DNA from: Rhodococcus sp. (in: high G+C Gram-positive bacteria)
GTDB lineage: Bacteria > Actinomycetota > Actinomycetes > Mycobacteriales > Mycobacteriaceae
Direction of reading: 5' to 3'
Assembly (NCBI GenBank): GCA_012514505.1
Contig: JAAZAD010000113.1
Coordinates: 1-45,695 of the forward strand
DNA: 45,695 bases
Made by a program: the position numbers and the translations under genes. Below, piece after piece: positions 1 to 45,695 of the stretch. A model generated the notes under the pieces. That model was given only the letters and a program-made list of their open reading frames with translations, ran no database searches and was not told the origin of the DNA. Every line of letters begins with the position of its first letter. The first letter of the stretch is position 1.

Positions 1-407
1 GCGCCGGTGAAGAAGATGCGAAGCAGGTGCACGATGATCGACGCCGCGAACATCAGGGCTGCCCAGTGGTGGATCTGACGCGCGAACAGGCCGCCACGAA
101 CCTCGAACGAGATGTTCAACGTCGTCTCGTATGCACGCGACATGGAGACACCGCGCAACGGTTCGTACGCACCGTCGTACACGACGTGCGCGAGCGACGG
201 GTCGAAGAACAGTGTCAGGTAGACACCCGAAATGAGCAGGATGACAAAGCTGTAGAGCGCGATCTCACCGAGCAGGAACGACCAGTGCGTCGGGAAGACC
301 TTGTTGATCTGACGGCGCATACCTGCGGCGAGGTGGTAGCGCGAGTCCATCGCTTCGGCCTGGCCGGCTGCAATGGTCGCTGCTTTTGACTGCGTTGCTG
401 TGCTCAC
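1..407 (-). CDS. qcrB: Cytochrome bc1 cytochrome b subunit QcrB, N-terminal part only
   Basis: Membrane cytochrome b of the actinobacterial bc1-aa3 supercomplex, which oxidises menaquinol and passes electrons to the Rieske protein and cytochrome cc. About 135 codons are present; the gene runs off the window edge at its 3' side. Visible are a first membrane segment ([20 protein letters not shown]) and the haem-ligand region [14 protein letters not shown] followed by [12 protein letters not shown], with the paired histidines expected for cytochrome b. The GTG start overlaps the qcrA stop (GTGA), so the two are translationally coupled as the last visible gene of the ctaE-qcrC-qcrA-qcrB operon. 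The identification is safe; the rest of the protein cannot be judged. Confidence 0.93.
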
Positions 408-1546
408 GGTCGACGCTCCCAAAATGCCGGGCCGAGGGCTTCGATGTAGTCGCCGGTGGCGACGAGGAAGCCTTCTTCATTCACTGTAATGGGCAACTGC
501 GGCAGTGCACGAGCCGCAGGACCGAAGATCGGCTTGCCGTACGTCAGCGCGTCGAACTGCGACTGGTGGCACGGGCAGAGGATTCGGTTGGTCTGCTGTT
601 CGTACAGGGACGTCGGGCAGCCGAGGTGGGTGCAGATCTTCGAGAAGGCGAAGTAGTCGCCGTAGTTGAAGCTCTCCTGGCCCTTCCGCTTGACGACCTT
701 GGCGGTGTCCTCTGTGCGCAGACGAATGAGCATGGTCGCATTGCGAATGCCGCGAAGCGACTCGAGCAGTGCGTGCTCGTCGCCACGATCGGCCTCGCGG
801 AAGGGGAACACCGTTTCCATGGATCCGGCGTCGAGGTCTTCCGGCCGAACGAGCACGACATCGTGTGGTCGGCCCGTGTCGCGACGAAGGTAGATCGTCT
901 CGCCGGGGTAGCGGGGGGTCCAGACGGACACCCACAGCGGCGAGTCGTCGCCCTTGGCCCACGGGTTCTTGACCAATCCGCCGAGCGGCATGATCAGACC
1001 CACACCGAGTGCGCCGCCGCCGAAGATGAGGCTGCGCTTGATGACCTTGCGTCGGCCGAGGGTGGAGGTGTCCAGCGAGTCACCGAGCTCTGCGACGATC
1101 GTCTTGCGGTCGGTCTCGGAGGAGCCGCCGTCGTGGCGGTCCTGGATCGACACCTCTTCAGGGATGAACTTCTTGGTGAAGAGCACGGCGCCGACACCGA
1201 CGGACAAGATCGCGAGTCCCAGCGTCAGGCCGATGAGGGGGGTGTACAGGCTGTAGGCGCCGTACGTTTCCTCACCCTGACCGGCGTATTCCCACGGCCA
1301 GAAAAGGTAGATCGCAATGAACGCAACAGCGGACACACCGGCGAGACCGAACCAGAACGCAACCGCACGCTCGGCGCGCTTCTCGGCCTTGGTGCCTTCC
1401 ACGGCCCAGCGATTGCGCCGGTAGGCGACGTCCACACCGTCGAGGTTGGTACCCAACTCGACCAGTTCGTCACGACTGAGCTGTTGAAGCTCTTCGTCCG
1501 TGTACTTCTTAGGCGTCGCGCCGCCCGATAGGCCAGCGTCGCTCAT
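404..1546 (-). CDS. qcrA: Rieske iron-sulfur subunit QcrA of cytochrome bc1
   Basis: 380-residue Rieske protein that accepts electrons from menaquinol at the outer face of the membrane. The cluster-binding motifs are CTHLGC (Cys305, His307, disulfide Cys310) and CPCHQSQFD (Cys324, Cys326, His327). Three hydrophobic stretches lie near residues 60-88, 100-127 and 173-192, giving the three-helix anchor typical of actinobacterial QcrA rather than the single helix of most Rieske proteins. An in-frame start 19 codons upstream exists, but the ATG at 1546 overlaps the qcrC stop (ATGA) and gives the normal family N-terminus, so I chose it. The C-terminus overlaps the qcrB start by GTGA. Confidence 0.96.
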
Positions 1547-2394
1547 GACCTTGCTCCGATCCACAATGCTGCACCGACGACTGCGGTGATTCCGACGACC
1601 CACATCACGATTCCCTCGGACGCAGGACCGAAGCCGCCGAGGGCGAAACCGCCGGCAGGCTTGGTTTCCGAGGCGGTCTTGATGTAGGCGATGATGTCTT
1701 TCTTTTCCTCGACGGTCAGCTGACGATCGGAGAACTTGGGCATGTTCTGCGGTCCGGTGACCATCGCGGTGTAAATCTGCTGCTCGTTGGCCGGGTCGAG
1801 GATCGGCGCGAACTTTCCTGAGGAGAGTGCGCCGCCGCGGCCGGTGAAGTTGTGGCAGGACGCGCAGTTGAGGCGGAACAGCTCGCTGCCTCGTCCGACA
1901 TCGCCGCCACGAAGCGAGGACTGTGCGATCTCGCCGTTCTCGTCACGGATGACGGTGGGGCCGCCGCCGTTGGCTTGAACGTACGCGCCGATCGCGTCGG
2001 TCTGCGACGGAGTGAACTTCGTGGGCTTGCGTTCGGCCTGTGCCTCGTTACGCGCCGCCGGCATACGTCCCGACGACACCTGGAAGTACACGGCTGCCTC
2101 GCCGACGCCGATCAGGCTCGGTCCGCGATCCTGGACGCCCTGAAGGTTCGCGCCGTGGCAGGTGATGCAGGAGGTTTCGTACAGCTGCTCGCCCTCACGG
2201 ATCAGGGCTGCCTGATCCTGCGTCGCCGTGGCGACCTGAGGTTCCGGCGTGAACGCCGCCGCGAGGAAACCGGCGCTGACCAGTCCCATCATCAGGACCA
2301 AGGCGCCGGTGAGGCGCCTGCGGAGCTTCCGCTGCCGACGCGCTTTACGTGCGGACGTCGTGGTGTCGGATGTGGGAGGGGGGGATGAACTCAT
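1543..2394 (-). CDS. qcrC: Diheme cytochrome c subunit QcrC of cytochrome bc1
   Basis: 283-residue diheme cytochrome cc that links the bc1 complex directly to the aa3 oxidase in actinobacteria, which lack a soluble cytochrome c. Two haem-attachment motifs are seen: CITCH (Cys76, Cys79, His80) and CASCH (Cys177, Cys180, His181). The basic N-terminus ([12 protein letters not shown]) followed by a hydrophobic stretch at about 30-47 looks like a signal anchor, and a C-terminal membrane helix lies at about 261-279. The spacing to ctaE upstream is 63 bp, and the stop overlaps the qcrA start. This is the standard actinobacterial order, and length and motifs fit the family. Confidence 0.97.
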
Positions 2395-2457
2395 CTGTAT
2401 CCCTTTGGTATGTCGGGACGGACTGGACGTCAGGGGCTGCCTGCTGCGTTCAGCTGA

Positions 2458-3072
2458 TCAACGGATGAAATAGATGGTGGCGAACAATGCGATCCACACG
2501 ATGTCGACGAAGTGCCAGTAGTACGAGACGACGATCGCTGCCGTTGCCTGTGCCGGGGTGAACTTGCTGACCTTGGTGCGGAGAATGAGGAATACGAATG
2601 CGACGAGGCCGCCGATGACGTGTAGGCCGTGGAAGCCCGTGGTGATGTAGAAGACGGAGCCGTAGACGCTGCTCGCGATCGTGGTGCCGTGCTCGACGAG
2701 CTGGGTGTACTCGTAGCCCTGACCGAGCACGAAGAACGTGCCCATCGCCAGGGTGATCGCGTACCAGCGGCGGAGGCCGAACACATCGCCCCGCTCGGCC
2801 GCGAAGACACCCAGCTGGCACGTGAACGACGACGCGATCAGGACCAGTGTGATCGGTACCGCCAACCACAGGTTCAGATGCGTCGGCTCGGGCGGCCATG
2901 CGCCTTCCGGTGCCTGCGCTCGCGCCACGAAGTACATGGCGAAGAGCCCGGCGAAGAACATGAGCTCACTCGACAACCACACGATGGTGCCAACGCTGAC
3001 CATGTTCGGTCGGTTCAGCGAGTGCACGCGTTGGGTGATTGCTGATCCTGAAGTCCCTACTGCGCTCGTCAC
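2458..3072 (-). CDS. ctaE: Cytochrome c oxidase subunit III (aa3 type)
   Basis: 204-residue membrane subunit III of the aa3 oxidase. Family signatures include [11 protein letters not shown] near the N-terminus, FHGLHVIGG and [11 protein letters not shown] near the C-terminus, with about five membrane helices. A longer reading from an ATG at 3123 is possible, but GTG at 3072 begins VTSAVGTSG, which I recall as the mycobacterial N-terminus. A CATACT -10-like box ends about 8 nt before this GTG and no Shine-Dalgarno is visible, which suggests a leaderless transcript. It is the first gene of the ctaE-qcrCAB operon and is divergent from the small gene at 3199. Confidence 0.94.
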
Positions 3073-3198
3073 AGAAGGAAGTATGACGCCTTGTCGTAAC
3101 ACGCGCCCACTCGGGTCCGACATCGGCGCGTCGGGACGTCGCGGATGCCGGTTTCGGTCACCGAAGTGCCAGGTCGCGAGTCGTGAGAAGGTTGTCCA

Positions 3199-3669
3199 AT
3201 GGGATCAACCGACGAACACAAGGGTTGGCTGCGTCGACTTTTCGGCCGCACCCAGGCGTCAGCACTCGACCCTACGCGTCCGGACCTCGTCGTGGTTGTG
3301 GCGAGCTACGACGACGCCGAGGCTTGCTCGTCCGCACTCGACACGGCGGCGTCCGAATCGCCCCGGTGGCAGCCGGAAGAGGAATCCGTTCTGCGTCACC
3401 ATCTGCTGCTTCCACGGGACCGCATCGACGATGCCGTCGCCGTCGCCTCCCAGGACGGTTACGCCGCTGCGCCCGATACCGGGGAGCAGGAGCCATCCGG
3501 CGAGGACACGGTGCCGTTGACTCTGCAGAGAGTGCAATTGCTCGATGCGCTGCATTGTTCGCAGGAACGGTCCCGGATGGCCGGTCTTGCTCAGCGACTG
3601 GACGGAACGGTCACGGGTTGGGACGCGTTGCAACCGGTCCGTGACGACGCCGCGTCGACCGCTGGATAG
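3199..3669 (+). CDS. Conserved hypothetical protein between ctaE and trpD
   Basis: 156-residue acidic, probably cytoplasmic protein with no membrane segment or signal peptide. The N-terminal 20 residues are basic ([13 protein letters not shown]). They are followed by an alpha/beta-looking part starting [10 protein letters not shown] and a C-terminal helical part ([26 protein letters not shown]). The ATG is preceded by GAGAAGG at 3185-3191, a good ribosome binding site. It is divergent from ctaE and lies 61 bp before trpD in the same direction. I recognise no domain. It may be a lineage-restricted protein of mycolata; no function can be assigned. Confidence 0.8.
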
Positions 3670-3730
3670 GCTGCTCTCCATCACGGGATCCGACACACAC
3701 CCAGATCACCAGAGATGAGGGGCGGTACGC

Positions 3731-4834
3731 ATGCAGAGCCCGACCAGCAGTCCGATCGACGAGAAGACGACTCGGACGTGGCCCTCCGTGCTGGGCACGT
3801 TGACCGGGGGACTGGACCTTTCGGTGGACGACGCGCGCTGGGCGATGGACGAGATCATGGCGGACAACGCCACTCCGGCCCAGATTGCCGCGTTCGGTGT
3901 CGCATTGAAGATGAAGGGCGAGACGCCCACCGAACTAGAGGGACTCGCCGGTTCGATGCTGGCTCACTCCCGCCCGGTGCGGGTTTCCGGTGACGTCGTC
4001 GACATCGTTGGAACGGGCGGCGATCGCTCGAACACGGTGAACATCTCGACAATGGCGGCTGTGGTGGTTGCTGCCGCCGGCGCGCGTGTGGTGAAGCACG
4101 GAAACCGGGCTGCTTCGTCCAAGAGTGGCGGGGCGGACGTCCTCGAGGCGCTCGGGGTTCGTATTGCTCTGGGACCCGACGAGGTGGCGCGCTGCGTGAA
4201 CGACGTCGGAATCGGATTCTGCTTCGCTCCCGTGTTCCATCCGGCTCTGAGGTTCGCAGCGGCACCCCGCAAAGAAATCGGAATTCCGACGGTGTTCAAC
4301 GTGCTCGGTCCGCTCACCAACCCGGCTTCTCCGCGTGCCGGGCTCATCGGCTGCGCATTCGAAGAGCTCGGACCGGTAGTTGCGGGCGTCCTCGCCCGGC
4401 GGGGAAGCTCAGCCCTCGTGGTCCGAGGCGACGACGGCCTCGACGAACTGACGACCTCCACCACCTCGACGGTGCGCATCGTGTCGGCAGGGGAGGTGAC
4501 GCAGCGAACCTTCGATCCTCGTGACATCGGAATCGAACGGGTCTCGCTGGAAGAGTTGCGGGGCGGTGACGCCGAATTGAACGCGTCGGTGGCACGTCGC
4601 GTATTCGCGGGCGAGAAGGGCCCGGTTCGTGATGCGGTGCTGCTCAACGCGGCCGGCGCACTGGCTGCAGTTCGTGGGCTCGGCGCGCCGAGCCTGGCAG
4701 GCAGCCTCGGTGAGCAGAGTCTGGAAGACGCCGTCGCGGCGGGCGTGGAGACCGCGGCCCAGGCGATCGACAGTGGGAAGGCGGCCGAGGTCTTGAAGGC
4801 CTGGGCCGCACTCACCAATTCTTTCGATCAGTAG
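3731..4834 (+). CDS. trpD: Anthranilate phosphoribosyltransferase
   Basis: 367-residue cytoplasmic enzyme that joins anthranilate to PRPP, the second step of tryptophan synthesis. The PRPP-binding signature [15 protein letters not shown] (GTGGD at 94-98) and the [12 protein letters not shown] loop (122-133) are intact. A later GDDGLDE stretch supplies the acidic Mg-binding pair. A purine-rich GAGGGGCGG lies just before the ATG. It stands alone rather than in a trp operon, which matches the isolated trpD next to ctaE in mycobacteria as I recall. The stop lies 3 nt from the stop of the convergent Lrp-domain gene, with no evident terminator between them. Confidence 0.96.
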
Positions 4835-4837
4835 GCG

Positions 4838-5113
4838 TCACTCTCCGAGGGAGAAGCCCGCCTCGACGTCGGCGCTCGAGTACGACTGGAACGCGATGTG
4901 CGTGGCCGTGCGCACCACGCCTTCTACCTTGTTGATGCGTTCGGTCACGACCTGGGCGATTTCGCTGTGGTCGCGAACGCGGACGATGGCAATCAGATCG
5001 ATGTCGCCTGCACACGAATACACCTCGGCCACACCCGAGATGTCGGCGACAGCTTGCGCGGTCTCCGGGATCCGCTGAGCCTCGGCGTGAATCAGAACAA
5101 TCGCGTTGATCAT
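4838..5113 (-). CDS. Stand-alone Lrp/AsnC ligand-binding (RAM) domain protein
   Basis: 91 residues covering just the alpha/beta ligand-binding half of Lrp/AsnC regulators (MINAIVLIHAEAQRIPETAQAV, then GVAEVYSCAGDIDLIAIVRVRD and HIAFQSYSS). There is no DNA-binding helix-turn-helix, and no space for one upstream. Such stand-alone domains usually form dimers or decamers and may bind amino acids or modulate full-length Lrp proteins; that role is inference. It sits downstream of the exonuclease gene on the same strand (57 bp gap) and converges on trpD, so a link to amino-acid sensing near tryptophan synthesis is conceivable but untested. Confidence 0.88.
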   Translation of the reverse strand: MINAIVLIHAEAQRIPETAQAVADISGVAEVYSCAGDIDLIAIVRVRDHSEIAQVVTERINKVEGVVRTATHIAFQSYSSADVEAGFSLGE

Positions 5114-5170
5114 GGGCGTCCTCGTTCTCGGGGGTTCTGTGTCAGAAGTGTCGAGACATTCCTCCCGACC

Positions 5171-6904
5171 TTATGTGGACGCTTCGTATTCTGCTCGGGC
5201 GGTGTCGACCCGTGTTTCGGCGGTGGCAAGCTCGCACCAGGGACCCCACGATCCGGCTCCGTGGACGGGTTCGGCGTACCCGCTGGACGAGCTGACGATC
5301 CGAACACCGTCGCTCTCGATCCATCGTGCGATCAGCGCAACTTCCTCGGGGGATGCTCCGCGCAGCGGACTCGGCTCGGGCGAGACCGTGCTGGCGGATT
5401 GGACGAGGTCGCGGACGACCGGCATCGGAGGGACTCCCGGGCGTGCGGTTCCGGCCGATGCGAGTCGGCCTGCACGGACGACCGCGAGATCCCAGCCCCC
5501 GCACAACGAGGGCCGGGCAAGGACCAGTTCGTCGAGCGCGCACACGGCGGAAAGGCGTTGCATCTTCCGGAGCGTCAGCGCCAGCGCGACGGTGCGGTCT
5601 CGCTGACGGGCTGCGTTCTCGAAGAGTTCCGCGGCGGCGAGTTCCTCTACCCGCCTGCGCATCAGTTGCAGCACCTCGTCCGCTGCGCCTGCGAACAGAT
5701 TTCGCACTGCGTCGACCACCTCTGCGTATTCGTCCGCAGAACAAGGTCCATCCATCGATGCCGGGCAGGAGGCGAGCTCTCGCGGCGGACACCGTGGTCC
5801 GTGCAGTTCGTCGGCGCGTAGCCGAGTGGTACACGTCCGGAGGTGGCTGTACTCGGCAACGGAATCTGCGACCTCTGCTGCTGCTGCGCGGGTGCGAAAT
5901 GGCCCGAGGCAGTGTGCGGTGGCGTTGCGGACCACAGACAGACGAGGAAACGCCTCCGACGTCAACGTGATCCACCACGCCCGCTTCGGGTACTTCGAGC
6001 GGCGGTTGTACGGCGGCGTGTGGGCGGCGATCAGCGTCAGCTCGCGAACGCCGGCCTCGAGGGTGTGCGCGCATTCGACATGGTCGACTCGGGTGGCCAA
6101 CGCCACCATCTCTTTCATGCGACCACGGGTCTCCGAGCCGGTGAAGTAGGTGCGCACCCGTCGGCGCAGATCGGTGGCCGTGCCCACGTACAGCACCTCG
6201 TCGGACGGCCCACGGAAGAGATAGACACCGGGACTTCGTGGGAGGTTCGCTGCGAGAGTGCGTTTGGCACGTTGGTGTGCAGTGACGTTCGGCAGGTAGT
6301 CGGTGAGCTCCGTGAGGCTGTGAACGCCGAGGTTGCCGACCCGTTCGATCAGTGCGTGCAGCACGTCCACCGTCGCCCGCGCATCGTCGAGTGCGCGGTG
6401 AGTGGGAGTGGTACCCACGTCGAAGAGGCGCGCGAGGTTGGACAGCTTCACCGACGGTGCCTCGTCGCGACTGAGTACCCGACGGGCGAGTTTGACCGTG
6501 CACAGCACCCGGAATGGCGGCCAGGGTGTGCCGGTGGCAGCGGCGGCCGCCTTGAGGAAGCCGGTGTCGAACGGGGCGTTGTGAGCAACGAGAACGGCGC
6601 CTTCTGCGAACTCGAGAAAGCTGGGAAGCACACGCTCGATCGGAGGAGCGTCGATCACCATCGCCGTGGTGATTCCTGTGATCTCGACGATGTGAGGCGG
6701 GATGGATCTGCCCGGGTCCACGAGAGTCGCGAGTTCACCGAGGATCTCTCCGCCCCGAATCTTGACGGCACCGATCTCCGTGATGGCGTCCTGGCCAGGT
6801 CTGCCGCCCGTGGTTTCGAGGTCCACGACGACGAACGTGGTCTCGCGCAAGGGGGTTTCCAGTTCGTCGAAACTCAGTTGCTCTGCGGCAGCGGGAACGC
6901 TCAC
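5171..6904 (-). CDS. DEDDh exonuclease fused to a UvrC-like GIY-YIG domain
   Basis: 577 residues. The N-terminal part (about 23-190) is a DEDDh 3'-5' exonuclease of the DnaQ epsilon type: [10 protein letters not shown] (Asp28, Glu30), [10 protein letters not shown] (Asp113) and HRALDDA (His169, Asp174). A GIY-YIG nuclease module follows at about 222-310 (SPGVYLF ... [15 protein letters not shown] ... [10 protein letters not shown]), like the N-terminus of UvrC. The remaining part resembles UvrC linker sequence with a UVR-like helical stretch ([12 protein letters not shown]). It corresponds to Rv2191 in M. tuberculosis as I recall. A role in DNA repair or processing is likely but not established. 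The start is the GTG at 6904. Confidence 0.92.
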
Positions 6905-7275
6905 GGGTCGTGAGCCTAGAAGGGGGTGCCGACAGACGTGTTTTACGTTTCGAGAGCAGGATCACATCGCCCGAAATCGGGGGCGGATCGAGGGGCGGTC
7001 CCTGGTTCGGGCGTGAAGTGCTGGGCGCAGCGCTTTTCGATGCGGTTTCGGTGGGCCAGGTGACTGGAACGAGCGTACTGAATCAGTTCAGAAATGCCAT
7101 CGGAGCTGGTTCGATGTACGAGACAGTAGGCGCAGAGCGGAAGTGAATCGGTGCTGCTGTGACTGCAAGGGGGGTCACAAACAGACCGTCCGTTACTCGA
7201 CCGTTATCGAATCGGTTCGATTTTCGAGCGGAAAGCCCCGAATCGGGCGAACTGGGCAAACTCCGCGCGTCTTGT
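6905..7275. other. Intergenic stretch without recognisable gene
   Basis: About 370 bp between the exonuclease gene (minus) and the riboswitch promoter (plus). Short open frames cross it in both directions, but none has a plausible ribosome binding site or a recognisable protein. It should contain the promoter of the exonuclease gene. A short CTGAA/TTCAG dyad lies near 7079-7092. I see nothing else that I can support. Confidence 0.5.
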
Positions 7276-7305
7276 TTGTCACGGGCCGATTCCATTTCGT
7301 AACCT
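7276..7305 (+). promoter_or_regulatory. Sigma-A-type promoter for the riboswitch-NlpC/P60 transcript
   Basis: TTGTCA at 7276-7281 and TAACCT at 7300-7305, separated by 18 nt, match the housekeeping promoter pattern of actinobacteria. Transcription would start near 7312 and give a leader of roughly 220 nt before the GTG at 7530, enough to hold the riboswitch. This is a sequence-only prediction. Confidence 0.6.
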
Positions 7306-7351
7306 TCCTGAGACCTAACGGAGTCTTGCCGGTCCACCAAGGATCAGCATC

Positions 7352-7506
7352 GTTAGTCACCGCCTAATCGGCTTTCTCGCGAGAGGGGCCGTACCGGGGA
7401 CCCAAGTTCTCTGGGGTGAATCCCGTCGGGACACGCGCAGTGTGTCGATGGGTAGGGCCGATCTTCCCGGCCCGAACCCGTCAGCTAACTCGGTCGGCGG
7501 ACGAAC
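7352..7506 (+). ncRNA. ydaO-yuaA type cyclic di-AMP riboswitch
   Basis: The leader carries the conserved blocks of the ydaO/yuaA class in order: CGCCTAATCGG (about 7360-7371), CCGGGGACCCA (7394-7404), GGGGTGAATC (7413-7422), GGGTAGGGC (about 7450-7458) and CCGAACCCGTCAGCTAAC with CGGTCGGCG after it (about 7472-7499). This class binds cyclic di-AMP and in actinobacteria commonly precedes cell-wall hydrolase genes, generally switching expression off at high ligand. Here it precedes the NlpC/P60 gene at 7530. Its ends are approximate. It also shows that an open frame beginning at 7416 is not the real gene start. Confidence 0.9.
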
Positions 7507-7529
7507 GGAAGAATTGGAGTACCCCCTTC

Positions 7530-8090
7530 GTGGCGTCACAAGTTTCCAAGCGGAATGTGCGACGTGCCGTCGTCGCCAGCGCTCTTGCCGTCGGTGCACT
7601 CACCGCAACTGCTGCCCCCGCGGCGGCCGACCCGATCACCATCCCCGGTGTCGGCACCTTCGAGATTCCCGGTGTGGTCATCCCGCCCCTTCCTGAGCTT
7701 CCTCAGGTTCCGCAGGCGCCCGGAATCGCGCCCCCCGCTCCGGTTCAGACCGCCGGAGACCGCGCAGTTCAGGCGGCGGAATCCAAGCTCGGCTCCCCGT
7801 ACGTGTACGGCGCTTCCGGCCCGAACGCATTCGACTGCTCCGGTCTGATCCAGTGGGCCTACAAGCAGGCCGGGCTCGAACTGCCCCGCACCAGCTACGC
7901 TCAGGCCGCGGCCGGTACTCCGGTTGCACAGTCGGACCTGCGCCCCGGTGATGTCATCTCCTTCTACGGTGGATCGCACTCGGGCATCTACGCCGGTGGC
8001 GGCAATGTCATCCACGCTTCGACTTCGGGACAGCCTGTGAAACTGGCCCCCGTCTCGTCGATGCCGTTCGACGGTGCGCGACGCTACTGA
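7530..8090 (+). CDS. Secreted NlpC/P60 peptidoglycan endopeptidase (RipD-like size)
   Basis: 186-residue secreted cysteine peptidase that should cleave the D-Glu to meso-DAP bond in stem peptides. A signal peptide occupies roughly residues 1-34 (RRAVVASALAVGALTATAAPAAA). A Pro-rich linker follows (IPPLPELPQVPQ), then the NlpC/P60 domain with catalytic Cys103 (FDCSGL), His150 (GSHSGIY) and His162 (VIHAS). Both halves of the active site are intact, unlike RipD of M. tuberculosis. GTG at 7530 is preceded by TTGGAG at 7513-7518; an earlier in-frame start at 7416 lies inside the riboswitch and is rejected. The next gene encodes a larger member of the same family. Confidence 0.93.
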   Translation: MASQVSKRNVRRAVVASALAVGALTATAAPAAADPITIPGVGTFEIPGVVIPPLPELPQVPQAPGIAPPAPVQTAGDRAVQAAESKLGSPYVYGASGPNAFDCSGLIQWAYKQAGLELPRTSYAQAAAGTPVAQSDLRPGDVISFYGGSHSGIYAGGGNVIHASTSGQPVKLAPVSSMPFDGARRY

Positions 8091-8128
8091 GTTCTCGCTC
8101 CTGATCCAGCGAAAGTTTCACCGACGAG

Positions 8129-8159
8129 GGTGGGTCCGAATGACGTATTCGGACCCACC
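8129..8159 (+). terminator. Strong hairpin terminator after the first NlpC/P60 gene
   Basis: A perfect 13-bp stem, GGTGGGTCCGAAT (8129-8141) pairing with ATTCGGACCCACC (8147-8159), encloses a 5-nt loop and is followed by a pyrimidine-rich TTCTGCGTCTCCT. It lies 38 bp after the stop codon and separates the riboswitch-controlled gene from the next hydrolase, which should then have its own promoter. Confidence 0.85.
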
Positions 8160-8298
8160 TTCTGCGTCTCCTACTCACGAGTAGACACAGACGTATGCCG
8201 TTCCGTAACCTGTTCGAGACCTTGCGCCTGGCTGGTCGCCTGAAGATGGCGGCAGCAAAGGGTTCGGGTGCAGATTGATGATCGGAGAACCGCGTCAC

Positions 8299-9360
8299 GT
8301 GGCCGCAGAGAAGACGAACCGTAGTACAGCGTCGTTGCGTGCTGCGCTGACCGCCAGCGTGCTGACTTTGGTCCTCGTTGCTATTCCCCTGGGCCCGGCA
8401 GGCGCCGATCCCGTGGTGGAGAACCCGACCGAGGCGCTCAACACCCTCAGTGAGTTGTCGCGGGAGTCGGAACAGACCACCGAAGCCCTCCACGTCGCAA
8501 CGATGGAACTCGAGGCCAAGCAGGACGAGCGCGCCGCAGCCGAGCGGGCCGCCGAGGAGGACCAACGCGCCCTCGATGCGGCCAATGCACAGATCGACCA
8601 GTTTCGGCCGACGGTCGATCAACTTGCCATCGCGAACTACCGGGGTGCTCGCACGAACCGACTGTTCGCGTTGATGGTGAGCGATTCGCCCCAGCAACTT
8701 CTGGACCAGATGTCGGCACTCGATGTCATCTCGGGCGACATCGCTCACAAGGTGGCGCAGTTCAAAGACGCGACCGATGCCGCCGCCGCAGCAGCCGCAG
8801 CGTCGAAGGAATCAGCGGACGCGGCGCGAATCGCGGCCGATCAGGCGAAGGCCGTCAGTGACGAGCTTCAGAAGAAGCAGAGCGCCCTTCAGTCTCAGAT
8901 CGCTGATGTCACCGCCGCGTTCGAAGATCTGTCGCGTGAAGAGAAAGACCAGCTCGTCGGTACGCCGTTCCCTCCTGGCTTCGACCCGCAGGAGTTGCTG
9001 TCCGGCCTGACACCGGGCGCGGGCTCCGGCGCTCTGCAGGCGGGGTTGACCCGCGTCGGTAGCCCATACGAGTGGGGCGGGAACGGGCCGAACGCATTCG
9101 ACTGCTCGGGTCTGGTCGTCTGGGCGTACAAGCAGATCGGCAAGACGCTGCCCCGATCGAGTCAGGCACAGGCTCAGGGTGGTGTCCCGGTGTCACGCGA
9201 TCAAATGCAGCCGGGGGATGTTGTGATCATCTACGACGATGCTTCACACGTCGGTCTGTACGCCGGTGACGGAAACATTCTGCACGCCTCCACATTCGGT
9301 GTGCCGGTGAAAGTGGAACCGATCGGATCGATGCCGTTCGCCGGAGCTCGTCGGTACTGA
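8299..9360 (+). CDS. ripC: RipC-like coiled-coil NlpC/P60 endopeptidase
   Basis: 353-residue exported peptidoglycan hydrolase, collinear with Rv2190c (RipC), which in mycobacteria is activated by FtsEX. The signal sequence is at about 11-36, and a long Ala/Glu-rich coiled coil at about 42-215 (TEALNTLSELSRESEQTTEAL and onward) is the expected regulatory arm. The C-terminal NlpC/P60 domain has Cys269 (FDCSGL), His317 (ASHVGLY) and His329 (ILHAS). GTG at 8299 has GGAGAA 9 nt upstream; in-frame TTG 8275 and ATG 8278 are alternatives with poorer sites. It is separated from the preceding paralogue by a terminator, and no riboswitch is seen before it. Confidence 0.92.
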   Translation: MAAEKTNRSTASLRAALTASVLTLVLVAIPLGPAGADPVVENPTEALNTLSELSRESEQTTEALHVATMELEAKQDERAAAERAAEEDQRALDAANAQIDQFRPTVDQLAIANYRGARTNRLFALMVSDSPQQLLDQMSALDVISGDIAHKVAQFKDATDAAAAAAAASKESADAARIAADQAKAVSDELQKKQSALQSQIADVTAAFEDLSREEKDQLVGTPFPPGFDPQELLSGLTPGAGSGALQAGLTRVGSPYEWGGNGPNAFDCSGLVVWAYKQIGKTLPRSSQAQAQGGVPVSRDQMQPGDVVIIYDDASHVGLYAGDGNILHASTFGVPVKVEPIGSMPFAGARRY

Positions 9361-9434
9361 GTGGGACGGCCCGGATGCGGCGCTGAAGCTGACTGGTCGA
9401 AGTACCGGAGGAGAGTGCTCATACACTCTCCGTC

Positions 9435-10772
9435 GTGCAGCGAACAGGTAGGTCACCGACTGGTGCCGGAGGTCGACACCGTGCTCGGCCCTGGGAGAAG
9501 GCCGCACTCGTAGGGCTTGTCCTCGCGGTCGTATCTGTCCTGGCCTTCACCGCTGTTGCGTCCAGGTACGGAGACGAGGATGTCGGGATATCGGAGGGGC
9601 GCGCGGTTGCGGTCCAACGGGTGCTCGACCGGTGGGCCGAAGCAGTTCGGACCGATGATGCCGATGCCTTGACCGATCTGATCGACTCGGAGGCTGCGCC
9701 TTCGTTCGTTGCGTCCGAGTCGGCTCGTGCCGCCAACGTCTCCCGGATCGACTTCTCGGACTGGGGTTACGAGCTTGTCGGCGGCGACCACGACGTCGAT
9801 TCCGGCCTGGCCGCCGCGTTGGGGGTGGACGAGGTCTGGGCTCCCTCGGTTCGTTTGCGGTACGCGATCGCCGGGGTGGACGAGGTATCGACCCGCAAGA
9901 CGATTTCTCCGACATTCGTTCGGCGGGGAGACAGTTGGACGCTCCTCGACGATCGGACGAGTGGGGAATTCGCAACGTGGCGTGGTCCGTGGGATTTCGC
10001 ACCAGTCGTGACCCGGCGCGTCGACACCGGCGACGGCGCAACGTCGATGGTGATAGGGCATCCGGGAAACGAGTCCATGATCGACCGTCTCGCCCGGGAA
10101 CTCGGGCCGGCCGTCGCGAACGTGACCGAGTTGTGGGGGGCTGATTGGTCTCGAAGTGCACTGGTGATGGTGACGTCCTCGGCGCAGGAGTTCACGTCTC
10201 TTGTCGGGGCCGACCACGATGGCGCGCATATCGCTGCTGTCTCGGTGTCCGACGCGCCGACTCCCGGCGATTCGGCGGTCGGCGGTCAGCGGATCGTGTT
10301 CAGCCCTGCTGCCGCGGAGCGACTCACCGATGATTCTCGGCGCGCCGTTCTCCGGCACGAACTCACGCATGTCGCTGCGCGTGCACGAACGGTGGACGGT
10401 TCGCCGATGTGGTTGCTCGAGGGTTATGCCGAGTACTGCGCGCATCGCTCGACCGAGGACTCTGCCCGTGACATCGCACCCACGTTGGCCGCACGGATCG
10501 ATGCTGGCCGGAAACCGGATGCGTTGCCCGAGAACTCGGACTTCGCGCAGCAGGGGGAAGACGGTTCGGTTGCTTACGAGACGGCCTGGTCGATCACTGC
10601 ATTCGTGGCGGACGAGTTCGGTGAAGACTCGCTCACCGAGTTATATCTGGCGTTGGCCACCGGGAGCTCGCACGAGGACGACGTGGACGAGCGTCTGACC
10701 GAAACGTTGGGGTTGGAGAAGGATGCGTTCGTGGAGCGCTGGTCGGAGTGGTTGAACGAACAGTTCACATGA
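9435..10772 (+). CDS. Membrane-anchored HExxH (peptidase MA-like) protein
   Basis: 445 residues with a basic N-terminus and one membrane segment at about 22-43 (EKAALVGLVLAVVSVLAFTA), so most of the protein should lie outside the membrane. The motif RHELTHVAARA gives HExxH at 308-312, and WLLEGYAEYCA (Glu329/Glu333) supplies the downstream glutamate of a gluzincin metallopeptidase. No substrate can be named. It lies 74 bp after the RipC-like gene in the same direction, which makes a cell-surface role likely. The last seven codons and stop are the first copy of the 23-bp tandem repeat that continues downstream. Confidence 0.85.
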   Translation: MQRTGRSPTGAGGRHRARPWEKAALVGLVLAVVSVLAFTAVASRYGDEDVGISEGRAVAVQRVLDRWAEAVRTDDADALTDLIDSEAAPSFVASESARAANVSRIDFSDWGYELVGGDHDVDSGLAAALGVDEVWAPSVRLRYAIAGVDEVSTRKTISPTFVRRGDSWTLLDDRTSGEFATWRGPWDFAPVVTRRVDTGDGATSMVIGHPGNESMIDRLARELGPAVANVTELWGADWSRSALVMVTSSAQEFTSLVGADHDGAHIAAVSVSDAPTPGDSAVGGQRIVFSPAAAERLTDDSRRAVLRHELTHVAARARTVDGSPMWLLEGYAEYCAHRSTEDSARDIAPTLAARIDAGRKPDALPENSDFAQQGEDGSVAYETAWSITAFVADEFGEDSLTELYLALATGSSHEDDVDERLTETLGLEKDAFVERWSEWLNEQFT

Positions 10773-10889
10773 TGCTGAACGAACAGTTCACATGATGCTG
10801 AACGAACAGTTCACATGATGCTGAACGAACAGTTCACATGATGCTGAACGAGCAGTTCACATGATCCTGAATGGGCCGTTCACACGGTC
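10753..10889 (+). repeat. 23-bp tandem repeat array (five units plus a degenerate sixth)
   Basis: Units start at 10753, 10776, 10799, 10822, 10845 and 10868. The first four are identical, the fifth differs at two bases, and the sixth is degenerate and 22 bp long. Each unit begins TGAACGAACAGTTCA, a 5-bp inverted repeat around 5 nt, followed by CATGATGC. The first unit contains the end and TGA of the preceding gene. Each later unit encodes an ATG-ATG mini-frame of eight codons whose TGA overlaps the next ATG. There are no spacers, so it is not a CRISPR array. It ends just before the pimB' promoter region. Confidence 0.95.
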
Positions 10890-10890
10890 A

Positions 10891-10913
10891 GCGCATACGG
10901 TGAACGTATGCGC
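10891..10913. promoter_or_regulatory. Perfect palindrome across the pimB' start codon
   Basis: Arms GCGCATACG (10891-10899) and CGTATGCGC (10905-10913) are perfect inverted repeats around the 5-nt centre GTGAA. The ATG of pimB' (10908-10910) lies inside the right arm and a CATACG -10-like element lies in the left arm. The site could be an operator covering a leaderless promoter, or an RNA hairpin hiding the start codon. It is directly visible; its function is inferred. Confidence 0.6.
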
Positions 10914-12038
10914 CGAACTCTGCTGGTAACCAATGACTTCCCTCCGCGTCCGGGTGGGATCCAGTCGTATTTGCAACGCTTCGCTGGGCAGCTTCCCGCA
11001 GACGAACTGATTGTCTATGCGCCGCGGTGGCGTGGTGATTCGCACGAGAAGTTCGATGCGCGACAGTCTTTCGAAGTGGTTCGGCATCCGACGACGTTGA
11101 TGCTGCCGACCCCGGCCGTGGCGTCCCGTGCTGCAGATCTGGTGCGGGCCCGCGAATGTGACAGCGTCTGGTTCGGGGCGGCGGCGCCGTTGGCAGTGAT
11201 GGCGCCGACCCTGCGCAGGGCCGGTGCCGAGCGGGTCGTGGCGAGCACCCATGGTCACGAGGTGGGGTGGTCGATGTTGCCGATCGCCCGGTCGACGCTC
11301 CGCCACATCGGTGAGAACACAGATGTGGTCACCTATGTCAGCAAGTACACCCGAAGCCGGTTCGCATCGGCGTTCGGCCCTGATGCAGCGCTCGAGCACC
11401 TGCCCTCGGGAGTCGATACCGAAGTCTTCAAGCCGGACCCGGGTGCTCGTGACGAATTGCGTCGCCGATACGGGCTGGGCGCGCGGCCGACGATCCTGTG
11501 TTTGTCGCGCCTGGTGCCACGGAAGGGACAGGACAAGCTCATCGAAGCGTTGCCTCGTATCCGGGAACACATCGACGGTGCCGTCCTGGTGATCGTTGGC
11601 GGCGGTCCCTACGAGGGGAGGCTGCGTGCGTTGGCCCGCGCCACGGGGGTCGACGCACACGTCGTGTTCACGGGCACTGTGCCATCGGCGGAGCTGGCGG
11701 CTCACCACACGATCGCGGATGTATTCGCGATGCCGTGTCGCACGCGTGGTGCAGGTATGGATGTCGAGGGATTGGGCATCGTGTACCTCGAAGCCTCGTC
11801 CACCGGTGTCCCTGTGATCGCGGGCCTCTCGGGTGGCGCTCCGGAAACGGTGCGTCAGAACGAGACCGGTCTGGTCGTCGACGGAACCTCCGTGGCGGAG
11901 GTTGCCGATGCAGTCGTGTCCGTGCTGTCGGACCCGGAGCGGGCCGCCGCGATGGGTGCCGCGGGTCGCGAGTGGGTCTCGTCCGCCTGGCGTTGGGACG
12001 TGCTGGGGGCAAAACTGCGCGCACTGCTGGCCGCCTGA
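10908..12038 (+). CDS. pimB: PIM alpha-mannosyltransferase PimB' (GT4)
   Basis: 376-residue GT-B fold glycosyltransferase, collinear with Rv2188c, which adds the second mannose to phosphatidylinositol monomannoside at the cytoplasmic face. The N-terminal domain begins RRTLLVTNDFPPRPGGIQSYL, the GT4 acceptor-side signature. The C-terminal domain contains LCLSRLVPRKGQDKLIEALP, a GGGPYEGRL turn and EGLGIVYLEASSTG, the E-x7-E donor-sugar motif. ATG at 10908 has no Shine-Dalgarno and sits in a perfect palindrome, fitting leaderless expression. A bidirectional terminator follows. PIMs anchor lipomannan, whose elongation enzyme mptA is also in this window. Confidence 0.93.
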   Translation: MRRTLLVTNDFPPRPGGIQSYLQRFAGQLPADELIVYAPRWRGDSHEKFDARQSFEVVRHPTTLMLPTPAVASRAADLVRARECDSVWFGAAAPLAVMAPTLRRAGAERVVASTHGHEVGWSMLPIARSTLRHIGENTDVVTYVSKYTRSRFASAFGPDAALEHLPSGVDTEVFKPDPGARDELRRRYGLGARPTILCLSRLVPRKGQDKLIEALPRIREHIDGAVLVIVGGGPYEGRLRALARATGVDAHVVFTGTVPSAELAAHHTIADVFAMPCRTRGAGMDVEGLGIVYLEASSTGVPVIAGLSGGAPETVRQNETGLVVDGTSVAEVADAVVSVLSDPERAAAMGAAGREWVSSAWRWDVLGAKLRALLAA

Positions 12039-12060
12039 ACCTCGGCCGCGGGTGCAGAAA

Positions 12061-12099
12061 CGAGTGTGCCCGGCGACAGGACATCGCCGGGCACACTCG
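12061..12099. terminator. Bidirectional terminator between pimB' and the fadD15-like gene
   Basis: A perfect 16-bp stem, CGAGTGTGCCCGGCGA (12061-12076) against TCGCCGGGCACACTCG (12084-12099), encloses a 7-nt loop. It lies between two convergent genes, 22 bp after the pimB' stop and 10 bp from the stop of the ligase gene, and can serve both. There is no long T run, as is usual in GC-rich actinobacteria. Confidence 0.88.
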
Positions 12100-12109
12100 T
12101 GGGTATGAA

Positions 12110-13960
12110 TTACTTCGCGTAGAGAGCGTCGATCTCCGCAGCGTAGGTTTCGTGTACGACCTTGCGCTTGAGCTTCAGGGTCGGTGTCAGCTCACCCGAC
12201 TCCTCGCTGAAGTCGACAGGAAGTACGCGATACTTCTTGATCGCTTCCGCGTGGGACACGAGCTTGTTCGCCTCGGCGATGGCTTCGTCGATCTCCGCCG
12301 TGAGGTCGGCGTCGGTGAGGAGGTCGCCGACCGTGGTGTCTGCGGGCTTTCCGTTCCGCTCGTTCCACGCAGGCAGTGCCTCCGCATCGATCGTGATCAG
12401 TGCGCCGATGAACGGCTGCTGGTCGCCCACGAGGATGGCTTGGCTGATCAGCACATGGCCTCGGAGATGATCTTCGAGCTGGCCGGGGGAGACGTTCTTG
12501 CCGCCGGCGGTGACGATGATTTCCTTCTTGCGGCCGGTGATGGAAAGGAAACCGTCTTGGTCGAGTGAACCGAGGTCGCCGGTGTGAAACCACCCGCCCT
12601 CGAGTGCTTGCGCGGTCGCTTCCTCGTTGCCCCAGTACTCGCTGAAGACGACCGGTCCTGCGAGGAGGATCTCGCCGTCGTCGGCGATTCGGACCGTGTT
12701 GCCGGGCAAGGGTGTTCCGACGGTTCCGATCTTCTGGTCACCGATCATGTTGACGGAGAACGCCGCTGTGGTCTCGGTGAGTCCGTAACCCTCGTAGATG
12801 GTCGCGCCGACGCCGCGGAAGAAGTGTCCGAGGCGAGCGCCGAGAGGTGCGCCGCCCGAGATCGCCACCTCGCAGCGGCCACCGAGGGCATTGCGCAACT
12901 TCGAGTAGACCAGCTTGTCGAACACGGCGTGCTTCGCCTTCAGTAGAAGGCCGGGCCCACCGTGGTCCTGCGCTTCACTCCAGGCCACTGCCGTGTCGGC
13001 TGCCGCATCGAAGATCTTGCCCTTGCCTTCTGCATGAGCCTTCGCGCGTGCAGTGTTGTACACCTTCTCGAACACGCGGGGAACCGACAGGATGTACGTC
13101 GGCTTGAACTCGCCGAACGTCGGTACCAGGTTCGGAATGTCGCTGTTGTGCCCCAGTGCGGCTCCGGCCTCGAACGAGGCGAGGGTGAGTGCGCGTGCGA
13201 AGACGTGCGCCAACGGCAAGAACATGAGGGTGCTGGCGCCGGGCTTGCTCATCAGCGGACCGTAGGCGGACGCGACGATTCCGCGTGCCTCGCCGATCAG
13301 ATTGGAGTGCGTGAGCTTGCAACCCTTGGGCCGGCCCGTGGTGCCGGAGGTATAGATGAGTGTGGCGGGATCCGCAGCCTTCAGAGCGTTCACTCGCGAG
13401 GTCACCTCGTCGTCCGAGATGTCCGCGCCGAGGGTGGTGAGTTCTTCGACGACGCCGCTGGCAGTCTCGGAGCCCTCGATCTGGTGCACTTTCCGCAGCG
13501 CGGACGCGGCGTCCGCGACCTCGGCGACGAGCGCACCGTGCTTGGTGTTCTCCACGACGAGTTCGCTGGCAGCGGAATCCTCGAGTATCCACCGGACCTG
13601 TTCTGCGGAGGACGTTTCGTAGATCGGAACCGTCACGCCACCGGACGCCCAGATGGCGAAGTCGATGAGCGTCCACTCGTAGCGGGTGGCGGACATGAGT
13701 GCGACCCGGTCACCCTGCTGCACTCCCAGGGCGATGAAACCCTTGGCTACGGCGGTGACCTGGGCGGCGAACTCCGCCGCTGTGACGTCGGTCCACGTAT
13801 CGTCGATCTTGCGCTTGTAGACCACGAGACTCGGCTTCGACGCCGCGTGGGAGAACACAGAGTCCACCGCAGACTCGTTCTCCTCGATTGTGAACGACTG
13901 CGGTGCACCGAACTCTTGCACGAAGGACCTCCGAGGCTGGTAATACTGGCGAGTAGCCAT
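12110..13960 (-). CDS. fadD15: Long-chain acyl-CoA synthetase, FadD15-like
   Basis: 616-residue AMP-forming ligase that should activate long-chain fatty acids as acyl-AMP and then acyl-CoA. The P-loop LIYTSGTTGRPKGCK is at about 201-215. GYGLTETTAAFSVN (A5-like) and GWFHTGDLGSLDQDGFLSITGRK (A7/A8-like) follow, and the C-terminal lysine region (EAIKKYRVLPVDFSEESGELTPTLKLKRK, near 580-605) is present. Length and order fit the bacterial long-chain group and the Rv2187 position. An ACTCTA at 13973-13978 reads TAGAGT on the minus strand, a good -10 close to the ATG. The gene is convergent with pimB' and divergent from the SRPBCC gene at 14048. Confidence 0.93.
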   Translation of the reverse strand: MATRQYYQPRRSFVQEFGAPQSFTIEENESAVDSVFSHAASKPSLVVYKRKIDDTWTDVTAAEFAAQVTAVAKGFIALGVQQGDRVALMSATRYEWTLIDFAIWASGGVTVPIYETSSAEQVRWILEDSAASELVVENTKHGALVAEVADAASALRKVHQIEGSETASGVVEELTTLGADISDDEVTSRVNALKAADPATLIYTSGTTGRPKGCKLTHSNLIGEARGIVASAYGPLMSKPGASTLMFLPLAHVFARALTLASFEAGAALGHNSDIPNLVPTFGEFKPTYILSVPRVFEKVYNTARAKAHAEGKGKIFDAAADTAVAWSEAQDHGGPGLLLKAKHAVFDKLVYSKLRNALGGRCEVAISGGAPLGARLGHFFRGVGATIYEGYGLTETTAAFSVNMIGDQKIGTVGTPLPGNTVRIADDGEILLAGPVVFSEYWGNEEATAQALEGGWFHTGDLGSLDQDGFLSITGRKKEIIVTAGGKNVSPGQLEDHLRGHVLISQAILVGDQQPFIGALITIDAEALPAWNERNGKPADTTVGDLLTDADLTAEIDEAIAEANKLVSHAEAIKKYRVLPVDFSEESGELTPTLKLKRKVVHETYAAEIDALYAK

Positions 13961-14047
13961 TTGCTTCGCAACACTCTAGACCTTCTGTTTCGACACGTCA
14001 GTGGCGCCGTTCGAACCGACCGCACGCCGATGTGTGAAGCTATCCGA

Positions 14048-14422
14048 GTGAGCAGCATTCAGGTCGCAGACCAAACCTTCGTCGCCGCAGCACCCGAGCG
14101 GGTCGCGGCAGCCATCGGTTCGACGTCTCGTTGGCGCATGTGGTGGCCGGACCTGCGTCTTACGGTCGGCGAGGACCGTGGCGAGAAGGGCATTCGATGG
14201 ACGGTGAGCGGACCGGTCGTCGGAACGATGGAAGTGTGGTTGGAAGCCGTACTCGACGGCGTGATCGTTCACTACTTCCTGCATGCCGAGCCGACGGACC
14301 CCGCGCAGATGCGCGACCTGGCTTCGCAGAACCGCACCCGGCGGGTGCAGGGTAAGGCCATGTCTTTCGAGGTGAAGAAGGAACTCGAAACCGGTCGTGC
14401 ACCCGGTGAACCACCCCACTGA
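14048..14422 (+). CDS. SRPBCC-like conserved protein (Rv2186c-like)
   Basis: 124-residue protein that begins SSIQVADQTFVAAAPERVAAAI and continues with WRMWWPDLRLTVGEDRGEKGIRWTV and GTMEVWLEAVLDGVIVHYFLHAEP, the strand pattern of polyketide-cyclase/START-type (SRPBCC) lipid-binding folds. The open frame extends far upstream, but that part is antisense to the ligase gene. I chose GTG at 14048; ATG at 14030 is the alternative. No membrane segment is present. It is followed by a second SRPBCC gene 86 bp downstream, as in mycobacteria. A hydrophobic-ligand role is inferred from the fold only. Confidence 0.82.
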   Translation: MSSIQVADQTFVAAAPERVAAAIGSTSRWRMWWPDLRLTVGEDRGEKGIRWTVSGPVVGTMEVWLEAVLDGVIVHYFLHAEPTDPAQMRDLASQNRTRRVQGKAMSFEVKKELETGRAPGEPPH

Positions 14423-14451
14423 GGGGTCTTGTTGTATCAGAGGTCCCGATC

Positions 14452-14470
14452 GTGTGTGATAGTCACGCAC
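14452..14470. promoter_or_regulatory. Imperfect palindrome over a -10-like box before the second SRPBCC gene
   Basis: GTGTGTGA (14452-14459) and TCACGCAC (14463-14470) form an 8-bp dyad with one mismatch around TAG, and the GATAGT inside it (14458-14463) resembles a -10 element. A start near 14470 would give a leader of about 40 nt with AGGAAAGGAAG before the ATG at 14509. Whether a repressor binds here is unknown; the half-site spacing is too short for a CRP site. Confidence 0.35.
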
Positions 14471-14508
14471 AACTCACCAGTGTCATGAGGAAAGGAAGCG
14501 TTCGTCAC

Positions 14509-14946
14509 ATGCCCGAGAAGACCAAGAGGTCGATCAGCATCAATGCTCCTGCGGCGGATGTGATGAACGTGATCGCCGATTTCGACGCATACCCCGACTG
14601 GGTCGCCGCCACGAAGTCCGTGGAGGTGCTCGAACAGGGCGCCAACGGCCGTGCCGACAAGGTGAGGTTCGTTCTCGATGCGGGGATGGTCAAGGACACG
14701 TTCGAGCTTCAGTACGACTGGGCGGCGGATGGCAATTCTGTTTCGTGGGAGCTCGTGTCCGGTGAGATTCAGAAGGCGCAGCATGGTTCCTACACGCTGG
14801 CGGAGGAGTCCGACGGAACGACGACAGTGACGTACGAGCTCACCGTCGACCTGAATATTCCAGTGATCGGATTGTTCAAGCGTAAGGCGGAGAAGGCGAT
14901 CACGGACACCGCATTGAAGGAACTCAAGAAGCAGGTCGAAGGCTGA
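14509..14946 (+). CDS. SRPBCC / polyketide cyclase-like protein (Rv2185c-like)
   Basis: 145-residue cytoplasmic SRPBCC-fold protein: KTKRSISINAPAADVMNVIAD, FDAYPDWVAATKSVEVLEQG, then SWELVSGEIQKAQHGSYTL and a C-terminal helix ending KELKKQVEG. This matches the Rv2185c family as I remember it. ATG at 14509 has AGGAAAGGAAG upstream; an upstream in-frame start at 14452 overlaps the promoter palindrome and is rejected. The stop codon overlaps the probable CTG start of the ArsA-like ATPase. The co-occurrence with an acyltransferase and a fatty-acid ligase suggests lipid handling, which is inference. Confidence 0.87.
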   Translation: MPEKTKRSISINAPAADVMNVIADFDAYPDWVAATKSVEVLEQGANGRADKVRFVLDAGMVKDTFELQYDWAADGNSVSWELVSGEIQKAQHGSYTLAEESDGTTTVTYELTVDLNIPVIGLFKRKAEKAITDTALKELKKQVEG

Positions 14947-16166
14947 GTAGCGACCACCCTGCCGCGCACGCGCGGCTTCAGTTCTTCGTGGGCAAGGGTG
15001 GTACGGGTAAGACCACGCTTGCCGCTGCCACCGCTGTGGCCGCGGCGGGGGGCCGACGAGTGAAACTGATTTCACTCGATCAGGCTCATTCTGTCGCCGA
15101 TGTGCTGGGCACGCGCGACCAGTCGCCGACTGATCGTCTCGACGTCCTCGAACTCGATACGCTGTCACTGGCAGAGAAGCGGTTCGGAGACCTGGGGTCC
15201 CTTCTGGCTTTGGGTGGCAACCACGAACACGGTGATCGGCTGCACTCTCTGGCGCCCGAGGAACTGCTGGGAGTGCCCGGTGTAGAGGGTTTGCTGGGTT
15301 TGCACGAGATCGCACGACACGCAGCGAGTGGCGATTACGACGTGATCGTCGTCGACTGCCCCTCCTCGGCCGAGGCGCTTCGGCTGCTCGGTTCGCCGGC
15401 CATGGTGTCGGACTACATCGAGCGGCTGTGGCCGCGGCACGAACGGATGGTCGCGGTCACGGGTACCGACCCGAAGCTGCTCGTTCTCGTCTCGATGGTC
15501 GAGCGAGTGGTCGCAGGACTGCACGAGATTCGCGAAGTGTTGTGTGACCGCGAGCGAACGTCGGTTCGGCTGGTGACAATCCCCAGCAAGGTGGCCGTTC
15601 TCGAAACAAGGCGGACGCTGGCCGCGCTTGCGCTGACGCAGCTCAATGTCGACGCACTTTTCGTGAACAATGTTTTCCCACAGTGTGATTCAGGGTCTGG
15701 ATCGGACGCGGTGAACGAATGGATGACAACGCTCCAGGCGGCGCAAAACGACGCGATCGCGGGGTTGAGTCACGCGGTCGGCCACCTTCGGCCGCGCACG
15801 ATCACGAGTGCCGCGAGTGAGCCGGTAGGCTTGGCCGACCTCGGCGAGATCGCAGGGCAGATGTACGCCGGAGACGAAGATGCGGCGGCAGTACTCGATT
15901 CGAGTATTCCGCCGATTCGGGTGGCTCTCGAGTCGGGGCGCGGACTCGATTCGGTGTACGCCATGCGGATGTACCTTCCCGTGGTGGACCCGTCGACGTT
16001 GACATTGGGGCGAGTGGAGGATGACGTGGTGGTGGGAGCCGATGGGGTGCGGCGTCGAGTACGCCTCGTATCGGTGCTTCGGCGGTGCACTGTGTCGGGT
16101 GCCGAACTCGACGGTGACGATCTCGTGATTCGATTCGTCCCAGATCGCCAGGTGTGGCCGACATGA
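14943..16166 (+). CDS. ArsA/Get3-like P-loop ATPase (Rv2184c-like), probable CTG start
   Basis: About 407 residues with the deviant Walker A of the ArsA/Get3 ATPases, QFFVGKGGTGKTTLAAA (GKGGTGKTT at 17-25). A switch-type stretch LISLDQAHSVADVLG follows, then VIVVDCPSSAEALRLLG as Walker B, and a conserved C-terminal SVLRRCTVSGAEL region. The first canonical in-frame start, GTG at 14988, would delete the strand before the P-loop. No ATG, GTG or TTG exists upstream in frame, but CTG at 14943 overlaps the previous TGA (CTGA) and restores the N-terminus. The stop overlaps the next ATG. A client-protein role is unknown. Confidence 0.85.
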   Translation: MSSDHPAAHARLQFFVGKGGTGKTTLAAATAVAAAGGRRVKLISLDQAHSVADVLGTRDQSPTDRLDVLELDTLSLAEKRFGDLGSLLALGGNHEHGDRLHSLAPEELLGVPGVEGLLGLHEIARHAASGDYDVIVVDCPSSAEALRLLGSPAMVSDYIERLWPRHERMVAVTGTDPKLLVLVSMVERVVAGLHEIREVLCDRERTSVRLVTIPSKVAVLETRRTLAALALTQLNVDALFVNNVFPQCDSGSGSDAVNEWMTTLQAAQNDAIAGLSHAVGHLRPRTITSAASEPVGLADLGEIAGQMYAGDEDAAAVLDSSIPPIRVALESGRGLDSVYAMRMYLPVVDPSTLTLGRVEDDVVVGADGVRRRVRLVSVLRRCTVSGAELDGDDLVIRFVPDRQVWPT

Positions 16167-16552
16167 ACGATAACCATGCTCAGTTGGTATCCGAACTGCG
16201 AGTGCTCGTCGACTCCGTGTTCGACCGGATCGAGCCGGTGTTGCGTAGTGCTGCCCATCCGCACGAGGCCGACGAATCCACTACGGAAGAGGACTCCCGG
16301 GAGGCATCGCCGGGTTGCTCATGGTGCCCGGTGTGCGCAGTCGTAGCCCTCGTGCGGGGTGAGCAGCACGACCTCGTCACCCTGGTGGCCGGTCAACTGT
16401 CTGCGCTGATCGCGCTGTTGCGGGAACTCCTCGACGAATACTGGCCGAGCAGGCAGACCGAATCGGACCCGGAGGGTCCCGGTGCGCCTCCTGCGGGAAC
16501 ACACGAATCTCCGGCGGGATACGTCCCGATCACGGTGACGATCAAGTCCTGA
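16163..16552 (+). CDS. Conserved CxxC-containing small protein (Rv2183c-like)
   Basis: 129 residues. The N-terminal helix (QLVSELRVLVDSVFDRIEPVL) is followed by CSWCPVCAVVALVRG, a CxxCxxC cluster that could bind a metal. A second helical stretch (LVTLVAGQLSALIALLRELLDEYW) and a Pro-rich tail ending PITVTIKS complete it. The ATG overlaps the stop of the ArsA-like ATPase gene (ATGA), and a start nine bases earlier is also possible. The tight coupling to the ATPase suggests that the two work together, perhaps as ATPase and adaptor. No function has been demonstrated as far as I know. Confidence 0.8.
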   Translation: MNDNHAQLVSELRVLVDSVFDRIEPVLRSAAHPHEADESTTEEDSREASPGCSWCPVCAVVALVRGEQHDLVTLVAGQLSALIALLRELLDEYWPSRQTESDPEGPGAPPAGTHESPAGYVPITVTIKS

Positions 16553-16601
16553 TCGCCCGTCCTGGCCACATCGAGGCTCGGGGGCGGTGACAATCGACAT
16601 C

Positions 16602-17573
16602 ATGAAGAACAGGACCGCCACCCAAGCTCTGACAGTGGGGATCGACGTCGGAGGGACGAGCATCCGCGCGTCCGTAGTCGACTCGGGTGGCGAGGTTCTC
16701 GACTCGGTCAGGTCGCCGACTCCGCAGTCGGCGTCGGCGCTCGAGGACGCGCTCGACCGCACCGTCCGCGAACTTGCCGACCGGCACGAGGTCGCCGGTG
16801 TCGGATTGGCGGTTGCCGGATTCATCACCCCGGACCGGACGACGGTGCGTTTTGCACCGCACCTGCCGTGGGTCGAGACGCCGGTGGGCCGTGACCTCAG
16901 CGATCGCCTCGGCTTGCCGGTGGTTCTCGAACACGATGCCAATGCGGCTGCGCTCGCCGAACATCGTTTCGGTGCGGCCGCGGGAGGACAGAACGTCGTG
17001 ATGTTGGCGATCGGTACGGGAATCGGCGCCGCACTCTTGCACGACGGCGTTCTGTACCGGGGGAGCCACGGCGTCGCCCCCGAATTGGGGCACATACAAG
17101 TTGTGCAGGACGGTCGACACTGTGCGTGCGGTAAACGCGGGTGCTGGGAACGGTACTGCAGCGGAACGGCTCTCGTGGATACCGCGATCGAACTGCTTGC
17201 CGCGGACCCGTCGCATTCCACCGTGCTCGCCCGCGAGGTGACGGCGGACCCCGGCTCGTTGACCGGGCGTAAAATCGCCGCGGCTGCACAGGACGGTGAT
17301 CCGCTCGCACTGCACACAATGGAAGAGTTCGCACAGTGGCTCGGCGTGGGATTGGCGCTCGTCGGTGACGTGTACGACCCGGATCTCGTGGTGATCGCCG
17401 GTGGAGTCGCGGGGTCGGCAGCCTTGTACCTCGACGACGCGCGCGAGCACTACAGTACGCTCGCCACCGGAGCCGGTCATCGCCCGCTGGCGCGGATTCG
17501 CGGTACCCAGTTGGGTGAGTCCGCCGGACTGATCGGTGCGGCCGAACTGGCGCGCGCAGCGGTTGCCCTCTGA
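16602..17573 (+). CDS. ROK-family sugar kinase (glucokinase-like)
   Basis: 323-residue cytoplasmic ROK kinase. The phosphate loop VGIDVGGTS is at about 12-20, the catalytic region VVLEHDANAAALAE includes the ExDxN-like base, and the ROK zinc motif reads GHIQVVQDGRHCACGKRGC. This fits ATP-dependent glucokinases of actinobacteria. GTG at 16587 is an alternative start five codons upstream. It follows the CxxC gene by 49 bp and precedes the acyltransferase by 110 bp. I do not recall a ROK gene at this place in M. tuberculosis, so it may be an insertion or a loss there. The sugar substrate is inferred. Confidence 0.9.
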   Translation: MKNRTATQALTVGIDVGGTSIRASVVDSGGEVLDSVRSPTPQSASALEDALDRTVRELADRHEVAGVGLAVAGFITPDRTTVRFAPHLPWVETPVGRDLSDRLGLPVVLEHDANAAALAEHRFGAAAGGQNVVMLAIGTGIGAALLHDGVLYRGSHGVAPELGHIQVVQDGRHCACGKRGCWERYCSGTALVDTAIELLAADPSHSTVLAREVTADPGSLTGRKIAAAAQDGDPLALHTMEEFAQWLGVGLALVGDVYDPDLVVIAGGVAGSAALYLDDAREHYSTLATGAGHRPLARIRGTQLGESAGLIGAAELARAAVAL

Positions 17574-17683
17574 CGGTTGCGGACTGTGATTCTGCTCCCG
17601 TTCTTTCTCCTGTGTAGCAACCCTCACGCGGCCGAAGTAGAGTCAGACAGAACAAATTTTCGCACGTCGTCGGGAGGGGCACC

Positions 17684-18427
17684 ATGTGGTATTGGCTCGT
17701 CAAGTATGTGTTTGTGGGCCCACTGCTGGGGTTGCTCGGTCGTCCCTCCGTGAAGGGTCTCGAGAACATTCCGGCCGAGGGCGGTGCGATTCTTGCGAGC
17801 AACCACCAGGCAGTTCTCGATTCGTTCTACCTCCCACTGGTCGTCAATCGTCGCATTACCTTTCTCGCCAAGAGTGAGTACTTCACCGGAACCGGGCTGA
17901 AGGGCGCCTTTCAGCGGTGGTTCTTCACTGTCGTAGGACAGGTTCCGATCGACCGAACGGGTGCCGATGCGGCGCAGGACGCACTCAACGCAGGCCTGCG
18001 CGTTCTCGACCAGGGCAAGCTGTTGGGGATTTACCCGGAGGGCACTCGCTCGCCGGACAGTCGCCTGTACAAGGGCAAGACCGGAATGGCTCGGTTGGCG
18101 CTGGAATCGGGAATCCCGGTCATTCCCGTCGCGATGATCGGGACCGAAAAGGTCAACCCGATCGGGTCGCGAATCTGGCGGCCCGCAAAGGTCACGATCA
18201 AGATCGGCGAACCCATCGACTTCACGCGTTTCGAGGGTATGGGCGGAAACCGATTCGTCGAGCGTGCGGTCACCGACGAGGTGATGTACAAGCTGATGAA
18301 GCTCTCCGGTCAGGAGTACGTCGACATCTACGCGGCCAGCCTCAAGAACGAGCCGAAGGCAGCCACGGCAGGTCCAGGTGAGCTCGCCGCCGACGTCACG
18401 CGAATTCCGGACACCCGCGCCGGCTGA
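17684..18427 (+). CDS. 1-acyl-glycerol-3-phosphate acyltransferase (PlsC family)
   Basis: 247-residue membrane-associated acyltransferase corresponding to Rv2182c. The catalytic HX4D is NHQAVLD (His41, Asp46), and the phosphate-binding block is YPEGTRSPDSRLYKGKTGMA. IPVIPVAMIGTEKV provides the fourth family block. A short hydrophobic N-terminus (WLVKYVFVGPLLGLL) anchors it. GGGAGGGG precedes the ATG closely, and a TAGAGT -10-like box lies at 17637-17642. It should acylate lysophosphatidate, feeding phosphatidate to PI and PIM synthesis. The next gene in M. tuberculosis (Rv2181) is absent here; the nuclease gene follows after 47 bp. Confidence 0.92.
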   Translation: MWYWLVKYVFVGPLLGLLGRPSVKGLENIPAEGGAILASNHQAVLDSFYLPLVVNRRITFLAKSEYFTGTGLKGAFQRWFFTVVGQVPIDRTGADAAQDALNAGLRVLDQGKLLGIYPEGTRSPDSRLYKGKTGMARLALESGIPVIPVAMIGTEKVNPIGSRIWRPAKVTIKIGEPIDFTRFEGMGGNRFVERAVTDEVMYKLMKLSGQEYVDIYAASLKNEPKAATAGPGELAADVTRIPDTRAG

Positions 18428-18460
18428 CGGGTCGACGGCACGTTCCACCCACGGGTGGGG

Positions 18461-18474
18461 CATAGTTTGCTGAC
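18461..18474 (+). promoter_or_regulatory. Likely leaderless promoter of the RNase AS-like gene
   Basis: CATAGT at 18461-18466 lies 8 nt before the GTG start at 18475, which is the distance expected between a -10 box and a transcription start. No ribosome binding site is present between them. Leaderless transcripts are common in mycobacteria and relatives. The prediction rests on spacing only. Confidence 0.45.
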
Positions 18475-18966
18475 GTGCGCTACTTCTACGACTGTGAATT
18501 CATCGAGGACGGTCACACCATCGACCTTGTCTCGATCGGAGTGGTTGCCGAGGACGGGCGTGAGTTCTATGCCGTGTCAACGGAGTTCGACCCGGAGCGA
18601 GCAGGCAAGTGGGTGCGCAAGAACGTCCTTCCGAAATTGCCGCAGCCGTCCTCGCCGCTGTGGAAGACCCGGGCGCGCATTCGCGAAGATCTCCTCGCTT
18701 TCCTGATTCCCCGGCCGAGCGTCGTTCCCGAACTGTGGGCGTGGGTGGCTGCATACGACCATGTGGCGCTATGTCAGCTTTGGGGCCCCATGACCGCCTT
18801 GCCGCAGTCGCTCCCGCGGTTCACACGGGAGCTGAAGCAGTTCTGGGAGGAGAACGGGAGTCCGGCGCTACCTGCGGCTCCGGACGACGCTCACGACGCG
18901 CTGGCAGACGCGAGGCACAACCTGGTCAAGTTCGAGACAGTGCTCGCTGCGCGTTCTCTCAGGTGA
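18475..18966 (+). CDS. 3'-5' exoribonuclease, RNase AS-like (Rv2179c family)
   Basis: 163-residue DEDD exoribonuclease. The first acidic pair is in MRYFYDCEFIEDG (Asp6, Glu8). A further block AYDHVALCQLWG and the C-terminal DDAHDALADARHNLVKFE (His and Asp) complete the DEDDh site. The mycobacterial homologue Rv2179c is the prototype RNase AS, which prefers polyadenylate RNA. GTG start without a Shine-Dalgarno and with a CATAGT box 8 nt away suggests leaderless expression. It lies 41 bp before the DAHP synthase gene. Confidence 0.92.
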   Translation: MRYFYDCEFIEDGHTIDLVSIGVVAEDGREFYAVSTEFDPERAGKWVRKNVLPKLPQPSSPLWKTRARIREDLLAFLIPRPSVVPELWAWVAAYDHVALCQLWGPMTALPQSLPRFTRELKQFWEENGSPALPAAPDDAHDALADARHNLVKFETVLAARSLR

Positions 18967-18971
18967 CCTGA

Positions 18972-20393
<1,422 letters not shown>

Positions 20394-20394
20394 T

Positions 20395-20411
20395 CCGGCC
20401 CCATAGGCCGG
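20395..20411. terminator. Small hairpin between aroG and pknL
   Basis: CCGGCC (20395-20400) pairs with GGCCGG (20406-20411) around a 5-nt loop, overlapping the first bases after the aroG stop and lying between two convergent genes. The stem is short and there is no T run, so it is a weak terminator candidate. Confidence 0.35.
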
Positions 20412-20438
20412 GGAGACGATCGGCAGAGCGTGGACGTG

Positions 20439-22520
20439 TCAGGGAAACGACACGATTCTGATCTTGCTCCCCGGCTTCACCAGATTGCCGCTGTTCGGTG
20501 ACTGTGTGATGACGAGCGATGCGTCGGTGTCGGCGACCTGAGTGACCTTGATGTCGAGGCCGAGGCGGTCCAACTCCTCGCGAGCCGAATCGACCGACCT
20601 GCCGAGCAGGAATGGAACTTCGACAGCGTTCGACACGGTGAGAGTGGCGCTGCCGCCCGCACGCGCTGTCGATCCGATGCGGGGATCGGAGTCGATGACA
20701 TGCCCGCTCGGGACCTCTGAGGAGAACTTTTCCTTCACCGAACTAACCGTGATGCCGATAGCGTCGAATGCGGCCCTCGCTTCGTCTTCGCTCATGCCGG
20801 CCACGTCCGGGACGGTGACCGGTGGGCTGCCTTTACTGGTGATCACCGAGACGCTGGACCCCACCGGAAGGATGGTTCCCGGTGCTGGTTCCAATGCGGC
20901 CACGCCGCCCTCGGGCACCGACGTACTGAAGGCGTCACCACCGTCGACGGGGACGAAGGTGTGATCCCTCAGAAGCTGTTCGACGCGTTCACGATCGCCA
21001 CCCGAGACGAGGCTCGGTACGGCCGGGCGGCCCATCGACACCAGAAGGGCGACTGTTCCGTCTCGCACGATTTCCGAACCCGGGACCGGGTCTGTGCCCA
21101 GGACGGTGGACTCGGGGACTGTGTCGGAGTACTGGCCTCGAATGTCCACGGACAGTCCTGCAGCCTCGATCGCGCTGGTCGCTTCGCTCTGGCCGAGTCC
21201 CTCGATCGGTGGAACAGCCGTATAGCGTCCGGACCCCATCCACCACCCACCGAATGCGACTGCCAGCGCGATGGCGACGACGACAAACAGCCACACCGTC
21301 GTGGTGCGGCGTGATCGGCGGCGTTCGGCCCCGTACCCGGTGTCCCCGTACCTGTCGGCGGCATCATCGACGTCGGCGTTGCCGCCAGGGCCGACGTTGG
21401 TTCCCGCGTCGAGCACCGCACTGCGAGGAGTGAGTCCCGTCATCATGCGGGTGTGTTGAACGCCGTCAGGTGCGGTGTGATCGTCCTGACCGGAACGAGG
21501 GGGGAGCGCAGCGGCCGCTACGACCGCAGTGGGGGCAGGGTCGGGTACGACCGGTAGTGCAGGAGCGGCTCCTGCCTGTGCTGCGAAGCGTGCGGCACTC
21601 TCGTGCTGGGCCGACTTACGGGGTGCCGGTACCCGATATTCGGGCAGATCCAGCGCGGTGGAAGCCCTCCGCAGGGCTGCCGACAACTCACCTGCGTTGG
21701 TGAATCGGTGGTCGGGTTCGCGGTGCGTCGCTTCGGCGACGAGTTCGTCGAACTCTGCGGGCACGCCCGGAATGAACGAGCTGGGCCGGGGGACATCTTG
21801 GTTGATCCGTTGGTACGCAACCGACAATGAGGTATCGCCACTGAACGGAGGGTTTCCGGTCAGGAGTTCGAACAACAGGATTCCGGTGGAATAGACGTCA
21901 CTTCGGGTGTCGGCGATGCCAGTGGTGACCTGTTCCGGTGACAGGTAGGCGGCAGTTCCGAGAATGACGCTGTTGGATGTGGTGTTGGCGGCGGCAGCTG
22001 CACGAACGAGCCCGAAGTCGGCGATTTTCACCTCGCCGGAATCGGAAATGAGAATGTTTTCTGGTTTGACGTCGCGGTGTACCAAACCCGCGCGGTGAGC
22101 CACTGCCAAGGCGTCGAGGACTGGGCCGGCGACGGCTGCGACTGCGTGCGGCGGCATCGGACCGCGCTCACGCAGCAGTTCGCGCAGAGTTCCACCCTCT
22201 ACCAACTCCATGACCAGGAACGCGTGGTCCCCGTCGTGTCCTTGGTCGTATACGGCGACCAAGGACGGGTGTTTGAGGCGCGCAACCGATCGCGCTTCCA
22301 TCTCGAAACGCGCCACGAACGCAGGGTCCGTGGCGAACTGCGGGTCCATTACCTTGATGGCGACCGGTCGGTCGAGACGTGTGTCGAGACCGCGGTACAC
22401 GGTGGACATTCCCCCACGCGCGATCGTCGCATCCACCCGATAGCGCCGTTCGAGCAGTTCGCCGATCAAGCTGTGTCCTCCTGCAGTTCGCAACATCCGG
22501 GTCGTCTGATCCCGGTCCAT
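20439..22520 (-). CDS. pknL: Ser/Thr protein kinase PknL with four PASTA domains
   Basis: 693-residue receptor-type kinase. The kinase domain is at about 27-290: glycine loop IARGGMSTVYRG (34-45), Lys56, HRDVKPEN (148-155), DFG (168-170) and an activation segment with Thr180/Thr181 before GTAAYLSPEQV. A single membrane helix is near 400-425 (TTVWLFVVVAIALAVAFGGWW). Four extracellular PASTA repeats follow (starting about VPPIEGLGQ, VPSLVSGGD, VPDVAGMSE, VPFLLGRSV), which usually sense muropeptides or lipid II. The M. tuberculosis PknL that I remember lacks PASTA domains. The gene is divergent from its likely substrate, the Rv2175c-type protein. Confidence 0.94.
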   Translation of the reverse strand: MDRDQTTRMLRTAGGHSLIGELLERRYRVDATIARGGMSTVYRGLDTRLDRPVAIKVMDPQFATDPAFVARFEMEARSVARLKHPSLVAVYDQGHDGDHAFLVMELVEGGTLRELLRERGPMPPHAVAAVAGPVLDALAVAHRAGLVHRDVKPENILISDSGEVKIADFGLVRAAAAANTTSNSVILGTAAYLSPEQVTTGIADTRSDVYSTGILLFELLTGNPPFSGDTSLSVAYQRINQDVPRPSSFIPGVPAEFDELVAEATHREPDHRFTNAGELSAALRRASTALDLPEYRVPAPRKSAQHESAARFAAQAGAAPALPVVPDPAPTAVVAAAALPPRSGQDDHTAPDGVQHTRMMTGLTPRSAVLDAGTNVGPGGNADVDDAADRYGDTGYGAERRRSRRTTTVWLFVVVAIALAVAFGGWWMGSGRYTAVPPIEGLGQSEATSAIEAAGLSVDIRGQYSDTVPESTVLGTDPVPGSEIVRDGTVALLVSMGRPAVPSLVSGGDRERVEQLLRDHTFVPVDGGDAFSTSVPEGGVAALEPAPGTILPVGSSVSVITSKGSPPVTVPDVAGMSEDEARAAFDAIGITVSSVKEKFSSEVPSGHVIDSDPRIGSTARAGGSATLTVSNAVEVPFLLGRSVDSAREELDRLGLDIKVTQVADTDASLVITQSPNSGNLVKPGSKIRIVSFP

Positions 22521-22559
22521 TCAATCGTAGCCAGCCGTACCGACCAGGACGACGAGGAG

Positions 22560-22633
22560 TGGAACGACCTGGGGGCTCTGTGGTGGAACGACCTGGCAGC
22601 TCTGGGGTGGAACGGCCAGGTAACCCTGCTGGG
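22560..22633. repeat. 24-bp tandem repeats between pknL and its divergent neighbour
   Basis: Three head-to-tail copies begin at 22560, 22584 and 22608. The first two share TGGAACGACCTGG and a GCTCTG block, and the third (TGGAACGGCCAGG) has diverged. They fill the divergent intergenic region upstream of pknL and the Rv2175c-like gene, so they may affect both promoters. The function is unknown. Confidence 0.85.
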
Positions 22634-22651
22634 ATGCGATTCGATACGGTT

Positions 22652-23026
22652 ATGCACGTGAGTGCCATCCCATACTGTGCCGATGTTCTGGATCGATCCG
22701 TCTCCCTGCTGCAGTTGCCCGACGTGGCGAAGAACGTCGGCCTGGCGGTGACGAAGGTTCATCAGATGCTGCGCGATCGCAGTCTCATCGCGATCCGCCG
22801 TGACGGCGTCGTGGGGATACCCGAGGCGTTCTTCGACGACGACGGACAGATTCTGCAGCGACTTCCCGGGCTGCTGTCTGTACTGCACGACGGCGGATTC
22901 ACCGACGAGGAGATCCTCGAGTGGTTGTTCAGGGAGGACGACTCGTTGCCCGGCGCCCCGATCGTGGCGATGCGCGGTGATCTCGCACGTGAAGTCATTC
23001 GGCGGGCGCAAGCCGCAGCTTTCTAG
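22652..23026 (+). CDS. Rv2175c-like DNA-binding protein, likely PknL substrate
   Basis: 124-residue protein with an N-terminal winged helix-turn-helix (LLQLPDVAKNVGLAVTKVHQMLRDRSLIAIRRDGVVGIPEAFF) and a C-terminal domain (LPGLLSVLHDGGFTDEEILEWLFREDDSL ... REVIRRAQAAAF). The homologue in M. tuberculosis binds DNA and is phosphorylated by PknL, as I recall. The start is uncertain: ATG 22652, ATG 22634 and GTG 22658 are all in frame. A TACGGT box at 22645-22650 would favour a leaderless start at 22658. It is divergent from pknL across the 24-bp repeats and convergent with crtB, 20 bp away. Confidence 0.85.
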   Translation: MHVSAIPYCADVLDRSVSLLQLPDVAKNVGLAVTKVHQMLRDRSLIAIRRDGVVGIPEAFFDDDGQILQRLPGLLSVLHDGGFTDEEILEWLFREDDSLPGAPIVAMRGDLAREVIRRAQAAAF

Positions 23027-23046
23027 AACCGAGCTGCCGTCGGAAA

Positions 23047-24015
23047 TCAGATGGGTTTCCGGTAGCCGAGTTGGGGTGCAAGTCGCGCCAATTGGGAGAG
23101 TGCGACGGCCCACCGATTGTGGGACGACACGGTCGCCCGCCGATCCAGTACCCGGAACCCGTTTCGTTCGATTTCGTCGAGGATCATCGAATAAAGGGTG
23201 AAGGCGGTTCTTATCCCGGGCTGGACGCGATCGTCCAGCATTGCGATGCCCGGTTCCGCAGCACGATAGGCGGCCCGTGTGGTCGCTATCAGGTGGGCGA
23301 GCGCCCGGTCGATGCGAGGCGAGGGAGCGCCGTTTCGAGCTCGTTCGAGCGTTGTTCTGTCGATACCGAAGACGGCAAGCTCGTCCAGTGGCAGGTACAG
23401 GCGGCCCCGCTCGAGATCTTCTCCGACGTCGCGCAGAAAGTTGGTGAGCTGGAATGCTTCACCCAGCGCTGCCGCGTGGGGGGCTGCTTCGTCGATCGGC
23501 ACCTTGGTACCGAGGACGGGCAGCAACTGGAGGCCGATCACCGCGGCAGACCCGTACATGTACTCGCGAAGCTCTGCCATCGACTGGTACTCGGAGCGGT
23601 ATCGGGGTGTTCCCGGGACGTCCATCCTCATCGATTCGAGAAAGGCAGCAAAGTATTCGATCGGAAGGTCGAAACGGTCGACGGTGTCGTGGAATGCGGG
23701 CAATATCGCACTCAGAGCCGGCAGATGGCGTGGAGTGCGCATTGTCCGGTCGTGCAATACGCGTTCGACGTCGTCGATGATGCCTGCAGGGTTCTCGTCG
23801 ACAGCTCGGTTCTCGTCTGCAGCTCGGTTCTCGTCTGCAGCTCGGTTCTCGTCTACAAGGTCGTCGACCACCCGGGCGAAGGCGTACAACGCGTGCACGG
23901 CGCGACGTCGCGGTTTGGGGAGCAGTCTGGTCGCGAGGAAGTAGGTGCGGCCGTGTCTGGCTGTGATGCGAGCACAGTGCTGGTACGACTCGGCGATGGT
24001 GTACGGGTCACGCAC
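23047..24015 (-). CDS. crtB: Phytoene synthase (squalene/phytoene synthase family)
   Basis: 322-residue enzyme that couples two geranylgeranyl diphosphates to phytoene. The two Asp-rich metal sites are DDLVD (51-55) and FLRDVGEDLERGRLYLPLDEL in the second half. Directly after the first site the protein repeats DENRAA/DENRAA/DENRAV/DENPAG, from an 18-bp tandem repeat. GTG start at 24015, 9 nt after the mptA stop, so it is the last gene of the idsA-crtI-mptA-crtB run. Squalene or dehydrosqualene synthase is the alternative, but the neighbouring phytoene desaturase favours CrtB. Confidence 0.9.
   Translation of the reverse strand: MRDPYTIAESYQHCARITARHGRTYFLATRLLPKPRRRAVHALYAFARVVDDLVDENRAADENRAADENRAVDENPAGIIDDVERVLHDRTMRTPRHLPALSAILPAFHDTVDRFDLPIEYFAAFLESMRMDVPGTPRYRSEYQSMAELREYMYGSAAVIGLQLLPVLGTKVPIDEAAPHAAALGEAFQLTNFLRDVGEDLERGRLYLPLDELAVFGIDRTTLERARNGAPSPRIDRALAHLIATTRAAYRAAEPGIAMLDDRVQPGIRTAFTLYSMILDEIERNGFRVLDRRATVSSHNRWAVALSQLARLAPQLGYRKPI
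23790..23861 (-). repeat. 18-bp in-frame tandem repeat inside crtB
   Basis: Four units start at 23790, 23808, 23826 and 23844. Units two and three are identical, and units one and four differ by a few bases. Read on the coding strand they give six-residue repeats DENRAA, DENRAA, DENRAV and DENPAG. The period is a multiple of three, so copy-number changes would keep the frame. The repeat begins at the last Asp of the first metal-binding motif. Confidence 0.95.
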
Positions 24016-24024
24016 GCGCGCGCC

Positions 24025-25638
24025 TCACTCCGTGACGGTCACCGGATCGCCTGCGGCACGATCAGGCGTCGCGGCGCGCTCCGGTTTGGGCGTGCGAAGG
24101 CGTAGTGGATCCACGGTGCCCAACGACATCGCGGCGACTACTGCGGCGAACGTTGCCAACATGACGTGGGGCAGCGTGTAGAGGCCGATGGAACCGTCGG
24201 GTTGGAACACCAACATGAGCCACGTCGACAGGCCCACCAGGATCATCAGGGTTCGATACGACAGCGCGAAACCGGCGGCCACAGCAAGTGGCCAGGAGTA
24301 GTACCACGGCAACGCGGCTGGGGACAGGACGACGATGGCAACCAGCACGATCATGATCCCGAGAACGGCGCTCCGCTCGGACTTGCGGAAGCGCCACCAC
24401 AATGCGAGGACGATCGCGACGAGCGCGGCGGCGCAGATGAAGCGGGTGATCTCGAGGACACCACCGAGACGAAGGTCGGTGAACCACGATGTACCGACGG
24501 TGACGAGGTGCGCCATGATCGTGGGCAGCGACAGCCAGTTGATGATCTTCGCCGACCCGGACAACGCAGTCATCCAGCCGAGGCCGACACCGGCGATGGC
24601 GGAGCATCCCGCGAATATGGCCACGAAGAGAGCGAATCCGCTACCGGCAGTCTTGGCGAACAATGCGATCGGTTTGGCTGGTTCGCGGCCTTCGGCTTCT
24701 GCGCGCTGCTTCTCGTGGAGCATCCAGATCCAGACCATGAACGGGAGGGCTGCGCCCGCTGTCGCCTTGATGGCGACGGCAACCGACACGAGTGCGATGC
24801 CGGCGAGATGTTTGCGTTCGAGAGCGAGGACGATTCCCGCTGTCATCAGCCCGACCATCAGGAGTTCGTTGTGGACTCCGCCGATCAAGTGGATCAGGAC
24901 GAGCGGATTCAGCACGGCGAGCCAGACCGCGATGGTGGGGTTGCCACCGAGGTGGCGAGCGAGCCGCGGGACAGCCCACACCATCAGGGCGAGACCCGGA
25001 AGCATGGTGATGCGCAGGAGCATGGTGCCGGTCACCACGTTGTCGCCGGTCAGTGTGGTGATCACCTGACCGAGAAACAGGAAGATCGGCCCGTACGGGG
25101 CTGTGGTGGTTGTCCACACGTTGCTGACGTTGTCGAGAAGTATTCCGGGGTTCACCACCGGACCGACCGCGTACGGGTCGAAGCCGTCGCGCAGAAGTGC
25201 GCCCTGCGCGAGGTAGGAATAGGCATCGCGGCTGAACATCGGGACTGCGAGCAGTAGCGGGGCGGTCCAGAGAACGACGATCGTGCGCAGGTGTGACAGG
25301 CCTACCTGGTGTGCGAGTGCGCTGCGACCGAGTCGAACCCAGGCCACGATCATCGCGAGCACACCGAGCCAGACGATCACCGTGGACAAGATCTGGCCGT
25401 GTCCGAAGCGCAGCCACGACAAATACATCGACTCGAGAAGTGGGTCGTGGCGGCGGACACTGCCGGAGCCGAATCCGCCGAACGTGATGAACACTGCGCC
25501 GACGAACCCGAGGAGTGCAGCACCACCCTGTGGGCTACGAAGGAAGTCTCCGGTGTTGCGCATCCATTGACGTGTAGATGCACGCGTCGGGACGACCGTG
25601 TCGTCTGTGCGAACGTCGGCACGGGTAGAGGACGTCAT
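24025..25638 (-). CDS. mptA: Alpha-(1->6) mannopyranosyltransferase MptA (GT-C)
   Basis: 537-residue polytopic membrane protein, collinear with Rv2174, the polyprenyl-phosphomannose-dependent enzyme that elongates the lipomannan core. A cytoplasmic N-terminus of about 30 residues precedes roughly 12-13 hydrophobic helices. The first loop contains SGSVRRHDPLLESMYLSWLRFG, and MFSRDAYSYLAQGALLRDGFDPY carries the acidic residue typical of GT-C enzymes. The long upstream open frame is antisense to crtI, so ATG at 25638 is chosen. It sits between crtI and crtB in an apparent operon, an unexpected place for a lipoglycan gene. Confidence 0.92.
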   Translation of the reverse strand: MTSSTRADVRTDDTVVPTRASTRQWMRNTGDFLRSPQGGAALLGFVGAVFITFGGFGSGSVRRHDPLLESMYLSWLRFGHGQILSTVIVWLGVLAMIVAWVRLGRSALAHQVGLSHLRTIVVLWTAPLLLAVPMFSRDAYSYLAQGALLRDGFDPYAVGPVVNPGILLDNVSNVWTTTTAPYGPIFLFLGQVITTLTGDNVVTGTMLLRITMLPGLALMVWAVPRLARHLGGNPTIAVWLAVLNPLVLIHLIGGVHNELLMVGLMTAGIVLALERKHLAGIALVSVAVAIKATAGAALPFMVWIWMLHEKQRAEAEGREPAKPIALFAKTAGSGFALFVAIFAGCSAIAGVGLGWMTALSGSAKIINWLSLPTIMAHLVTVGTSWFTDLRLGGVLEITRFICAAALVAIVLALWWRFRKSERSAVLGIMIVLVAIVVLSPAALPWYYSWPLAVAAGFALSYRTLMILVGLSTWLMLVFQPDGSIGLYTLPHVMLATFAAVVAAMSLGTVDPLRLRTPKPERAATPDRAAGDPVTVTE

Positions 25639-25757
25639 GTTCGCAGATTCCTCCCCCGAGTATTCGGCTGCGGTCGGAGCACGCCGCGACGCGTGCTCGG
25701 ATTTGCGTGGTCGGGGGACCAGTTTAGAGGGTGATCGGCCTAGTTCCGAACCGCGGC

Positions 25758-27305
25758 TCACCGTCGGGGGCCGATTATGCGCTCTGCGGCGAGCTTCCCG
25801 GAGATCAGAACGGTGGGTACACCGACACCCGGAACCGTGCTCGATCCAGCGAGGACGACGTTGTCGAGCCCGCTCACCATGTTGCTTCGCCGGAAGGGTC
25901 CGGTTTGCCGGAAAATGTGTGCAGAAGCGAACGGACTTCCCGCGGACATACCTTTTTCTGCCCACGTCACAGGCGTGTCGGCATGGTCGATCTCGAAGTG
26001 CTCGGTGATGCCCACGTATCCGCGTCGTTCGAGACAGCCGATAAGTTCGGCCGAGTACGGCTCGGTGATCGACGGCCAGTGCAACGGCGCGCTGTCGAGG
26101 TTGGGGCATGGAGCCAGAACCGAAAGCGGTTCGAGTTCCACACCCCCACGTTCGATCACAAGTGTGTGATCCGTCACCGCCGGCCGGGTGATCAGAAGAG
26201 AAGGGTCGGACATCAGGCGCCCGCGACCTGCTCGTGCGGTGATTTGCCGGAAGGTGCGCTCCCACGCGTGCCCGAAATCGATCGTGTGGTGTCGCTGCGG
26301 CCACTGTTGCGTGACGGCGCGCGGAATCGTGCCGTGCAGGACGACGGCGGAGGGGGAGATCCGTGCGCGGCGTGGAACAGCCCGGACCGTGGGCCGGAGG
26401 AGGTCGTCGACGACCGCGACGTCCGGGGTCATCACGACGGTGTCGCAGGCGATCCGTTCACCGTTGCTCAGCCGCACGGCACGAACACGGCCGTCCCCGG
26501 CGTCGAGGCCGGTCACGGTCGAATCGAACAGCAGTGTGCCGCCGGCGCGCACGAAGGCATCGGCCATTGCCTGTCCGATGGTGCGCATTCCACCTTCCGG
26601 GAAATACACACCCAGGGACGTGTCCATGTGTGCGATCGCCCCGTAAACGGCGAGTGCCCGTGCGGGAGCGACGCCCGCGTAGAGCGCCTGGAAGGTGAAG
26701 ATGCGGCGCAAGCGGACATCGGTCAGATGTCGGCCGACCTGCGGACCCAGACGGCCGAATCCTCCGAGTCGGACCAACTGCACCAGGTCCTTCAGCGCAC
26801 CGCGGGACGACACGAGATCGAGCGGCGAATCGAAGTTGGAGTCCATGAATCGGTCGAACTCGGCGTCGAAGATATCGCCGAGCCAACCGCGGAGTTGCAG
26901 GTATCGACGCGCCTCGTCGGGCCCGCAGAGTTCCGCTACGGCGGCTGCCATTCGTTGGGGATCGGAATGCACGTCCAGTGAGGTTCCGTCAGCGAAGCGT
27001 GCGTGATAGGCGGGATCGAGCTTGTGAGAGACCAGAACCGGGCGAGTAGTGGCGGGGTCTGCGCCGACTGCTGCCAACGCCTGGTCGACGAGTTCGGGCA
27101 TTGTCAGGACGGTGGCACCGTTGTCGATGTCGTAGTCCGCGAACCCGTAGGTGCCTACCCGGCCGCCCGGGGTGCTGTCCCGCTCGACCAGGGTCACCCG
27201 TCGGCCGGAACCGAGAAGGTGAAGGGCTGCAGACAGGCCGGCCAAGCCTGCGCCGACCACCACGATGTGATCGGTACTACCGGTGACCGTTCGGTTCGAT
27301 CCCAC
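25758..27305 (-). CDS. crtI: Phytoene desaturase CrtI
   Basis: 515-residue FAD enzyme that introduces double bases of conjugation into phytoene to give neurosporene or lycopene. The dinucleotide-binding fold is at about 14-48: HIVVVGAGLAGLSAALHLLGSG followed by VERDSTPGGRVGTY. The C-terminal bacterial phytoene dehydrogenase signature is present: FRRSNMVSGLDNVVLAGSSTVPGVGVPTVLISGKLAAERI. GTG start at 27305, 18 bp after the prenyl synthase stop. The 119-bp gap to mptA downstream could hold a second promoter. The number of desaturation steps cannot be read from sequence. Confidence 0.92.
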   Translation of the reverse strand: MGSNRTVTGSTDHIVVVGAGLAGLSAALHLLGSGRRVTLVERDSTPGGRVGTYGFADYDIDNGATVLTMPELVDQALAAVGADPATTRPVLVSHKLDPAYHARFADGTSLDVHSDPQRMAAAVAELCGPDEARRYLQLRGWLGDIFDAEFDRFMDSNFDSPLDLVSSRGALKDLVQLVRLGGFGRLGPQVGRHLTDVRLRRIFTFQALYAGVAPARALAVYGAIAHMDTSLGVYFPEGGMRTIGQAMADAFVRAGGTLLFDSTVTGLDAGDGRVRAVRLSNGERIACDTVVMTPDVAVVDDLLRPTVRAVPRRARISPSAVVLHGTIPRAVTQQWPQRHHTIDFGHAWERTFRQITARAGRGRLMSDPSLLITRPAVTDHTLVIERGGVELEPLSVLAPCPNLDSAPLHWPSITEPYSAELIGCLERRGYVGITEHFEIDHADTPVTWAEKGMSAGSPFASAHIFRQTGPFRRSNMVSGLDNVVLAGSSTVPGVGVPTVLISGKLAAERIIGPRR

Positions 27306-27323
27306 TGTGACTCCAGCCGGCCG

Positions 27324-28421
27324 TCAGGACGCGCGACTCGTGGCGGCGATCGCCATGTCCGTGAGCATCTCCTTGGCCTCCTGCGTGGCGGAACTCGCAT
27401 GGAGCTGGGCGATCGCGCCTTCCGTCAGGGTGGTGATGCGTTGTTCCATGTCGTCGACGGCGCCGAGTTCTGTGATGGCGCGTCGAAGTACGTCCACTTC
27501 CGAATCGGTCAGATCGCTCCCGATTCCGTTTCGGAGGAGCCCGGCAGCAGTGGGATCCGACGCGTCCGCGCGTTGCAGGGCAGTGGCGAACAAGACGGTT
27601 CGTTTGCCGGCACGAAGGTCGTCGCCGGAGGGCTTTCCTGTGACGACCGGGTCACCGAACACACCGAGAACGTCGTCGCGGAGTTGGAAAGCAATTCCGA
27701 TATCGCGCCCGAACCGGCGGTAGTCGCGGACGAGGGCCGGATCGGCGCCGGCGAGTTCGGCGCCCAAATGCAGTGGCCGTTCGATCGTATACGCAGCGGT
27801 TTTGTACCGATTTACGCGTAACGCTGCCTCGATCGACTCGTCGCCACCCGCCTCACCGGAAATGTCGAGGAACTGGCCGCCGAGCACCTCGGTTCGCATG
27901 GCCGACCAGACAGGGGAGACGCGTGCGGCGGCGGCAGGGGTGATCCCGGAATCTCGGATCATGTCGTCGGCCCAGGCGAGGGCGAGATCGCCGAGAAGAA
28001 TCGCCACGGCCTCGCCGAAGCGATGTGCGTCGCCGCTCCAGCCCTGGTTCCGGTGCGATTCGGCGAACTCCACGTGGATAGTGGGGAACCCGCGCCGGGT
28101 GGTGGAGGCGTCGATGATGTCGTCGTGCACCAACGCACAAGCCTGTACGAGCTCGAGTGCCGAACAGGCCCGCAGCACGGACTCGGCATCCGCGCCGTCA
28201 GGGTTGCCGCCGGCTCCCAACCATCCGGTCCAGGCGAACGAAGGGCGCACCCGTTTGCCGCCACGCAGCACGAAACTCTCGAGCGCGTTCACAGCCGCGC
28301 GATAGTCACCGCCGAGATCATCGACGACGGCTGCTCGCGAGGCGAAGAACTCGAGAAGGGCAGTCTCGACCCGTGCCGCGAGTGCGGTTGGTCGCGGTCC
28401 AGCGGACAGAATGGCCTCCAA
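27324..28421 (-). CDS. idsA: Geranylgeranyl diphosphate synthase (IdsA/CrtE type)
   Basis: 365-residue trans-isoprenyl diphosphate synthase. The first Asp-rich motif LVHDDIIDASTTRRG (DDIID at 100-104) and the second, FQLRDDVLGVFGD with GKPSGDDLRAGKRT, are intact. Position matches Rv2173 (idsA2), and the clustering with crtI and crtB suggests that the product is the C20 precursor for carotenoids. The only plausible start is TTG at 28421; a stop codon lies in frame shortly upstream. A TATGGT box on the minus strand near 28450 could be its -10. It is the first gene of the run and is divergent from metF. Confidence 0.91.
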   Translation of the reverse strand: MEAILSAGPRPTALAARVETALLEFFASRAAVVDDLGGDYRAAVNALESFVLRGGKRVRPSFAWTGWLGAGGNPDGADAESVLRACSALELVQACALVHDDIIDASTTRRGFPTIHVEFAESHRNQGWSGDAHRFGEAVAILLGDLALAWADDMIRDSGITPAAAARVSPVWSAMRTEVLGGQFLDISGEAGGDESIEAALRVNRYKTAAYTIERPLHLGAELAGADPALVRDYRRFGRDIGIAFQLRDDVLGVFGDPVVTGKPSGDDLRAGKRTVLFATALQRADASDPTAAGLLRNGIGSDLTDSEVDVLRRAITELGAVDDMEQRITTLTEGAIAQLHASSATQEAKEMLTDMAIAATSRAS

Positions 28422-28533
28422 GCTCGGGGTCTACGTGAATCATGAACCACCATAGTGAACCCAAAAGTCGGCCGCAGGCTGGGGATATGGTCGTGGACGT
28501 GGACGCAGTGTCCGGTTCGGCCCTGATCGAACA

Positions 28534-28545
28534 TATGCTGGACGG
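28534..28545 (+). promoter_or_regulatory. Likely leaderless promoter of metF
   Basis: TATGCT at 28534-28539 ends 6 nt before the GTG start at 28546, with no ribosome binding site between them. This is the spacing expected when transcription begins at or next to the start codon. The 124-bp divergent region shared with the prenyl synthase gene holds no other clear element. Confidence 0.45.
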
Positions 28546-29574
28546 GTGACATTCGATTCCGTCAGGGGACGCGCCAGCGAAGGTTGGGCGACTCGCACTC
28601 CGTCCATCGTCGACCGGATAGGTGTATCCAATGATGGCCGGGTGCCGTTCTCGGTCGAGTTCTCACCACCTCGTGACGAAATGGCCGAGGCGAGGTTGTG
28701 GCGTGCCGTCCGGGTGTTCGAACGGCTCGGTCCGGCATTCGTATCGATGACCTATGGAGCGGGCGGCTCCACCCGGGACCGCACGGTTCGGGTGACGGGT
28801 CAGCTCGCCGAGGAAACGACATTGCTGCCGGTTGCGCACCTCACTGCGGTGTCGCACAGTGTCGACGAATTGCGATCCATGGTCGGCGCGTACGCAGACC
28901 GGGGTATCAGCAACATTCTGGTCTTGCGTGGTGACCCGCCCGGTGACCCACTCGGGGAGTGGCAGAAGCATCCGGAAGGTGTCGAGTACGCGGAAGAACT
29001 CGTCCGGTTGGTGCGCGACCTCGGTGACTTCCATGTCGGGGTCGCCTCGTTCCCCGAGGGGCATTACCGCGCCCCCGATCTTGCCCACGACACTCGCTAC
29101 CTGGTGTCGAAACTGCGTGCCGGCGCCGAGTATTCGATCACCCAGATGTTCTTCGACGTCGATGACTACCTGCGCTTGCGGGATCGAGTCAGCGCGTATG
29201 ACCCAGAGCAGGGAAGCAAGCCGATCATCCCCGAGATCATGCCGGTCACCTCGCTGCGATCGGTGCGCCGCATGCTCGAACTGTCCGGTTCTTCACTGCC
29301 CGCACACCTCGAGCGGAAGTTCGACCTCGCGGCCGGTGACGGTCCGGAGGAGAATCGCGCCGCAGTGCGCGAGATCGGGATAGACCTCGCCACCGAGATG
29401 AGCGAAAGGCTGATCGCCGAAGGCGCGCCTGCGCTGCATTTCATCACCCTCAACTACGCGCGTGCCACCAGTGAAGTGCTCGAGAGGCTTGGTGACAAAG
29501 TCGGGTCCGGAGCGGCGGAGCCGTCCGCGTCGTCGGTCGACGCGGCCCGCGCCGGGTCTGCTTCGGTCAGCTGA
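28546..29574 (+). CDS. metF: 5,10-methylenetetrahydrofolate reductase (MetF family, Rv2172c-like)
   Basis: 342-residue TIM-barrel protein: PFSVEFSPPRDEMAEARLW carries the catalytic-type Glu of the MetF fold, SMTYGAGGSTRDRTVRV the folate/flavin-binding block, and ILVLRGDPPGD and SITQMFFDVDDYLRLRD later blocks. The family reduces methylene-THF to methyl-THF for methionine synthesis; the mycobacterial homologue Rv2172c was described as an atypical reductase, as I recall. GTG start without a Shine-Dalgarno and with TATGCT just upstream suggests leaderless expression. Its last 8 bp overlap the end of the convergent glycosyltransferase gene. Confidence 0.92.
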   Translation: MTFDSVRGRASEGWATRTPSIVDRIGVSNDGRVPFSVEFSPPRDEMAEARLWRAVRVFERLGPAFVSMTYGAGGSTRDRTVRVTGQLAEETTLLPVAHLTAVSHSVDELRSMVGAYADRGISNILVLRGDPPGDPLGEWQKHPEGVEYAEELVRLVRDLGDFHVGVASFPEGHYRAPDLAHDTRYLVSKLRAGAEYSITQMFFDVDDYLRLRDRVSAYDPEQGSKPIIPEIMPVTSLRSVRRMLELSGSSLPAHLERKFDLAAGDGPEENRAAVREIGIDLATEMSERLIAEGAPALHFITLNYARATSEVLERLGDKVGSGAAEPSASSVDAARAGSASVS

Positions 29575-30730
29575 GAGAGCGACCCTTCCACTGTGCCCGC
29601 CCACGTCGGTGGGCGCAGTGCGACGCGGCTGTGAGGCTTATGGCCGCCAGAATCGAGACCGGGTGGGCCGCAGCGTCGAACACATCGGTGGCGCGAGGGC
29701 GCGCCCCCTTCTCGAGGCTTCGCGCGAGCAGTCGTGATCCGGTCGCTGCGGCGTAGGCGGCGAAAGCCCACCGCCTGATCGGTCCGCGTCCCGCGATCAT
29801 CGCGGTGGGTGGCACGACGTAGGCGAGTACCGCTGCGGCCGACGCCGCGACGGCACCGGTCGGTGTGCCGAACGCGGTCCACAGCCAGCGGCCGTAGCCT
29901 TCCCACAGCGACTGCGCGCCGTCGTACATTCGGCACTCGGCGTAACGGCCGGCCGCCACCACGGCTGTCCGAAACCCGGATCTGCGCATCACCCGTGCGA
30001 TGTCCAGATCTTCGGTGACGCTGGTGGCAACGCTGCGATGACCGCCGACCGCGCGGTACGCCTCCGCGTCGAACACCAGAAACTGCCCGCACGCGACGAC
30101 GGTGGATCCTCGGGAGTCACGGTTTGCGAATGCGGTGGGAAGCGTCGAGGCCCAGGACCATGCAAGAAGTGGCTGCACCATCCGTTCCGGCCACGACTGC
30201 GCGCGCTGGTACGGCCACGGGCTGAGGAGTTCGACCCCTCGAAGCCGTGCGTCGTGACAGGCCACCGCGAGGGCGTTCCGATGCAAACGCACGTCAGCGT
30301 CGAGGAAGACGACCATTCCGGCCTCTGGAATGTCCATTTCGGCCCCGAGCGCCGCCACGCAAGCGGCGGGCTTGCCGAGCCACCCGGGTGGTGGTTCGGT
30401 GCTCCCACGGACCACCACGAATCGGAGGTCGCCCGCGCACGATTGTTCTGCGACGTCGGACGTGCCGTCCGTGGAGTTGTCGTCGTAGACGTATACCCGA
30501 AGTCGAGCAACCCCGGTCTGCGCGCGCAGGTCCTCGAGGAGGGCAGATATCCGCAGGCGCTCATTACGGGCGGGAACGACGACCGTCACCGGCTCGTCGA
30601 AGGTGCGAGGAGTGGCGCCGGGCGTCAGGCGAGGGGTGCTAGCGGCATTGACAGCAGTGACAACGAACCCGAGGCCCGAAATCGCAGCCGCCGCTTTGAC
30701 CGTCACATCCGACACAGTGGTTCCGAACAC
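29567..30730 (-). CDS. Membrane family 2 glycosyltransferase, possibly carotenoid glycosyltransferase
   Basis: 387 residues with a GT2 domain: VTVVVPARNERLRI, VYDDNSTDGT, GWLGKPAACVAALG, VVFLDADVRLH (DxD-type) and TEDLDIARVMRRSG. Hydrophobic segments lie at the N-terminus (about 10-28) and the C-terminus (VAASAAAVLAYVVPPTAMI and AHPVSILAAISLTAAS). It resembles the CruC/CruG/CrtQ type that glucosylates carotenoids, and the nearby CruF-like and crtO genes support this. The donor and acceptor are inference. GTG start at 30730; the stop overlaps metF by 8 bp on the other strand. Upstream lppM is 27 bp away. Confidence 0.82.
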   Translation of the reverse strand: MFGTTVSDVTVKAAAAISGLGFVVTAVNAASTPRLTPGATPRTFDEPVTVVVPARNERLRISALLEDLRAQTGVARLRVYVYDDNSTDGTSDVAEQSCAGDLRFVVVRGSTEPPPGWLGKPAACVAALGAEMDIPEAGMVVFLDADVRLHRNALAVACHDARLRGVELLSPWPYQRAQSWPERMVQPLLAWSWASTLPTAFANRDSRGSTVVACGQFLVFDAEAYRAVGGHRSVATSVTEDLDIARVMRRSGFRTAVVAAGRYAECRMYDGAQSLWEGYGRWLWTAFGTPTGAVAASAAAVLAYVVPPTAMIAGRGPIRRWAFAAYAAATGSRLLARSLEKGARPRATDVFDAAAHPVSILAAISLTAASHCAHRRGRAQWKGRSLS

Positions 30731-30757
30731 GATGACCTCGAACAGGACCCGAAGAGG

Positions 30758-31504
30758 CTACCCGTCGGACCCGGACGACGAGTTGCGGCGTCCGCTACCG
30801 ACTGCCGGTTCCTTGTTGCGTCCCATCCACGCGAGCGCGGCGACGATGACGGCGACACCGATCGTGACCCCGCCGACGATCCCCGCCCAACCGGCGAAGG
30901 ACCGAGTGTTGGGATCTGCGTACCGCACTTCTGCGCGAATCGTGCTCTTCTCACCCGCGGGGAGTTTCCACGACACGATCGAGTCGCCGTCGCGGGTACC
31001 GTTCGTCGTGGCGATGCGGGCAGGGAAGGCAATGGTGAATTGAATGTCGGATCCCGTGGCCGGTACCGATTCGAGATCGGCCCTGCCGTCGAGCGTCACG
31101 AAGTCGCCCGAGCGCTTCAGCGAGAGCTGGAAAGATCCGGCCGCCTGCTCACTCATTGCGCCGAGTTGTGACACGTCGCCGAACGTCAGATCGCTGAAGA
31201 AGACCTGGGAGCCGACATAGCCGTCCTGCTTGTACTCCTGGACTCGAATCTTGTCGGCCAACGAGTCCGGCGGCACCAGCTGCGGACCCTTGTCTGCCTC
31301 GTCGACCGGTACGGTCGCGGCCACGATTTGCCCGGAGACCCTGTCGTTCGCCGAGACTCCCATTGACACCTGCACGCGCAGACATGCGGTGAGGGCTGGG
31401 AGAAGGAACAGTCCGAGGAGGACGATGGACAGAGCTCGGCGCCCGGAACGCCGGGGCGTGGCGGTGATCGAGGGCAGTTGCACAGGGCTATCGTGCCAGG
31501 GCAC
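30758..31504 (-). CDS. lppM: LppM-like lipoprotein
   Basis: 248-residue lipoprotein corresponding to Rv2171. The basic region RRSGRRALS is followed by the hydrophobic stretch IVLLGLFLLPALTAC, a clear lipobox, so Cys41 should be lipidated. A beta-rich domain follows, then a C-terminal membrane helix (GWAGIVGGVTIGVAVIVAALAWMG) and a short polar tail. GTG at 31483, seven codons downstream, is an equally plausible start. The mycobacterial protein has been linked to phosphatidylinositol mannoside binding and phagosome effects, as I recall. It lies in a minus-strand run between the CruF-like and glycosyltransferase genes. Confidence 0.88.
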   Translation of the reverse strand: MPWHDSPVQLPSITATPRRSGRRALSIVLLGLFLLPALTACLRVQVSMGVSANDRVSGQIVAATVPVDEADKGPQLVPPDSLADKIRVQEYKQDGYVGSQVFFSDLTFGDVSQLGAMSEQAAGSFQLSLKRSGDFVTLDGRADLESVPATGSDIQFTIAFPARIATTNGTRDGDSIVSWKLPAGEKSTIRAEVRYADPNTRSFAGWAGIVGGVTIGVAVIVAALAWMGRNKEPAVGSGRRNSSSGSDG

Positions 31505-31567
31505 GAGTATCGGAGTGGGAGCGCGGGGGGTGTGTTGCGTTCCGGCGTCGTATGCGAGCGGCCCGAC

Positions 31568-32368
31568 TCACCGTTCGTTTGTTCGTCGGGGGAGGATCTG
31601 GCGCAGAAGTGGAATGCCCAGGACTCCCATCACCGCGAGTCCATAGACCGCGGAATACAGCAGTTCTGGAGGGTCGAGAAACACCGAATGTGCGAGAGCG
31701 GACCCGAGCCATGTCCACAGAAACAACACGACCGGAACCGTGTCGCGCGCAGGGGTGGCGCTCGTGCGGGGGCCCACGTTCGAGTCGACCGCCTCCATCA
31801 CGAGGACCATCACTGTCGCAACGACCACCCACCCCAGGTAGTTGGTCAGTGGAATGTGATCGATTCCGGGCAGTCCGGCGTCGGTGACACACCACCACCA
31901 TTGACCGTCTGCGACCATCTGTGCGTCCAGATACAGATCCCAACCGACCACTCCGACGACGGTGAGTGCCGCGCCTGCCGATCGGGAACGGGCGATTCGG
32001 CTCGCCACGCACCACACGGGATAGAAGCCGGCGGTCCAGGCGAAGGGGACGACCAAAGGGACACCTGCGATGGTCGGTCCGAGTCTGTCGGAAGCGTACG
32101 AGTAGCAGCCGTACGGTATGCCCGTGGCGGTCCCCACGATCTCCGAGGCCAGTCCGATGCCCGCCGTGGCGAGCAACAGCAAGCCGGCCCAGCGAAGTCC
32201 GCGTGTGGACGCGGCGTGCGTGAGAGCTGCGGCGGCAAGAAGAACCACGACGAGCACCGTCACCAGATCTCTGGCTCGGCCGTCGGTCAGGGGATAGGCG
32301 ATCTGCGCTGCAATGGCGGCGGCTGCGAGCGCCACGGCCGCGGGCGTGCCGGTGCCTGGCCGATTCAT
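31568..32368 (-). CDS. CruF-like carotenoid biosynthesis membrane protein
   Basis: 266-residue polytopic membrane protein with about seven to eight helices. The block IGLASEIVGTATGIPYGCYSY, the later VGWDLYLDAQMVADGQWWWC and PLTNYLGWVVVATVMVLVME are the signature of the CruF / carotenoid 1',2'-hydratase family. Members hydrate the acyclic end of gamma-carotene or bacterioruberin precursors. A longer frame exists upstream but is antisense to crtO; ATG at 32368 overlaps the crtO stop (ATGA), indicating translational coupling. With crtO and the glycosyltransferase it would modify a monocyclic carotenoid. Its reaction here is inference. Confidence 0.86.
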   Translation of the reverse strand: MNRPGTGTPAAVALAAAAIAAQIAYPLTDGRARDLVTVLVVVLLAAAALTHAASTRGLRWAGLLLLATAGIGLASEIVGTATGIPYGCYSYASDRLGPTIAGVPLVVPFAWTAGFYPVWCVASRIARSRSAGAALTVVGVVGWDLYLDAQMVADGQWWWCVTDAGLPGIDHIPLTNYLGWVVVATVMVLVMEAVDSNVGPRTSATPARDTVPVVLFLWTWLGSALAHSVFLDPPELLYSAVYGLAVMGVLGIPLLRQILPRRTNER

Positions 32369-33972
32369 GTCTTCGGGCGTCTGTGGAACATCGTTCGCAC
32401 GCGAGCGCGAGAGTTGTCGCCCAATGCGATACGCGCAGCACTGCGACCGCTGGCACCGGAGACACCTCCGCCCGGGTGGGTCGACGCTCCGGTGAGGTAG
32501 AGCCCGTTTGCGCCGGGCACCCGATGCCCGGACAGTTCCGGGATCGGCCGCCACATCATCATCTGATCCAGCGACATCTCGACGTGCATGACATTTCCGC
32601 CGATCAATCCCATCTCTTCTTCGAGGTTCCTGGGCGATTGAACGTGCCTAGCGCGGACGGAATCGGTGAAACCAGGGGCGAGTGCCTCCATTTCGTTCAC
32701 GATGCGGTCCGCTTCCCGCTCCGCCAACCCGCTCCAGGACTCGTCCCCGGCCAATCGGTACGGCTGCCACTGCGACCAGAGTGTGACCTGGTGTTCGCCG
32801 GGCGGGCTGATGGTGGGGTCCAGGCCGCTGAAGCTCATACCGAGAACGGCTGGGCGGGGCGGGAGTTCGCCTGCCAGCGCCGACCCGTGTGCGAGTCGGA
32901 GGTGATTGCGATCCGACACCAGGAGCTGCAGACCGTTCGTCACGGCTGCATCGCCGTCGACAGTGTCGGCCGAGGGATAGTGGGGGAGGGCGTCGGTGGC
33001 GAGTCTCACGACCATTCCGATGCCCGGCCCCACCCGGATTCGGCGACGCCACCGGGCAAGCACGTCGGTGTCGAAGCCGCCACGTTCGAGGAGGTCGAGG
33101 GTCGTCAGAACGTGGCATCCGGCGATGACGGAACGTGAACGAACCTCGCGCCCAGATTCCGTCCGGGTGACCCAGTGGTCGCCACTGCGACGGAGCGAGG
33201 TCACGGCATCACCCGGTGACGTTCTGCCGCCGTCGGATTCGAGGCGCGAGGCGAGCGCTGTGGTCAATGCTCCGCTGCCACCGACCGCACGACCCGGAGG
33301 GATCGTGTGCATGAGGGCAGCGAATCCGACCATGGGCGCGGTGCCCGGTTCGGACATCGGCGGACCGGACTGAGCCCCGAACCAGGCGAGGGCCGCTTTG
33401 AGACGTTCGTCGTCGAAGAACTCGTCGAGTAGAGCGTCGCCCGATGCAAGGAACTGTCGGGACAGATCGATGCCGCCGCCGTCCGCGTCAAGGCCCCAGA
33501 AGGAAGAAACGAGGGCAGGCCCGGTCGGCGGTTTCGAGAAGGCCCGCATCACCCTGGTACTACGCGGTCCCCACACGTTGACGAATCGGCGGTAGGCGTC
33601 TGCTTCAGCAGCGCCGCACGCGGCTTCGATGGACCGGCAGGTGGCGTCGATGCTGCGGTGGAAGACGATCCCCGGCGCGTTGGAATTCGGCGGCGCCGGA
33701 GCGAACGCCCACGGATCGCAATCGAGATAGCGCAGGCCGTGGTCGGCGAGCTCGAGTTCTTCGATGATGCCGGTGTGCCTGATCATGATGTGGGCGGACG
33801 AACCACGATCGACCCGGTGCCCGGGAAAGCGTTCCACGGTGGATACCGCCCCACCGATAACCGTGTCGCGCTCGAACACTTCCACCGAGCGACCTGCGCG
33901 CGCCACGTAACAGGCGGCAACGAGGGCGTTGTGGCCCGAACCCACGACGGCGACGTCGACCATCTCGCTCAC
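32365..33972 (-). CDS. crtO: CrtO-type beta-carotene ketolase
   Basis: 535-residue FAD-dependent oxygenase closely resembling the Rhodococcus CrtO ketolase that I remember: VAVVGSGHNALVAACYVARAG, GGAVSTVERFPGHRVDRGSSAH, MSEPGTAPMVGFAALMH and the C-terminal GLYLTGASTHPGGGVSGASG. It introduces a 4-keto group into a beta-ionone ring, making 4-keto-gamma-carotene or canthaxanthin-type products. GTG at 33972 overlaps the GNAT stop (GTGA); ATG at 33963 is an alternative. The coupling to the CruF-like gene supports one pathway. It is not part of this block in M. tuberculosis. Confidence 0.9.
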   Translation of the reverse strand: MSEMVDVAVVGSGHNALVAACYVARAGRSVEVFERDTVIGGAVSTVERFPGHRVDRGSSAHIMIRHTGIIEELELADHGLRYLDCDPWAFAPAPPNSNAPGIVFHRSIDATCRSIEAACGAAEADAYRRFVNVWGPRSTRVMRAFSKPPTGPALVSSFWGLDADGGGIDLSRQFLASGDALLDEFFDDERLKAALAWFGAQSGPPMSEPGTAPMVGFAALMHTIPPGRAVGGSGALTTALASRLESDGGRTSPGDAVTSLRRSGDHWVTRTESGREVRSRSVIAGCHVLTTLDLLERGGFDTDVLARWRRRIRVGPGIGMVVRLATDALPHYPSADTVDGDAAVTNGLQLLVSDRNHLRLAHGSALAGELPPRPAVLGMSFSGLDPTISPPGEHQVTLWSQWQPYRLAGDESWSGLAEREADRIVNEMEALAPGFTDSVRARHVQSPRNLEEEMGLIGGNVMHVEMSLDQMMMWRPIPELSGHRVPGANGLYLTGASTHPGGGVSGASGRSAARIALGDNSRARVRTMFHRRPKT

Positions 33973-34592
33973 TGTGCGGTCTCTGCCTGCTGCACGGGCA
34001 GGTCCCTGCCCAACACCGCGAACGGGCGGCGATCACCCGTGAATTGGTAGTTGCGGAGCACGTCTCGAAACCCGAGTCGCCGGTACAGACGCCACGCACG
34101 ATTGTCCTCGTCTGCGATCTCGGGAGTGGACAGCAGGACCGCGCGTTCGGGTCGTCCCTCGAGTAGAAGTCTCAACAGACGCTCGCCGGTGCGGTTGCCC
34201 TGGGCAGAAGGGGCGACGTGCAGTTCGGTGAGTTCGAAGTAGCTACCGAGCGTGGCGTCGATTGCGGCGACGTCCCAGCCTGCGCGTTGCATGCCCACGC
34301 GGACTTGCTGATACCACCACTGGTCGGGTGACCCGCGGTATCCGTAGGCCACGGCGACGAGAGTTGCGGTGGTGGCCGCCTCGTCGGGTGCGACGCCCGG
34401 CTTGGGGGACAGCGCGCCCACGCCGTGCCATCCAGGTCGCCGCAGGTGCTCGGTCCACATGGGCGCCCGGTGGTACTCGGTGCCACGCGGATAGTCCATG
34501 GCGGCGACGTAGATCGACAGTGCTTCGTGCATACGTGCCTGAAAGTCGTCGGCGTCGAGCTCCACGACAAGAGGCATGCGCGCGTGCTTCAT
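33969..34592 (-). CDS. GNAT-family N-acetyltransferase (Rv2170-like)
   Basis: 207-residue cytoplasmic protein. The acetyl-CoA-binding segment is LTELHVAPSAQGNRTGERLLRLLLEG, followed by VLLSTPEIADEDNRAWRLYRRLGFRDVL, which is the GNAT motif A/B arrangement. The N-terminal half includes a long Trp-rich region (MWTEHLRRPGWHG, QWWYQQVRVGMQRAGW). In M. tuberculosis the corresponding protein was reported to acetylate lysines, including on isocitrate dehydrogenase, as I recall; this is not shown here. GAGAGG precedes the ATG. The start lies 58 bp from the SOS box and the stop overlaps the crtO start. Confidence 0.88.
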   Translation of the reverse strand: MKHARMPLVVELDADDFQARMHEALSIYVAAMDYPRGTEYHRAPMWTEHLRRPGWHGVGALSPKPGVAPDEAATTATLVAVAYGYRGSPDQWWYQQVRVGMQRAGWDVAAIDATLGSYFELTELHVAPSAQGNRTGERLLRLLLEGRPERAVLLSTPEIADEDNRAWRLYRRLGFRDVLRNYQFTGDRRPFAVLGRDLPVQQAETAQ

Positions 34593-34637
34593 ATCGACCA
34601 GTCTTACCTCTCTTGGCTATGTGTCGGTGGGTCCGGT

Positions 34638-34643
34638 TACATT
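34638..34643 (+). promoter_or_regulatory. -10 element next to the LexA box
   Basis: TACATT at 34638-34643 fits the TANNNT pattern and would place a plus-strand transcription start near 34650, exactly at the edge of the LexA box, so that LexA binding would block transcription. No clear -35 is seen. Confidence 0.5.
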
Positions 34644-34650
34644 GAATCTG

Positions 34651-34666
34651 TCGAACGAATGTTCGA
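34651..34666. promoter_or_regulatory. LexA (SOS) box
   Basis: TCGAACGAATGTTCGA matches the mycobacterial and rhodococcal SOS-box pattern TCGAAC-N4-GTTCGA exactly, including both outer bases of the palindrome. It lies just downstream of a -10 element on the plus strand, 94 bp before the HEPN-type gene, and 58 bp from the GNAT start on the other strand. This predicts DNA-damage control of one or both. Confidence 0.75.
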
Positions 34667-34673
34667 TATCGGC

Positions 34674-34712
34674 GATCTGGTGAAGCTCGAGGGAAGCGAG
34701 CTTCACCAGATC
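34674..34712 (+). other. Perfect 16-bp inverted repeat (hairpin) after the SOS box
   Basis: GATCTGGTGAAGCTCG (34674-34689) and CGAGCTTCACCAGATC (34697-34712) are perfect complements around the 7-nt loop AGGGAAG. It starts 7 bp after the LexA box and ends 48 bp before the HEPN-type start. There is no T run, so it is not a typical terminator. It may be a 5'-leader hairpin, the core of a small RNA or a protein-binding palindrome. Confidence 0.8.
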
Positions 34713-34760
34713 CCGAACAGTCGTCCCGATACACCCTTCCTCAGGTGCGCCGGGGTCGAG

Positions 34761-35204
34761 ATGGAGGTGTTCGAAGTGACGGCATTACCGCACAGGCATC
34801 CGATCTCCCGTCGGGCGTCGACGTTGTTGAACAGGGGTGATGTGTTGTTGTCGGATTCGGCGAGCGCAGAAACCCCGGCCGACCGCTTTCACGGTGCCTA
34901 CCTGGCGGCATTGCGAGGTGCAGGGGCGGTGCTGGCTGCTGCCGAAGGTGTGGGCGGAATGGCGGTCAAAGCCGGTAGATCCCGGAACGCCTGGCTGCTC
35001 ATGGCTCGGGCGGCTCCCGAGTTCGAAGGGTGGTCCGAGTATTTCGCCGGGTGGTCGCAGACCAGAGTCGCGATCGAAGCGGGAGTCTCGGCGACTCTCG
35101 GTGAAGAAGACGCGAACGCCTTCCGTGCGAATGTCGGTGACTTCCTGCATTCGATCGAGGATTACCTGGGCATAGCCGGACGCCTCGACCTCAGGGCGTC
35201 CTGA
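34761..35204 (+). CDS. SAV_6107-type HEPN domain protein
   Basis: 147-residue helical protein resembling the SAV_6107 HEPN family: ETPADRFHGAYLAALRGAGAVLAA, RSRNAWLLMARAAPEFEGWSEYF and a C-terminal helix ending FLHSIEDYLGIAG. The typical HEPN RNase motif Rx4-6H is not obvious, so nuclease activity cannot be claimed. ATG at 34761 is used because the conserved part begins soon after; an ATG at 34659 inside the SOS box is also in frame and would place the hairpin in coding sequence. Related loci in other actinobacteria have dinB nearby, as I recall, which would fit SOS control; no dinB is here. Confidence 0.78.
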   Translation: MEVFEVTALPHRHPISRRASTLLNRGDVLLSDSASAETPADRFHGAYLAALRGAGAVLAAAEGVGGMAVKAGRSRNAWLLMARAAPEFEGWSEYFAGWSQTRVAIEAGVSATLGEEDANAFRANVGDFLHSIEDYLGIAGRLDLRAS

Positions 35205-35342
35205 CCGGTCCGTGGGTGGAGGTTTCCTGGCGTCTTCGGTGAGGTGAGAAGCTGTTCTGGCGCGACTGCCCGAAGCGTCTGAATCGAACAGGTTCTCGGA
35301 GTAGGTGGTACGTGACACGATGTACTCGTATTATTGAAACAA

Positions 35343-35362
35343 GTAGCCGGCAAGTCGGCTAC
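35343..35362 (+). other. Short hairpin in the leader of the DUF3040 gene
   Basis: GTAGCCG (35343-35349) pairs with CGGCTAC (35356-35362) around a 6-nt loop. It follows a TATTAT -10-like element at 35329-35334 and precedes the GTG start at 35417. It could be a leader structure. The rest of the 212-bp gap between the HEPN-type and DUF3040 genes shows no gene. Confidence 0.4.
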
Positions 35363-35416
35363 CAACCTTCTCGCACCGCGTGGAGGTTGCCACCATCCAG
35401 TGCCGGGGGAGGTACC

Positions 35417-35857
35417 GTGCCACTCTCCGAGCACGAGCAGCGCATGCTCGATCAGATCGAGAGCGCTCTCTATGCCGAGGACCCCAAATTTGCCTCGACA
35501 GTGCGAGGCGGCCGCATGCGTGCGGCATCGAGTCGACGTCGACTCCAGGCGATAGCGTTGTTCGTCCTGGGGCTCGTCCTGCTGGTTGCAGGCGTCGCAT
35601 TACCGATCAAACCGGGAGGATTCCCGGTGATCAGTCTCATTGGCTTCATCGTCATGTTCGCTGCGGGTGTCCTCATGTTGTGGGGCGGCGCATCGAAGAA
35701 GGCGGAGAAGTCCGGCGACGAACGATCCGACCAGCCGGCGGCCAAGGGGGCCGGGCACGGGCTCGGCCATCCGAGACAGCGCGGCCCCAAGAAGGGTTCG
35801 GGCGGGTTCTCCGCTCGCATGGAAGATCGTTTCCGAAAGAGATTCGAACAAGAGTAA
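35417..35857 (+). CDS. DUF3040 small membrane protein (Rv2169c-like)
   Basis: 146 residues starting PLSEHEQRMLDQIESALYAEDPKFAS, the DUF3040 signature. Two membrane helices follow (AIALFVLGLVLLVAGVALPI and GFPVISLIGFIVMFAAGVLML) with a basic, Gly-rich tail. GTG at 35417 has GGGGGAGG directly upstream; the open frame extends 105 bp further up without a better site. Such proteins are common in actinobacteria next to the dcw cluster. The function is unknown. A strong UUCG-loop hairpin follows. Confidence 0.9.
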   Translation: MPLSEHEQRMLDQIESALYAEDPKFASTVRGGRMRAASSRRRLQAIALFVLGLVLLVAGVALPIKPGGFPVISLIGFIVMFAAGVLMLWGGASKKAEKSGDERSDQPAAKGAGHGLGHPRQRGPKKGSGGFSARMEDRFRKRFEQE

Positions 35858-35897
35858 GGACTGGCGACGAGCATCGTCGCGGCCTCGAAACTCAGGC

Positions 35898-35929
35898 GGC
35901 GGCGTCATACCTTCGGGTGTGACGCCGCC
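35898..35929 (+). terminator. Terminator hairpin with TTCG loop after the DUF3040 gene
   Basis: GGCGGCGTCATACC (35898-35911) pairs with GGTGTGACGCCGCC (35916-35929) around the stable tetraloop TTCG, with one A/G position (G-U in RNA). It lies 40 bp after the stop and separates the DUF3040 gene from the dcw cluster. Confidence 0.8.
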
Positions 35930-36212
35930 GTTGTCGTGCGTCCCTGGGTCATCGACGGATTCCGCCCAATGGGGAGACCCCCACTTTCACCCACCCTCGC
36001 CTTCGCAGTGTGTGCTCCTGAGGCTTCGCGGTGGTGGCCGGGCAACTTCACCTGCGAGTTTTCGCATTGTGACGGTGCGGTGGTGGTGCGGATCGCACTC
36101 GCAGCCCTGGTGATGACGATCGCATCGAAAATTCCCCCCACCTTCTTTTGTGTGTGTTGACCAGCAAGTACTTGGCAAATTGTTGGAGAACTGGTCATCA
36201 ATTGCCTTGAGA
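35930..36212. other. Intergenic region upstream of the mraZ promoter
   Basis: About 280 bp with no plausible gene. Short open frames are present in several frames, but none has a recognisable product. It includes a locally AT-rich stretch (about 36125-36185) just before the MraZ boxes, which fits a promoter region of the large division and cell-wall operon. Confidence 0.5.
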
Positions 36213-36237
36213 GTGGGGGAAAGTGGGGTATCGTGGT
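36213..36237 (+). promoter_or_regulatory. MraZ-binding repeats (three GTGGG-type boxes)
   Basis: GTGGG at 36213-36217 and 36223-36227, and GTGGT at 36233-36237, are spaced exactly 10 bp apart, one helical turn. This is the box arrangement known for the MraZ autorepressor at dcw promoters. They lie about 70 bp before mraZ and overlap a TATCGT -10-like element at 36229-36234, so MraZ binding here would repress the whole cluster. Confidence 0.82.
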
Positions 36238-36308
36238 GATCAGCGGAGAGCAAGAGCGATTCGCTTCGTTACAGAACGTTCGGCTGTGAATGCAGTGGGA
36301 GGTGTCGA

Positions 36309-36740
36309 GTGTTTCTCGGTACCTACACGCCAAAGCTCGACGACAAAGGGCGGCTCACGTTGCCCGCGAAATTCCGGGAAGCACTGGCAGGGGGCTTGAT
36401 GATCACCAAGGGTCAAGACCACAGTCTCGCTGTGTATCCCCGGGACGAGTTCACGGTGCTCGCTCGGCGAGCGGCTGCGGCGTCCCGCAACGATCCCGAG
36501 GCTCGGGCATTCGTGCGAGGGCTTGCCGCCGGAACGGACGAACAGTACGCAGATGCCCAGGGGCGCATCACCCTCTCGGCAGATCACCGACGATATGCAG
36601 GCCTGGCAAAGGAATGTGTAGTCATCGGCTCGGTCGACTTCCTCGAGATCTGGGATGCCCAAGCGTGGCAGACCTACGTGGATGCGAACGAGGAGAACTA
36701 CTCGCAAGCAACGGGCGTGTCCCTCGGTGGGATCGTCTGA
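36309..36740 (+). CDS. mraZ: Transcriptional regulator MraZ
   Basis: 143-residue AbrB-like DNA-binding protein that forms rings and represses its own dcw promoter. Two tandem domains are seen: [25 protein letters not shown] at the start and [18 protein letters not shown] in the second half, each with the DxxGRxxLP/S-type signature. The GTG start is preceded by GGGAGG at 36297-36302. Binding boxes sit about 70 bp upstream. It is the first gene of the plus-strand cluster and is separated from rsmH by 172 bp that contain no other gene. Confidence 0.96.
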
Positions 36741-36912
36741 CCCAGCCTTGCGGTGAATGCCGCGAGGCCTCTGTCCGACAGGACCCTGACGCACTTCCCC
36801 AGCGCCAGGTTCCGCTTCGGACAGGGACCTCGAAGCATTCGCCGCCCCGGCGCCTGAATGGGGTGCCGGCACAGGACCAGAGACAGCAGCGAGGACGCAG
36901 GCGGAGGCGAAG

Positions 36913-37929
36913 ATGGCGAACGACGAGGCGAACGGTTCCTCGGCAGCCGGTACCTTCGGTCATGTTCCCGTGCTGCTCCGCAGGGCTGACGAACTGCTCT
37001 CACCCGCTCTGACGGGAGTCGACGCAGAGGGCACCGACGCGGTCATGATCGACGCGACCCTCGGCCTCGGTGGCCACTCCGAACACTTCCTTCGCACGTA
37101 CCCGCAACTGCGGCTGGTGGCGCTGGACCGTGATCCCAATGCTTTGCGCATTGCCGCGGACAGGCTGTCCGACTACGCGGACCGCGTCACCTTCGTTCAC
37201 ACCCGGTACGACGGAATCGTCCCGGCTCTCGAACAGGCAGGGCTCAGGGCGCACGAATCGGTGCACGGGATCCTCTTCGACCTGGGTGTGTCGTCGATGC
37301 AGCTCGACGAGGCGGATCGCGGTTTCGCGTATTCGATCGACGCTCCGCTCGACATGCGTATGGACCCGACGGTCGGCATCACCGCCGCGGAAGTGCTCAA
37401 CACCTACTCACACGGCGACCTTGCTCGCATTCTCAGTACGTACGGTGAAGAGCGCTTCGCGGGCAAGATCGCCTCCGAGGTACTGCGTCAGCGTGAGAAG
37501 CAACCGTTTGCCACCAGCGCCGAACTGGTCGAGCTTCTGTATCGAACGATTCCCGCCGCCACTCGCCGCACTGGTGGCCATCCCGCCAAGCGCACCTTCC
37601 AGGCGTTGCGCGTGGAGGTCAATGGCGAACTGGACTCGCTGCGTGCCGCCATTCCGGCAGCCCTCGACTCACTCACGGTGGGTGGGCGTGTCGTCTTCAT
37701 GTCGTATCAGTCGCTGGAAGACCGCGTGGTCAAACAGGAGATCGTCCCGCGCGCCAAGTCGAAGAGTCCCGAAGGGCTTCCGGTCGAACTCCCTGGGATG
37801 GGGCCGGAGTTTCGGATTGTCACCCGAGGTGCGGAACGTGCCTCGGATCAAGAGATAGAAGAGAACCCACGATCAGCTCCGGTGCGTTTGCGCGCCGCAG
37901 AAAGAATTGCCAGGAGGGCGACGGCATGA
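36913..37929 (+). CDS. rsmH: 16S rRNA (cytosine1402-N4)-methyltransferase RsmH
   Basis: 338-residue SAM-dependent methyltransferase (formerly MraW). [16 protein letters not shown] begins the conserved part. [16 protein letters not shown] is the SAM-binding motif, [32 protein letters not shown] the family signature, and [12 protein letters not shown] the C-terminal motif. GGCGGAGGCGAAG precedes the ATG. Its stop overlaps the ATG of the ftsL-like gene. Standard second gene of dcw clusters. Confidence 0.96.
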
Positions 37930-38591
37930 CTGTTCAGGTGAGTTCCCCACGGACGGCTCGTCGTGGTGGTCGCCGATCCGGCGCGGCGCAGCGTGCCTAC
38001 GAGCGGCGGACGCAGCGTGCGACCGTGCACAGTGACTCCGGTGTCTCTGCCAAGGCGAGCGCTGCGGGCGCGGCAACGATGGCAGCACGCATTCCGTTCG
38101 TGGCGACGATCATCGGCATGCTGGCGCTCGGTCTCGCGCTGACTCTTCTGCTCACGACGCGGTCGGCGGAGGACTCCTACGAACTCAGCGAGGCCCGCGA
38201 GTACAACCAGAGTCTCATCCGTGAGAAGGCTTCCCTCGAGCGTGACGTGGAGACCGCGAACTCGGCGCCGAGACTGGCGTCCGAAGCGGCCGAGCTGGGC
38301 ATGGTCCCTGCCATCGATCCCGCGCGACTGGTCGTGCACCCCGACGGTTCGGTCGAGGTGATCGGTACTCCCGCCCCGGCAACAGGTACGCCAGTTCCGC
38401 CGCTGAACGCGCCGGCGCCGTCTGATCAGCCCAGGACAAGCGTGACCACTCGTACCGATCGGACCTCTTCGGAATCGACCCGAACGCACGCCACGCCGAC
38501 TCCCGGCAATGACACCAGGATCCAGGCCGAGGGTGAACAATTGGTCCCCGTGATACCTTCTACCGCTTCATCCGACGGCGGTCGCGAGTGA
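37926..38591 (+). CDS. ftsL: FtsL-like division membrane protein
   Basis: 221-residue bitopic protein. A basic cytoplasmic N-terminus ([23 protein letters not shown]) is followed by one membrane helix at about 56-76 ([21 protein letters not shown]). A short coiled-coil segment comes next ([26 protein letters not shown]) and then a Pro/Thr-rich tail. Position between rsmH and pbpB, size and topology match the actinobacterial FtsL equivalent (Rv2164c). It should join FtsQ/FtsB in activating septal wall synthesis. ATGA overlap with rsmH and GTGA overlap with pbpB show tight coupling. Confidence 0.88.
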
Positions 38592-40441
38592 GCCGAAGCG
38601 CACCACGCGGCAGGCCACGGCGCCCCAACTCCGGAGGAACGAGAAACTTCCCGTTCCGCCATCGAGTGGGGCGTTTCGCCATATTCGCGGCGCTCGGTCT
38701 GACCGCGCTGCAGCTGCTGTGGGTGCAGGGGGTGCAAGCGCCACGTCTGTCGGCAGAAGCTGCCAGTCAACGGACCACCACGAAGGTGGACCCGGCTCTC
38801 AGGGGCGCGATCACCGACCGCAACGGCAACCCGATCGCATTCACGATGGAAGCGAAGGCGCTCACCTTTCAGCCGGCGCGGGTGCAGAAGGAACTCGAAG
38901 AAGCACGGAAGAAAAGCCCCGACGCCCCTGAAGTGGAAGAACGTCTGACGGCCATTGCAGACGAGATTCACGACCAACTCGGTGACGCAGCGCCCGAGGA
39001 GGAAGTACTCGACAAGCTTCGGAGCGACAAGACGTTCGTGTACTTGGCCCGCAGCGTCGACCCGACGATCGCAGCAGACATCGCCGAGAAATACAGCGAG
39101 GTTGGTCTCGAACGTCAGGACATTCGCGAATATCCCGGTGGGTCACTTGCGGCGAACATCGTGGGTGCCACCGGATGGGATGGGCACGGACTCCTCGGGC
39201 TCGAGGATTCCATGGATTCCATACTGGCCGGAACGGATGGCTCGGAAACGTACGACCGCGGCTCGGACGGAGCCGTCATCCCCGGTAGTTGGCGAGACAA
39301 GCAGCCTGCAGTCGACGGGTCGAGCGTCGAGCTCACCATCGACTCCGACCTGCAGTACTACGTCCAGCAACAGGTGCAGCTGGCGAAGGAGAAGTCGGGC
39401 GCGCAGAACGCGTCGGCCGTCGTCCTCGATGCGCAGACGGCCGAGGTGCTGGCGATGTCGAACGACAGCACGTTCAATCCTGCGATCGGTGTAGGTAACA
39501 ATCCGCCTTCCGCCGAGATGGGCAACCTTTCCGTGACCACGCCGTTCGAACCGGGATCGGTGAACAAGATCATCACGGCGGCAGCAGCCATCGAGTACGG
39601 GTTGACCACCCCCGACGAGGTGCTACAGGTGCCGGGCAGTATTCGGATGGCGGGCGTGAGCGTGCGGGATGCGTGGGAGCACGGCGTGGTGCCGTACACC
39701 ACGACCGGAGTATTCGGGAAGTCGTCGAACGTCGGCACCCTGATGCTGGCGCAGCGCATCGGCGAAGACCGATTCGCAGACATGCTGAAGAAGTTCGGGC
39801 TCGGCCAACGCACGGAGGTGGGCTTGCCCGGCGAAAGTGCAGGCAACGTTCCACCACATGACCAGTGGTCCGGCGGTACGTTCGCCAACCTTCCGATCGG
39901 GCAGGGGCTCTCGATGACCCTGTTGCAGATGACCGGTATGTACCAGGCGATGGCGAACGACGGTGTCCGAATTCCTCCGCGAATCGTCGATGCCATTGTC
40001 GAACCGGACGGAGACCGCACCGAAACGGAGCGCCCTGAAGGGGTCGACGTGGTGAGCCCGGAAACGGCGCGCACCGTTCGTGACATGTTCCGGTCCGTTA
40101 CGCAGGACGATCCGATGGGTGTGCAGCAGGGGACCGGTGTGGCGGCTGCCGTGGACGGTTACCAGATCGCTGGAAAGACCGGAACGGCGCAGCAGGTCGA
40201 CCCGTCGTGTGGCTGCTATTCGAACTCTCAGTACTGGATTACTTTCGCCGGGATCGCACCGGCAGACGATCCTCGGTACGTCATCGGAATCATGCTCGAT
40301 GCACCTGTTCGCAGCGCGGACGGTTCCGGTGGTGCCTCCGCGGCGCCGTTGTTCCACAACATTGCTTCGTGGATGCTGCAACGTGACAGCGTGCCGATGT
40401 CGCCGGAACCAGGGCGTGAACTCGTGTTGCAGGCCGACTGA
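38588..40441 (+). CDS. pbpB: Class B penicillin-binding protein, septal transpeptidase PBP3/PbpB
   Basis: 617-residue membrane transpeptidase (FtsI). One N-terminal membrane helix lies at about 28-46. The pedestal region begins LRGAITDRNGNPIAFTMEAK. The catalytic motifs are SVNK (Ser324, Lys327), SSN (378-380) and KTGT (529-532), all intact. The tail CGCYSNSQYWITFAGIAP with Cys residues before the end is notable but within family variation. The GTG start overlaps the ftsL stop. Linked to murE after 151 bp. It cross-links septal peptidoglycan and is a beta-lactam target. Confidence 0.96.
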   Translation: MSRSAPRGRPRRPNSGGTRNFPFRHRVGRFAIFAALGLTALQLLWVQGVQAPRLSAEAASQRTTTKVDPALRGAITDRNGNPIAFTMEAKALTFQPARVQKELEEARKKSPDAPEVEERLTAIADEIHDQLGDAAPEEEVLDKLRSDKTFVYLARSVDPTIAADIAEKYSEVGLERQDIREYPGGSLAANIVGATGWDGHGLLGLEDSMDSILAGTDGSETYDRGSDGAVIPGSWRDKQPAVDGSSVELTIDSDLQYYVQQQVQLAKEKSGAQNASAVVLDAQTAEVLAMSNDSTFNPAIGVGNNPPSAEMGNLSVTTPFEPGSVNKIITAAAAIEYGLTTPDEVLQVPGSIRMAGVSVRDAWEHGVVPYTTTGVFGKSSNVGTLMLAQRIGEDRFADMLKKFGLGQRTEVGLPGESAGNVPPHDQWSGGTFANLPIGQGLSMTLLQMTGMYQAMANDGVRIPPRIVDAIVEPDGDRTETERPEGVDVVSPETARTVRDMFRSVTQDDPMGVQQGTGVAAAVDGYQIAGKTGTAQQVDPSCGCYSNSQYWITFAGIAPADDPRYVIGIMLDAPVRSADGSGGASAAPLFHNIASWMLQRDSVPMSPEPGRELVLQAD

Positions 40442-40592
40442 GGGTGTACGGCGCGCATGCGCACCTTGGCCGGGTCCGGCTTCGGGGAGAAGCGCGGTAA
40501 TCTGACACGTCGACGTAGCGTCGGATCGTGAGTCACGGTCCGGCGTGCAGTTGTTCGACGACCGACCGATGAACCACGTCCGAGGTGTTCGG

Positions 40593-42287
40593 ATGTACGA
40601 GAGGAGCCAGGTGCCCGAGCCGTCCCGTTCGCAGTCGCCGACGACCTCGGCGGCTGCCGCCGCGAACATCCGGCCCGAGGTCCCCGTCGTCACACCCCTG
40701 GGAGATCTCGTATCGCTCACCGGTGCGCGGATCGACTGGGTCGGTGACGCAGTCGGTTCGAACGACGCAGCACGTTCTGAAGACGCGCTGGGTTCGGCAG
40801 TGACGGTCACCGGTATCGATTTGAGAGCGCAGGCAATCGTCGCCGGCGACCTGTTCGCAGCGCTGCCCGGAGCACGTGTGCACGGCGCAACGTTTGCTTC
40901 GGACGCGGTGGACAGGGGTGCTCGCGCCGTGTTGACAGATCCGGCAGGCCTCGATCTGATGAACGCGGCGGGATCGCCCGAGGGTGTGCCGATCCTCGTC
41001 CACGAGAGCCCACGTGCCCTGCTGGGGGCAATGTCGGCAACGATCTACGGGCATCCGACCGAGAAGATGACGGTCATCGGGATCACCGGTACTTCGGGGA
41101 AGACCACCACGTCGTATCTGGTCGAGGCGGCCCTCGCTGCAGGTGGACGCACCCCAGGCCTGGTGGGGACGATCGAGACCCGCATCAAGGGGAATCGGGT
41201 GCCGAGTGCACTGACCACCCCGGAAGCACCGCAACTTCATGCCCTTTTTGCCGTGATGCTCGAACAGGGCATCGATACGTGCGTGATGGAGGTGTCGAGT
41301 CACGCGTTGGCGCTCGGCCGTGTGGACGGTGTTCGTTTCGCGATCGGCGCCTTCACGAACTTGTCGCAGGATCATCTCGATTTCCATCGTGACTTCGAGG
41401 ATTACTTCGCTGCGAAGGCTCGTCTGTTCGAGGGTGGTTCTGCGATCCGGGCGAGGCACGCTGTCGTGTGTGTCGACGACGAGTGGGGTCGCCGGATGGC
41501 CGGCATCGCCCGCGACGCCGGAGCGTCCGTCACCGCAGTGGCCACCACCCCGTCCGAACCGTTGGAGCGGCCGCAACAACGGGCGGATTGGCAGGCGACA
41601 CGAGGCGGTCTCGACGCCAAAGGAATTCAGACATTTCACCTCGTGGACCCGTCGGGCCACGCGAACGAGGTGCGATTGCGCTTGCCGGGCGACTACAACG
41701 TCGCGAACGCCTCGGTTGCCGTGGCGATCGCGGAGGCGGCGGGAGTTCGAATCGAAGACTCGGTACCCGCCCTGGCGGCGGTGGACGTTCCGGGCCGCGT
41801 CCAGCGTGTCGATCGCGGACAGGATTTCATGGCGGTTGTCGACTATGCCCACAAACCGGCAGCACTGGGCGCTGTGATCGGCACGTTGCGTGGCCAGTCT
41901 TCCGGTCGGTTGGCGGTGGTTGTCGGTGCAGGCGGCGACCGCGACAAGGGCAAACGTGAACTGATGGGCGCGGTGACGGCCCGCGGAGCGGAACTGCTGA
42001 TCGTTACCGACGACAACCCGCGCACCGAAGACCCGTCCGTCATCAGGGCCTCCGTTCGAGGAGGAGCCGAGGACGTACCTCAGGCCGAGCGCGGCGAGAT
42101 TCGTGAGGTGGCCGATCGAGCGCGCGCGATCGCAGAGGCGGTCGAGTGGGCACGTACAGGTGATGTGGTGCTCGTGGCAGGTAAGGGCCACGAGACAGGG
42201 CAGGAGGTACACGGGGTGAAGCACCCGTTCGACGACCGCGCGGTACTGGCGGAGGCGATCGACCGAAGGATCGGAGGCGGGGCATGA
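40593..42287 (+). CDS. murE: UDP-MurNAc-tripeptide synthetase MurE (meso-DAP adding)
   Basis: 564-residue Mur ligase that adds meso-diaminopimelate to UDP-MurNAc-L-Ala-D-Glu. ATP loop GITGTSGKTTTSYLVEAAL, central TTPEAPQLHAL and EVSSHALALGRV, the carbamylated-lysine region DYFAAKARLF, and the DAP-selecting DNPR in VTDDNPRTEDPS are all present. Several in-frame starts exist (GTG 40545, ATG 40569, ATG 40593, GTG 40611). ATG 40593 has GAGGTG 5 nt upstream and is used; GTG 40611 with GAGGAG is nearly as good. Its stop overlaps the murF ATG. Codon use is that of the left 42 kb. Confidence 0.94.
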   Translation: MYERSQVPEPSRSQSPTTSAAAAANIRPEVPVVTPLGDLVSLTGARIDWVGDAVGSNDAARSEDALGSAVTVTGIDLRAQAIVAGDLFAALPGARVHGATFASDAVDRGARAVLTDPAGLDLMNAAGSPEGVPILVHESPRALLGAMSATIYGHPTEKMTVIGITGTSGKTTTSYLVEAALAAGGRTPGLVGTIETRIKGNRVPSALTTPEAPQLHALFAVMLEQGIDTCVMEVSSHALALGRVDGVRFAIGAFTNLSQDHLDFHRDFEDYFAAKARLFEGGSAIRARHAVVCVDDEWGRRMAGIARDAGASVTAVATTPSEPLERPQQRADWQATRGGLDAKGIQTFHLVDPSGHANEVRLRLPGDYNVANASVAVAIAEAAGVRIEDSVPALAAVDVPGRVQRVDRGQDFMAVVDYAHKPAALGAVIGTLRGQSSGRLAVVVGAGGDRDKGKRELMGAVTARGAELLIVTDDNPRTEDPSVIRASVRGGAEDVPQAERGEIREVADRARAIAEAVEWARTGDVVLVAGKGHETGQEVHGVKHPFDDRAVLAEAIDRRIGGGA

Positions 42288-43792
42288 TCCCGATGACTCT
42301 CTCCCGTATCGCGGAGATCGTCGGCGGCCGGTTGTCGGATGTGGACGACCCATCTCGAGTCGTATCCGGCAGTGTCGAGTTCGATTCGCGGAAGGTGACC
42401 TCGGGCGGTCTGTTCCTCGCCTTGCCGGGTGCGCGGGTCGACGGCCACGAGCACGCTGCGGCAGCTGTCCAAGCGGGCGCTGTCGCGGTGCTCGCCGCAC
42501 GCGAGGTCGGTGTACCCGCGATCGTCGTTCCGCCGATTCCACCGGAGACCGCCAGTCGTGCGATGGCGCTCGAACACGACCAGGACGGGTCCGGTGCGGC
42601 AGTCCTTGCTGCACTGGCGAAGTTGGCTCGGGCGGTGGTCGACGAGCTGACCGAATCGGGTCTCACCGTGATCGGGGTGACGGGTTCCGCAGGGAAGACC
42701 TCGACGAAGGATTTGATGGCGGCTGTCCTACGTCCACTGGGATCGGTGGTGGCGCCGCCCGGGTCGTTCAACAACGAACTCGGCCATCCCTGGACGGTGC
42801 TGCGCGCCACGGAGTCCACCGACTTCCTGGTGCTGGAAATGTCGGCGCGACACCGGGGCAACATCGCGGCGCTGGCCGCCATCGCGGTCCCGTCGATCGC
42901 GGTCGTGCTCAACGTGGGCACCGCGCACCTCGGGGAGTTCGGCTCACGGGAGGCCATCGCGGCGACGAAAGCCGAACTACCCCAAGCCGTTCCGCCCGGT
43001 GGTGCGGTGATCCTCAACGTCGACGACGCCACGGTGGCCGCGATGGCCGAGCTGACCCGCGCCCGGGTGGTCCGGGTCAGCAGGGAGCCGGGCGCGGCGG
43101 ACGTCGACGTGTGGGCCGATGCCGTCACGCTGGATGCGTTGGCGCGGCCACGCTTTCGGCTGCACGCCGCCGGTCGTCAGGTCGACGTCGCGCTGGCGGT
43201 GCACGGCGATCACCAGGTATCCAACGCGCTGTGCGCGGCGGCCGTCGCGCTGGAATGCGGCGCCACCATCGAACAGGTGGCAGGTGCGCTGGCCGCGGCG
43301 GGCCCGGTATCGCAGCACCGCATGGCGGTCGCGACCCGAGACGACGGCGTGACGATCGTCAACGACGCCTACAACGCCAACCCCGACTCGATGCGGGCCG
43401 GGTTGAAGGCGCTGGCCTGGATGGCGCGCGACGGTGGGGGACGCCGCAGCTGGGCGGTGCTCGGCGAGATGGCCGAACTCGGCGACGACGCGATATCCGA
43501 GCATGACGACATCGGTCGGCTTGCCGTGCGATTAGATGTGTCACGACTCGTCGTCGTAGGAACCGGGAGGGCTATGAGCGCCATGCACCACGGTGCGGTG
43601 ATGGAGGGATCGTGGGGCTCTGAGGCCACCATGGTCGCCGACGCCGACGCCGCGCTGGCGTTGCTGCGGGCCGAACTGCGGCCCGGCGACGTGGTGCTGG
43701 TCAAGGCGTCCAACGCGGCGGGGCTGGGCTCATTGGCCGACGCTTTGCTCGATCTTGGGGCCGCCGAGTCCACCGACGGGGACGACGGATGA
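42284..43792 (+). CDS. murF: UDP-MurNAc-pentapeptide synthetase MurF, composite sequence
   Basis: 502-residue ligase that adds D-Ala-D-Ala to the UDP-MurNAc-tripeptide. Conserved blocks are [39 protein letters not shown] (ATP loop), [41 protein letters not shown] and [13 protein letters not shown]. The protein is full length and intact. The DNA is not uniform: the first 60 codons have 13 A/T third positions, as in upstream genes, but after about 42741 these become rare and the sequence looks mycobacterial. The reading frame continues across the change, which falls in a highly conserved stretch. ATGA overlaps join it to murE and mraY. Confidence 0.93.
43530..43605 (+). other. Rare-codon island inside murF with an internal SD-ATG
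   Basis: Within the very GC-rich part of murF, the codons for [16 protein letters not shown] include TTA, TCA, CGA, GTA, GGA, AGG and GCT, most of them rare in this segment. The stretch ends with GGGAGG 3 nt before an in-frame ATG at 43574. The cause is unknown; an overlapping nucleotide-level signal is possible. Confidence 0.5.
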
Positions 43793-44868
43793 GGCAGATC
43801 CTCATCGCCGTCGGCATCGCGCTGACGGTGTCGATCCTGCTGACCCCGGTGCTGATCCGGCTGTTCACCCGGCAGGGGTTCGGCCACGAGATCCGCGAGG
43901 ACGGGCCGCCGAGCCACCACAAGAAGCGGGGCACCCCGTCGATGGGCGGGGTGGCGATCGTCGCCGGGATCTGGGCCAGCTACCTGGGCACCCACCTGGT
44001 CGGCATCGTCATGGACGGCAAGGGCCCGTCGGCCTCGGGCCTGCTGGTGCTCAGCCTGGCCACCGCGCTCGGCCTGGTCGGCTTCCTCGACGACCTGATC
44101 AAGATCAGGCGGGCACGCAACCTCGGCCTGAACAAGACCGCCAAATCGGTCGGGATCCTGGCCGCCGCGGTGATCTTCGGGGTGCTGGCGCTGCAGTTCC
44201 CCAACGCCGACGGCCTGACGCCGGGCAGCGCCGAGCTGTCCTACGTCCGCGAGATCGCCACGGTCACGCTGCCGCCCGCGATCTTCGTGCTGTTCTGCGT
44301 CCTGATCGTCAGCGCCTGGTCGAACGCGGTGAACCTGACCGACGGCCTGGACGGGTTGGCGGCCGGCGCGATGGCCATGGTGTGTGCGGCCTACGTGCTG
44401 ATCACGTTCTGGCAGTTCCGCAACGCCTGCGCGATCACCCCCGGGCTCGGCTGCTACAACGTGCGCGATCCGCTGGACCTGGCGATCATCGCCGCGGCCA
44501 CCGCGGGCGCGTGCATCGGCTTCCTGTGGTGGAACGCCGCGCCGGCCAAGATCTTCATGGGCGACACCGGTTCGCTCGCACTCGGCGGCATCATCGCCGG
44601 GCTTTCGGTCGCCAGCCGCACCGAGATGCTCGCGGTGGTGCTCGGCGCGCTGTTCGTCGCCGAGGTGGTATCGGTGGTCGTGCAGGTCATGGCGTTCCGC
44701 ACCACCGGGCGCCGGGTGTTCCGCATGGTGCCGTTCCACCACCACTTCGAGCTGGTGGGCTGGGCGGAGACGACCGTCATCATCCGGTTCTGGCTGTTGA
44801 CGGCGATCGCCTGCGGGCTGGGGGTGGCGCTGTTCTACAGCGAATGGCTCACCACCGTCGGGGCCTGA
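43789..44868 (+). CDS. mraY: Phospho-MurNAc-pentapeptide transferase MraY
   Basis: 359-residue polytopic membrane enzyme that transfers phospho-MurNAc-pentapeptide to undecaprenyl phosphate, making lipid I. Signatures: [27 protein letters not shown] with the Asp pair, [27 protein letters not shown] and the histidine motif VPFHHHFEL. About ten membrane helices are visible. The ATG overlaps the murF stop. Its DNA has no A/T third position in the first 60 codons, unlike genes before 42.7 kb. It reads as a mycobacterial mraY. Confidence 0.95.
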
Positions 44869-44869
44869 C

Positions 44870-45695
44870 GTGACCGACCTCGCTCCGCTGGTGCGCGGCG
44901 CCCGGGTGTTGGTGACCGGCGCCGGCCTCACCGGGCGCTCGGTCAGCGCCGTGCTCGAACCCACCGGCGTGCGGTTGACGATCTGCGACGACGACCCGTT
45001 GGCGCTGCAGCGGCTGATCACCCCCGCCGCCGTCGTGACGACCGCGCAGGCCGAGGCCAACATCGGCGACTACGCGCTGGTGGTCACCAGCCCGGGCTTC
45101 TCCCCGGCCACCCCGGTGCTGGCCGCCGCGGCCCGCGCGGGCGTGCCGATCTGGGGCGACGTCGAGCTGGCGTGGCGGCTGGACCGCGCGGGCCGGTTCG
45201 GGCCGCCGCGTCGCTGGCTGGTGGTGACCGGCACCAACGGCAAGACCACCACCACCTCGATGCTGTACGCGATGCTGGTCGCCGCGGGCCGGCGAGCGGT
45301 GCTGTGCGGCAACATCGGCAACCCGGTGCTCGACGTGCTCGCCGAACCGTCGGACATCTTGGCCGTCGAGCTGTCCAGCTTCCAGCTGCACTGGGCCCCA
45401 TCGGTGCGACCGGACGCCGGGGTGGTGCTCAACGTCGCCGAAGACCACCTGGACTGGCACGGGTCGCTGCAGGCCTACGCGCGCGACAAGGCCCGCGTGC
45501 TCGACGGCCGGGTCGCCGTGGTCGGGCTCGACGACCCGGTGGCCTCGGGCCTGCTCGAGACGGCCGCGGCGTCGGTGCGCACCGGTTTCCGGCTCGGGGA
45601 GCCGGGCCCGAATGAGCTCGGCGTGCGCGACGGGATGCTGATCGACAACGCGTTCGGCGACCAGGTGCGGCTGGCCGAGGTAGCCACGCTCCCAC
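44870..45695 (+). CDS. murD: UDP-MurNAc-L-alanine:D-glutamate ligase MurD, N-terminal part
   Basis: Partial gene of about 275 codons running off the window. GTG at 44870 is 1 nt after the mraY stop. The translation begins [29 protein letters not shown]. It continues with a Rossmann-like N-domain, the ATP loop [17 protein letters not shown] and [12 protein letters not shown] followed by [14 protein letters not shown], all MurD hallmarks. It adds D-glutamate to UDP-MurNAc-L-Ala. Composition is that of the mycobacterial-like segment. No stop codon occurs in frame before the window end. Confidence 0.93.

Follow-up and report, generated by a model that had tools for sequence, protein, structure and literature searches.

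Genes and codon composition of the contig

The window, i.e. the whole stretch of DNA analyzed here (45,695 bp), corresponds to contig C27 in full (G000:C27:1-45695), one of 609 contigs in a draft genome bin totalling 4.94 Mb and estimated to be 96.93% complete with 6.93% contamination. Its right-hand region harbors dcw genes on the forward strand, named, like those of contig C77 below, by eye from sequence and gene order. Open reading frames, homology and a tree delimit a Rhodococcus-type block at 36913-42763, comprising mraW (rsmH), ftsL, pbpB, murE and the first 480 bases of murF. This block is followed by the remainder of murF (42774-43792), by mraY (43789-44868) and by murD (44870-45694), which is cut off at the contig end (45695). 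The murF reading frame stays open across its entire length (42284-43792), as the earlier note had described.

That note had also drawn attention to a drop in codons with A or T at the third position, and a recount returned identical numbers: 18 of 60 codons in murE (41820-41999) and 13 of 60 at the start of murF (42284-42463), compared with 9 of 60 at 42839-43018 and 0 of 60 at 43789-43968. GC3 amounts to 0.72-0.75 in mraW, ftsL, pbpB and murE, and to 0.97 in mraY and 0.96 in the part of murD contained in C27. A fit with one change point in GC3 gained 90.9 log units, compared with 11.6 at most in 300 permutations. Judged by GC3 only, the change point falls at position 43789 (2-log-unit interval 43610-43813), which we rejected as the place of the join, being ~1 kb too far to the right, in favor of a base-by-base comparison with C77 and the mycobacterial genome G594. 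An analysis of composition alone would therefore set the join about 1 kb off. The shift arises because the mycobacterial part of murF is itself less GC3-rich than the genes that follow, with 50 A/T-ending codons among 338, compared with 41 among the 160 codons preceding the join (Fisher p 0.004). Within this part, positions 43484-43573 hold 12 A/T-ending codons out of 30 in GC-rich surroundings; G594 has the same stretch, which is thus natural in mycobacterial murF.

DNA of two genera meets within murF

Origins of the two sides were analyzed separately, as the earlier note had proposed, and the best-scoring matches indeed fall into different genera, the bin's own genus (g1) on the left and g29 on the right. 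We read g1 as Rhodococcus-type and g29 as mycobacterial from their placement in two MurF trees. These trees, both of the quick type with SH-aLRT support only, started from 37 chosen loci. One of these (L045) gave no MurF frame and two more (L019, L049) were left out of the N-part tree, their N-parts being too short, yielding 35 rows including the window for the N-part, and 38 rows including the window and C77 for the C-part. In one separate search, two hits (L117, L124) came from C27 itself and were disregarded.

The origin of the left part was tested from 36913 onward, with homology searches on 40545-42718, and by base composition only for 1-36912. Best-scoring matches of 40545-42718 come from g1 at 71%, closely followed by genus g10 at 70-71%, so that no single genus stands out clearly for the left part, whereas mycobacterial g29 reaches at most 66% among the matches listed (201 genomes scored). 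In the N-part tree, the window groups with Rhodococcus tibetensis and two genomes of its own genus (support 96). For murE, the bin yielded a single copy. By homology and tree position, the DNA up to about 42763 is assigned to the Rhodococcus-type organism of the bin.

Right of the join, the picture is a different one. In a family search with 42774-45695 covering 401 genomes (289 scored, 112 unscored), the best 24 foreign matches listed all belong to g29 (75-86%), while the own genus attains 72% at most among the matches listed. Among the best 80 of 588 named relatives compared for the 3′ part of MurF, the 27 best matches are Mycolicibacterium, Mycobacterium and Mycolicibacter at 74-84% amino-acid identity, compared with 60-62% for Rhodococcus and Rhodococcoides among the matches listed. 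A comparison with 277 g29 genomes drawn from the larger genus, 275 of which matched, led to G594, a mycobacterial genome in a single contig of 5.6 Mb. The 3′ part of murF (42774-43792) is identical to G594:C1:2332641-2333659 at 1019 of 1019 bases, its protein likewise, and identity is complete over the 1186 bases of 42764-43949. The next matches to 42774-43792, among those listed, are G455 at 89% and G571 at 90% over 970 bases. In the C-part tree, the window is identical to G594 inside the mycobacterial clade (support 99). Over the entire right part (42774-45695), an ungapped comparison, including mraY, finds differences at just 34 of 2922 sites. Leftward, the same gap-free comparison shows window and G594 differing at 57 of 164 sites in 42600-42763. 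On the strength of these alignments and the tree, the DNA from about 42774 to 45695 is attributed to a mycobacterium very near G594.

The differences from G594 are themselves unevenly distributed, 32 of the 34 lying in one patch of 427 bases within mraY (43950-44376), 25 of them at third codon positions. The flanks of this patch are 100% (42774-43949) and 99.85% (44377-45695; 2 of 1319 sites differ) identical to G594. The patch itself is nearer to G455 (97.2%, 415/427) than to G594 (92.9% by BLAST) in a comparison from which 15 loci of the window's own genome had been excluded beforehand. It may reflect either ordinary allelic replacement between mycobacteria, in either direction, or a second assembly switch.

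The displaced continuation and the join

The bin contains a second version of the genes right of the join. C77, a whole contig of 4333 bp, carries on its reverse strand the 3′ part of murF (68% DNA match to that of the window), mraY (C77:2169-3242; protein 72% identical to that of the window), murD and the start of an ftsW-like gene. By gene, its GC3 is 0.71-0.78, like the left part of C27. DNA of C77 was compared within the own genus only, where matches occur in all 27 relatives and reach 74% over almost the full length; other groups were covered by the protein tree, in which the C-part of its MurF groups with Prescottella and Rhodococcus (support 87). Hits of the left part and of C77 lie at the exact register distance in 25 of the 26 relatives showing both, the sole exception, G019, being off by 15 bases. 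Register was measured from hit ends, taking for G013 that of its second short hit. The remaining relative, G017, whose match to C77 is confined to the ftsW portion, shows neither hit here and is not counted, so that C77-type sequence follows here in 26 of 27 relatives. The conserved register argues that, very probably, the left part natively continues into C77. A second mraY-like locus, 70-72% identical in DNA to mraY of C77, is present elsewhere in 10 of the 27 relatives (G001, G002, G003, G012, G013, G016, G018, G021, G022 and G023).

C77 also speaks to another reading of the compositional shift, natural variation within one Rhodococcus genome caused by strand, expression or gene-specific codon bias. 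GC3 does differ among genes and among 30-codon blocks, but homology changes at the join along with composition, and the native counterparts on C77 show none of the high values of the window's mraY and murD. The complete match of 42774-43792 to G594 refutes this reading, to which we assign practically no probability.

Comparison of the three sequences places the join to within a few bases. The reverse complement of C77 opens with 55 bases that exactly repeat positions 42719-42773, and the following base differs, being A in the window (42774) and C in C77; 30 more bases match before the sequences diverge. Agreement with G594 sets in after a mismatch at 42763 and agreement with C77 first breaks at 42774, so that the join falls between 42764 and 42774, where positions 42764-42773 are the same in the window, C77 and G594. 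This lies inside the interval of 42741-42840 given by the earlier note, which had seen the change within or beside a conserved coding stretch of murF; the join sits inside such a stretch of 13 conserved residues. As described in PMC10914622, contigs broken at forks retain end overlaps of maxK length in metaSPAdes and MEGAHIT, and an overlap of 55 bases is as expected for a fork in a de Bruijn graph with k=55. The repeat forms the end of C77 and lies in the interior of C27, as would be expected had C27 been extended past the fork. Pairwise comparison of four contigs found no end-to-end overlap, and the far end of C77 and both the start and the end of the window match no other contig; the value k=55 is thus supported by a single pair of contigs.

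Two real alleles coexisting in a population would equally produce a fork with such an overlap of 55 bases. Homologous recombination might have brought a mycobacterial murF-mraY-murD segment into the Rhodococcus line, with C77 as the unrecombined allele of sister cells, and the continuous frame and the same gene order on both sides agree with such an event. Yet the bin retains Rhodococcus-type versions of the murF 3′ part, mraY and murD on C77, so that the own alleles were not replaced, although a mixed population could hold both. Of the foreign tract only the left boundary is seen, and C27 stops inside the foreign murD with no switch back to Rhodococcus-type sequence up to that point. The murF portion of the tract shows no change relative to a mycobacterial genome already sequenced, the arrangement common to 26 relatives is that of C77, and C77 and G594 are only ~67-69% alike across murF-mraY-murD-ftsW. 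We consider genuine recombination very improbable, and equally slim is the chance of what it would entail, namely that some Rhodococcus-type cells carry at least 2.9 kb of recent mycobacterial murF 3′-mraY-murD DNA and a hybrid MurF of two genera, beside cells with the native allele. If true, essential peptidoglycan genes would have passed from one genus to another. The earlier note had offered recombination of this segment as its alternative, for which no positive support was found; as nothing found calls for recombination, chimeric assembly is preferred.

Proposed formation of a chimeric contig

Characteristics of an inter-genome chimera thus come together in C27: the best-matching organisms differ between its two sides in searches and trees alike, a native continuation is found elsewhere with an overlap of k-mer length, and the donor side runs collinear and gap-free with another real genome. 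We are highly confident that C27 is a chimeric contig of Rhodococcus-type and mycobacterial DNA and that it is a technical artefact, by whichever route, be it a wrong graph branch, chimeric reads, wrongly corrected reads or template switching. Its final 2.9 kb are almost certainly DNA of a mycobacterium wrongly attached within the conserved cell-wall gene murF, and the compositional shift in murF is an ordinary artefact rather than a biological feature. The main proposal of the earlier note, mycobacterial reads joined to a rhodococcal contig, is borne out by the two genera, the 1186 identical bases shared with G594 and the 55-base overlap with C77.

Given that both origins, the position of the join, the displaced branch of native type and the overlap are established, we infer that a wrong branch was taken in the assembly graph. 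A mycobacterium would have been present in the sequenced material, and the k-mer graph would have forked in the conserved murF stretch. C27 would then have been extended along the mycobacterial branch, the true branch being left over as C77, which repeats the 55 bases preceding the fork. Either the assembler resolved this fork wrongly, or a few chimeric or wrongly corrected reads may have fed it. The stretches common to C77 and G594 measure just 10 bases ahead of position 42774 and 30 bases beyond it, both less than k=55, and the error therefore probably originated ahead of the final step at k=55. Candidate routes are a step with smaller k, a strain variant or error correction making position 42774 an A, in which case C77 and G594 would share 41 bases, and a few chimeric reads.

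The shortness of these shared stretches is also what speaks for template switching, in which library PCR or whole-genome amplification would have joined the murF genes of the two organisms, followed by faithful assembly, so that the join would exist in molecules but in no cell. Ten bases, and 30 more past one mismatch, are too short for a clean merger at k=55, and template switching is able to use such short matches. Against this, few switched molecules are expected relative to the true branch, although it is these that the contig would follow. We regard this route as unlikely, its probability forming a small share of that given to an artefact of any kind. A wrong turn in the graph remains the preferred reading.

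A 17-kb mycobacterial dcw query from genome G077 revealed no other near-identical mycobacterial piece in the bin. Beyond murD, this query matched C77 at 67-68%, C242 at 67% over 187 bases, C313 at 79% over 234 bases and C402 at 80% in a 50-base piece. Read by eye from their open reading frames, C242 and C313 carry an ftsW/rodA-like gene and ftsZ, respectively, and the RodA/FtsW-like gene accounts for the weak match of C242. On C242 (L127), genes for an FHA-type protein, a PP2C-type phosphatase, the RodA/FtsW-like protein and the start of a penicillin-binding protein stand in a row, again by eye.

For use of these data, the chimera means that the 3′ part of murF, mraY and murD of C27 are unfit to represent Rhodococcus genes in trees, codon studies and transfer surveys. 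Inter-genome translocations are given as the most frequent misassemblies in CAMI data sets in PMC9661791, while the GUNC authors (PMC8201837) rate misassembly as relatively rare beside mis-binning, which counts against an artefact. Compared with inter-genome translocation misassembly as portrayed in the metaMIC (PMC9661791) and GUNC (PMC8201837) papers, C27 likewise combines DNA of two organisms at a conserved stretch in a contaminated bin. Nothing essential differs from what they describe, the case of C27 having in addition a displaced branch and a near-identical donor genome. A further parallel can be drawn to the fork-broken contigs of COBRA, as set out in PMC10914622, in that C77 starts with an exact 55-base repeat ending at the first differing base. 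The overlaps described there, however, lie at contig ends on both sides and join contigs of one population, whereas here one of the two copies lies inside C27.
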